Shown here piece by piece: positions 1 to 45,162 of a stretch of DNA of 45,162 bases (positions are counted from its first letter, which is position 1; every line of letters starts with the position of its first letter). Source of the stretch: a virus; the IMG/VR virus record IMGVR_UViG_3300044609_001261, positions 1 to 45,162 of that record. One strand, written 5' to 3'. The translations under genes were made by a program, and so were the position numbers. The notes under the pieces were generated by a model. It did not search any database, was not told the origin of the DNA, and worked only from the letters and a program-made list of their open reading frames with translations.

Positions 1-2987
1 GTAGATGCTGTGTTTGCTGTTGCAGAATTTAAACCATCAAGTAAATCAGCGTCAAGACCACTTCCTGCTCCGTCATTGAAGGTTGAGAATATAGGACCGT
101 CATTACCATCAGCATTTTTCATTCTCAAAGAATTAATTCCATATCCGGCATGGTAAAGTGCAGTTGCAGTATGTCCAGATCTATGGAAACCTAATATTGG
201 GTTTGATGCATCGTTGGTTCTTAGTTCTATGTGATTTTGCCCTACAGCATATGAACTATTAGATATTGCTGGAGTATTTCTATCAAAAAGAGTAGGACCA
301 AAAATATTTGTTTGATGTGCTGCAGCACCAAGATTTAGAGGGCCACCGTCATTTCTAAATGTTACTGCATTTGCTCCTCCATCTGCAGTTCTTGTAGAAC
401 TATTGATAAAACAGACAAGCCTCGATCCAGCATCATTATCACCATTTAATATAAAATTATACGAGGATGCTAGTGCAGTAACATTATCATTTCTCCAATT
501 TGCCTTAAATTTTACTATATTTTGATATGCATTTGATGTTACAGTTCTTCCAAAAAGTGCATCATTATTAATCAGACTGATTTCAAATGGCCATGTGCCG
601 TCTACTTGTGCCCAACTAGCAGTATTTGCAGCATTTCGTAAGATATAAAATACATTTGAATTTACATGAAGACTAGCAGTCGCATGATCTGTGTCTATTA
701 GAGCAATTGTTGGACTAGATCCAGTTAAACGTAAATCATTTTCTAGATAAAGTGCTCCTCCTTGAACTTGCAATACATCATCACCAGATCTGATAATTCG
801 CATATCAAAATCTTCTGTTGCATTTGCAAAGTCAATATGTGCAGAATTTCCAACTAATTGAATTTGACCATCACCACTTGCACTTTTACCTACCCAGACT
901 CCAGAAGTTCCTGTTGGAGAATCTCCAATAGTTCCAGTAAATAATTGTGACCCACTCCAAGTGTTATTTCTTTCTAATGAAGGATATGTGAACCAATTCG
1001 TCCAAAGTCTACTACCAGAACTATCATATGCTTGCCTCATTTCAAAATATGAGGCATCTCCAGACGGATAATGAATTTGGAGTCCGTAATTGCTGTTTCT
1101 ATGTCTATGAACTCTCAAGTAAGCATAAGTATTTGTTGGATTATTTGCACCACCAGTAGGATCTACATGATAGAAACCTTCATGAATAAAGTTATTATGG
1201 TTGTTTGCAACTCCATGAACTGCAGTATAATATTCTCCCCCAGGATGGTGGTAATTATTCCAGTTTGTTGATGCTTCTGTTAATTGAACATACCCTGTAG
1301 AATTCCACCCATCAAGTAAATCAGCATTTAAGTTAGTTACAACAGTTGTAGAAGAAACAGTTAATGGAGCAGTTCCTGTCGCTACTCTGGAGGTTAATGT
1401 ATTAGATGAAACATTACTAATCGAATAGATATTTCCAGTACCGAGTTCAATATATGAAGTTAAGTTATTATTTCCAACAAACGCAATGCTGTTTGCAGGT
1501 AGTGATGGTTGACCAGATACAGTAAGAACACTATCTATATTTCTGTGATAAATTCCCCATTGTGCATTTGCTATATCGCAATAAATCCAATTATCTTCCG
1601 TGTTTGATCTAGAAATAATAGGAGCATCTGTAAATGCAGATACGCCATGATCTCTCCAAGTAGTAACTGCAGTTCTCGCTTGTAATGATGCAGTAATTGT
1701 ACCAGCACTGAAGTTACCAGAACTTCTAGTTACTACACTATTTCCAGAAGTATCTGTAGATGATGTGTTTAATCCATCAAGTAAGTCTGCATCTAGACCA
1801 TTTCCAGATCCTTCATCATTTACTGTCAGTACTCTATAATTGGTTTGTCCATATCTACCACCAGCGTAAATATTACCTCTAGCATATACATTTCCATCTC
1901 CACGAACATCAAAAATAGTATCAGCACTATTACTGGTTGCAGATAAATCAGCTGTACTTTGATTAGCTCTTCCACGAACATCAAAAATACTTTGTTCTCC
2001 ATTATTTGCATCACCTGAAATGATGACCGCAGGAACATTAAATACATCATCATTTTTATAAAATATTGCAACTGGGTCTGCACTTTGTTCATTTCCAGTT
2101 ACAAATAATCCAACACCATCATTGCCATCAACTCGTAATGCTGCAGAACTTGTATATGCAGCATGACCACCATTATCATCATTATTGATAACTACACTTT
2201 TATTGAAATTTAAACTATCTTTAACTGCAACATAGGTTAAACTTGCATTTGCACCATTGATAACAATTCCAGCATTGTTAGCTGCAGCAGCATTTATGGC
2301 ACCGGAAGCCAATGTAAGATTTAAATCGCTTACAGTAACTACAGTTGAATTAATTGTAGTAGTAGTTCCATCTACTTGAAGATTTCCTGCAATTACTACA
2401 GTACCAGTATTATCTCCAACTCCAGCAGGATCCAGAGTAATAGTGGATGGGCCAGTAATTGAGTTAGTAGTAATGTTAATTCCGGTACCAGATGTTCCTG
2501 TGGATAGTTGACTTGCAAGTGCAGTACCAGGTACAGTAACTCCAGTATTTGTAGTTTGAAATTTTAATGAATTGCCATAATATAATTTAATACTTCCATC
2601 ATCTCTACTTGCACTGAATAGGGTGTATGCAGACCCGTTTTCAATTTTTAATTCGTCTGAAGTGGTTCTATAAACTAAATCTAACCCCTGAGCATTACTA
2701 GTATCTAAAAATTTAATTTTTTGTGGTCCAGCACCACTCAAAGTAATGTGTGAATATGTATCGCCATCTCCACCTGTTACAGTAAGTCCTTTACTATTTG
2801 TATTGTCAATTATTAATTCATTATCTAAATTTACATTCCCAACAAATCTAGATGTACCATTTACATCTAGATCATATGATGGGCTATTTGTTTTTATACC
2901 TACTCTATTATTATCTGGATCTACATGTAGAGTATTGCCGTCAACCTCTAAACCATTTTTGACAATAAAATTTTTATTAGTTGCCAT
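1..2987 (-). CDS. Large tail-fibre-like virion protein, C-terminus cut by window edge
   Basis: An open frame of 995 codons runs from an ATG at 2987 to the left edge without a stop, so the C-terminus lies outside the window. The start is set by AAGGAG four bases upstream of ATG and by a late promoter just before it. The N-terminus (MATNKNFIVKNGLEVDG) and the following VGIKTNSPSYDLDVNG (about residues 30-45) are of a kind common in cyanophage fibre-like proteins. The motif ADLLDG occurs three times (about residues 400, 555 and 980), a repeat often seen in phage tail fibres. Composition is rich in Asn, Ser, Thr and Gly with few Lys and Cys, as in beta-structured fibres. A His-rich part lies at about residues 570-640. 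Probable role is a distal tail fibre or adhesin; the exact T4 counterpart cannot be assigned. Confidence 0.75.
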   Translation of the reverse strand, partial: MATNKNFIVKNGLEVDGNTLHVDPDNNRVGIKTNSPSYDLDVNGTSRFVGNVNLDNELIIDNTNSKGLTVTGGDGDTYSHITLSGAGPQKIKFLDTSNAQGLDLVYRTTSDELKIENGSAYTLFSASRDDGSIKLYYGNSLKFQTTNTGVTVPGTALASQLSTGTSGTGINITTNSITGPSTITLDPAGVGDNTGTVVIAGNLQVDGTTTTINSTVVTVSDLNLTLASGAINAAAANNAGIVINGANASLTYVAVKDSLNFNKSVVINNDDNGGHAAYTSSAALRVDGNDGVGLFVTGNEQSADPVAIFYKNDDVFNVPAVIISGDANNGEQSIFDVRGRANQSTADLSATSNSADTIFDVRGDGNVYARGNIYAGGRYGQTNYRVLTVNDEGSGNGLDADLLDGLNTSSTDTSGNSVVTRSSGNFSAGTITASLQARTAVTTWRDHGVSAFTDAPIISRSNTEDNWIYCDIANAQWGIYHRNIDSVLTVSGQPSLPANSIAFVGNNNLTSYIELGTGNIYSISNVSSNTLTSRVATGTAPLTVSSTTVVTNLNADLLDGWNSTGYVQLTEASTNWNNYHHPGGEYYTAVHGVANNHNNFIHEGFYHVDPTGGANNPTNTYAYLRVHRHRNSNYGLQIHYPSGDASYFEMRQAYDSSGSRLWTNWFTYPSLERNNTWSGSQLFTGTIGDSPTGTSGVWVGKSASGDGQIQLVGNSAHIDFANATEDFDMRIIRSGDDVLQVQGGALYLENDLRLTGSSPTIALIDTDHATASLHVNSNVFYILRNAANTASWAQVDGTWPFEISLINNDALFGRTVTSNAYQNIVKFKANWRNDNVTALASSYNFILNGDNDAGSRLVCFINSSTRTADGGANAVTFRNDGGPLNLGAAAHQTNIFGPTLFDRNTPAISNSSYAVGQNHIELRTNDASNPILGFHRSGHTATALYHAGYGINSLRMKNADGNDGPIFSTFNDGAGSGLDADLLDGLNSATANTAS

Positions 2988-3027
2988 AAATCTCCTTAGG
3001 GTTCACTTTCCCCCTATTTTGTATAAG

Positions 3028-3035
3028 TATTTATA
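3028..3035 (-). promoter_or_regulatory. Late promoter (T4-type -10) for the left-most fibre gene
   Basis: Reads TATAAATA on the minus strand, a perfect T4-type late -10 motif. It begins 2 bases after the stop codon of the upstream 1836-aa gene and predicts a start at about 3022, an A, giving a 35-nt leader that contains AAGGAG before the ATG at 2987. Confidence 0.8.
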
Positions 3036-3037
3036 AA

Positions 3038-6000
3038 TTATACCTTAATTGCAGTTACTGTAAATTTGTATGTAGTTGAATTTGAAGATGCTGCAGTTGC
3101 AAGAAGTCTAAGATTATTACTAACTATATCTAAATCAAAAGTAGCTAAACTTCCATTTGTAGTGATTGTTCCATATGTTGTAGTATATACGGTACTTCCA
3201 TCATGAACAACAAGTATTTTCTCTATATGATATTTGGATCCTTCTGTCATTTGAACTAAAATTTCAAATGATCTATAATTTACTGCAGAAATTGATAAAA
3301 TAGATGTTTGTGTTGTGGTGGTTGTGGTTGCTGTATATGAACCTTTTAGACTATTTGCATCAAATATTTCATTTTCAGTAAGTGTTAAATCTCCAGTAAT
3401 TGTTACACCAACTGAGGTAGTTTCAAATTTTTTGGATGCATCATAGTAAAGTTCTACTGAACCATTTTCTATAAATCTACCAGAATTTTCACCATTCTGT
3501 CCTCTAATAGCAACAAGAGTACTACCTTGAATATAAAGATTGCCATCACCATTATCCTGAATATAAGAATTACTTCCATCATGCCAAATTTGTAAATCTC
3601 CAATCCCAGATTGATCGCCAATAATTATCTTATTATTATCACCAAGATATACATTACTATTAAATGTTGTATTGCCAGTTACTCTTAATGTGCCATTGAT
3701 ATCTAAACTATAATCTGGAGTAGAATCATTAATGCCAATTCTATGGTTTACATCATCAACATATAAAGTATCACCACTGTTAACATTTTTATAATATTCA
3801 ATTCCACTCGTACCAATAGTAAATCCAGTTTTTACATTTGACTTCCAAAATGTAGTATTTTCGGGAGATCCTTGCTGCACTAAAATATATCCAATGCCAA
3901 GTTCGGCAATACTGTCCGAAATAGTTGGCCTTGTTAGAATATATGAAGTAGATACACTTCCTACATTAGTTACTTCATATACACCATTATGTGCTTTATC
4001 TGTTTGGTCATTAATCAATACTTTATCGCCAACAGATAAAGTTACTCCATCAAATGTGGGTAAAATGCCAGAGGAAGAACCAGTAAGAGTTGCACCAACA
4101 CCAGAAGTTCCATTTGAATAAGTTGCAGCTAAATTAGTAGTTGTTTTTGCTTTAACTACTACAATACCCAATGTAGACCAAACTGGAACTCCACTCCTTA
4201 CTGTCAATACTTCAGATTCATTTCCTATTGCTAATTTAGATAGTGTGTTGACTACATTGCCATACAATATATCTCCTTTAGCATATGATGTGATATTTGT
4301 ACCACCTTTTAAAACAGGGACCGTGGAGTTAAAGTTTGCAGGATTTAAATAATATTGATCATTATTACCATTTAATGTAATTGCATCTACAACTAATGGT
4401 CGAATAGTTACATCTCCATCAGAAGTTACTTCAAATTGACTTTTATTGAATGCAGCAACACCAATTTGAGTAAACCCGGAAGTTCCCGTCGTAGATCCAG
4501 ATACTTTATTGATACCAAGTTTAACTTTATTGAAGTAAACAGTGTCCGAGCCATCTACATAACTATCTCCAACTAATGTGAGTGGGGAACCAGTTTCTTC
4601 TGATATTCCCTGAACTGCTCTGGCCCAAACTTGGTCACCTCGTAGGAAAGTTTTATCCGATGCAGTTCCAGAATATGCGAGTCTAGCAGGGTCTAAAACA
4701 CCAGATACAATGTTAGCAGCATCTGCATTTGCACCAGAAAGAACAGCCCAATTTGTTGAATACTGAGTTGAAGTACTTATAGAACCAACAATTGTAATGT
4801 TGGACTTGGTTAGGGTTGTTGTTCCAGAGCCAATAGATGTTATGTCTACTGGAGATACTGTTGTTCCAGAAACAGAAGATGTGGCTGAAGCTTTTGTTGA
4901 GTGTAAAGTAAAAGTATTTTGTGTTACTGAACCAACAAAATAATACTCTGTATTTACTAATCCCCCTGGAACATTAGACCCGATTACTTTTACTGGATCT
5001 GATGTACTAAATCCATGAGAAGGTATGTATAATCTATTATTGAGTACACTTACTCGGTTTAAAGTAAATTTATGTGTACCTGAAGAAGATGATGTAAAAC
5101 TAATTTTATTCGCAGCGTTTAACCCATATTCCGTATATAATTCAAATGTAGAAGAACTTAAAACTTTGATGTAATATATTTGATTATTAAGTAATCCACC
5201 AATGGCAATATTTGGAGATGAATCATAAATTAAATAATCTCCACTTGCTAGTCCGTGTGAAGCAATAGTGATAACATAATTTATATAATCTACATCTGCA
5301 GATGCATCAAAAGTTAATTGGCTAGTTGCTGTATTAGTTATAGTATTTGTCGGTGCATTTGCATCTGCAATATAATCTGGATTTGTCGTACTAGCATTAA
5401 ATTTAATTCTTTCGCCAGTAAGATTAATATATAATCTATTTTGAATTGAAGATACTGTATATTGAAATCCAGTTCCAGTTCCGCCAATATTTGCTGCGTT
5501 TACAGTTAAAATATTATTTACGGCATAACCGGACCCACCCCTTCTCAAATCAATATTAGTTATAGTTCCATTGGTTACAGTAATGTCTGCCTTTGCTCCA
5601 GAACCAGAGCCACTAGTTAATGAAACATTTGAGTATACTTGTGATCCAGAAGTTGGAGTATATCCACTTCCTGCAGATGTAATTGTTCCAGAATATGCAA
5701 CACCGGATTCTAACCCGTTTATTCCTTTTGTTGTATCTATAGATCCAGTAGAAGAAGAAATTACTCCTTCAACGGATGATATTCCAGTTAAATTAATAGT
5801 TTGTGTTGAATCAATTACAATAAATTGAGAAATATTATCGGATTGAAGAATGTAGCTAGTATCTACTCCATTTACAGTTTCAGTAACTAGGTCACCAGCT
5901 CCAGCATCAATTGCAGGAATATCTAAATACAACTCATATCTAGAATCTAATCCAGTAGTTTTATATGTATTGAAATTTCTGATTGGAGGAATAATTTCAA

Positions 6001-8548
6001 GATTTAATTTTCCAGCAGAATTTAGTTGTACAACAGAGTTTGGAACAGAGTTAATACTAACATTTTTATCAATAAAATCTCCAAGTCTATTGTTTAGGAA
6101 ATCTCTTGTTGCCTTTTGAGTTGAAATTCTACTGTGTGTTGCTCCACCAATTTCATTGTCTCCCAATCCAGCATCTTTTGAAAATTCATCAATCGAGATA
6201 TCAGAAATTGATAGTTTAAGAGATGACAATTCTCCAATAACTACTCTTTGAGAAAAACTAATTTCTCCGCTTCTGTTTTCAGCTCTAATAAATTTACCAA
6301 CTTTAAAGTCTCCCAGTTCATCCGTACCTGAACTATAGACTCTACCGGGATAATCTTCATACTGTTCATACGCTTCAACTTTTTGCCCGCCATTTTCTGG
6401 CAATGCGTTATAATCAATACCAGATCCAATAAATTCCCATGTGTGTCCTGATGAGTTTACAACTGAAGGTCTGTGAAGAGTAATTAATTTTCCTACAGTC
6501 CCTGAAATATTTTGAACCGTATTTCCTATAATTGTACTGGATACGTTAAATTCTGATGTATATAAATCTGTTCTAGATTCACAAGTACCTATAAACAATG
6601 GTTGTGGAGTAGGAGAATGATCCTCGATGGTCATTCCAGAAACAAATATATTTCTTACTTGAATATCGCCAATTTGAACTTTATTTACAGATACGACTAA
6701 TATTCTAGTGTCTGCATCCCAAGAATATACTGTTCCATTTGATGTAGTTGGACCAGAAGTTCCTATGATCTGTTGACCAACATTAAATGTGTATGATCCT
6801 GCTGGTATTGTAATATTCTGATAACTATTATGATATGAATCTACATTATCAACAAAGAAATCTTCAACATTAGAATAGAAATAATGTGTCCCAGATGATG
6901 TTGAAGTTAAATTAATTTTATATTGTAATGACTCATCTTCATATAGTTGAAACGTATTATCATTAATATATTTGACAAAGTATACAGTATTATCAATTAA
7001 TCCTCCAATTACATCATTCCCATTTGCATCATATAAAACACTATCCTCGTTCAATAACCCATGATTTGCTTCTGAGATATAATCATCTATGATATTTACA
7101 TCAGTTGATGCTGCAATGGTATATTGAGTTCCTGGTGTTTTATAGTCTGATGTTACCTCACTTCTATGTAAGATTCCATCCGTATCTGCAGAAACGAAAG
7201 TATGAGTATATTGATCATTCGGTCCAGATGGACCAACATTTACATTAAATGTGTTAGTAGTTACATTTAATATTTTTAGCCAAGTTCCTGATGCAGGATC
7301 GGTAGATCTAGGATGTGCAAGTTGTGTTACGTTGCCATCAGATGAACAAGTAAATGTTAATGATTCATCTTTAATTAAAATTTCTTCTCCTACAGCAAAT
7401 CCATGATTGGCAACTGTTATAGTAGAAACTCCAGTTAAAGGATTATATGTTGCATTTGTTGCAGTGTGAGATGTTGTTGAATATAATCTAATAACATAGT
7501 GGTTGATTACTGGTCGTAGAGTACCAATAACTTCAAGTGCCTGTTTGTTGGTAATTAATTTTTGATTTGATACGATACCTTGGTCGAATATATAATATTC
7601 ATCTCTATAACCAGAGCCTCGCAGAGCATAGATACCAAAGTTTGATGCAGAGTTAGTGATAGATGCATACCCACCAGACTGAGCATATACGCCATGCTTA
7701 CAAAAAATTTGGAAACATGATACTAATTGAGCATATGCATCATTGATAATATGCCATGCAGTTCCGCCAAAAGAAAGAATGGTAAAATATGCTGCAACCA
7801 TTGACTTTCCTTGCACTGGAGCAGCTCCCGCCACAGGAAGTTCTACTTCACTTTGATTTAGTGGAGTATTAAACTGTGCAATTCTACTACCATCAATTAA
7901 AGCACCATTACCGCCCAAAAATGAAATAATTGAACAATCTTTAATGTATGGAGAAGTTGAAATAATTGGTTTTGCTGATGAAAGTCCAGTATATGGAACT
8001 CTGTTTACAGTAGTATCTTCTACATCATCAAATGCAATAGCGTATCTCCAAGTATAATCGGCATTTCCATTATTATCTAAATGGTCTCTAAAAACAACTC
8101 CTTCGATTAATACTTTATTTCGTATTCTAAAAATATCTTTATTTGCATTGAGTGGGCGAATAACAGCACCCCTCAAATTGTCACCAATAATTGAAATATT
8201 ATCGTTTACAATGATTGGATTATTTTCTATATAATCTCCAGTTGCAACGTAAATCGTAACTGGTTTTGGCATTCCAGATGCGACAATACATGCTTGCCTA
8301 ATTGAAGCAACTGGAAATTCTATACCGTCATTGGAATCATTTCCATTAGCAGCAGATACATAAACTCTATTACCACCATACCTATCAACTGGATTTAGTG
8401 ATACTATTTTTTCATTTTCGCCCTGTTTACGTTTAATATACGCTTGTCCATCATACGTATTAAGTCCTACTTCTCCCAGATCCAAATCTGTAGTAGTTGG
8501 AATACGTCCAGGAACTGCTGATCTTTTGAGCTTAATATTTGATGCCAT
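3038..8548 (-). CDS. Large tail-fibre/virion structural protein (1836 aa)
   Basis: Predicted virion structural protein, probably a fibre or adhesin. The N-terminus (MASNIKLKRSAVPGRIPTTT, then LGEVGLNTYDGQAYIKR) is a module common at the start of phage tail proteins. Residues about 60-330 look like a parallel beta-helix (pectin-lyase-like), with VYVSAANGNDSNDG and VTIYVATGDY followed by Asn-rich rungs. Residues about 690-770 form a block also found in the 4615-aa protein upstream. GSGY modules lie near residues 960 and 1005. Near residues 1600-1690 are IGINDSTPDYSLDINGT and LQIWHDGSNSYIQDNGDGN, both cyanophage-fibre types. The start matches the family N-terminus, but its ribosome site is weak: AGG 13 nt before ATG. 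It has its own late promoter and an upstream hairpin. Confidence 0.8.
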   Translation of the reverse strand: MASNIKLKRSAVPGRIPTTTDLDLGEVGLNTYDGQAYIKRKQGENEKIVSLNPVDRYGGNRVYVSAANGNDSNDGIEFPVASIRQACIVASGMPKPVTIYVATGDYIENNPIIVNDNISIIGDNLRGAVIRPLNANKDIFRIRNKVLIEGVVFRDHLDNNGNADYTWRYAIAFDDVEDTTVNRVPYTGLSSAKPIISTSPYIKDCSIISFLGGNGALIDGSRIAQFNTPLNQSEVELPVAGAAPVQGKSMVAAYFTILSFGGTAWHIINDAYAQLVSCFQIFCKHGVYAQSGGYASITNSASNFGIYALRGSGYRDEYYIFDQGIVSNQKLITNKQALEVIGTLRPVINHYVIRLYSTTSHTATNATYNPLTGVSTITVANHGFAVGEEILIKDESLTFTCSSDGNVTQLAHPRSTDPASGTWLKILNVTTNTFNVNVGPSGPNDQYTHTFVSADTDGILHRSEVTSDYKTPGTQYTIAASTDVNIIDDYISEANHGLLNEDSVLYDANGNDVIGGLIDNTVYFVKYINDNTFQLYEDESLQYKINLTSTSSGTHYFYSNVEDFFVDNVDSYHNSYQNITIPAGSYTFNVGQQIIGTSGPTTSNGTVYSWDADTRILVVSVNKVQIGDIQVRNIFVSGMTIEDHSPTPQPLFIGTCESRTDLYTSEFNVSSTIIGNTVQNISGTVGKLITLHRPSVVNSSGHTWEFIGSGIDYNALPENGGQKVEAYEQYEDYPGRVYSSGTDELGDFKVGKFIRAENRSGEISFSQRVVIGELSSLKLSISDISIDEFSKDAGLGDNEIGGATHSRISTQKATRDFLNNRLGDFIDKNVSINSVPNSVVQLNSAGKLNLEIIPPIRNFNTYKTTGLDSRYELYLDIPAIDAGAGDLVTETVNGVDTSYILQSDNISQFIVIDSTQTINLTGISSVEGVISSSTGSIDTTKGINGLESGVAYSGTITSAGSGYTPTSGSQVYSNVSLTSGSGSGAKADITVTNGTITNIDLRRGGSGYAVNNILTVNAANIGGTGTGFQYTVSSIQNRLYINLTGERIKFNASTTNPDYIADANAPTNTITNTATSQLTFDASADVDYINYVITIASHGLASGDYLIYDSSPNIAIGGLLNNQIYYIKVLSSSTFELYTEYGLNAANKISFTSSSSGTHKFTLNRVSVLNNRLYIPSHGFSTSDPVKVIGSNVPGGLVNTEYYFVGSVTQNTFTLHSTKASATSSVSGTTVSPVDITSIGSGTTTLTKSNITIVGSISTSTQYSTNWAVLSGANADAANIVSGVLDPARLAYSGTASDKTFLRGDQVWARAVQGISEETGSPLTLVGDSYVDGSDTVYFNKVKLGINKVSGSTTGTSGFTQIGVAAFNKSQFEVTSDGDVTIRPLVVDAITLNGNNDQYYLNPANFNSTVPVLKGGTNITSYAKGDILYGNVVNTLSKLAIGNESEVLTVRSGVPVWSTLGIVVVKAKTTTNLAATYSNGTSGVGATLTGSSSGILPTFDGVTLSVGDKVLINDQTDKAHNGVYEVTNVGSVSTSYILTRPTISDSIAELGIGYILVQQGSPENTTFWKSNVKTGFTIGTSGIEYYKNVNSGDTLYVDDVNHRIGINDSTPDYSLDINGTLRVTGNTTFNSNVYLGDNNKIIIGDQSGIGDLQIWHDGSNSYIQDNGDGNLYIQGSTLVAIRGQNGENSGRFIENGSVELYYDASKKFETTSVGVTITGDLTLTENEIFDANSLKGSYTATTTTTTQTSILSISAVNYRSFEILVQMTEGSKYHIEKILVVHDGSTVYTTTYGTITTNGSLATFDLDIVSNNLRLLATAASSNSTTYKFTVTAIKV

Positions 8549-8564
8549 AAGACGGTATATACCT

Positions 8565-8592
8565 AAAAAAATAGAGGGATATATATCCCTCT
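8565..8592 (-). terminator. Perfect palindrome plus U-run (terminator-like)
   Basis: On the minus strand AGAGGGATAT/ATATCCCTCT (8573-8592) is a perfect 20-nt palindrome followed by A and seven T (8565-8571), the form of an intrinsic terminator for the 156-aa gene and the giant gene before it. It overlaps the predicted transcription start of the next gene, so it may instead act as a 5' hairpin. Confidence 0.7.
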
Positions 8593-8595
8593 TTC

Positions 8596-8603
8596 TATTT
8601 ATT
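8596..8603 (-). promoter_or_regulatory. Late promoter for the 1836-aa gene
   Basis: AATAAATA on the minus strand, one base from the T4-type TATAAATA, located 2 bases past the stop of the 156-aa gene. With T4 spacing the transcript would start at about 8590, at the foot of the palindrome at 8573-8592. Confidence 0.6.
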
Positions 8604-8605
8604 GA

Positions 8606-9076
8606 TTAATCTCTCGATGGATTATATGTTCCGTCTTCTCCAACTTGAGGCATATTAAAGGCATATTCATTTTTTATGTTTGCCAGACTCATTTCAACGG
8701 GATTATTTTGCTCTGGTAGAAAGACTTCGGTTTCAGTTAATTCAAGCTCGGAATCTTCTTTAATTTCTTCTCTTTCTGTCTCATCAATAATATCTATTCG
8801 GGAAGGATCATGAATAGCTTCTGAAACTCCAGATAGATGGTGGTGGGCATAAATTCTAGTTCCATTTTCAATAGGAGTAAATGAAACAGAATAATAACCA
8901 ATTTTTGGATCAAAGAAAGGAAGTGGTGAATCAGACTCTATAGTTTTTTGAATCAGTTGTTTAAACTCAGGGGGAACTTTCTCCCCCTGAAGTTGTTCTT
9001 CGCAAACTTTGCGATTTTCACGATCTAGAAATTGATTTAATTTGATCTCTTGATCTTCATTCAGGAAAAATGACAT
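8606..9076 (-). CDS. Conserved cyanophage hypothetical protein (156 aa)
   Basis: Function not recognised. The chosen start is the ATG at 9076, with GGAG six to seven bases upstream; a TTG five codons earlier would leave no ribosome site. The gene starts 17 bases after the stop of the 4615-aa gene and is followed by a terminator-like hairpin, so it is probably co-transcribed with the giant gene. The protein is acidic, starting MSFFLNEDQEIKLNQFLDRE. A central part (FFDPKIGYYSVSFTPIENG, then IYAHHHL) looks like a small folded domain, and the tail (ELELTETEVFLPEQ and beyond) is acidic. No membrane segment or signal peptide is visible. Placement between two fibre genes suggests a chaperone or accessory factor for those proteins, but this rests on context only. 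Confidence 0.75.
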   Translation of the reverse strand: MSFFLNEDQEIKLNQFLDRENRKVCEEQLQGEKVPPEFKQLIQKTIESDSPLPFFDPKIGYYSVSFTPIENGTRIYAHHHLSGVSEAIHDPSRIDIIDETEREEIKEDSELELTETEVFLPEQNNPVEMSLANIKNEYAFNMPQVGEDGTYNPSRD

Positions 9077-9093
9077 AGATAACTCCGACAAAA

Positions 9094-12000
9094 TTAGATG
9101 TAAATAGTGTCAACTGCAATTGTAGAAGGTTCGGCGGAAACTGTTACGGTAGATTCTAGGTGAACCTTCTTGTTGAATCTAGTCATATTTATGTTCATTA
9201 GAGACCATTCAAATGCAGATAGATCACCGAATGTAGGTCTTACGGAGAGATGTGCAACATCTTTGGACCACCACCACCATCTGTTGCCGATTGGCTGGAC
9301 TTGATTTTCGGTATTAAGTAGTGGTGTCGTGTTATAACTTCTACGTCCAATGTTGAATGCGAAGTTGTAACCATTTGCACCTGCCATTTCGGAAGACATT
9401 ACATTATCACCTTTGAGGTTTGTTGTTCCTCTATTTGTTACTGGATTATCAAACTGAACCTTCTTAAGACCTCTTGTTCTGAGGATCCATGCCTCACTTG
9501 AAGCAGGAACTGCAGGACCAGGAGCAGTTAATCTAACTCTATTATAGTCAATTAGATGCAATACAAATCCAACAAAGACATAGTTTGAACCACTCTTATA
9601 ATATAGTGCATCACCTCTTGCAATCTTAGCACTTGCGTTGATAAATGTTGCTCCTCCAGTTGGAGATCCAGCTGAAGTTGCAGTGAATAGAGTTCCAGCA
9701 TTATTATTTGGAGCACCGTATTGGGTGAAGTCAGTTCCAGATATTGCAGTTCCAGGTACAGAACCAACAGATCCAATAATATAATCAGTACCTACAACAA
9801 TTGCGTTTGATCCATTTGCAGTTAATTCATAACCATCTAGGATATGACCACTATTAGATCCACCAAAAGTAATATCAGTTTGACCAGCAGTTAGGGAGAA
9901 TGTATAGTCACCGACTCTTTGATAGATTGAAGATGTATATGCAGAAGGTGTATATGACTGTGCATAATTAATGATCATGGTTTCTTGTAGTCTGGTATTA
10001 TTACCAGTTCCCCAGCGAATATCCCCCCACTTACCAGATACTCCACCTCTATATTTGAGATCTTGATATCTCCAGGTAATTGTATTGAGTTTCTTGATTC
10101 TGCTATTAGAGATAGAATTGAATGTGCTAGACCACTTATATGGTTGATATGCGAGAGGACCAATGCCACCTTCATGATACCAACCTGCCCACCATCTATC
10201 ATCAAGTAGTTTCTCACTTGTATGCATTGAGAGATAAATGTTCTCAGTATTGAGGTTAGTATGTTGTACTGGGTTTGGACATGAAGAACCAGTGAGTGCT
10301 TGGTTATTCTCCATCAGATAGATTGGTTGTGAAGAACTGAAGAATGTATCAGTTCCATTACCATGGAAGTATCTGAAGTTTGGTGAGAATGCCTGGGTAT
10401 TATAATCTGGAGAATCAGTTAAACCAAAGTGTGTCCATGCTGGACGAACAGGTTGTGCAGCCAGCCAGATACTATTACCTCTCTGTCTACCCCAGTTGAT
10501 ATTTAAAGCACCAGAAGATGATAGACCAGTTACCTTGACACCATCAACTGTTCTTCCGAAGTTGCCTACCCAGCCAAAGCTACCATAGATACCCTTACCA
10601 TTGTTTAGAGTACGGTTGACATACCAAGAATTCCAAACCCTAAATTGTGCAAACTCTACAGATCCACCGAACTCACTGTGCATAAATCTCATTGCAACAG
10701 GTCCATCATACTTGAATAGATCACTTGAATGTGCAACAAGAATATCGCTAACTGATAACCAATCAGATGGAGTTGGATGTGTTGAATATAGAATATTATC
10801 TGGAGAATCAAGAGTTACAGTTGAATATCCATCTGGGTCTAACGATGCATCAGTTACAGTGAGTACAGTTCCTGATACCAATTTGAGTGATGGTTTTGGC
10901 ACAGAGAATAGTAGTCTCTCGCCATTTGTAAATCCACCAATATAGTTTACATCATATTCAAATGTCTCTCTTGAAGTTGGTGAATTGGTTGTTAACCTTG
11001 CCTTCAAGTAAATATCTTCTCCACCAATATTTTCAATGTAAATTGTCTCATCTGGCAGATTTGTTCTGAAGGTTAGTGCCTGTCCGTTTGTCAATCCAGT
11101 TGAAGTGATATTTGCACTTAGAGTAATCTGAGTTGATGTTATGTTTGTAATGGTTGTATTTGCAGGAATATTGTTTCCAGAAACACCATCTCCAACATTC
11201 AATCCACTTGTAGAAGACATAGACACAACTGCTTGACCAGCAGCTGCTGTTGCATTTGTATTGATTGTTCTGTTATAGAAGAATACTCCACCAGCAAAGT
11301 CGTAATCTACATATTTAATATCAGCAGAATTTACAGTATTTCTGAGTTCTAGTCTTGGTACGAATGATACAATTCCACCACTCTGATTAACTTCAGAGAC
11401 ATAAAGAACTAGGTCTTGTGGGTATCTTGGGTTATCATAGTTAAATACTGCACCTCTAATGATTAAGAAGTCATTCATTGCATATCCAGAACCTGGAGTA
11501 TCAATAGTTAGAGCAGTTACTTCACCTCTAGAACCAATTGTGAAGGATACAACTGCACCTACACCAGTATTTGCGGCACTGCCACCTAGAGTTACAAGTG
11601 AACCTCTCCATGGATCAGATGTATTTTGTGAAATTTGACCTGCGTTGTTATAGTATACACCAAACTGACTAATAGGTTGTGCAATTATACCCGCATAAGT
11701 CGCATCAGGAGTAAGATTTCCTACAGTAGGTGTAATACCGTAGTCAACATAATAAGTTGTGTTATTATAGACATATGATGTAATTGGAGCTACTGTTGAT
11801 AGAGTATTTTCATCGGTAATGAATGAGTGTGAACCACTTGTGTTGCCGAATACATAATTATCACTTTGAGCACCAGTCTTATCAGTATATCTTCTGTGAG
11901 TAACTGTGTATGTTCCAGGTCTTCTGAATCTATCTTCACTACCATAGTAACTGACTGCAGATCCAATGAATCCCTTGAGTGCATCTCCTTCATTAAGTGA

Positions 12001-15000
12001 AATATTTCTGATATTGATATATCTTCTATTTCCACCTACAAATCTTGTATCTCTTCCAACTCCTTGGATTAGAGTATTTGCTTCATATGTATATTTGACA
12101 GTATCCCCAGATTGAATTCTTCCAGATCTATTAGGAAGTCTGATTTGATTTTGGTTTGTAGTTAGAAGTGGTAAGTTGGAGTTTAGATAACTACCACCAC
12201 TTCTTGGATATGACCAACCACCCATATTGATGGAGATAAATCCGAAGTTTCTTGAATCCTCATGTGATAGACACTCTGGGTTTGCACCTGAGCCATCAAC
12301 TGCAGTTCCACCATAATTGATTGGATCTGAGAGATGTAGTCTGATTACATTACTTGCACTAACTTTTTCAATATCAGAGATTCTTGACTTGAATACATTA
12401 GTAAATCTATCCCATGGATGTCCCTCAGTATTAAATGCAGGAATAATATAGAATTCAGTTTCTGAATCTAGATTTGCAAGTAGTGGGTTAGAAACTATAA
12501 ATGTAATTTCTTCATTTGCAGTAAATTCTACTGATTGGTTACTGATTGCAGCAGTAGCATTTTGGTTTAACGTAATTGTATAAGTAAAGTTAGGTGAAGT
12601 TCCAGCTCTGTTGACAGAAGAAATTCTGGTTCCAGTTGGAATACTTGGATGTATTACTCTAATTCCAGGAACGAGTCCGAATGCAACTGATGCAGCACCT
12701 GTGAGAGTGAATGTATTAGAACCTTGTGCAATTGTAATGTTTGCAGTTCCGATGCCTGTTGATGTGTCTCCATTTAGAGGAATACCATTTAGTCTATCAA
12801 GACCTCTGGTTGATTCAATGATTGATAGAGGATCAACAACTCCAAAAATTGCTTGTTCTGATCTACCATTAATAAATGTATTTACATTATTGGCAACTTG
12901 ATGTGGAGCAGCAATATTTTGGAAGATAATTCTTCCTGAAGTTTCATTAGTTTGATCATTAAAATCAGCAGTTGCTCTCTTGGTGTTAATAATTTCACCA
13001 AAGATTAAGTTATCTCCAATTCTATTTCTAGATGATGGGGTAGCAGCAGTTCCACTTGCAGTACCAACTCTAAACTTGTAGAGTTTTGGCCAGGAATCAA
13101 ATGTATCATTTGTTCCTCTTCTATACCAGCTTTGAGCTATATTTCTATGTGGTAGGGAAACAATTTGACCCACTTCAAACTTCTCAGCATCTTCATTTAG
13201 AGTGTCTGCAGAGCTAGTGACATCTACATATGCTCTATTGGTTGTAGTAATACCAGTGTGAGTTAGATATGAAGTGGATAGAGTTGTGTAACCGATTGCA
13301 GCAAGTCGCTTATATGTTGATGCAGTTGTATCAACTGGATCTGCAAGTTTAATTTCAGTAGCAACTAGGTTGTTAACAGAAATTGTTGGAGTTGCAACAG
13401 TTGGGTTAGTTGGATCGCCAGGCTGTAGATTCTCAGTAATATCAAGACCATCCCAATCATGAATATATGAAGGCCAATACTTAGTATTACTTCTAGTAAT
13501 AGTTAGTCTATAACCAATTAGATTATTCACAAATATTTTATTAAAGTCGCAAAGTTCTAGTTCACCGATTTCACATCTACCTGCAGATGGCCAGTATCTT
13601 AGAATATTATCATCTTCAAATAGATCAAATCTTGATACTAATTCGCCATTTGCAAGTGTTCTGTTATATGTAATATTATATGATTCTTCTTCTAGTCTTA
13701 CTACTAGTGAAGTTCTGATATCCTCTGGATTTGCTGGGTTTGCATACTGATAGATGCCTAGATATGGCTTTCCAAGAGTACTCTTGGCAATCTTATAGTT
13801 TTGATCGCCATACTGAATGTAGTTGCCTGGAGCAATAATAGACTTAGCACGCTGTAGTGCTGCCTTAATACCAGTTAAACTTGTTTCGATAAAGTTATTT
13901 ACAATAAATGTGTTGTTAGCAACTGCAGAGATGATTTCACCTGGCTCAAACATTTCATAATCAACATCAGTGATGTTTGTTCTAACTCTTGCAGTTTCTA
14001 GAACTGTAATTTCATAGTAATCATTTCCAGTTACAGGGTATCTTAGAACATCATTTTTATTGTTATTAAGACCTAATGAAATGATATCGAAGGAAAGAAT
14101 ATTTCCTGCCCCATCTGTCTCTAATAAGGCTTTAATCTTATCTCCAGATGTTTGTGTCTTATTTGTATTGGTGAATTCAATTACATTTAAACTTGATCCA
14201 GATACTCTTGAAAGAGTTGCAATTCCATTTCCTCTCTTGACAATAGACACATCTTTTGGATTTGCAAAGATTGATTTCTTTTGTGCAGAATCAAAACCTA
14301 GTTCATACTTGGAATAAGTGGTTCCGTCAGCATTTGCAATCTTCTTGTATCTAGTTGTTAGAGTTGCAAGATAGTTAAATCTCTGTGATGGAATAAAGTT
14401 GGTTAGAAGTTGTAGTTGGAAACCAGACCAGTCAGTAATATTCGCAGTAGAATCATAGTTATTATATTCAATATTTCCAGAATATGTAATTTCAAAGTAT
14501 GCAGTAGTTCCCTGCTTATAGAAGTTAAATGTTAAAACAATAGCAAGTACTGAGTCTACATTACCACCTCTTACAATTTTGGTGTAGTTAGGATAAACGT
14601 TTTTAGCAATTAATTCTGCTTTATCCTTTTGAGTTTGAGTATCATAAGGTAAGGTGAACACAAGTGTCTTGGAATTTAAAATCTTACTTGAGTCAGGATG
14701 TCCACCAGATACTCCTGCAGCAATATTAATAAATGTATTATTAAATCTTAAATTATTTCCATCTAGACTTGAAGAAGTGCTTCCACTATAAGAAATATTC
14801 TGAGTTGTAAACTTCTCATCTAGAATAACAGTTGTCTTGAATGATGTATTATTGGAATCATATTTAGGAATTGCAGAAATGGTTTGAATTGGGAATGTTC
14901 TGGAGTCATAGTCAACTCTCTTGCCTGATGGTAGGAAGTTTGGCTCGATGTAAAGATTATTAGACTTAGAGAATGTGGTATAATACTTGAAGAGAATATC

Positions 15001-18000
15001 ATCTCTACTTACATTAATTCTCTTGAAATCATTATTTCCAATTGCATTAATAACAGTAGTTCCTCTTGGCTCAATGAGATCTACAGAGTGACCATATCCA
15101 AACTTATTGGTTGCAATGAGTCTATTTGCAAGTGGTGAAGTTGCAGAATTATCATTTCCAGAATATAATAATGAAGACCAATCGAGAGTTAGATTTCCTC
15201 TAATTCTTACGCCATTAATGTAGATTTGACCATTATTTGTGGAAATGATGCCACCATGATATGCACCGCCATATGTGTTTGAAATATCTGATGCGTCTGA
15301 GAATGCACCAATTGTAACATCAGAAAGTCTGATTTCATTGGTACTACCAGGAATTCCATTGATCTTGATTAAGCTTGCACCTAGATTTCCTACTGATGGA
15401 GCTGCAACAGTTGGGAACTTCTTACGAGTTACTCTATAACTATTTGCATAGTTGATAAATACCTTTCTACCTCTTGTATCCATTCCAGAGCCACTAAGTC
15501 TGTAACCAGAGCCAGCTTGAGATAGGTTGTACTTAGCAATTCTTTCAAATTCTTGGTCACTTACGAATCCAGTAGTTCTTCTTCTATCTTGACCAATTGT
15601 AACACCATCAATTGTAAATACCTGACCATCAAGTAATGCATAACCATTAATATCTGCATAGCTAAATCCAGAGAATGCACCGAGAACTGAAGAATTTGCT
15701 CCAGAGTTATCTGGGTGTGATGCAACTGCAGAAGCATTCACTTCAAGTAGATAGTATCTTTCATTCTGCCTACCATAAAGTCTTCTAAAACCGTTGGGGA
15801 ATACTGGAACTGTTATACTATACTCTTCATTATTATTTCCAATTTGTACAGTGATTGAAGTATGCTTTGCCATATCAAACCACTGTGGGTAGATCTTCTT
15901 GGCAGGAACAATTGAACCAACTGTAATTGTAATGTTATTTGAAGAGCTTCCTCCGAGTGAGGTGCCTGGAATTGTTAGAATATCTCCAATTTTATATCCA
16001 GAACCTGGAGTTGCAACTGTTACTGATGTATATGCACCACCACTTCTAGTTACATTAAAGGTTGCTCCTGTTGAACCTGCGGTGCCACCTGTAGCAGCAA
16101 CTGCAAGATAAGTTTGATCTCCAGTAACTGCAAAACCAAGTCTGCTGAAGGAGTTAACTCCGCCGAATGATGCACTTGGATTTAGGTCAATTACGAGGTT
16201 GATTGTATCTCTCTGATATCCCGCAACGATACCAAAGATTTCTGGAGTATCGAATTCTGTATCATCATAACCTTCACCAGATGAAGTATATGACTTGGGT
16301 AGGAATTCTCTTCTCTTCTCTAGACACCAGTTGTAAGTTAGTGAAACAAACTCATCACCATCACGGTTGGTGAATACTAGATATACACCATCAGATAGAT
16401 TGGTTGCAGATGTAAAATCAATATCCTCATCAGCAGAAGATCTTCCATCAGTTGGATCATATAGAGCACAAATAAGTTCAATTCCTGTCAAAGTAGAACC
16501 ACTAATTACTTTTTTGACATCAAGAACTTTTGTCTTCTTGGTTGATGCAGTTACACTTCCGGTTGTTGCATTTGGGAAGTAATACATGGTTGTGCCAGGA
16601 ATTACATAATCTCTTAACCAATTAAATTTCTGTAAATCAGAAGAAGTTGTGAAGTTAGATGCAGTGAATACAAACTTGATAAATCTTGAATCTTTTGAAA
16701 TAAAAGTTGTTGAGTCTACAGTTGGATTTACAATAGCACCAGAAGCATCAGTTAGAGTTTGATTATTCACATAGTATGAGAACAGACCCTTACCTGCAGA
16801 TGCAGAATTATAAGTTGTATGGAATGCAAGACCACCTTGAATATTTGCAGTTGATGCAGGGAATCCAGCAGATTGTTTTACATACCATGCCTTTCTAACT
16901 CTTCTTCTTGCAACGATTGTTGAAGGATCTGATGAGTAAGAATTATCAAGAATTTCATTTCTTGTAATTGCTTCGTTTAGACCTAGGAAGTGAATATTGG
17001 AAATGTTTAGTCCGCCAGTCGAGGTAATGTTGTCTCCAATGCTTGAAACATAGAGATTATCAGTTCTTCCTGCCCAGGTATTTGAGAATCCAGGACTTCT
17101 GAAGAAGCTTACAGAGTCTCCAGACTTAACTTCACTTAGGGAGTATCCGCCAATTCTACCAGCAGATCTCTTAGCGAATTCTTTAGAGTACTGTTCACTA
17201 GTTGATTGTACACCTGAACCATTGATGACTAGTTTACATGGGAAGTTAGCACCAGTTAGTCTGTAATATCCAGGCTTCATGATGAGTTCCACTTCATCAT
17301 TTGGTCCAAATGATTGATCAGTTGCAAATTTAGCAACCTGAGTTAGATTTTCAAATGGTTGGAAAGTCTTAACAGCACGCTTAGTTTGTAGGTTTGCACC
17401 TAGAGCCTTAGATGTAACTGGGTTTGGAACAATTGAATCTGTATACTTAGTATCAATATCGCCAGTATATGGAACTGGTTTCTGTGGTAGAGTATATAGA
17501 GTTGCACTTTCAATGTCTACATCTTCACTGATTGATTCTACATCTGGAATAAATGCAGTCTCAAATGTCCACTTATCTCCATAAGATGCATAAGTTTGAC
17601 AACCAGTAAAGAAGATTTTGGTAGCTGAATCATCAATATAAGTTACATTGTTATCTCCACTTGATTGAGTATCAACTCTTCTGAGTAAGCAAAGTTGATT
17701 TGTGAAAGATGAGGTTTTGAAGTAGATGAATGTAGTATATCTTACATTTCCAGAAACACTGTTTCTGATTGTTACTGCACCTCTTGTTGGAATTGCATTC
17801 CAGAAGTTTGGATCAACGGAGATTCTTACCGAGGTATCTCTTACAGGAGTGTCAACAATATTAGATACAACATTTTGACCTAAAGTTCCTCTTACATATT
17901 GTGTATCAGCAATTGCAACATCATCGCCAATTACTGAAAGTACAGATGAATAATTCCTTAGAATTGTATGTAGATTGTACTGTGAAGATTTTGGAAGTAC

Positions 18001-21000
18001 ACTAGTTACATAGTCATAATATGACATGTAGTTTTGTGTTGATGAAATACTAATAGTATTATTAGTGTAATCTATATCATCATACTGTAGGGAAATATTA
18101 ATTGTTGGATTGAAGTAGTACTTAACTCCACCAACAGTTACATAATCTTCTGAAGTAACTTGAGCAAGAGTCATCTCAAGATCAATTCTACCAAATGGAG
18201 GCATACCACTTGTGTCAACAAGTCTTAGTCTATCAATTGCATAGAATGTTCCATTAGATACTGTGGAGAATGTAGCTCCAGTTAGAGTTACTTGAGTTCC
18301 ACTGTCTACTGTTGCAATCGTTGCTTCTCCAACAATACCTAAACCATTTAGGTTTGCAATCTTCATTCCAGGATACATTGCTGCAGTGCTTGAAATGCCA
18401 CTTAAAATACCGCCAGTGGTTAGACTTGCATTAAATGTAGTTGGAACAGTTAGACCAGTTACTGAGTCTAATTGAACAGAGTTTAGGAATGTTCTGCTCA
18501 ATGGTTCAATATAGATTCTATTGTTGTCTAGGTTGACATTAGATGCAGATAGAATCTTCTTCTTGATTCTCCATGCATCAAGGAACTTAGGTGAAACATA
18601 GAGTCTGTCATTGGTATCAGTTGCAATATAACCAGTCTTCTCTGGTCTTGCACCCTTAGTGAAACCATAACCTTCTGGACCACCTTCTGGGAACTTCTCG
18701 CCATTGAGAATCTTATTGTTCGCAATGAACATTCTATCTGTTACATACAGAGTCTGAATGTTAGCTCTGTCAGAAACAGTCAGTCTTGCAGTAGTAAAGA
18801 AGTTTGATAGGCCCTTGAGTAAGTTCTGTGATGCAGTGTTTCTTGCAGTAGTTGCAATTACATTGATAACAGTGTTGGCAATTCTGTTCTCAATATCTGA
18901 TACATCAACACTATTAGATTCTGAAGATTTACGAACCTTAGGAACATTAAGTGTAGTAGATGACTGACCACCTGCCTGAATAACTTGGTTTCCAATGTAG
19001 AAGTCACCTTGAGAGTTTGTACCAGATGAAGCAACGAAACCACCTGCGTTTTCGTAACCTTGAACGATGAACTGTTCGTATGCTTTGAGAACTCTAGTCT
19101 GTAGATTTGGGAAACCAGTTGAGTAGTTACCGGGACCAATACCGATATATTCCCAAGTGTGTGAAGAAGCACGGAGAATAGATGGTCTATAAAGTGGTAT
19201 AGTTGGTGCAAGTGCGAGTAAAGTATCTGATTCGTTATCTACTGTAGCTCCGCTAGAAATTGATGTGGTGCTTGAAGATACACAAACAATCTTTCTTGAT
19301 TCTTCATCAGATTGAATACCATAAGCGTTATCATCTGTAGATGCACTAAATGTTCTGCCAGAACCAATTCTATAACTGCTTCCATAGGTATTGAATGAAG
19401 TTGAGATAGTTGAGAAGCTGGCCTTACCACTTCTGCTATCCCATGCAGCAACTGGTGCAACATCAATTGCAGTGGTAGTTGCAGCGTCTCTGGTTGCATA
19501 GCAAAGATTGAGTGCTCGTACAAGTCTATGGGCTGCTTCTGCAGTTACAGAAGTCATTGCAGGAACTTCTGCAAATGGAGTACCAGACTGACCGCTATGA
19601 TAATACTTTTTGTTTGGAACAGAAACATCTTTTGCTCTATATCCACCAGTATTTGCACCATTGCCAAATACATATTCAACCATACAACGGGAATCCATTT
19701 GTGGTGGGTTCCAGAGTACTCTTGGGTTGGTAATATTTCCTTCTTCGTTGGTTGATGGATATAAGTAGTTTATATTAGACTGTACTCTATAATTGTTATC
19801 ATTTCTGTAAAGCTCAGAAAGATTATCTGCAACAATTGTCTGGAATTCGTCATCACGGGTGATAGTGACAGGAGTATTCTTGTAATTTCCAATGTCTCCA
19901 TCAACAAATCTATCAATATCTGCTCTAAGAATAGTTAGATAGTATACTCCATCACGAATTCCTCTTTCCCAAGAATCAATTTCTTGGACATCATAAACCA
20001 TGAAACGATAATTTGCATATGGAATTCCATCTGGATCATTTCCGCCAGCAGTTCCTTTAATGATAAATCTTTTTTCAGGTGGCTTTGGAGTTACTGCAGT
20101 GGTTTTAGGAATTACATACTTAACTCTCCAGAGAAGATCATTTGGAACAGATCCTCTGGTATCTACAAACTTAGCAGAAGTCACTGAGCCAGGGAATGAT
20201 TCCCAATAAGTTAGAACATTAATATCTTCAGTAACTGAAACTACTTGGCTGCTTCCATCAGCAAGAGTTTCAGTTTTGGTGGTGAATTGAGTTTCAATAG
20301 TTTGTGAGAATAGGAAGTCAGAAACATATGTTCTTGATGAAGCATATTCAGGATCAATCTTTAGATATACTTTCTGTCTTGCAGGATCCCAGAAGTAACC
20401 AATACGCTGATTGTTATTTGGAACTTGGGAAGTTGAATCTCCAGTACCAGCAGTTAGCTCTAGAACTGCTTCATAAGTTGAAATGCCACCATTAGCATTG
20501 TCTACTTGGTTTGCAATCTTACAATCTTCTGCTGCAAGTAAACCAGTTGCAGTATAATATTCTCTGAAGAGATTATAGTTATTGTTTGCACCGAAGGTTA
20601 GGAATCTCTTGGTTATAGTAGAACCATTATTAACATCAGTGGTTTCAATTACAAGTTCTGGGATGTCATCTTCGCTGAGAACTCCAGGAATATCCAAATA
20701 TACTTTAAATGAGTTGCCAGTTGCTGAGCTAAAGTTAATTTTTGCTTGCTTCCAATCTTGTTCTGCCTTTGTAGCAGATTCACCTAGGTTTGCTCTCCAA
20801 GTCTCTGTAGCATTAATTGGATATAATTCAGTGAACTGTGAAGTTCTATTGATACCTGTAGGTGGAATGAGTGCAGTAATCTTACCAGATGCAGATGGAG
20901 GATCGACCTGGAACTTATTACCAACTGCTCTGAGTGAAATTTGACCGAAGTTGGAGTTGGAGTTGGTGATAGACATATCACCACCATTAACTGCCAAGAA

Positions 21001-22941
21001 TTGATCAGCGTAACCAACAGCAAAAACAGATACTACCTGAATGAAAGCTCCGTTGGATGCTTTGATGTGGAAATGTCTCCAATCATGCTTATACTCAGCA
21101 TCTGGATCTGCATAGATTGGACCTCTGTTTGATGCAGAATCATCTTGAGTTGCGATGTTGCGTACTGTATCACCAGCTGCAAATGTAGTTCCAGAATCTG
21201 TGTAAACCTTACCAGTTGCGTTTCTTGGTTGCCAGTATGCAGTTGGATCTTTCTGTAGTGAGATACCAGTGAACTGAGCAACAACCATGGACTTGAAGCT
21301 ACTCTCTTTTACTTTACTACCATCGGTATGCATACCGCAAAGACCGAGGACAGAGCGAAGTGAGCAGTTGAAGATGTATGGTGAGCAAGAATTTACAGTA
21401 TCAATAGTAGTCTTTCTTGAAGAATCTCCAACGATTTCGTATTCTTCAGTTCGTACTTCTCTTGTACCAGTTTCACCTAGAGCTTGTGCCCAAGCATCAA
21501 TTCTCTTATAATATCTTTCTAGTTCACCATCAGTAGTTCTTTGGTCTGCATATGTAAATGCAACTACTCTATGGTGAGAATAGTTTGAATTTGCTGCATT
21601 AGTGAATGAAGGAATGCCGCTTCCGTCATATGTTACAGAATTGATAGGAGTTGTAGCAGAATCTTTAAATGTCATCTGCCAGAAATAACAACCACCAGTT
21701 ACCTTGAAGATTGAAGTCTGGTAACCGACACCCACTACTTTTTTGTAGAGTGAAGTATATGTATCTGGGTTGTCGATAATGCCAGTAACGATACCCATAA
21801 GGCTTGCAATTGCAGACTCTGCAGTTGCACAACCCGCATCATAGGTATTTCCGGTGGAATAATCTACGCCAGCAGTAAATGTTGGCCTGTTAATTGTCTT
21901 GCCAGATGTAATTTCAGTATACTCATACTGATCAGGAGTATTAGCATTACTCCATGCATTGATGGCAGAGATCATGATATCTCTTGCCTTGTTAAATGCT
22001 GCAATAGTAGCAGCCTTTTCATTGGTTCCAGTAATGTGCTGAAGAGCAGTACCGTTGGTATAGAATTCACCCGCTACAAATGAATTTGCGTTGCCACCCT
22101 CTCTAAGGTCTCCAATTACTGCGTCTACAATATATCCAAGGTCTCTCTTGCATGTTTCATTTATTTTTGAAACAGATGGATATTGTTGTTGTGCAAATAG
22201 GAATGCTTGTTCTACAATATATCCTCTTGACTTTTCAACCATATTAGCAGCATCATATATGACACCGCTAATTACATAGTTATCGCTTGAAATGCTTCCA
22301 TCATTAGAAACTGGAGATGGAACATACTTAGGACGAATTACAGTTTTTCTAAGATCATAACCGACGATAGAAGTACCTCTTGGTACGATAACACCACCAT
22401 TTCTTGGGTTGAATCTGTAAACTTCATTACTAATATCAGTTAGCCCAGTAACTGGGTTTGTGACTACATCATATCCAGGTCTGTTATCAATGGTGTAATC
22501 ACCCGGAAGAACCATAATGGTGTATGCTTCAAACTTATCGTTTGCTGCACCAGCAACATAGCTTTTTCTGGACGCTTCAAGAAGTGCTCTCTCAATTGTT
22601 TTAAATGGCTGGTTAAGGTTACCACCATTATTGCTTAAAGCGTCAGTAGCATTTTTGTCTGACTGGCTAACATATAGAACTACATTTCTGGAGTTTTCAA
22701 AATCTGGGTTAGTACCACCAAGAGCAGTATTATTTCCTGTAACAATACTTCCGTCTGCCTTAAAAGTTAATCTAGGTTGACCTGCAGTAGAAATTGAAAG
22801 TTCATTTGTCCCTGGGCTGTAGATACCAGTCTGAGGACTACCTTCAAAACTTATAGCAGGAGCTGTTGGAGTATTATTACTATCGAACTTAATTACTATA
22901 CCTTCCGCAATGCCACCAGATGTAATTCTAGTTAGAGCCAT
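9094..22941 (-). CDS. Giant virion structural/tail-fibre protein (4615 aa)
   Basis: A single uninterrupted 13.8-kb frame, about 31 percent of the window. The N-terminus (MALTRITSGGIAEG, then SPQTGIYSPGTNELSIS) is a typical fibre attachment module. Residues about 85-230 and 600-680 look like a pectin-lyase-like beta-helix (VVLYVSQSDKNATDALSNNG; TIMVLPGDYTIDNRPGYD). A second beta-helix-like part is near 1835-1890 (ELIMKPGYYRL). GSGY modules lie near residues 2310 and 3815. Residues about 1250-1330 share a block with the 1836-aa protein. The C-terminal region is aromatic (GNRWWWWSKD near 4550). The start is supported by AAGG seven bases before ATG and by a perfect late promoter. It is probably a long fibre, a whisker-like structure or another peripheral baseplate component; no T4 equivalent is clear. 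Confidence 0.8.
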   Translation of the reverse strand: MALTRITSGGIAEGIVIKFDSNNTPTAPAISFEGSPQTGIYSPGTNELSISTAGQPRLTFKADGSIVTGNNTALGGTNPDFENSRNVVLYVSQSDKNATDALSNNGGNLNQPFKTIERALLEASRKSYVAGAANDKFEAYTIMVLPGDYTIDNRPGYDVVTNPVTGLTDISNEVYRFNPRNGGVIVPRGTSIVGYDLRKTVIRPKYVPSPVSNDGSISSDNYVISGVIYDAANMVEKSRGYIVEQAFLFAQQQYPSVSKINETCKRDLGYIVDAVIGDLREGGNANSFVAGEFYTNGTALQHITGTNEKAATIAAFNKARDIMISAINAWSNANTPDQYEYTEITSGKTINRPTFTAGVDYSTGNTYDAGCATAESAIASLMGIVTGIIDNPDTYTSLYKKVVGVGYQTSIFKVTGGCYFWQMTFKDSATTPINSVTYDGSGIPSFTNAANSNYSHHRVVAFTYADQRTTDGELERYYKRIDAWAQALGETGTREVRTEEYEIVGDSSRKTTIDTVNSCSPYIFNCSLRSVLGLCGMHTDGSKVKESSFKSMVVAQFTGISLQKDPTAYWQPRNATGKVYTDSGTTFAAGDTVRNIATQDDSASNRGPIYADPDAEYKHDWRHFHIKASNGAFIQVVSVFAVGYADQFLAVNGGDMSITNSNSNFGQISLRAVGNKFQVDPPSASGKITALIPPTGINRTSQFTELYPINATETWRANLGESATKAEQDWKQAKINFSSATGNSFKVYLDIPGVLSEDDIPELVIETTDVNNGSTITKRFLTFGANNNYNLFREYYTATGLLAAEDCKIANQVDNANGGISTYEAVLELTAGTGDSTSQVPNNNQRIGYFWDPARQKVYLKIDPEYASSRTYVSDFLFSQTIETQFTTKTETLADGSSQVVSVTEDINVLTYWESFPGSVTSAKFVDTRGSVPNDLLWRVKYVIPKTTAVTPKPPEKRFIIKGTAGGNDPDGIPYANYRFMVYDVQEIDSWERGIRDGVYYLTILRADIDRFVDGDIGNYKNTPVTITRDDEFQTIVADNLSELYRNDNNYRVQSNINYLYPSTNEEGNITNPRVLWNPPQMDSRCMVEYVFGNGANTGGYRAKDVSVPNKKYYHSGQSGTPFAEVPAMTSVTAEAAHRLVRALNLCYATRDAATTTAIDVAPVAAWDSRSGKASFSTISTSFNTYGSSYRIGSGRTFSASTDDNAYGIQSDEESRKIVCVSSSTTSISSGATVDNESDTLLALAPTIPLYRPSILRASSHTWEYIGIGPGNYSTGFPNLQTRVLKAYEQFIVQGYENAGGFVASSGTNSQGDFYIGNQVIQAGGQSSTTLNVPKVRKSSESNSVDVSDIENRIANTVINVIATTARNTASQNLLKGLSNFFTTARLTVSDRANIQTLYVTDRMFIANNKILNGEKFPEGGPEGYGFTKGARPEKTGYIATDTNDRLYVSPKFLDAWRIKKKILSASNVNLDNNRIYIEPLSRTFLNSVQLDSVTGLTVPTTFNASLTTGGILSGISSTAAMYPGMKIANLNGLGIVGEATIATVDSGTQVTLTGATFSTVSNGTFYAIDRLRLVDTSGMPPFGRIDLEMTLAQVTSEDYVTVGGVKYYFNPTINISLQYDDIDYTNNTISISSTQNYMSYYDYVTSVLPKSSQYNLHTILRNYSSVLSVIGDDVAIADTQYVRGTLGQNVVSNIVDTPVRDTSVRISVDPNFWNAIPTRGAVTIRNSVSGNVRYTTFIYFKTSSFTNQLCLLRRVDTQSSGDNNVTYIDDSATKIFFTGCQTYASYGDKWTFETAFIPDVESISEDVDIESATLYTLPQKPVPYTGDIDTKYTDSIVPNPVTSKALGANLQTKRAVKTFQPFENLTQVAKFATDQSFGPNDEVELIMKPGYYRLTGANFPCKLVINGSGVQSTSEQYSKEFAKRSAGRIGGYSLSEVKSGDSVSFFRSPGFSNTWAGRTDNLYVSSIGDNITSTGGLNISNIHFLGLNEAITRNEILDNSYSSDPSTIVARRRVRKAWYVKQSAGFPASTANIQGGLAFHTTYNSASAGKGLFSYYVNNQTLTDASGAIVNPTVDSTTFISKDSRFIKFVFTASNFTTSSDLQKFNWLRDYVIPGTTMYYFPNATTGSVTASTKKTKVLDVKKVISGSTLTGIELICALYDPTDGRSSADEDIDFTSATNLSDGVYLVFTNRDGDEFVSLTYNWCLEKRREFLPKSYTSSGEGYDDTEFDTPEIFGIVAGYQRDTINLVIDLNPSASFGGVNSFSRLGFAVTGDQTYLAVAATGGTAGSTGATFNVTRSGGAYTSVTVATPGSGYKIGDILTIPGTSLGGSSSNNITITVGSIVPAKKIYPQWFDMAKHTSITVQIGNNNEEYSITVPVFPNGFRRLYGRQNERYYLLEVNASAVASHPDNSGANSSVLGAFSGFSYADINGYALLDGQVFTIDGVTIGQDRRRTTGFVSDQEFERIAKYNLSQAGSGYRLSGSGMDTRGRKVFINYANSYRVTRKKFPTVAAPSVGNLGASLIKINGIPGSTNEIRLSDVTIGAFSDASDISNTYGGAYHGGIISTNNGQIYINGVRIRGNLTLDWSSLLYSGNDNSATSPLANRLIATNKFGYGHSVDLIEPRGTTVINAIGNNDFKRINVSRDDILFKYYTTFSKSNNLYIEPNFLPSGKRVDYDSRTFPIQTISAIPKYDSNNTSFKTTVILDEKFTTQNISYSGSTSSSLDGNNLRFNNTFINIAAGVSGGHPDSSKILNSKTLVFTLPYDTQTQKDKAELIAKNVYPNYTKIVRGGNVDSVLAIVLTFNFYKQGTTAYFEITYSGNIEYNNYDSTANITDWSGFQLQLLTNFIPSQRFNYLATLTTRYKKIANADGTTYSKYELGFDSAQKKSIFANPKDVSIVKRGNGIATLSRVSGSSLNVIEFTNTNKTQTSGDKIKALLETDGAGNILSFDIISLGLNNNKNDVLRYPVTGNDYYEITVLETARVRTNITDVDYEMFEPGEIISAVANNTFIVNNFIETSLTGIKAALQRAKSIIAPGNYIQYGDQNYKIAKSTLGKPYLGIYQYANPANPEDIRTSLVVRLEEESYNITYNRTLANGELVSRFDLFEDDNILRYWPSAGRCEIGELELCDFNKIFVNNLIGYRLTITRSNTKYWPSYIHDWDGLDITENLQPGDPTNPTVATPTISVNNLVATEIKLADPVDTTASTYKRLAAIGYTTLSTSYLTHTGITTTNRAYVDVTSSADTLNEDAEKFEVGQIVSLPHRNIAQSWYRRGTNDTFDSWPKLYKFRVGTASGTAATPSSRNRIGDNLIFGEIINTKRATADFNDQTNETSGRIIFQNIAAPHQVANNVNTFINGRSEQAIFGVVDPLSIIESTRGLDRLNGIPLNGDTSTGIGTANITIAQGSNTFTLTGAASVAFGLVPGIRVIHPSIPTGTRISSVNRAGTSPNFTYTITLNQNATAAISNQSVEFTANEEITFIVSNPLLANLDSETEFYIIPAFNTEGHPWDRFTNVFKSRISDIEKVSASNVIRLHLSDPINYGGTAVDGSGANPECLSHEDSRNFGFISINMGGWSYPRSGGSYLNSNLPLLTTNQNQIRLPNRSGRIQSGDTVKYTYEANTLIQGVGRDTRFVGGNRRYINIRNISLNEGDALKGFIGSAVSYYGSEDRFRRPGTYTVTHRRYTDKTGAQSDNYVFGNTSGSHSFITDENTLSTVAPITSYVYNNTTYYVDYGITPTVGNLTPDATYAGIIAQPISQFGVYYNNAGQISQNTSDPWRGSLVTLGGSAANTGVGAVVSFTIGSRGEVTALTIDTPGSGYAMNDFLIIRGAVFNYDNPRYPQDLVLYVSEVNQSGGIVSFVPRLELRNTVNSADIKYVDYDFAGGVFFYNRTINTNATAAAGQAVVSMSSTSGLNVGDGVSGNNIPANTTITNITSTQITLSANITSTGLTNGQALTFRTNLPDETIYIENIGGEDIYLKARLTTNSPTSRETFEYDVNYIGGFTNGERLLFSVPKPSLKLVSGTVLTVTDASLDPDGYSTVTLDSPDNILYSTHPTPSDWLSVSDILVAHSSDLFKYDGPVAMRFMHSEFGGSVEFAQFRVWNSWYVNRTLNNGKGIYGSFGWVGNFGRTVDGVKVTGLSSSGALNINWGRQRGNSIWLAAQPVRPAWTHFGLTDSPDYNTQAFSPNFRYFHGNGTDTFFSSSQPIYLMENNQALTGSSCPNPVQHTNLNTENIYLSMHTSEKLLDDRWWAGWYHEGGIGPLAYQPYKWSSTFNSISNSRIKKLNTITWRYQDLKYRGGVSGKWGDIRWGTGNNTRLQETMIINYAQSYTPSAYTSSIYQRVGDYTFSLTAGQTDITFGGSNSGHILDGYELTANGSNAIVVGTDYIIGSVGSVPGTAISGTDFTQYGAPNNNAGTLFTATSAGSPTGGATFINASAKIARGDALYYKSGSNYVFVGFVLHLIDYNRVRLTAPGPAVPASSEAWILRTRGLKKVQFDNPVTNRGTTNLKGDNVMSSEMAGANGYNFAFNIGRRSYNTTPLLNTENQVQPIGNRWWWWSKDVAHLSVRPTFGDLSAFEWSLMNINMTRFNKKVHLESTVTVSAEPSTIAVDTIYI

Positions 22942-22974
22942 ATATTTACCTTGAGAGAGGCTAAAAACTAGATT

Positions 22975-22982
22975 TATTTATA
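22975..22982 (-). promoter_or_regulatory. Late promoter for the 4615-aa gene
   Basis: Perfect TATAAATA on the minus strand, 10 bases past the speD stop codon. Predicted start at about 22969 (A) with a 28-nt leader that contains AAGG seven bases before the ATG. Confidence 0.8.
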
Positions 22983-22992
22983 CGATTTATTC

Positions 22993-23328
22993 TTATCTAT
23001 CGAAGCAATTCATGCTATATTCTGTTGGTTTTAGGAAGTTTATGATGTGTAAAAGGGCTAAATCTGGCTTGGAATTTCCGCAGGTAAAAACGTCTAATGC
23101 GACACTACCATCTTCTGGCCAAGTATGTATTGAAATATGACTTTCGGACAATAAAGCAACAATTGTTACTCCTTGTGGAGTAAATTTATGTGAAGATATT
23201 TCTAAAAGAGTTGCTTCTGCAATATCTATAGATTCTCGTATTAGTTCTTTTAGAACCTTTTCATCATCGAGAATAGTATGGTTGCAGCCATATAATTCTG
23301 CAACACAATGCTTTCCTAACTTTTTCAA
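22993..23328 (-). CDS. speD: S-adenosylmethionine decarboxylase proenzyme (SpeD, class 1B)
   Basis: A pyruvoyl-dependent enzyme that decarboxylates S-adenosylmethionine to the aminopropyl donor for spermidine synthesis. It is made as a proenzyme that cleaves itself before Ser63, which becomes the pyruvoyl group. The motif SESHISIHTWPE carries Glu62-Ser63, His68 is in IHTW, and Cys83 is in FTCG; these positions match the short bacterial/archaeal form. Length (111 aa) is usual for class 1B. The start codon is TTG; no ATG is available upstream of the conserved KLGKHCVAELYGC, and the numbering fits only with this TTG. The ribosome site is poor. A late promoter lies 26 bases upstream. It is a host-derived auxiliary metabolic gene placed among structural genes, consistent with late polyamine supply, for example for DNA condensation. 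Some SpeD relatives decarboxylate arginine or ornithine instead, which the sequence alone does not exclude. Confidence 0.92.
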   Translation of the reverse strand: MKKLGKHCVAELYGCNHTILDDEKVLKELIRESIDIAEATLLEISSHKFTPQGVTIVALLSESHISIHTWPEDGSVALDVFTCGNSKPDLALLHIINFLKPTEYSMNCFDR

Positions 23329-23353
23329 GCTCTTACTAGTATAACGGATAATT

Positions 23354-23361
23354 TATTTATT
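23354..23361 (-). promoter_or_regulatory. Late promoter for speD
   Basis: AATAAATA (within TAATAAATA) on the minus strand, one base from TATAAATA. Predicted start at about 23348, leaving a 19-20 nt leader before the TTG start of speD. It overlaps one arm of an inverted repeat (23360-23367 with 23411-23418). Confidence 0.6.
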
Positions 23362-23438
23362 ACCAAAAAACCTCAATGAATAAAAATCCTGGGGAATTTT
23401 TTTGGGGCTATTTGGTAACTAAAAGTCAATTTTGATTT

Positions 23439-23624
23439 TTAGTATGTGTACTTGATCATATCTTCGGTTAGTGAACCATTGATAAATGCACACATGTTAG
23501 TAAAGTCTTGGGCGTCTGGTTCATGTAGCTTTAGGTATTCACCATCGTCTCCATGAAGATGAATAGTCCTTGATAGCATGTCCACTTCAACACGATTTAG
23601 AGTTGAGTTATCTCGGATGTTCAT
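23439..23624 (-). CDS. Small conserved-type hypothetical protein (61 aa) with its own promoter
   Basis: Function not recognised. The start is the ATG at 23624, preceded by GGAG seven bases upstream. A longer in-frame version reaching 23675 would run back through the promoter and cannot be made from that transcript. The protein begins MNIRDNSTLNRVEVDMLSR, has an acidic centre (HGDDGEY and HEPDAQDF) and ends DMIKYTY; there is no membrane segment, one Cys and no known motif. It lies between the gp5-like hub gene and speD. Unlike most nearby genes it is driven by a host-type sigma70 promoter, which suggests expression early or throughout infection, perhaps as a small regulator or host-acting protein; that role is inference. 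Confidence 0.75.
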   Translation of the reverse strand: MNIRDNSTLNRVEVDMLSRTIHLHGDDGEYLKLHEPDAQDFTNMCAFINGSLTEDMIKYTY

Positions 23625-23646
23625 ACAAAGTCTCCAGTACCAACCT

Positions 23647-23675
23647 AGTATAGCACGATACCTGGCGGCTGTCAA
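23647..23675 (-). promoter_or_regulatory. Near-consensus sigma70 promoter for the 61-aa gene
   Basis: On the minus strand, -35 TTGACA (23670-23675) and -10 TATACT (23647-23652) are separated by exactly 17 bases. This is the best host-type promoter in the window. Predicted start at about 23640 gives a leader of only about 16 nt containing GGAG. It lies 13 bases past the stop of the gp5-like gene. Confidence 0.85.
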
Positions 23676-23688
23676 GCCCCCCTTCGGA

Positions 23689-26136
23689 TTATGTATCGAA
23701 GATGGCTGGTGCTTCTCTCATGCACAGAGAAGAACTTACATCTAATAATGGTCCCTCTGTAATTCTAGATTCTGGAGCTGCAACAGTGCAGAATTTAGAC
23801 CCACTAACAGTTTCTAATTCTAATGCTAATCTGTTACTTGAGGATATTCCAGCAGTTGTATCATTATTAATTGATAATCTAGTAACATTAGTCACTCCCA
23901 TTATACTAGTATTAGATAATCCACCTTTCCAAACATTTTCTGCAGCGGCTTGAAATTTATTTGAAACACCAGTTCCAATATCTGTATTGGTTCCTGCACG
24001 AAGATTAATTCTGTTGCCGCCAATCAAGCAGAACTTGTTTAACCCAATGTACTTATTTTCATACATTGTAGTCAATGTCCATGAACCAGATACTAAATGA
24101 TTTTGTTCTGTGCAATTTGTACTAAATGATGGAGCATAAAGATCAAGTTGACCAGATGCAGTTAATCCTATTTTAGATCCGGCAATGGCCAGTCCATTTC
24201 CAGCACTTAACATAGCATCATTTTTGTAGATAGATGTATGTTCTCCTGCGTATGTTATTTCGCTAATTTTATTAACGTTTAAATTATAATCTCCACCTAC
24301 CTGTAAATGATAATTGCCACCTACTTTCAAATGATAATTTCCTTTAACTGATATATGTGCATCTCCCATTATATTAATTTCTTGTTTACCAAATGTAACT
24401 TCTACTTTATTGTTACTATTGGTCACACGAATATTCCCAGCATCATCTACTTGGAATCCAGTTCTACTTCCTGCAGCTTCAATAACCAATCTATTATTAT
24501 ATGGAGTATCATCCATAACGATGATATGTCTTTCACTTGCTTGGATAAACTGCTTAGAATATTCTGGATTCCATTTCCCTGCAATATTATTAGTTACTCT
24601 AAAATTAAATGGATTGCAATTATTTCCAGTTAATTGACATTCATTCCAATCAATTTGAATTGGAGATTCAGTAGTTCTATTACACCCAATTCCCAATATG
24701 TTCAATACAAACGCTACAATGTTTCCAACATTTGCTAGCATATTTGCATTGACATATCCATTGCTATCAAATAACTCTCCCATATCAGCAATATTGCCAA
24801 CATTTTTGATGAGATCTATTATACCTTTAATAGCACTAGCAATCTCAGTTCCAACTGAAACAATTTCAAATATAGAACCAAAAATATTATTTACGCATTC
24901 TTCTGCAAATTGAATATACTTGTCTGCCTGAGCAAGTAAATCTGCAGCCATGTTCTCAACAAAGTCAACAATAAATCCTTCAATTCCATTCATTAGTGCA
25001 TCTACTAATGCTTCATCAATAGTACATGAAATTGTTCTGAGAATTTGAATGACAACTTCGGTAACTGTTTTTACAAAATATGGTATTGGACTACTGGCTG
25101 CCAGACCAATGGCATTTAATATTTTAGTAACTTCAGCCATTAGCCAAGACTTAACTTGGTTAACAATATACCAAACTAAGTTTCTAATTACATTGATACA
25201 TCTATCTACAGCACTCTTTAAATCTACAACTTTATTAGTATATCTTCCATAGATTTCAATCGGAGTATCTGTTTTTTTAATATACCTTACGGAAGAATTT
25301 ATTGGGTGTGTTGATGGCTTAGTTCCATCTGCACCTCGTTTTACATTAACTAGCGATTTTTCATTTTTTCCATTATATCCAATTATCTCATTTCCTATTT
25401 TAATTTTTCCTATTGGTGGAAATTGTGATACATTACTTACAGTAACATACTGCTCTTCAATTGACAAATCCCTAGTCAATATTGGATTTCCAGCATTTGG
25501 ATTATATACAACCCCGGTTTTAAAAATATTTCCAAGTCCTTCAATACAACGTTTGATATCTTCTACAATTGTTTTTGCTGGGCCATCTTTTCCATCAGCA
25601 ATTGAAGTTGCACCCAAATTTCCAGATGGATTTGACGGAGATGCAGGTAATGATGCAGCAGCAACTGAATCTGATGCTAGACCACCTTCATCATTGGTTC
25701 TTTCTGAATCTTGTGGCTGACCTGTTTTACTTTTGTTGGGAGATATAGCATTAACTGCACCTGGATTATTTGCAGCTGCAACTGTATCTGGTTCTATAAA
25801 TATTGGTCTAATTTGACTATAAAATGATCCCATTACTACAGGTTGCTGGCAGTCTGGATAATCAAGAAAAAATCCCATCACAAAACTACCAGCTTTTAAT
25901 CCTCCATTAGCTGCATTGCCAATTCCACTGACTGCAGCGTTTGTAGTTGGTTGCAAGACAAGTGCCCATGGAAGATTCTCGGGTTTCTCAAAAGGATCAT
26001 GAAACCCAAGAATCTTTACACGTACTCTTCCTAACTTTGCATCTCGATCATCTGGGTTCTCAACAGTCCCCAGCCACCAAGTGAAATCATTATTACCAAG
26101 AAATGCTGAGTTTTGTAATGTAGGATTAATTGACAT
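23689..26136 (-). CDS. gp5: Baseplate hub/spike protein, T4 gp5-like, without a visible lysozyme domain
   Basis: Predicted central baseplate spike. Residues about 17-105 form a gp5/VgrG-type OB-fold (GRVRVKILGFHDP, LPWALVLQP, GSFVMGFFLDYPDCQQPVVMGS). A Ser/Pro/Asn-rich linker (120-185) follows, then a small module at 225-288 with KRGADGTKPSTH. Residues 300-490 are a long hydrophobic helical part. Residues about 540-680 carry short VgrG-like beta-helix repeats (VKGNYHLKVGGNYHLQVGG). T4 gp5 has a lysozyme domain between OB-fold and helix; nothing like it is visible here. Length is 815 aa against 575 in T4. It follows the CP12-like gene by 3 bases in the hub operon and has a weak ribosome site, so translational coupling is likely. 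Confidence 0.85.
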   Translation of the reverse strand: MSINPTLQNSAFLGNNDFTWWLGTVENPDDRDAKLGRVRVKILGFHDPFEKPENLPWALVLQPTTNAAVSGIGNAANGGLKAGSFVMGFFLDYPDCQQPVVMGSFYSQIRPIFIEPDTVAAANNPGAVNAISPNKSKTGQPQDSERTNDEGGLASDSVAAASLPASPSNPSGNLGATSIADGKDGPAKTIVEDIKRCIEGLGNIFKTGVVYNPNAGNPILTRDLSIEEQYVTVSNVSQFPPIGKIKIGNEIIGYNGKNEKSLVNVKRGADGTKPSTHPINSSVRYIKKTDTPIEIYGRYTNKVVDLKSAVDRCINVIRNLVWYIVNQVKSWLMAEVTKILNAIGLAASSPIPYFVKTVTEVVIQILRTISCTIDEALVDALMNGIEGFIVDFVENMAADLLAQADKYIQFAEECVNNIFGSIFEIVSVGTEIASAIKGIIDLIKNVGNIADMGELFDSNGYVNANMLANVGNIVAFVLNILGIGCNRTTESPIQIDWNECQLTGNNCNPFNFRVTNNIAGKWNPEYSKQFIQASERHIIVMDDTPYNNRLVIEAAGSRTGFQVDDAGNIRVTNSNNKVEVTFGKQEINIMGDAHISVKGNYHLKVGGNYHLQVGGDYNLNVNKISEITYAGEHTSIYKNDAMLSAGNGLAIAGSKIGLTASGQLDLYAPSFSTNCTEQNHLVSGSWTLTTMYENKYIGLNKFCLIGGNRINLRAGTNTDIGTGVSNKFQAAAENVWKGGLSNTSIMGVTNVTRLSINNDTTAGISSSNRLALELETVSGSKFCTVAAPESRITEGPLLDVSSSLCMREAPAIFDT

Positions 26137-26139
26137 CTA

Positions 26140-26355
26140 TCACACTTCGTATATACGGCATTCAGGAGCATCTGGATTTTCATCGCAATATAGCTCTAGT
26201 GGAGTTGGATCACTTGTTTGATTTGGGTGATTCTCCTTATATTTAATTAAAGATTCTAGTTCACTTTCTAGATATCTGCGTCTTTGTGAATTGGTGTTGG
26301 CATCCAACAATTCATTTTTGTTTTTATTGATGTGTTGGTCTATGTTCTGATCCAT
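26140..26355 (-). CDS. cp12: CP12-like small protein (Calvin-cycle regulator domain)
   Basis: A 71-aa protein whose C-terminus, LELYCDENPDAPECRIYEV, closely matches the GAPDH-binding end of cyanobacterial CP12, including the Cys pair (C57 and C66, eight residues apart) and the NP and ECR-IY positions. CP12 is a redox switch that binds GAPDH and phosphoribulokinase and shuts down the Calvin cycle when oxidised; cyanophages carry cp12 genes thought to redirect carbon to the pentose phosphate route. The N-terminal half (QRRRYLESELESLIKYKENH) is charged and helical and lacks the N-terminal Cys pair of plant-type CP12, so only the GAPDH-binding disulfide can form. It overlaps the gp27-like stop (TAATG) with GGAG about ten bases upstream, and lies in a structural operon. 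A virion role cannot be excluded. Confidence 0.8.
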   Translation of the reverse strand: MDQNIDQHINKNKNELLDANTNSQRRRYLESELESLIKYKENHPNQTSDPTPLELYCDENPDAPECRIYEV

Positions 26356-27662
26356 TAAAACGTTGCTCCGCTAGGGACATTAGTTTGTTTAATTTCATTG
26401 CCACCAAATGAATCTCTTGTTAATGTAGCAATAGTTCTAAGTTCAGTTCTATTTAGGATGGTATGCTTAACTGAATGAACTATATATCTTCCACTAATTC
26501 TAGTATCTTCTTTAATTCTACCATCTTTACCTTTTTTGGGAGATGGTATCGAAATATTGATTACATATCCTGGCTGCAATTTTAAATCTCCTGGGATTGC
26601 TATTTCTAGTTTGTTATATTCTAAAAAGTAATATCTATAAATTGACTTTTCATAATTTTTATTTACTTCATCTACATGATTTAATTTTTCGATTTCATCA
26701 TTCGATAAATCTTTCCAGCCAAATGTAGATATTGTTGTTGGTCTATAGATTAATCTAGAGGGCTTTAATAATAATTCATTATCTTGAAATGGAGTCATCT
26801 TATTTAAATGACTCATATCTTTCCAGTATGTAGATGCATTTGTATTCCAATTTTGAAAATTTCTATTATTGATATCTACATATAAAGCATTATGTGCGAA
26901 TGCACCATTACGAAGATCATCCAGAATATCAAATGCTTTTGGAGAGGAGTAATTTAGTATTCTATAGTTGTTTAATTCTGTTTTAGATGCTTTAGTATTT
27001 CCCTGAACAAAAGTATATTTTGTTCTTTTATTTGGATATGCATCTGCGTCAAATAGTACATCTAGTGATTTGTAATTATATCCATCAACCGTCTCATAGA
27101 AAAGATATCCCACGGAGGATTTATTTTTTACAGGTACACTTCTTCTTGACATCCAAATTGCAGTATCAAACAATCTCCAATTTGGGACATACATATCAAA
27201 CGGATATAACGTTTCGTCTACATTTTTAAATTGTTTATCAGAAATTGATTTAATTTTTTCTTTCAAAAATACTTCTGCTTTTTTTCCATCAACTCTTTCA
27301 CGAATTCTGGTGTATTCATTATCCAAAACTTCTTTGCTGACTGCATGAATTACATATGCCTGATTTTTTTCTTGCATCACTCGACCATCAATCTTGTGAA
27401 TATAGAAATTTAAGGTGTAATTTGCAGCTAGTGTTGATAATACAAGTTGAATTTGCTCTCTTCCAATCAAAGGTAAAGTTTCAATTAAATTTTCCCCGAT
27501 ATCATTTATAACTAATTGACAGTATATACTCGACGAAATAATACTTTGATAGAAAGTAACTTCATGCACTAACTCTTTAATGTCAAGTTTACTTTGATTG
27601 GCATTTAGTGGGTATAGAAATACAGATTTTAGAGAAAAATCTCCAGTAAATTCTTGATTCAT
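26355..27662 (-). CDS. gp27: Baseplate hub protein, T4 gp27-like
   Basis: Predicted hub component that binds the gp5-like spike and joins the tail tube to the baseplate centre. The N-terminal part (FLYPLNANQSKLDIKELVHEV, then FYQSIISSSIYCQLVINDIG) is of the type seen in cyanophage hub proteins. The C-terminal part (ELRTIATLTRDSFG preceded by IPGDLKLQPGYVINISIP and SGRYIVHSVKH, about residues 355-420) has the loader-domain form shared by gp27, gpD and VgrG. Length is 435 aa against 391 for T4 gp27. The gene overlaps the stop of the 975-aa gene (TAATG) and its own stop overlaps the CP12-like start, so the operon is tightly coupled. Assignment rests on motifs, position and the adjacent gp5-like gene. 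Confidence 0.7.
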   Translation of the reverse strand: MNQEFTGDFSLKSVFLYPLNANQSKLDIKELVHEVTFYQSIISSSIYCQLVINDIGENLIETLPLIGREQIQLVLSTLAANYTLNFYIHKIDGRVMQEKNQAYVIHAVSKEVLDNEYTRIRERVDGKKAEVFLKEKIKSISDKQFKNVDETLYPFDMYVPNWRLFDTAIWMSRRSVPVKNKSSVGYLFYETVDGYNYKSLDVLFDADAYPNKRTKYTFVQGNTKASKTELNNYRILNYSSPKAFDILDDLRNGAFAHNALYVDINNRNFQNWNTNASTYWKDMSHLNKMTPFQDNELLLKPSRLIYRPTTISTFGWKDLSNDEIEKLNHVDEVNKNYEKSIYRYYFLEYNKLEIAIPGDLKLQPGYVINISIPSPKKGKDGRIKEDTRISGRYIVHSVKHTILNRTELRTIATLTRDSFGGNEIKQTNVPSGATF

Positions 27663-30589
27663 TAGAGTCTTGTCTTGAGGTTAAATGCTAGTGAACTATC
27701 TATTGAAGAATATGATCCTGCAGAATAGTCTGGAAATTCCATTGGAGTTATCAGGTTGGTGTTTGTTATTGTACTGGTTTCACCCATCATAATGTATGTA
27801 TCTGAATATGCAGTAACATCTTTAGCTGCTTGAAGATATTGCATACTGTCCTTTTCCATTTGTGCTCCATTAAATTTAGCTGGAGCATTTAGCATTTGAT
27901 ATAATTTTCCAAGACTTTCTGATACTTTAATTGGATCAAATGCTGGTTGCTGATCTTGAGTAGATTCTTCAGCAGGAGCCACCCTATCAGCTTCAACTGT
28001 TGGTGTTTGAGCTGCTGGAGATGTTGCTTGACCAGGAGTTCCACCTTTTCTCAGTAATGAAAACAATCCTTGAGTTAATGGATCAACCTTACCATTTAAA
28101 GTTTCTGCTAAATCTTTTTTTGTAGTGTGTTGTTCTAGGTGTAAATGTGCTCCACCAGATCTTCCTGCACCAGGAGTTTTTGGCACACCTCCACTCATTG
28201 CAATTACAGAATTAGGATTAAAATTTTGGCCCTCTTTTACCCAAGAAGGAATAGAACTTAAATGTGCAAGTCTAGCAATCTTTCCATCAGTTAATTTAAC
28301 ATCCATATATTGACCATATCCACCATTAGCTTCTTTTTCTACACTAGAAGTTCTACTAATTTTCATAAACTGTCCACCCAGCGTAAATGATAATGGAGTT
28401 CCAGACCCAAATGCAATATCTATTCCTTCATGTGCATGTTTTCGGAATGATTCTTTCTTGCCAAATTTACTAGTAATATCTCCTCTAGACACCAATCCAC
28501 CAGTTTGCATTTTAGCATATTTTGAAAATACTTGATTTCCATATGTAATTCTATTTTCATATCCACGATGTCCTGGCCCTTCTCCAGACCTTTCATATTG
28601 AGTTACAAATAAATGTGCAGCTTGCTTAACAGTTTTTGCACTTTTTAATGTTGATAAACTCAATCCGCCATCACCAGTTTCAAGTTCATACCAAACAAAT
28701 TGTAATTGTGCTTCTAAAGTTTCTGGATTCAATCCTTTACTTTGTGCAAATCGTACTAGCTTTGGCCAACGATCTCTAGGATCCCATTGAGCTATTCCTT
28801 TATGTCCAATACTATTTGTAATTGTTGGATCAATATTATGGCCAGCCTCTTGCATGAAGTTTCCAACTAACCCAGCGGCTTGTTCTGCAGTTAATCCTTT
28901 AGATTTCAAATAATTAAATGCCTTCTCTGCATTAGCACTTCCTACAAAATTTCCTGCAGTATCAATAGTTCCATCTGGTTTTTTATTGTTGTCCGTTTTT
29001 TTAGCATCATCTCCTTTACGAAAATCTAGATTAATAATATTGTTTAAAATGTCTGCAAGAATTTCACGAATACTATTGCCAGAATTATATCTTGCTTTCT
29101 TGGATTCTTCTGATGATTCTTTCTTTGCAATGATATTTAAAGTTTTATTTAAACCAAGTACCTTTTCAAGTTCTGAATTAGATGATTGTTTCTTTTGATC
29201 AATATTAAACCCACCTGTTGTTCCACCAATATCAGATGTAAATACATAGTTACTTGACCCAAATTCTCTTCGATAAGGTGATAATAAACTAGATGCATAT
29301 GGACGAATTGTTAATCCAATAGGTCCTAGAGAAGATATGACAGCATCAATTCCACCAATCATTGATGATGCAACTACTCCCATTGGAGCATTTAATATAG
29401 TTCCATCGTAAATTCTAGGCAGAGGAATAACTGCTTCTGGTCCTGCTTCACCAATAAGTGCTCTAGTTGGTTTTGTTACAATACCACCCACTGCAAGAGC
29501 AGGTTCTTTTGGTGCAGAAAATCCTTTAAAGAATCCATATAATTTATCTCCAACCCAATCACCAAGTAATCCACCAACAACAGCACCAAACGTAGCACCA
29601 GCAGCAGTACCAGCAAATGGAATGATACTTCCCAATGCTCCCATGACAATACCACCAAGCCATGCACCAATGCTAGATCCAATCAGCTTTACTGCAGCTT
29701 TATCTAATGGATCTCCAAAAATTAAGTTGAGTCCAAATCCAATAACAGGACCAATCAATGGAATTTTACTTAATGGTTTTGCTGCAGTTTTTATTGTATT
29801 TTTTACAAATTCTTTTGCTGAAGCAAATCCAATTTTAGATGCTACTTTTACTAAAAACTTTAATGCGTTCTTTCCAAATACTTTAAGTATAACTCGTTTA
29901 ATTCCAGCAGTTAATCCTTTGGAGTATGCAATATAGAGATTAGGATTTAATAATTTAAATATTCCTTCAATAGCTTCTTTGAATTTACCAGATCCTATAT
30001 TTGTAAATACCTTACCAATATTCTTACCATTCTTTAGAATCCATACAATGTCTTTTAATATCTGACCTGGAAATAATAACCTCTTGATGATAAAAAATCC
30101 ACCAATAGCTTTAAATACACCAAAGAATCTTTCTAAAAAACTACCTCCAAATAAAACACTATGCAATCCACCAAGAACACCTTCGACACCAACTCCAGCA
30201 ATAAAGTCAATCATCTTGAATATATTTTTCATTGCCTTAGCAATTTCACCAAGAGACTTTACATTCTCTGGCTGAGACATCCATTGAAGAATTTTATAAC
30301 CTGCAAAAAATTTGAACAAGTCATATAATTTCACTGACTGTTCTTTTATCTGACCTCTTACAGCACCCGAAACTGTATTAGACTTTTTTAATTCTTGACT
30401 TCTTTCTCTTTCTGATATTGCAGATCTATCAATTGAATCTTTTTGAATTTTGAAAAACTTTTTCTCTAAGTCAAAATTTTTCTTTTTCTGTAATACTAAA
30501 TTTTTGGCAACACCATGTACCGTCTTCAACTCCTTGAGACGAGTATTACCTATAATGGAAGCTGGTCTAACTGGTGTTAAATTTTCCAT
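27662..30589 (-). CDS. Tape-measure-like tail protein with lysozyme-like and M23 peptidase domains
   Basis: Residues 1-360 are helical and hydrophobic in parts (GYKILQWMSQP near 97; Gly/Ala-rich membrane-like stretch near 285-345). GGIVTKPTRALIGEAGPEAV at 368-387 is a motif of tape-measure C-termini. Residues about 550-690 resemble the phage tail lysozyme family (YLKSKGLTAEQAAGLVGNF, E581 in MQEAGH, KGIAQWD), which cuts glycan. Residues 703-840 form an M23 zinc peptidase with HEGID (H720, D724), LAHLS (H776) and HLH (815-817), expected to cut cross-links. A short motif SLGKLYQMLNAP is at 892-903. It probably sits in the tail lumen and opens the cell wall during DNA entry. It starts 2 bases after its paralogue and may serve as the tape measure. 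Confidence 0.75.
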   Translation of the reverse strand: MENLTPVRPASIIGNTRLKELKTVHGVAKNLVLQKKKNFDLEKKFFKIQKDSIDRSAISERERSQELKKSNTVSGAVRGQIKEQSVKLYDLFKFFAGYKILQWMSQPENVKSLGEIAKAMKNIFKMIDFIAGVGVEGVLGGLHSVLFGGSFLERFFGVFKAIGGFFIIKRLLFPGQILKDIVWILKNGKNIGKVFTNIGSGKFKEAIEGIFKLLNPNLYIAYSKGLTAGIKRVILKVFGKNALKFLVKVASKIGFASAKEFVKNTIKTAAKPLSKIPLIGPVIGFGLNLIFGDPLDKAAVKLIGSSIGAWLGGIVMGALGSIIPFAGTAAGATFGAVVGGLLGDWVGDKLYGFFKGFSAPKEPALAVGGIVTKPTRALIGEAGPEAVIPLPRIYDGTILNAPMGVVASSMIGGIDAVISSLGPIGLTIRPYASSLLSPYRREFGSSNYVFTSDIGGTTGGFNIDQKKQSSNSELEKVLGLNKTLNIIAKKESSEESKKARYNSGNSIREILADILNNIINLDFRKGDDAKKTDNNKKPDGTIDTAGNFVGSANAEKAFNYLKSKGLTAEQAAGLVGNFMQEAGHNIDPTITNSIGHKGIAQWDPRDRWPKLVRFAQSKGLNPETLEAQLQFVWYELETGDGGLSLSTLKSAKTVKQAAHLFVTQYERSGEGPGHRGYENRITYGNQVFSKYAKMQTGGLVSRGDITSKFGKKESFRKHAHEGIDIAFGSGTPLSFTLGGQFMKISRTSSVEKEANGGYGQYMDVKLTDGKIARLAHLSSIPSWVKEGQNFNPNSVIAMSGGVPKTPGAGRSGGAHLHLEQHTTKKDLAETLNGKVDPLTQGLFSLLRKGGTPGQATSPAAQTPTVEADRVAPAEESTQDQQPAFDPIKVSESLGKLYQMLNAPAKFNGAQMEKDSMQYLQAAKDVTAYSDTYIMMGETSTITNTNLITPMEFPDYSAGSYSSIDSSLAFNLKTRL

Positions 30590-30590
30590 T

Positions 30591-33260
30591 TTATGGTGCT
30601 ATCGGATAGTTAATTAATGGATTTGGTGGAGTTGTATTTCCAAGTGCCGCAGTCATTGGTTGTGAAGTTGTTTGAGTAATAGTTTTATTTGGTTGTCCCA
30701 ATGTAATAACATTACCACCAGTTTTGGATTGGCTTTTAGATTGACTTTGAAGTTGTAAATTTTCTTTTTGAACTCTCTGTAAATTTCCAGATGATTGTGA
30801 AACAGTCTGGGTTATTTTTGGTGGTGTTGCTGGCTTTGGTGTTGAAGTTAATTCTTGATTAGGTGAAGGAGCATTCAACATCTTGAATAATTTCCCAAGA
30901 CTTTCTGCAGCAGATGTTGCCATTTCTGCAGTAAATTCTGATGAAGTATTATTTTGATCTTGATTTGTCGTATCTGTAGCTGCAGTTGAAGATGTTTGCC
31001 CACTTACAGAGGGAGTAGCTTTACCTTTTGTCCATGCAATTGGTTCTACTTTTCCCCCAATTGTTCCATTCCAAGAACTTCCAATCTCCCAATGTAAGTG
31101 TGGACCAGTACTTCTTCCCCCACCATGTTGATGTCCACTAGAAGCAACTTGTTCTCCAGTTTTTATCAAATCTCCTTGTTTCTTGGCATACGAACTGACA
31201 TGACCAAACAATGAGAATATTCCATTATTACTTTTTAGAACAATATAATTTCCCCATCCACCAGGATTTTTATTAATCTCATGAACTTTCCCATCAAAAG
31301 GAGATAGTAATGGAGTTCCCACAGGCATTGGTAGATCTCTTGCTGTATACCCATGTTCAAGACCTCTACCCATCACAACTCCTTTAGAGTCTTCTGGAAC
31401 TGGTGCCCAACCACCGCCAAGTTTCAGAAACTTTCTAGTTGCCACTGGACCACCACTACCAAATCTAGGATATAATCCATAATTAATTTGATCGAGAACC
31501 TTTGGTCCTCCCATTCCATTAACTGCATTTTTATTCAACACATATTCGTTTGGTTCTAATAGTGCAGGAATCTTATCTCCGACTCCTTGGCCGGGAACCG
31601 CACCAGAGGTAGAAGATCGGTCAAATATTGGAGAGATGGAAGGGGCAGCAGATGGAGCCGCTGGAGCTGCTGGTGGAGCTGCTGGAGTGGCTGCTGGTCC
31701 AGGTGGAGTGGTAGCTGGGGGTACAGTGGCAGACTTATTCTGTTTACTTATCAAAGCACCCAATATATTTCCAAGTAATCCTTTGACAGTTGTATCTCTA
31801 CTAGCATTGAAATCTTCACCTTTCTGTTGATTTACATTGATCTCTTGTTTTCCAAATAATTCTGCAACATCTCCCATTCCAGACGTTACCATCTCACCAA
31901 CACCACCAACAAAGCCAGTCATTCCAGACACTAATCCAGGTGGCAATCCAAATCCAGATGCAATATTAGAAATCAAAGGTTTTATAAATTGACCAATTCC
32001 AGGAATTTTTCCTACAGTAGATGAAATTAATGCTAATATTCCAGCTCCAATAATCTTAAAAGGTAACGTCAATAACTTCATGAATTTAGGAATTACCTTA
32101 TTGGTAGCTGCCTTGAATCCATCAATTCCAAATGAACCCAATTTGTCTAATGGAAGGATTGCTTCTGGACCAGCCTCACCGACGATAGCTTCAGTTGGCT
32201 TTGTTACAATTCCACCCTTTGCTAACTTTGGAAGTTCTTCTTGAGACTTACTTCCTGTAAATAATGACTTGATAGATCCACCAATTTTTGCACCGATGTC
32301 AGTAGCAATATCTATTCCTGGGAATAGAGTTTTTAAAATATTTTTGCCAATATTTGATAGAGATTCTTTTGCCTTTTCTCCTAAATCTCCTTGCCCAGTT
32401 TTATCAGATTCTGCAGATGTTTCTGCTGGAGATTCTACTGGCTTTTTAGTATCTACTGATTGCTCAGCTTGACCTTGAAGTTCTTTTTGTCCACCAAGCA
32501 ATCCATTGGTTAAAACAGATTCTAGAAAATTTGGTAATAGATTAGTTAAAAATTTTACTGTCAGTGAAATTGCATTTGGAATGCTTGCAAAGACTGATGT
32601 TACATCCTCTATAGTTTTAAGTAGCCATTCTACTCCACCACCAATCCATCTGAAACTAAAAAACTCTGCAACCTTACCAACAAAATCAAATACCCCATTG
32701 ATTACCTTAGAAGTAACCGTAATGGTTTTCATTAATACATCAACACCAAATTCAGTGACTGCACTAATGAATTTAAATATCTTTGTGAATAAAGTTACAA
32801 AGTCCTGAATTTTTTTTGAGTTTGCTGGATTTGATGCCCACTGAAGAACTTTGTATCCAACAAAAAATTTCAAGAGATTCTTAAAGAATGCTCCAATCAT
32901 AGAAAGGTCAGACTTTGCCTTTTCTACAATAGAATTTGCATTTGATTTTTTTCCACCTCTTCCTCTACCTTCTTCTTGTAATCTTTCTCTTTCTCTAGAT
33001 TTTCTTCTTTGTTCTTCCTTTGCAAAGTTTAAAATTCTATCTCCAAGAAAACTATAATACTTTTTCTCGATGGCAAGTAAAGTTCCAAGGGTTTTTCTAA
33101 TCTGACCTAATTCTTCAATCTCTTTTTTGGCGATAATATTCCCAGACAATCTAATAGGTCTCCCCCCAGTAATAGCTGATGGATTTACTGGGGAAAGTCT
33201 TCTAGATCGGAGAGACTCAGCAAATGATTGCATTGATGTCTGGGTTTGTCTTTCTGCCAT
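30591..33260 (-). CDS. Tape-measure-like tail protein with M23 peptidase domain
   Basis: A paralogue of the next gene downstream. Residues 85-105 are very basic (RRKSRERERLQEEGRGRGGKK), followed by a helix with GYKVLQW near 135. GGIVTKPTEAIVGEAGPEAI at 349-368 is a tape-measure motif. A Pro/Ala-rich linker lies at 512-542. EPNEYVLNKNAVNGMGG (569-585) is another tape-measure-type motif. Residues about 628-740 form an M23 domain with HLHWE (721-725) and FGHVS (H687); the first ligand motif (HGYTARD from H636) is spaced unusually, so the metal site may be altered. SLGKLFKMLNAP at 788-799 is shared with the paralogue. It is the first gene after the gp26 frameshift extension (4-base gap), the usual place of the tape measure. 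Its ribosome site is weak, suggesting coupling. Confidence 0.75.
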   Translation of the reverse strand: MAERQTQTSMQSFAESLRSRRLSPVNPSAITGGRPIRLSGNIIAKKEIEELGQIRKTLGTLLAIEKKYYSFLGDRILNFAKEEQRRKSRERERLQEEGRGRGGKKSNANSIVEKAKSDLSMIGAFFKNLLKFFVGYKVLQWASNPANSKKIQDFVTLFTKIFKFISAVTEFGVDVLMKTITVTSKVINGVFDFVGKVAEFFSFRWIGGGVEWLLKTIEDVTSVFASIPNAISLTVKFLTNLLPNFLESVLTNGLLGGQKELQGQAEQSVDTKKPVESPAETSAESDKTGQGDLGEKAKESLSNIGKNILKTLFPGIDIATDIGAKIGGSIKSLFTGSKSQEELPKLAKGGIVTKPTEAIVGEAGPEAILPLDKLGSFGIDGFKAATNKVIPKFMKLLTLPFKIIGAGILALISSTVGKIPGIGQFIKPLISNIASGFGLPPGLVSGMTGFVGGVGEMVTSGMGDVAELFGKQEINVNQQKGEDFNASRDTTVKGLLGNILGALISKQNKSATVPPATTPPGPAATPAAPPAAPAAPSAAPSISPIFDRSSTSGAVPGQGVGDKIPALLEPNEYVLNKNAVNGMGGPKVLDQINYGLYPRFGSGGPVATRKFLKLGGGWAPVPEDSKGVVMGRGLEHGYTARDLPMPVGTPLLSPFDGKVHEINKNPGGWGNYIVLKSNNGIFSLFGHVSSYAKKQGDLIKTGEQVASSGHQHGGGRSTGPHLHWEIGSSWNGTIGGKVEPIAWTKGKATPSVSGQTSSTAATDTTNQDQNNTSSEFTAEMATSAAESLGKLFKMLNAPSPNQELTSTPKPATPPKITQTVSQSSGNLQRVQKENLQLQSQSKSQSKTGGNVITLGQPNKTITQTTSQPMTAALGNTTPPNPLINYPIAP

Positions 33261-33264
33261 TTAC

Positions 33265-33459
33265 TTACAACGATGTTGTTGTTTTATTTTTGAGATTCTC
33301 TTCTTCAATGTAATCTACCAACATTTGCACATATATTTCTCTTTCCCACGGAAGCATATTTTCAATTTCTGAAAGAGCCCACTTATGATGTTGAAGTAAT
33401 ATAAAATTAATTCTGAAGAAATTTTCTAGCGACTCATGTGCTAGGGCTATGCGAAAAAA
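33265..33459 (-). CDS. gp26 frameshift extension (tail-chaperone-like, start-less frame)
   Basis: A 62-codon frame in the -1 register relative to gp26, running from the slippery site to a TAA at 33265 and filling the gap before the next gene. It has no usable start before its conserved-looking core, so it can only be read by frameshifting. The encoded extension includes LLQHHKWALSEIENMLPWER and YVQMLVDYIEEEN; the W-x-L-x-E-I-E-x-M-L-P-W-E-R pattern resembles short phage tail-assembly proteins encoded just upstream of the tape measure. The fusion product would be 235 residues of gp26 plus 62, 297 aa in all. Predicted role is the longer form of a tail-assembly chaperone, parallel to lambda gpG-T. 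The frame and lengths are seen directly; the function is inferred. Confidence 0.75.
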   Translation of the reverse strand, partial: FFRIALAHESLENFFRINFILLQHHKWALSEIENMLPWEREIYVQMLVDYIEEENLKNKTTTSL

Positions 33460-33474
33460 GACGCAAGACCCTCC
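33426..33474 (-). promoter_or_regulatory. Programmed -1 ribosomal frameshift cassette in gp26
   Basis: On the minus strand in order: SD-like GGAGGG (33469-33474), 9 nt, slippery heptamer T TTT TTC in the gp26 frame (33453-33459), 8 nt, and a hairpin CTAGC / 9-nt loop / GCTAG (33426-33444). The gp26 stop codon (33447-33449) follows the heptamer by one codon. All three parts of a bacterial -1 frameshift signal of the dnaX type are present at usual spacing. Confidence 0.8.
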
Positions 33475-34157
33475 AATACAACATCACTTTCAACATTAGT
33501 TACTGGGTTAGTAACTTTAACCGTATGAGATAGCTTTGGCATAGTCTCAAAGAATTTTTGAATTAACAGAAACTGAGCCGTGTCTAAACTATCTAGAAAC
33601 TCATTGATTTCCTTTTTACTGAAACTCTTTGTTTCATATACATCTTCACCTTCTACAACTTGTTCAATACAAGATGCTGCAATTTCAAATACATCTTCAG
33701 TTTTTGCATTGGCAGTAAAGTTTGTTTTAACAAACATCTCCATGCTAGGATATTTCATTACAACAGAAATAGTATCATTCAATGAAATAATTCTGGAGTG
33801 ATCTTCAAATTTTTGAACTTTAATATCTTCAACATTGAGTTCAAGAGGAACTGTAGTTTCTCCATCATCTGGACATGTAATATTTAAATCAATCTGTTCT
33901 CCAACAGACTTTGCACGGATATTGAGAAACAAATACTCAATATCAAATACAGCAAGATCATCAACTTTAATTTTAGATATAATGCAGTTCTTCAGAATAG
34001 TCTTGACTGCATTGATCATTTGATTTTCATCTTCAGATTCCATAGCCATGAGAAGAACTTTCTCTTCTTTTACTAGGAATGGTCTGTATTTAATTAATTG
34101 ATCAGTTGATGGTAAACGCAATTCATACGTCGGAGTTACAATTTTTGGTAAAGGCAT
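33447..34157 (-). CDS. gp26: gp26-like baseplate hub/tail assembly protein
   Basis: 236-aa protein of the T4 gp26 type, recognised by MPLPKIVTPTYELRLPST and by YRPFLVKEEKVLLMAMESED near residues 25-44. In T4, gp26 belongs to the group of hub-assembly genes. The rest is acidic and mixed alpha/beta (DLNITCPDDGETTVPLELN near 106-124; KKEINEFLDSLDTAQFLLI near 180-198). The frame ends SFFA-stop, directly on a frameshift signal that adds 62 residues in a fraction of products. A late-promoter-like CTAAATA precedes it; no strong Shine-Dalgarno site is visible before ATG. The position between gp54 and the tape-measure-like genes fits the tail-chaperone position of other tailed phages. Confidence 0.85.
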   Translation of the reverse strand: MPLPKIVTPTYELRLPSTDQLIKYRPFLVKEEKVLLMAMESEDENQMINAVKTILKNCIISKIKVDDLAVFDIEYLFLNIRAKSVGEQIDLNITCPDDGETTVPLELNVEDIKVQKFEDHSRIISLNDTISVVMKYPSMEMFVKTNFTANAKTEDVFEIAASCIEQVVEGEDVYETKSFSKKEINEFLDSLDTAQFLLIQKFFETMPKLSHTVKVTNPVTNVESDVVLEGLASFFA

Positions 34158-34184
34158 AGTGAATACTATAATATAATCTAAAAT

Positions 34185-34191
34185 TATTTAG
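34185..34191 (-). promoter_or_regulatory. Possible late promoter for gp26
   Basis: CTAAATA on the minus strand overlaps the gp54 stop codon. It differs from TATAAATA at the first conserved positions, but spacing predicts a start on A at about 34179 with a 22-nt leader, like the better late promoters in the window. Confidence 0.4.
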
Positions 34192-35009
34192 GTGATGTCC
34201 GCCCAAGATGTTGTTATTTTAGTAGAGTTTTCTCCAGTCTGAGATGATGGTACTGCAAGTTCGTATTCAAAAGTAACCTGAACTTTTACTAATTGTGATG
34301 ATCCACTGGATAATGGTATTGACGATATTGTTGTTGGGAATGCATTTCTCAATCTAACTGAGTATGTTGCAAATGGTTTACCAAACCCAGAAATATACTT
34401 AAGTCCAGAGTCTGGAATAATTTGATCACTGCTATAAAAATTAGATTGAGAGTCTAATTGTATAGTTTTTAATCTAGTATTTTTTCTACTACTTCTATGT
34501 CTTTCAAGTTTAATTACAATTATATCACAACAATAATCATCTCTATATCTAGTTCTACCCAAATCAACACTTTGATTCATATTAATGTTTGTGTTTATGG
34601 TATTTGTACCTGATAATGAAACCCCAGTATAAATGTAATTGCCCCAGGAATCAAAAATTCTTCTAATTTCAGAATCTGCATCCAAAATAAATGAAATAGT
34701 AATCTCATTGTTTACAATTCCATATGCATATTTCATCGTAGGAGTATTTGTAATTCTATAATCTCCTGTAGAAATAGAATACCCAGGGATAGAACACTCA
34801 TCTGCATACACTCTCACAAGTCCTTGCATAAAAGATTCATCATTAGTATTTACATCTCCAGTCATGCCAAGGGTAAATAAATTTTTTAATAATTTACTGC
34901 TATTGACAAGTTCAAATTGAATATCATAAAAATTACTTAGAGAAAAACCATATCTCTCTACATATCCTCTAAATTCTTTAAAATTTTTAGGAATCGTATT
35001 AATACTCAT
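34188..35009 (-). CDS. gp54: gp54-like baseplate tail-tube initiator
   Basis: Predicted to cap the baseplate and start polymerisation of the tail tube. The protein is 273 aa (T4 gp54 is about 320) and has the layout of the tail-tube/gp54 family: an N-terminal helix and strand (FSLSNFYDIQFELV), a central domain (ADECSIPGYSISTGDYRITN, then NNEITISFILDADSEIRRIF) and a C-terminal part FGKPFATYSVRLRNAFPTTI followed by VQVTFEYELA, which matches the usual tube-protein end. It overlaps the upstream 187-aa gene by ATGA. Its partner gp48 is encoded nearby on the other strand. It could be confused with the tube protein gp19, but the length and place near gp48 favour gp54. Confidence 0.75.
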   Translation of the reverse strand: MSINTIPKNFKEFRGYVERYGFSLSNFYDIQFELVNSSKLLKNLFTLGMTGDVNTNDESFMQGLVRVYADECSIPGYSISTGDYRITNTPTMKYAYGIVNNEITISFILDADSEIRRIFDSWGNYIYTGVSLSGTNTINTNINMNQSVDLGRTRYRDDYCCDIIVIKLERHRSSRKNTRLKTIQLDSQSNFYSSDQIIPDSGLKYISGFGKPFATYSVRLRNAFPTTISSIPLSSGSSQLVKVQVTFEYELAVPSSQTGENSTKITTSWADIT

Positions 35010-35569
35010 CTACTACTATCTCCCCAAACAAAGGACTTATTAACTCGTTTGTATGATCCTTTCTGCCTACTCACGAAACTTTCCAACGGCAAAAAGATAG
35101 ACTTCATCCAATCTTCACTATTTATTTTAAAAAGCGGTGTATCAAGACCTTCATAAACATAATTATGAAAGCACTGTTTTGGAATTGTTGGTCGTCCATC
35201 TTGAATGCTTTGTAGTACTTTATATCTAGTTGGAAGATTTAGATAGTGTAAATTTGCTCCAAAAAATTTTCTTCCACCTTGTAACATATAAACTAATGGA
35301 AACTCATCATAGTATGGAAGTTTCTTTGCCCATGTTGCACTGTATTCAAACAGATAAAGATTTCCTCCAGATGGAATTAATGTCTCATCTAGAGTTACCA
35401 GTGTTTTATAAATATCATTTCTTCTTGCAACTTCAGCAACTGTATCTTTATACCAGCTATATGATAGAGCATAAAATCCACGTCTTTTTTTATTGGCAAT
35501 CTCATCAACTTGCTGGAATATATTTAACTGAGGTTGATTTTTAGTTCTTGCCGATACTTCTCTTCTCAT
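35006..35569 (-). CDS. T4-like phage virion-associated protein, function unknown (187 aa)
   Basis: Not assigned to a T4 gene. Residues about 20-45 (QVDEIANKKRRGFYALSYSWYKD) are basic and helical. The most distinctive part is KKLPYYDEFPLVYMLQ, followed by FFGANLHYLNLPTRYKVLQS (about residues 83-118), a motif that recurs in structural proteins of T4-like phages. There is no signal peptide or membrane segment. It overlaps gp4 upstream and gp54 downstream, each by ATGA, so it is co-translated with head-completion and tail-baseplate genes. A role in the neck, in DNA-end handling or in the baseplate is possible, and the sequence does not decide between these. Confidence 0.7.
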   Translation of the reverse strand: MRREVSARTKNQPQLNIFQQVDEIANKKRRGFYALSYSWYKDTVAEVARRNDIYKTLVTLDETLIPSGGNLYLFEYSATWAKKLPYYDEFPLVYMLQGGRKFFGANLHYLNLPTRYKVLQSIQDGRPTIPKQCFHNYVYEGLDTPLFKINSEDWMKSIFLPLESFVSRQKGSYKRVNKSFVWGDSSR

Positions 35570-36003
35570 ACCTTTAACTCCGATTCTGTGAGTACTTTAA
35601 ATTTCCACATTCTATCTTCACAGAATTGTTTAGCTGCCTCCCATTTGGCTTGATTTTTTACATATTCAGTCACTTCATAGATATAACTTTTGGTTTGTCT
35701 TTGTGGTTTTTTGGGAGGAACAGTTTGTTTGCTGGGTTTTATCTCAATCAAATACTTGACAATAGTACCATCACTCTCTTGAATTTTGGCATAAAAATCC
35801 ACAAAATATCTATGGATTCTATTATCTAATGGAGATCTGTATGGAACAACCACTTCTTCTGATGCCCACTCTAATACATTTGGTCTAGTGTCACAATACT
35901 TCATGAACTTCAATTCCCATGAAGATCTATAAATTATATTTCTATAATCTCCCTTGTATTTTTGAATATTTTTTGGGACAAATTTTCCCTTTAAAGTATT
36001 CAT
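35566..36003 (-). CDS. gp4: gp4 head-completion protein (PD-(D/E)XK nuclease fold)
   Basis: 145 aa, homologous by motif to T4 gp4 (50/65), needed to complete filled heads before tail joining. RSSWELKFMKYCDTRPNVLE (27-46), VVVPYRSPLD (51-60) and RYFVDFYAK are followed by KYLIEIKP. Glu30, Asp69, and Glu87-x-Lys89 form the order expected of a PD-(D/E)XK nuclease of the TnsA-like kind, so it may trim packaged DNA ends. The C-terminal part (YVKNQAKWEAAKQFCEDRMW) is helical. It is the first gene of the leftward structural operon, with a late promoter at 36034-36041 that overlaps the start codon of gp48. Confidence 0.85.
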   Translation of the reverse strand: MNTLKGKFVPKNIQKYKGDYRNIIYRSSWELKFMKYCDTRPNVLEWASEEVVVPYRSPLDNRIHRYFVDFYAKIQESDGTIVKYLIEIKPSKQTVPPKKPQRQTKSYIYEVTEYVKNQAKWEAAKQFCEDRMWKFKVLTESELKV

Positions 36004-36008
36004 AAATA
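36001..36008 (+). promoter_or_regulatory. Late promoter for gp48-gp53 (overlaps gp4 start codon)
   Basis: CATAAATA on the plus strand; its first three bases are the complement of the gp4 start codon. Predicted start at about 36014 (A) with a 25-nt leader before gp48. Confidence 0.7.
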
Positions 36009-36033
36009 CTTTTATAAAAGGCGTATCATAAGA

Positions 36034-36041
36034 TATTTATG
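36034..36041 (-). promoter_or_regulatory. Late promoter for gp4 operon (overlaps gp48 start codon)
   Basis: CATAAATA on the minus strand, the exact mirror of the plus-strand promoter at 36001-36008. Its first three bases are the complement of the gp48 start codon. Predicted start near 36027. Confidence 0.65.
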
Positions 36042-37040
36042 GGAGCTGCTAGTAAAAGTTATAATAGTGAATATCAAAAGGGTCAATTTGGCAAGGATTT
36101 ATATTGGCCAGATAAACAAAATATGTTTGATATGTTGCAGATGGATGTATTAGAATACGTTCCCATATCAAAGGCAGTATCTACCAGTACCGCAACAGAA
36201 TTTACTGCATTAACTGATATTCAAAGTGTTGATACAGTATATAATATAGTAGATGGTTCTAGAAAACCGGATGGCAGAAAAAAATTAAATACAATTTTAC
36301 TTCCAATTCCAAATGATATTAATTATTCAGATCAATTAGATTGGTCAACTAGCCAGATGAACATTTTAGGAAAAATGTTACCAGCATTGGCAGGTGCAGC
36401 TGCAAATGGTCAAGGAAATGTAGGAGAATTAATTTCAAAACTAGCTCGTGGTGGAACTCCAGAATTCATATTGAATGCAATAAAAAATGTTCCTGGTGCT
36501 CCGCCAGCCGAAGCATTGACTCAAGGAATTGGCGGAAAAATCCTTAACCCATATATTGAACAAGTATTTAAAGGTATTGGCATGAGAGAATTTAATTTCT
36601 CCTGGAAGTTAGTACCGAGAAATTCAAGAGAACAAGGAAGAATTCATAATATTATTAAAGCATTACGATACTATTCACTGCCAAATTATAGCACTGCTGG
36701 TGTGGTAAATATGTCAACAGATCCAGCATTCCAGGGATTTGAAGAAAGTGTAAACTTAAAAGATAGATGGTTAACTGTTCCAAATATCTTTAAGCTAACT
36801 TGGAGACAAGCCGGAACTGAAAGGTTAGAAATACAATCTTTACCAAGAATAAAACCTTGCGTATTAAAAAATATTCAAGTCAACTATACTCCAGATAATG
36901 TATGGGCAACCCACATTAATACCAGTAGTGTAGGATTAAGTGGCCCAGCTCCAGTCGCATATAATATAACTATAACATTTGCAGAAACAGAAATCATTAC
37001 TGGCCATGAAGTTATTCCTGGAATAGATGGAGGATACTAA
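36039..37040 (+). CDS. gp48: gp48-like baseplate tail-tube cap
   Basis: Predicted to bind the baseplate hub and, with gp54, to form the platform on which the tail tube grows. It is 333 aa (T4 gp48 is 364 aa). Key part: NPYIEQVFKGIGMREFNFSW (about 177-196), followed by KLVPRNSREQGRIHNIIKAL, the signature of the gp48 family. The C-terminus (LKNIQVNYTPDNVWATH, then VAYNITITFAETEIITG) is the usual beta-rich end of tube-cap proteins. A Gly/Ala-rich helix (KMLPALAGAAANGQGN) lies near 110-125. It is the first gene of the only plus-strand operon and is followed two bases later by gp53. The ribosome site is weak. Confidence 0.85.
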   Translation: MGAASKSYNSEYQKGQFGKDLYWPDKQNMFDMLQMDVLEYVPISKAVSTSTATEFTALTDIQSVDTVYNIVDGSRKPDGRKKLNTILLPIPNDINYSDQLDWSTSQMNILGKMLPALAGAAANGQGNVGELISKLARGGTPEFILNAIKNVPGAPPAEALTQGIGGKILNPYIEQVFKGIGMREFNFSWKLVPRNSREQGRIHNIIKALRYYSLPNYSTAGVVNMSTDPAFQGFEESVNLKDRWLTVPNIFKLTWRQAGTERLEIQSLPRIKPCVLKNIQVNYTPDNVWATHINTSSVGLSGPAPVAYNITITFAETEIITGHEVIPGIDGGY

Positions 37041-37042
37041 AA

Positions 37043-37723
37043 ATGTTTTTTGATGCACAACCAAATTTTTACTATCCATATAAAGGTGGATTAAAATTAT
37101 CTAAAAATCTATTTCGTAGAGTTAGATTTAGAGATAACCTAAATGCCCTATACGTAGCATCCACCAAATATACTATTCAGCAAGGAGAAACTCCAGAACA
37201 AATTTCAAACAGAATATATGGTTCAACAGATTGGTATTGGACAATATTATTGATCAATAATATTATTGATATGAATAACGATTGGCCAGTATCAGATTAT
37301 GAATTAGATATTTCGATTGAAAACAAATATGGCAATGATCAAGATAAAATTCGTTTTTGGGAAACTAAGCAAATTTTTGAAGGAAATAATGTTATCCTAG
37401 AAGCTGGAATAATTATTGAAGTTAATGAGGGAAGACCAGAACAACTAGCAGTTGGGTACTATCCATCATATTATAATGAACAAAATCAATTGGTTGATGT
37501 ATTTACATTAACTACTCCAAATGGAACTCTACTGACTCGATCTCAAATTATGACTCCAGTTACAAACAGAGAATTTGAGTATAGAGAAAACGAAAAGAAA
37601 AAAGAAATATTTTTAATTAGACCAGCATTCTTAACTACCATGGAAGAAGAGATTAATTCTTTATTTGCATATGATACTGATTATAAAATTGATTCTGCTG
37701 GAGTTAGATTTTCCGAAACATAG
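37043..37723 (+). CDS. gp53: gp53-like baseplate wedge protein
   Basis: 226 aa, about the length of T4 gp53 (196 aa). In T4, gp53 clamps neighbouring wedges together around the hub. Recognised from NFYYPYKGGLKL (8-19), then RVRFRDNL, and above all from YTIQQGETPEQISNRIYGST (44-63) with WYWTILLINNIIDMNNDWP, a LysM-like fold in which the YGS-x-x-x-YW-T-ILL-x-N pattern is well kept. The C-terminus is charged (FEYRENEKKKEIFLIRP). It follows gp48 with a 2-base gap and ends 4 bases before the A-run of the convergent terminator of gp32. Confidence 0.85.
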   Translation: MFFDAQPNFYYPYKGGLKLSKNLFRRVRFRDNLNALYVASTKYTIQQGETPEQISNRIYGSTDWYWTILLINNIIDMNNDWPVSDYELDISIENKYGNDQDKIRFWETKQIFEGNNVILEAGIIIEVNEGRPEQLAVGYYPSYYNEQNQLVDVFTLTTPNGTLLTRSQIMTPVTNREFEYRENEKKKEIFLIRPAFLTTMEEEINSLFAYDTDYKIDSAGVRFSET

Positions 37724-37727
37724 ATAT

Positions 37728-37752
37728 AAAAAAGGGGGGTCATAGACCCCCC
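37728..37752 (-). terminator. Intrinsic terminator after gp32
   Basis: On the minus strand an 8-bp stem with a 3-nt loop (37734-37752, arms of GGGGGGTC and GACCCCCC as seen on the plus strand) is followed by six T (37728-37733). It ends the gp32 transcript. No T-run follows on the plus strand, so it is not clearly a terminator for gp48-gp53. The stem is part of an 11-base C run (37747-37757). Confidence 0.85.
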
Positions 37753-37764
37753 CCCCCAAGTATA

Positions 37765-38661
37765 TCAGTCTTCTTCAGCTAGTCGAGCAAAGTAACTTAG
37801 AGTATCGTCTTCATCATCACTGCTGGTAGAGCGTGAAGAGAATGAAGGAGTGGCACTAGCAGCAAAGGATTCCACTGTAGTAGATTCTTCATCTTCATAA
37901 GTCTCACGATCAATACGTTGAGTTGGACGTGAATTTAGAACATCAGTTAGACGTTTTTGAAGTTCATCATAAGTTTTGAAGTTATCTCCAGAAGTAAACT
38001 GAACTAGGCTATGAGTCTTAGAATAGATCTGCTCTAGTTGATCATCATCAAAATTACCGAGTGTACTAGGGCTAGAGAACTCAGACTTGTCATAGTTCCA
38101 GTAACCTTCAACTTTACGAAGCTTGATTTTGAAATCTGCACCAGTCCAAAAGTCGAATGGATTGATAGGAGTTTCATCTGCAAATGCAGGTTGCATAGCT
38201 TCAGTGATTTTGTCGAAGATCTTTTTGCCAAACTTGTAAAGGAATACTTTACCTTCGTTTTCTGGATGAGCAGGATCTGTTACAACGTAAATGTTGGTGT
38301 AGTAGGATAGCTTACGTTTTTGCTTGCGAGCAACTTCTTTGTCTTTCTCGCTGCCGCTATTCCAGAGTTGACGATTGAGATCCCCTACAGGATCCTTCTG
38401 GTTGAGAGTGGTTAGAGAGTTCTCGATATACCAACCACCAGGACCTTGGAAAGCATGACTCCACACCTTTGCCCAAGGAACATCTTCACCTTCGGGAGCG
38501 GGGAGGAATCGGATTACAGCATAACCATTACCTGACTTGTCCATCTCAGGCTTCCAAAACCTTTCGTCAGCACCACCTTCAGTGGCTGACATCTTTTCGA
38601 TTTCTTGAGTTAGCTTTTCAAAAGAATTGTTTGAATTACGCTTTAGTGTTGCAAAAGACAT
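37765..38661 (-). CDS. gp32: gp32 single-stranded DNA-binding protein, without zinc site
   Basis: 298 aa, homologous to T4 gp32 (301 aa), which coats single-stranded DNA in replication, recombination and repair. The N-terminal basic part (MSFATLKRNSNNSFEKL) corresponds to the LAST-type cooperativity region. The core has FWKPEMDKSGNGYAVIRFLP, GGWYIEN, YYTNIYVVTDPAHPENEGKV and YKFGKKIFDKI. In T4 a His-Cys3 zinc site follows WYIEN; here the protein contains no Cys at all, so the zinc site is lost. The C-terminus (TSSDDEDDTLSYFARLAEED) is acidic, as needed to bind gp59 and polymerase partners. It has its own sigma70-type promoter and a GGAG ribosome site, part of which lies in a 4-bp hairpin. Confidence 0.92.
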   Translation of the reverse strand: MSFATLKRNSNNSFEKLTQEIEKMSATEGGADERFWKPEMDKSGNGYAVIRFLPAPEGEDVPWAKVWSHAFQGPGGWYIENSLTTLNQKDPVGDLNRQLWNSGSEKDKEVARKQKRKLSYYTNIYVVTDPAHPENEGKVFLYKFGKKIFDKITEAMQPAFADETPINPFDFWTGADFKIKLRKVEGYWNYDKSEFSSPSTLGNFDDDQLEQIYSKTHSLVQFTSGDNFKTYDELQKRLTDVLNSRPTQRIDRETYEDEESTTVESFAASATPSFSSRSTSSDDEDDTLSYFARLAEED

Positions 38662-38673
38662 GCGGATTCTCCG
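38662..38673 (-). promoter_or_regulatory. Small hairpin covering the gp32 ribosome site
   Basis: CGGA / GAA / TCCG (38663-38673) lies directly before the gp32 start and contains the GGAG Shine-Dalgarno. T4 gp32 represses its own translation by binding its leader; this hairpin could serve a similar control, but the stem is only 4 bp. Confidence 0.35.
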
Positions 38674-38723
38674 TATTAGTTGGATTGTTTGGATTTGGCT
38701 TGTGAACCCGAACCCATGAGACT

Positions 38724-38752
38724 ATGGTAGCAGGTTCAGACAGATTTGTCAA
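38724..38752 (-). promoter_or_regulatory. Sigma70-type promoter of gp32
   Basis: On the minus strand, -35 TTGACA (38747-38752), a 17-base spacer, and -10 TACCAT (38724-38729) with TG at the extended position. The -35 lies in the last codons of the DUF1825 gene. Confidence 0.8.
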
Positions 38753-39071
38753 GCCCTTCCTTGGCAGTGGCGATGTCCTCTTTCATCTGGATGAAGATTT
38801 GTGACACATCAACATTGGAAGGGACTCCAAGAAATGTAGCAGATGCACGAATCATTTCTACGAATTCTTCGGCTTCTTTATCACTAGAATACTTTGCTCG
38901 GAAGTAAAGTAACTCTTGAAGTTCAACAAGTCTTTCTAGTTTATCTAGACATTCTCTACGTGTCTCCTCAGTTTTACCATCAAGACCATACATCATTCTA
39001 GCAAGTGTTTGATATAATGATGTCATCTCTTCTAATTCATCACGAATTAATTCTTGCTCAAAGAAAGACAT
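38736..39071 (-). CDS. DUF1825 family protein
   Basis: 111 aa, mostly helical: MSFFEQELIRDELEEMTSLY, LDKLERLVELQELLYFRAKY, and VDVSQIFIQMKEDIATAKEG. The MSFF-x-x-E start, the central helix and the end near IFIQMKEDI fit DUF1825, a family found in cyanobacteria and their phages. Its function is unknown; the phage copy was probably taken from a host. It overlaps gp59 by TAATG, and its last codons contain the -35 of the gp32 promoter. The position between gp59 and gp32 suggests expression with the replication genes. Confidence 0.75.
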   Translation of the reverse strand: MSFFEQELIRDELEEMTSLYQTLARMMYGLDGKTEETRRECLDKLERLVELQELLYFRAKYSSDKEAEEFVEMIRASATFLGVPSNVDVSQIFIQMKEDIATAKEGLDKSV

Positions 39072-39658
39072 TAGTTTTTAACCTTTGACAAAAGTATCTG
39101 CTTATATTTAGGTTTGTCCACCGAAAGGAATGGTTCGTATTTCACGACCTTCTTTTTTATTCCTGGCCAAACCAAAGGATCCACAATGGTAGTATCAAAA
39201 TCTTTGATAAAGTTTAACAATTGATTAAGAATAACCAGTGTTTCTATAGATATTGAATTGGATAGATACTTCTTCAATAATGGAGGATGAGTAGATGTAA
39301 CTTTAAAGATATCTTCAAAGCTATTGTCATTGAGTAAAGTATCCACATCATTTGCAAATACAAAACTCATACTCTGAATTTTTTTAATCCATTCAGTATA
39401 TACAGAAGTATTCTGTAATTTGTAGATATCTCCGATCCAAGTATCTTCATTCTGCACAAAATGTGATACAAAATATTGTATCAATTCTTCTTGATTAAAT
39501 TTTGTGCCTAGCTTTTTAAAAAAATATTTGTCCCTTCGTTTTTCAAAAGATTGAAGGGTAGTTCTTGTCTTTCCGTTAAAAATAAAATAGTTGTAGCTAT
39601 CTGAAGTGAAATGTAATTTTATGGCAAGATAAAGTTTATAAACTTCAAATCCATTCAT
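39071..39658 (-). CDS. gp59: gp59 loader of gp41 helicase
   Basis: 195 aa, close to the 217 aa of T4 gp59, which binds forked DNA and gp32 and loads the gp41 helicase. Shared features with T4 are VYKLYLAIKLH near the start, EKRRDKYFFKKLGTKF (about 39-54), NEDTWIGDIYKL (about 71-82) and VDPLVWPGIKKK near the end, matching the order of KRRDKYFF, DAWIGDI and LVW in T4. It overlaps gp33 (ATGA) and the DUF1825 gene (TAATG). Together with gp32 next to it, it forms the replication-fork module of the window. Confidence 0.9.
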   Translation of the reverse strand: MNGFEVYKLYLAIKLHFTSDSYNYFIFNGKTRTTLQSFEKRRDKYFFKKLGTKFNQEELIQYFVSHFVQNEDTWIGDIYKLQNTSVYTEWIKKIQSMSFVFANDVDTLLNDNSFEDIFKVTSTHPPLLKKYLSNSISIETLVILNQLLNFIKDFDTTIVDPLVWPGIKKKVVKYEPFLSVDKPKYKQILLSKVKN

Positions 39659-39999
39659 AAAGGAAGTCTTGCACGAGAAGTTCGTTTCATAAAGTTCATA
39701 CGCTGTGCATCAACTTTAAGTTTTTCTTTCAGTGGTTTTGAAATTAGTTTAGAAACATTTTCTAATTCAATTTGGTTTTCTTCACAGTATACCAGTACTG
39801 CATCAATATAGTTGAGACCACCTTGATTGGTTTTGACGATCTCTTCTACTTCCATAGAAAATTTAGCTGCGGTCATAAATTTATCTTCAATAAGTTGATC
39901 AAAACATTCAGATGCATATGGAGAATTTTTGTAAAAATGTTCATTTCGTACTGGACCTTTACCAGACTTTTTTAGCTGTTTATTAGAATCCATATGCAT
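39655..39999 (-). CDS. gp33: gp33 late-promoter transcription co-activator
   Basis: 114 aa, like T4 gp33 (112 aa). gp33 binds RNA polymerase beta flap and the sliding clamp and, with sigma-like gp55, turns on late promoters. Recognised from KFSMEVEEIV, GGLNYIDAVLVYCEENQIEL (65-84, matching the T4 motif FGMSYLEATTAFLEENSI), LISKPLKEKLK and the C-terminal FMKRTSRARLPL; the last hydrophobic residues are of the clamp-binding kind. Two in-frame ATGs (39999 and 39993) are possible. The product should act on the TATAAATA-type promoters seen upstream of the structural genes. Confidence 0.85.
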   Translation of the reverse strand: MHMDSNKQLKKSGKGPVRNEHFYKNSPYASECFDQLIEDKFMTAAKFSMEVEEIVKTNQGGLNYIDAVLVYCEENQIELENVSKLISKPLKEKLKVDAQRMNFMKRTSRARLPL

Positions 40000-40005
40000 C
40001 TAAAA

Positions 40006-40668
40006 TTAGTGGGTATTATTCCAATGGTCAATATAAGTCATGAGAACTTTCATGTATTTCATGATGTCGTACTCCTGGAAGACTTGAATTTCTCCATCTT
40101 CACAGGCAATTAAAGTAACAAGTTTCTTTACTTTGATACCAGTACGTTCATAATACATCATTGCATATGCACATTCCTGTGCAATGTAATTCTCAATCCA
40201 TTCTCGTTTCTTTGGTTCAGTGGAAGATTTAAAGTCTATGATTGCCAGCTCATTTTCATATTCGGCAATACAATCAACTCTTCCAGCAAGTTTTAATTTA
40301 TCACTATACAAGGCACCTTCTAGAACATGGATGTTGTTAATTTTGTCCAGGAAAGGCTTCAAGTGTTTAAACATGAATAGAGGAAGTACTTTGGTTTTAT
40401 ACTTCTCTTCATCGAATACATTATTTAGGTAATCTTCATTCATGGAATGAAGACTAGTACCTCTAGAAGCTGCCCTAGAAGAAATACGATTTGCTTCTGC
40501 TTCACCTACACGTTTTCTCCATTCTAGAATTGATTTCTTTGATTTTGCACCGATAACAGTTGTAACGGAAGGATATTTATTTTTTTCTGGTGTAAGATAA
40601 AATCTTCCGTTTTCAGTTGTTACTGCCTCTAGATCAATCAATGGAGCATTATTTAGATGTACAAACAC
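40006..40668 (-). CDS. PD-(D/E)XK exonuclease (RecB/Cas4-like fold)
   Basis: 220-aa nuclease with the order of catalytic residues of the RecB-type PD-(D/E)XK family: His74 in GTSLH, Glu117 in HVLEGAL, Asp132 in AGRVDCIAEY, Asp145 and Lys147 in LAIIDFKSS, and Gln164 in QECAYAMMY. There is no Cys cluster, so no iron-sulphur site as in Cas4. Likely role is end resection in phage recombination or host DNA degradation. The start is GTG at 40668, three bases after the phoH stop; the next in-frame ATG is far into the protein, at residue 76. It lies between phoH and gp33 in the leftward operon. Confidence 0.85.
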   Translation of the reverse strand: MFVHLNNAPLIDLEAVTTENGRFYLTPEKNKYPSVTTVIGAKSKKSILEWRKRVGEAEANRISSRAASRGTSLHSMNEDYLNNVFDEEKYKTKVLPLFMFKHLKPFLDKINNIHVLEGALYSDKLKLAGRVDCIAEYENELAIIDFKSSTEPKKREWIENYIAQECAYAMMYYERTGIKVKKLVTLIACEDGEIQVFQEYDIMKYMKVLMTYIDHWNNTH

Positions 40669-40670
40669 TA

Positions 40671-41426
40671 TCAGAATCCCAAATTCAATTTACTAATTAG
40701 ATAACTCCTGATTAGGCCAGAACGAACAATGTCTTCAATTCCAAATTCTACCATAGAGAACTCTTCCATAGTTTGAAGAATACTCATAAAATTAAGAATA
40801 CCATTTCTTTCATTGGTCTTCACTAAATCAGTCTGCTGAACATCCCCACAAAAAATAATTTTAGAATTTTGTCCTACACGAGTAATAATAGAATCTAATT
40901 CATGAAAGTTTAGGTTCTGACTTTCATCCACAATGATAATACAATCATCTAGGGTTGTGCCTCTAATGAATGATGTACTCCAGAAACTAACTGTTCCTTG
41001 ACCTTTTAGATTCCCATATAGAGCTTCAAAGGAAGCATCATCTGGCATCTCAAACATGTACTTTACCATATTCTTATATGGAATCTGATAAAGTGAAGAC
41101 TTATCTTCATGATCCCCAGGAAGGAAACCAATCTCCCTAGTCGAAACTAGAGATCGAACCATATACACTTTTTCATATGGTGTCTTTTCATTCATTACAT
41201 CTCTTAGTGCAAGATATAAACTGACAAAAGTTTTACCAGTTCCTGCAGCTCCATATAGGAAAAGATTTTTCTGCTTTGAATATTCTTCAAATACTTTTTC
41301 CTGGGCTGGAGTTAAAGGAGCAATCTCCTTCATGTGATCTGAATTAATTGGCTTTTTACGTCTCATTTTTTTATTAGAGATATCTGCAAATGATGGTTCG
41401 ATTTTCTTTCTGCGGGAACTTGTCAT
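40671..41426 (-). CDS. phoH: PhoH-like ATPase
   Basis: 251-aa P-loop ATPase of the PhoH family, common in marine phages. Walker A is GAAGTGKT (59-66), Walker B is IIIVDE (163-168), and SRTGFLPG-type sensor parts appear as STREIGFLPGDHEDK (95-109), and IIFCGDVQQTDL (sensor I). The family is linked to phosphate stress in Escherichia coli, but the phage role is unknown; RNA-related helicase or nuclease-coupled roles have been proposed. The N-terminal 35 residues are basic (SSRRKKIE, KKMRRKKP). The start overlaps the FmdB-like gene by ATGA. Confidence 0.93.
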   Translation of the reverse strand: MTSSRRKKIEPSFADISNKKMRRKKPINSDHMKEIAPLTPAQEKVFEEYSKQKNLFLYGAAGTGKTFVSLYLALRDVMNEKTPYEKVYMVRSLVSTREIGFLPGDHEDKSSLYQIPYKNMVKYMFEMPDDASFEALYGNLKGQGTVSFWSTSFIRGTTLDDCIIIVDESQNLNFHELDSIITRVGQNSKIIFCGDVQQTDLVKTNERNGILNFMSILQTMEEFSMVEFGIEDIVRSGLIRSYLISKLNLGF

Positions 41427-41656
41427 ACTTCAAATGTGGAATTAGGATATGATTTTTTGATGCGTCCTAGAACGTCTTTAAATGAGCCAGGGACTTTGGT
41501 ATTTTTCCAGTCTCCGACTTCACTAACAGAAGACATTCCAGTAGGAACCTGAGTAATGTGTGGATTTTCTTTTAGATAAGGTTCCCTTTCTGCCATATAC
41601 ATCCACTTCTCAAAGATTTCACCAGTGTTGTTATCTCGGAATTTATACGTCGGCAT
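41423..41656 (-). CDS. FmdB-like small protein lacking its zinc cysteines (77 aa)
   Basis: The start is the ATG at 41656, inside the end of the 182-aa gene; a longer in-frame version would only read through that gene. MPTYKFRDNNTGEIFEKWM lines up position by position with the FmdB zinc-ribbon start (MPTYEFxCxxCGxxFE), but both Cys of the first pair are replaced (Asp8, Thr11). The rest (LKENPHITQVPTGMSS, KVPGSFKDVLGRIKKSYPNS) resembles proteins found beside phoH in other cyanophages. It cannot bind zinc in the FmdB way. The gene overlaps the upstream gene by 14 bases and phoH by ATGA. The function is unknown. Confidence 0.8.
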   Translation of the reverse strand: MPTYKFRDNNTGEIFEKWMYMAEREPYLKENPHITQVPTGMSSVSEVGDWKNTKVPGSFKDVLGRIKKSYPNSTFEV

Positions 41657-42191
41657 AAGTTTTAAACCATTCAGGAATAGTAGCTGGAGATTTCCATTTC
41701 GCAAAAGAAACTTTTTCTCCAATATAATAGTTGCGATATGACTGAATTGAATCAGTTTGCTTGTATTTATCGGGCATTGCCGGAGGGGGTTCAGTCCATC
41801 CAAGCTCTGGAAGATTGTTAGGAATATTCTGCAAATATCCTTTTAGAGATTCAGTAGCATGAAACTTGCCATATCTCCTGGTGTATTCAATGCAGCACTG
41901 CTCAAAGAGTTCATAGAGCCACTTGTAATGTGATCGAGAACTCCTAGCCCAGACAGCAGAAGGGTGGTTAATATGACAAGCTTTATAGAGATTTGATTCC
42001 CTGGGCTCATCGAGTTTGAATCTCTTGACTTGTCGATTCTTACTAGAAAGTTCGTAATAACCAATACCGTCAAGAACTCGATGAGCAGTTGATAGAAGTT
42101 GTGCATACTCAACAATCATTTTTACAACATGTTTGTCACAATGCTCTTGAGCACACAGAACTGGATTATAGTTCAAATAAAAGATGTTCAT
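41643..42191 (-). CDS. Conserved phage hypothetical protein (182 aa)
   Basis: Function not recognised. The N-terminus, MNIFYLNYNPVLCAQEHCDK followed by HVVKMIVEYAQLLSTAHRVLDG, is a pattern shared by hypothetical proteins of many large phages; it is rich in His, Cys and Asp residues (C13, H17, C18, D19, H21) that could form a metal or active site. Further parts are NHPSAVWARSSRSHYKWLYE (about 75-94) and YKQTDSIQSYRNYYIGEK, followed by KWKSPATIPEWF. It is the first gene behind a host-type promoter that overlaps the end of thyX. The leader has an 11-base C run and no Shine-Dalgarno site. Confidence 0.75.
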   Translation of the reverse strand: MNIFYLNYNPVLCAQEHCDKHVVKMIVEYAQLLSTAHRVLDGIGYYELSSKNRQVKRFKLDEPRESNLYKACHINHPSAVWARSSRSHYKWLYELFEQCCIEYTRRYGKFHATESLKGYLQNIPNNLPELGWTEPPPAMPDKYKQTDSIQSYRNYYIGEKVSFAKWKSPATIPEWFKTYADV

Positions 42192-42219
42192 AATATAAGG
42201 GGGGGGGGGTCACTCATCA

Positions 42220-42228
42220 ATTATAGCA
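42220..42228 (-). promoter_or_regulatory. Extended -10 promoter before the 182-aa gene
   Basis: TGCTATAAT on the minus strand, a perfect extended -10 element; no clear -35 at 17 bases. It touches the thyX stop codon. The predicted leader of about 22 nt contains the C run (complement of G at 42199-42209). Confidence 0.7.
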
Positions 42229-42981
42229 TCAAGGACTCAGCCTTGCCTTGTGTAGCCGCTTTTCTTCATAATAGCTCCAGACATTCGGTGCCCATCTTTG
42301 CAGTTCAGGTACAAAAGCATCGCAAAGTGCTTGAATTTCAAGTTGTGCATCAAGTTTTGAACGAAGATCCATAAAGTGAAGTACAGAACGCAGGTTAAAT
42401 GAAACTACAAAGTTCTGGCGGATTGCTTGAGGAAGATAGTCACGAATATGCTCTTCACACATTCCCTGGTCATAATACTCAGCATACTCTTCACACTCAC
42501 TCAGAATACGACCTAGTTTGCGTTGACGATGCTCAGCAGTCCACTCATACTTCTTACCCTTACGATTGGTATAGAACCCTTCAGGACGTACATAAAAAAC
42601 ATCTTCAACATTTAACTCACGCTTAGCAACCTTTACAACTCGCTTCCCAGTATACCGCTGAGATTGAACGTCCCAAGAAGTTCCAATACGATGAGTTCTT
42701 GCCTGAACAACTACATTGTGAACAAACCCAGAACAAGAAAAAGTAATTCCAGGATGCTCTATAGGACCCCAATGACCACGCTCATTTGCAAGAAGTTGCT
42801 CAACAATCCATTCTCCACATTTTTGATAACTAGGAACCTCAACTTTATGAATAGGAACTTCAGAATAATCACCTTTTCCTGCTTGCCAAATGACTTGCTC
42901 TGGAATTGGATAACATTGAAGTTTTACAACTTGAAGATTTTTATCAAGTTCAAGAAGATCTTTTGCTTTGATAGGTTTCAT
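42229..42981 (-). CDS. thyX: Flavin-dependent thymidylate synthase ThyX
   Basis: 250-aa enzyme that makes dTMP from dUMP using FAD and methylene-tetrahydrofolate. The signature region is QARTHRIGTSWDVQSQRYTG (93-112), the divergent RHR-type motif of cyanobacterial and cyanophage ThyX, with Ser107 and Arg109 after it. FSCSGFVHNVVV precedes it, and FMDLRSKLDAQLEIQAL (203-219) gives the C-terminal substrate-binding part. It supplies thymidylate for phage DNA synthesis. The gene follows the 85-aa gene after 2 bases, and a promoter for the next genes starts at its stop codon. Confidence 0.93.
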   Translation of the reverse strand: MKPIKAKDLLELDKNLQVVKLQCYPIPEQVIWQAGKGDYSEVPIHKVEVPSYQKCGEWIVEQLLANERGHWGPIEHPGITFSCSGFVHNVVVQARTHRIGTSWDVQSQRYTGKRVVKVAKRELNVEDVFYVRPEGFYTNRKGKKYEWTAEHRQRKLGRILSECEEYAEYYDQGMCEEHIRDYLPQAIRQNFVVSFNLRSVLHFMDLRSKLDAQLEIQALCDAFVPELQRWAPNVWSYYEEKRLHKARLSP

Positions 42982-42983
42982 AA

Positions 42984-43241
42984 TTACTTTTTCTTTTTAG
43001 GTTGCTTTGGTTCAACTCCCCATAGCTTGGGGTTTACTTTCCCGTCTGTCCAACAAATGTTTTTCAGACCTTCTCGATACTGATCCCAGTACATGTCGAA
43101 GATCTGAGCCCGCTTGTTACATACCACTATATCATACTTTTCCTGGTTGTCAAGTAGATAGGTGACCAGATATGAATTCAGAGGAAGAGATTTATCTTTT
43201 GCTAGTTCTTTACTACAGTCTTTATGTACAATTTTACACAT
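42984..43241 (-). CDS. Hypothetical protein (85 aa)
   Basis: Not recognised. The chosen start is the ATG at 43241, with AGG seven bases upstream, one base after the stop of the 150-aa gene; the longer in-frame version would need to start inside that gene. The protein is basic, has four Cys (C2, C9, C41, C53), a central part NSYLVTYLLDNQEKYDIVVC and QIFDMYWDQYREGLKNICW, and ends in a Lys run (PKQPKKKK). There is no membrane segment. It is coupled between the 150-aa gene and thyX. Confidence 0.75.
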   Translation of the reverse strand: MCKIVHKDCSKELAKDKSLPLNSYLVTYLLDNQEKYDIVVCNKRAQIFDMYWDQYREGLKNICWTDGKVNPKLWGVEPKQPKKKK

Positions 43242-43242
43242 A

Positions 43243-43695
43243 TCACGACCTATTTCCCCACTGGATTTCGGGATATGCCTCCTCCACACATGCTCTGGTA
43301 ATCTTATACTTTTTACCTAGAGTTTTATCTTTTACCATACAAAGCACCTTTGCTTCATCTTGGTGAAGTCCTTCCAGTAACTGAATGAACATGATCTCTC
43401 GTTTGCTAGTTGATAGACCATCATTACCACCCTTTACGAAATTGTATAGAATTCTGTATTGGTGAAGTAAGCGAGTGTGTTCAGTATCTGCAGGAGCTTC
43501 GTTAGGAGTATATGGAACTTCTCCCTCGGGTAAAAGACTAATTACACTATCATCAAAATTCCAAATTAAAATTGATTGTAGTGCTGCAGTTTTATACCTA
43601 TGCAGTAATTCAATTTTTTCTTTTTTTGTTTTTGCATTGGAAACTTTTTGCAATACTTCAGAAAGCAAAAGTCTCTCTACTGGTAGTTCAGCCAT
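43243..43695 (-). CDS. Conserved cyanophage protein, DUF6433-like (150 aa)
   Basis: Function unknown. MAELPVERLLLSEVLQKVSN starts the protein, followed by helices (KKEKIELLHRYKTAALQSIL), SLLPEGEVPYTPNEAPADTE, LYNFVKGGNDGLSTSKREIM, LEGLHQDEAKVLCMVKDKTL and a C-terminus ACVEEAYPEIQWGNRS. This order matches a family of cyanophage and T4-like phage proteins that I recall as DUF6433, encoded near RNase H. It is soluble, helical and mildly acidic. The start lies 3 bases after the RNase H stop. The gene context points to a replication or nucleotide-pool role, but nothing in the sequence shows it. Confidence 0.75.
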   Translation of the reverse strand: MAELPVERLLLSEVLQKVSNAKTKKEKIELLHRYKTAALQSILIWNFDDSVISLLPEGEVPYTPNEAPADTEHTRLLHQYRILYNFVKGGNDGLSTSKREIMFIQLLEGLHQDEAKVLCMVKDKTLGKKYKITRACVEEAYPEIQWGNRS

Positions 43696-43698
43696 GAG

Positions 43699-44580
43699 TT
43701 AAAAATCCTCCAATTCATTTAATAATGAGACTAGTTTATTTTCAATGAAATAATTCATTGAAACCTTATTAGGTTTACTACTATTTAATAGATTAAATTC
43801 GGTGACAATTTTATCTTCTATTTCAGATGGAATTTGCGTAAGATCAATTAGTTTTAAATTCCGATGGTAGTTTGATAATTGTTCTTCATTACAATAAGTT
43901 TCTGGTTCTGAATGAATCCACTTAGCAATGTTCTTTTTACTAATTGGTTTTTGTCTTTTGCCAGTGACAAAAGTATCAGAAGCAGATAAAAAGTTAGGAA
44001 TGCCATCAGACCTATCACCTTTAATTACGTGTTCTTTTATATAAAGTTTTGGATTTATGTCGGCATTGACATATTTCTTTTGGGTAGGATTATACTGAGA
44101 TACACAAGGATACTTTAATAATTGAATGAAGTCCTTATCTCCAGATAAAATTAAAACTTTTTCGGTGGATAGATTTTGTTTTTGTCGTTGAATGTTCTGT
44201 GTAGCAACAAATTTAGATAATGCTGCGATTATATCATCTGCTTCTGCTCCATACACTTCCATAACAACGTATGGAAAATTGTCACGAATTTCATCACGTA
44301 TTTTGTTAAGAATGTCAAAAATTTGACTCCAATCAAATGATGATTTTTCTCGGTCTTTTTTTCTGTTTTGTTTATAATATGGGAAGTATTCTTTTCTCCA
44401 ATAGTGTTTGCTATCGTAACAAAGAACTAAATTCCCATATTCGGCATGAAATTTCTTTTTGTATGATTTGAGAGATGTAAGTACCATGTGACGGACCATA
44501 TTTTCATCAAGTCCGTCACTCAGTCTAGTCTGCATCATCAAATTACTAATCATGCACTGATTCATATCAACCAGTATCAT
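43699..44580 (-). CDS. rnh: RNase H / 5'-3' exonuclease (T4 rnh-like)
   Basis: 293 aa, close to T4 RNase H (305 aa), a FEN-1-type nuclease that removes RNA primers from lagging-strand fragments. The acidic metal-binding residues are in place: Asp5 (ILVDMNQ), Asp56 (LCYDSKHYWRKEYFP), Glu113, Asp115 and Asp116 (GAEADDIIAAL), Asp148 and Asp150 (LSGDKDFIQL), Asp189 and Asp192 (KGDRSDGIPNF). The arch region RKEYFPYYKQNRKKDREK is basic, as needed to hold the flap. The start has GAGG eight bases upstream and lies 3 bases after the small membrane protein gene. Confidence 0.92.
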   Translation of the reverse strand: MILVDMNQCMISNLMMQTRLSDGLDENMVRHMVLTSLKSYKKKFHAEYGNLVLCYDSKHYWRKEYFPYYKQNRKKDREKSSFDWSQIFDILNKIRDEIRDNFPYVVMEVYGAEADDIIAALSKFVATQNIQRQKQNLSTEKVLILSGDKDFIQLLKYPCVSQYNPTQKKYVNADINPKLYIKEHVIKGDRSDGIPNFLSASDTFVTGKRQKPISKKNIAKWIHSEPETYCNEEQLSNYHRNLKLIDLTQIPSEIEDKIVTEFNLLNSSKPNKVSMNYFIENKLVSLLNELEDF

Positions 44581-44583
44581 AAA

Positions 44584-44814
44584 TTAATCCTCTTCGTCTT
44601 CGTCTTCCTCTTCTTCAAAGCGTACAGCAATCAATTCTTCGGTAATATAGTTTCCATTTTCATCATACATTTCTGGATGTCCAGTTGCATTATTTGAAAT
44701 TGGATTGAAGTATTCATTTGCGAACCATCCAAAAACCATACCAACTAAAAATGATAATCCTATTAGAACAAAACCTACTGCAAATACAGTGAGCAAAAGT
44801 AATAGATTTGTCAT
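44584..44814 (-). CDS. Small membrane protein (76 aa)
   Basis: One N-terminal membrane segment of about 28 residues (NLLLLLTVFAVGFVLIGLSF followed by LVGMVFGWF) and a soluble, acidic C-terminus ending EEEEDEDEED. A short motif HPEMYDENGNYITEELIAVR links the two; this part looks conserved among cyanophages. The topology is probably N-out or N-in single span with the acidic tail in the cytoplasm; this is not decided by sequence. GGGAAGAG before the ATG gives a good ribosome site. It could act at the membrane in host takeover, but the role is unknown. Confidence 0.75.
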   Translation of the reverse strand: MTNLLLLLTVFAVGFVLIGLSFLVGMVFGWFANEYFNPISNNATGHPEMYDENGNYITEELIAVRFEEEEDEDEED

Positions 44815-44834
44815 GGTTCTCTTCCCGTTGAGTG

Positions 44835-44993
44835 TTAGTCTTGTATATCTTCTATAAAGATTTTAACTTCCACCCTATAGTTCCTTTTAAATATGGAAAC
44901 TAATTTATCGAAGTGGAAGTCAGGCTTTTGCAAGTCTTGTTTCCTCCCACTTATCATTGCTCTTACATTTTTATTTAGTAACTTTTCTGTCAT
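44835..44993 (-). CDS. Small hypothetical protein (52 aa)
   Basis: A short frame whose ATG overlaps the stop of the upstream gene (ATGA) and which ends 20 bases before the next gene. It starts MTEKLLNKNVRAMISGRKQD, continues with QKPDFHFDKLVSIFKRNYRV, and ends KIFIEDIQD. It is basic in the first two thirds and has no membrane segment or known motif. The gene-like overlap and the lack of any other frame in this stretch are the evidence that it is real. Confidence 0.55.
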   Translation of the reverse strand: MTEKLLNKNVRAMISGRKQDLQKPDFHFDKLVSIFKRNYRVEVKIFIEDIQD

Positions 44994-45162
44994 GCAATAA
45001 CTTTGATTAGAATATGTTTGGAAGTCATTCTTCCAGATGGAGCCTTTGGTTTAGTAGTTAGATGAGTGCCAATAGATTCAGCATTAAACTTACTACATGA
45101 AATAACCTCTGTCAAAAATTCTTCGGGTTTTCTCAAAGTACGAACCCAAGATTTTTCTGCAT
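44990..45162 (-). CDS. C-terminal part of an unidentified gene (cut by window edge)
   Basis: An open frame enters from the right edge and ends at a TGA at 44990. The last 56 residues are visible: AEKSWVRTLRKPEEFLTEVI, then SCSKFNAESIGTHLTTKPKA, then PSGRMTSKHILIKVIA. The sequence is basic and has no motif I recognise. Its stop overlaps the start of the 52-aa gene, so it is part of the same leftward operon. Confidence 0.6.
   Translation of the reverse strand, partial: AEKSWVRTLRKPEEFLTEVISCSKFNAESIGTHLTTKPKAPSGRMTSKHILIKVIA

Follow-up and report, generated by a model that had tools for sequence, protein, structure and literature searches.

A conserved slippery heptamer at the 3' end of gp26 points to a frameshifted pair of tail assembly chaperones in T4-like phages

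A known pair of frameshifted tail chaperones is G/GT of phage lambda, where the ribosome slips at G_GGA_AAG, whereas the site considered here reads T_TTT_TTC. Our data show no sequence similarity between lambda gpG/gpGT and gp26, which is larger and has further domains. In PMC5009743 (2016), the lambda long form is given as low in abundance and neither product as present in virions, and long-tailed phages ‘except T4’ are said to show wide conservation of G-T frameshifting. A passage of PMC10885494 (2024) cites Vladimirov et al. 2022 for T4-like phages that do not frameshift but carry two copies, one short and one long, and the lines in which citing papers refer to that work (Vladimirov, Gautam and Davidson 2022) indicate that it concerns the same T4-like chaperone genes and poly-T slippery sites. 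The idea of a frameshifted T4-like chaperone is thus already published for related phages, and the locus described here is one more well-supported case. The abstract of the 2022 study reportedly names T4 genes 26 and 51.

The window, i.e. the whole stretch of DNA that was analysed, is a virus record of 45,162 bases. In it, gp26 occupies 33447..34157 on the minus strand and encodes 236 aa with strong matches to PF12322 (T4_baseplate, E 6.4e-74) and phrog_150 (E 5e-82); it would be the short chaperone form (TAC-N). Its 3' end reads TTG GAG GGT CTT GCG TCT TTT TTC GCA TAG and contains the heptamer T_TTT_TTC in the gp26 frame (33453..33459, minus), in a phase that fits a tandem -1 slip and with the gp26 stop one codon further on. 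A Shine-Dalgarno-like GGAGGG (33469..33474, minus) lies 9 nt 5' of the heptamer, and 8 nt past it begins a 5-bp inverted repeat, CTAGC/GCTAG, with a 9-nt loop (33426..33444, minus; arms at 33444-33440 and 33430-33426). Reading on in the -1 frame from the last heptamer base (33453) gives 62 codons (RIALAHESLENFFRINFILLQHHKWALSEIENMLPWEREIYVQMLVDYIEEENLK...) and then TAA, four bases before the next ATG (33260). This putative extension (TAC-C; 33265..33453, minus; 62 aa plus stop) carries a gp51-family domain, matching phrog_634 ‘baseplate hub assembly catalyst’, the T4 gp51 family (E 2.8e-25), and also the far end of phrog_150, the gp26 family (E 2.1e-5). In this frame of the window, no ATG, GTG or TTG occurs before codon 32 of the extension, which lies midway through the conserved domain. 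A preliminary description made from the letters alone had listed the same motifs and spacings, the position of the gp26 stop and a 62-codon -1 frame with no usable start that ends four bases before the next gene, and in all of this it agrees with the sequence. It had also called the frame hidden: the -1 frame is real, but records of annotated relatives often list it as a gene 51 in its own right.

We consider it very probable (roughly 0.92), judging from sequence comparisons, that gp26 is the short chaperone and that a -1 slip on T_TTT_TTC yields a 297-aa long form with a gp51-type domain. Most ribosomes would stop at TAG and release the 236-aa gp26, while a minority would slip one base back on U_UUU_UUC with tRNA-Phe in both the P and the A site, miss the gp26 stop and add the 62-residue helical domain. 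If the pair works as G/GT does in lambda, the tape measure protein would be bound by many copies of the short form and few of the long one, whose added domain would recruit tube subunits; we infer the frameshifting itself, its rate and these lambda-like roles. The earlier proposal of a -1 frameshift producing a G/GT-like pair, with gp26 as a tail chaperone, finds support in the phase-locked heptamer, the conserved -1 protein, the homology to gp51, the T4 paralogues, the predicted chaperone-like fold and the gene order.

Comparison of the junction across relatives, a check of the kind that the preliminary description had proposed for other cyanophages, revealed the slippery site and the -1 extension at all 85 loci, namely the window, P-SSM2, S-PM2, S-BM3, S-WAM1 and the 80 best-matching IMG/VR relatives (the best 80 of at least 591 confirmed, 52-100% identical). 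The 25 mechanical window ORFs of at least 100 aa contain 23 Phe-Phe pairs, three of them written TTT TTC, and T_TTT_TTC is found in one only, that of gp26. Among the 80 best relatives there are 66 unique gp26 genes, and every one carries the heptamer, with Phe 234 as TTT (66/66) and Phe 235 as TTC (66/66). Seven other conserved gp26 Phe columns mix their codons (TTT:TTC ratios of, e.g., 28:38, 38:28 and 61:5), and the residue before the Phe pair varies between Ser, Ala, Asn and Asp, with a codon that always ends in T. The invariant codons of this pair against mixed codons at the other Phe positions, together with the fixed third-base T, point to selection on nucleotides, and we take the conservation of the heptamer to be selection at that level.

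We also read the junction in 20 named phages, four of them already in the 85-locus set, and found T_TTT_TTC followed by an open -1 frame in 15, including Vibrio ValKK3, Aeromonas PX29 and AS-szw, Acidovorax ACP17, Stenotrophomonas Bhz51, Pseudomonas Astolliot and Agrobacterium Atu_ph07, and T_TTT_TTT with an open -1 frame in two more (HTVC008M and Melnitz-3). The canonical heptamer is absent and the -1 frame open in Vibrio D503 (L094, 2205-2220) and the Klebsiella ackermannvirus T751 (L096, 2235-2245). S-SCSM1 (L101, junction 1480-1516) has the heptamer, but a stop ends its -1 frame after 10 codons, and the gp51-type extension lies in the +1 frame with an ATG, which reflects either an error in the sequence or a genuine loss or decoupling. 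Searched with a profile of the extension, 16 of these 20 phages had a -1 match (E<=0.003) and S-SCSM1 a +1 match; the profile gave no significant -1 match in Bhz51 (E 11), D503 (E 5.8) and Atu_ph07 (no hit), whose -1 frames look extension-like by eye only, and Bhz51 and Atu_ph07 nevertheless carry the heptamer and an open -1 frame. The D503 junction is a TAATG stop-start, and reinitiation may have replaced slipping there.

A further 46 loci comprised 44 public genome contigs and two IMG/VR contigs close to ValKK3, the only two loci returned when IMG/VR was scanned with the ValKK3 gp26. After two were set aside (L135 with a run of N, L149 at a contig end), the extension was in the -1 frame at 44/44 assessable loci, behind T_TTT_TTC at 30, T_TTT_TTT at 11, T_TTT_TTA at two and G_TTT_TTT at one. 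At L125, L139 and in phage Mosig, the gp26 stop falls seven codons later and the junction from slip site to extension is unchanged. Many of the 44 genome-contig matches are probably phage contigs binned with their hosts or with other organisms; T4-like gp26 loci were seen in two records titled as cellular, a Heimdallarchaeota chromosome (CP070695.1, L135) and a Nonlabens xiamenensis contig (L117). Among phage records, 688 match gp26 at E<=0.001 and 599 match the extension at a loose E<=10, 569 of these over at least 80% of its length. On a practical matter, this means that the gp26/gp51 annotation would be corrected in hundreds of T4-like genomes, since most of those read have, in place of two genes for the baseplate hub, a single gene whose products are a short and a long form.

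The extension is under purifying selection. Taking as reference L001, whose gp26 is identical to that of the window, its dN/dS was 0.04-0.18 for 10 relatives, 0 for two in which all changes were synonymous and 0.37 for the distant L078, in a table of 28 rows limited to 62-aa extensions, 14 of which were saturated at synonymous sites. The remaining two frames average 5.4 and 6.5 stops across the stretch; an open -1 frame is by itself weak evidence, since 47 of 5000 dinucleotide shuffles also stay open. Protein conservation begins at the first post-slip residue, which in the clade of the window precedes every possible start codon. This bears on the possibility that gene 51 stands alone as a small gene that overlaps the gp26 end or comes after it, with translation beginning at a start of its own or through coupled reinitiation; P-SSM2, S-PM2, HTVC008M, S-CRM01, P-HM2 and others are annotated in this way. 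The preliminary description had held that relatives in which the frame is lost or has its own start would speak against slipping, and such cases do exist: the frame is shifted in S-SCSM1, which has an ATG in +1, D503 has its TAATG, and 36 of the 80 best-matching IMG/VR relatives have an ATG, GTG or TTG within extension codons 1-4. In the other 44, however, the earliest candidate comes at codon 8 or later, as it does in the window, and this distribution excludes reinitiation as a general route, although it could act in the relatives with an early start. The annotated starts come 30 codons after the gp26 stop in P-HM2 and 17 codons after it in HTVC008M, at the cost of conserved residues. A separate gene would also leave the invariant heptamer in its fixed phase unexplained, and it sits poorly with a gp26 stop that shifts between phages while the junction stays and with T4 gp51, where the extension is fused to a full gp26-type domain. 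We regard it as very unlikely.

A long protein could also arise by slippage of RNA polymerase, not of ribosomes, on the T6 run. Such a homopolymer of six T is present, and 13 of the relatives read (two named phages and 11 further loci) have seven, but six T are short for efficient transcript slippage, and most relatives read keep exactly T6C in the X_XXY_YYZ phase, which is relevant to a tandem tRNA slip; polymerase slippage is therefore highly improbable in our view. Hardly credible is the reading in which gp26 is a structural subunit of the baseplate hub and the -1 extension a decaying remnant or a homopolymer sequencing error. The database label ‘baseplate hub’ speaks for it, as does genetic work cited in PMC3004832 that places gp26 in the T4 hub. 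Against it stand a table in the same review that lists both gp26 and gp51 among the chaperones of hub assembly, the arrangement common to the 80 best IMG/VR contigs and to isolates, the low dN/dS in the 10 relatives and the chaperone-like predicted fold of gp26.

The proposed frameshifted gene has a counterpart in two genes of T4. T4 gp26 and gp51 both match PF12322 (E 8.8e-64 and 3.9e-52) and gave E 2e-6 in a single BLASTP comparison with each other; they are paralogues. T4 gp51 spans positions 13 to 280 of the 282 of phrog_150 and 2 to 103 of the 121 of phrog_634, whereas T4 gp26 ends at phrog_150 position 235. With the extension profile, T4 gp51 aligned over 209-242 (hhalign E 0.00082, probability 24; hmmsearch E 0.00072), and T4 gp26 did not align. 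With gp51 made up of a gp26-type domain plus the extension, and gp26 lacking the latter, the long form in T4 is gp51 and the short one is gp26. The window locus shares the family features, a PF12322 domain and a gp51-type C-terminal domain; the difference is that T4 has two paralogues on opposite strands and no slip site. Indeed, the 3' end of T4 gene 26 (L081:3803-3838, minus) has its Phe pair written TTC TTT, a closed -1 frame and no slip site, which is consistent with slipping having been lost once genes 26 and 51 supplied both forms. The same pair of proteins would thus be made by frameshifting in much of the family and by paralogues in T4, an exchange of recoding for paralogues.

At the structural level, the AF2 model of gp26 (pLDDT 87.4) matches over residues 1-94 the HK97 tail assembly chaperone (2ob9, Z 7.1), YqbN (3klu, 6.5) and rbstp2171 (3fgx, 6.4), the next matches reaching only Z 4.4 and 4.2. 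The latter two proteins are also placed in the phage chaperone family. This is suggestive of a chaperone-like N-domain, at Z values below 8, where common arrangements occur; gp26 differs from all three proteins in having additional beta and helical parts. A PDB search with the gp26 sequence gave nothing significant (best E 0.1, to an unrelated entry) and Foldseek found nothing there for the model at E<=0.001, but 60 viral predicted structures matched at that threshold, many of the named ones among the 50 listed being labelled as baseplate hub proteins. In its model, the extension consists of two long helices separated by a short one (pLDDT 80.4). Its model gave nothing at E<=0.001 with Foldseek, and with VIA-align a best Z of 3.6 and no chaperone in the 12 rows listed. 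The 17 PDB matches of the extension sequence (E 0.06-0.92), mostly coiled-coil envelope proteins, were taken as chance.

The position of gp26 is that of a G/GT-type pair, with a tail tube protein gene upstream (34188..35009, minus; PF23849 E 4.4e-14, phrog_45 E 8.1e-31) and two putative tape measure genes downstream, a role that we infer. The nearer one (30591..33260, minus; 889 aa) encodes an M23 peptidase domain (PF01551 E 8.2e-19) and has tape measure phrogs among its weaker matches, mostly over the peptidase domain; the farther one (27662..30589, minus; 975 aa) combines a lysozyme domain (PF18013 E 2.7e-31) with M23 (PF01551 E 2.8e-8). The two genes adjoin and, by eye, have a common N-terminal motif, KFF.GYK.LQW. 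They may have arisen by duplication of a tape measure gene, and tail length may be set by just one of the two.

Among candidate stimulators, the upstream Shine-Dalgarno-like motif is the one we retain, as a possible stimulator: GAGG is present in 62 of the 80 best-matching IMG/VR relatives and the full GGAGG in 17, a conservation that is partly due to the conserved Glu-Gly codons. The hairpin of the preliminary description is present in the letters but was not borne out as a conserved stimulator. Its fold is no better than that of shuffles (z -0.89, 35/200 as good), and over 31 distinct rows its stem can pair in 61.9% of cells compared with 61.2% in shuffles (169/500 as high). Versions of the stem slid along the alignment pair less (23-43%), as expected since the stem was drawn from one of the aligned sequences. 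No pairs appeared in a consensus fold of the hairpin region, and the exact stem is kept in near relatives only, not across the set. We therefore rejected the hairpin, which is probably incidental.

The extension also led to a domain found in bacterial contractile-tail clusters, DUF6760, which five of 31 extension sequences match weakly (best E 0.0094). We lean towards the view that the T4-like short/long pair belongs, as one branch, to a broader device that these clusters share, a view drawn from sequence likeness and junction anatomy. The clusters would be injection systems, not other phage-tail-like clusters. In these contractile injection systems, translation of a chaperone-like gene that follows the tube gene would pass at a G-run into the -1 frame and on into DUF6760, the added C-domain, at sites of the type G_GGG_GAR or G_GGG_GGN and once G_GGA_AAG. 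No paper on frameshifting in contractile injection systems appeared among the literature listings searched. DUF6760 occurred in 2/198, 15/201, 18/194 and 5/299 genomes of four phyla, namely those of genomes titled Nonlabens, Anaerolineae, Prochlorococcus and Rhodobacteraceae (two of the last five were above the cut-off). Profile comparison of the extension with DUF6760 was weak (hhalign E 0.0032, probability 9.9), and an hhalign-type comparison between gp26 and the short gene of a DUF6760 locus was not significant. The link between T4-like phages and injection systems rests on two in-frame ORFs, at L161 with T4_baseplate at 2.3e-9 and DUF6760 at 1.4e-6, and at L199 with T4_baseplate at 3.4e-5 (just under the cut-off) and DUF6760 at 4.8e-4 (below the cut-off).

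Leaving aside L200, whose match was below the cut-off, we read 41 DUF6760 loci, and at 37 of them (L160, L162-L178, L180-L198) the domain lies in the -1 frame of the upstream gene; the remaining four are the in-frame fusions L161 and L199, L179 with a broken upstream frame and L201, where none was found. By mechanical starts, the upstream gene encodes 101-210 aa, in most cases some 120-140, and this short gene matches a ‘tail assembly chaperone’ phrog at L198 (E 1.8e-7) and L177 (1e-4). A gp19-type tube gene was present at 7/7 loci tested (L160, L161, L176, L177, L190, L198 and L199) and a sheath gene at 2/2 (L176 and L177). All 37 -1 loci have an in-frame site near the end of the upstream gene, a G-run or a lambda-like sequence (GGGGGAA at 13, GGGGGAG at 13, GGGGGGG at nine, GGGGGGA at one and GGGAAAG at one). 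Between this run and DUF6760, there is no start codon at 23 of the 37 loci; one is present at the other 14, where coupled reinitiation is possible.
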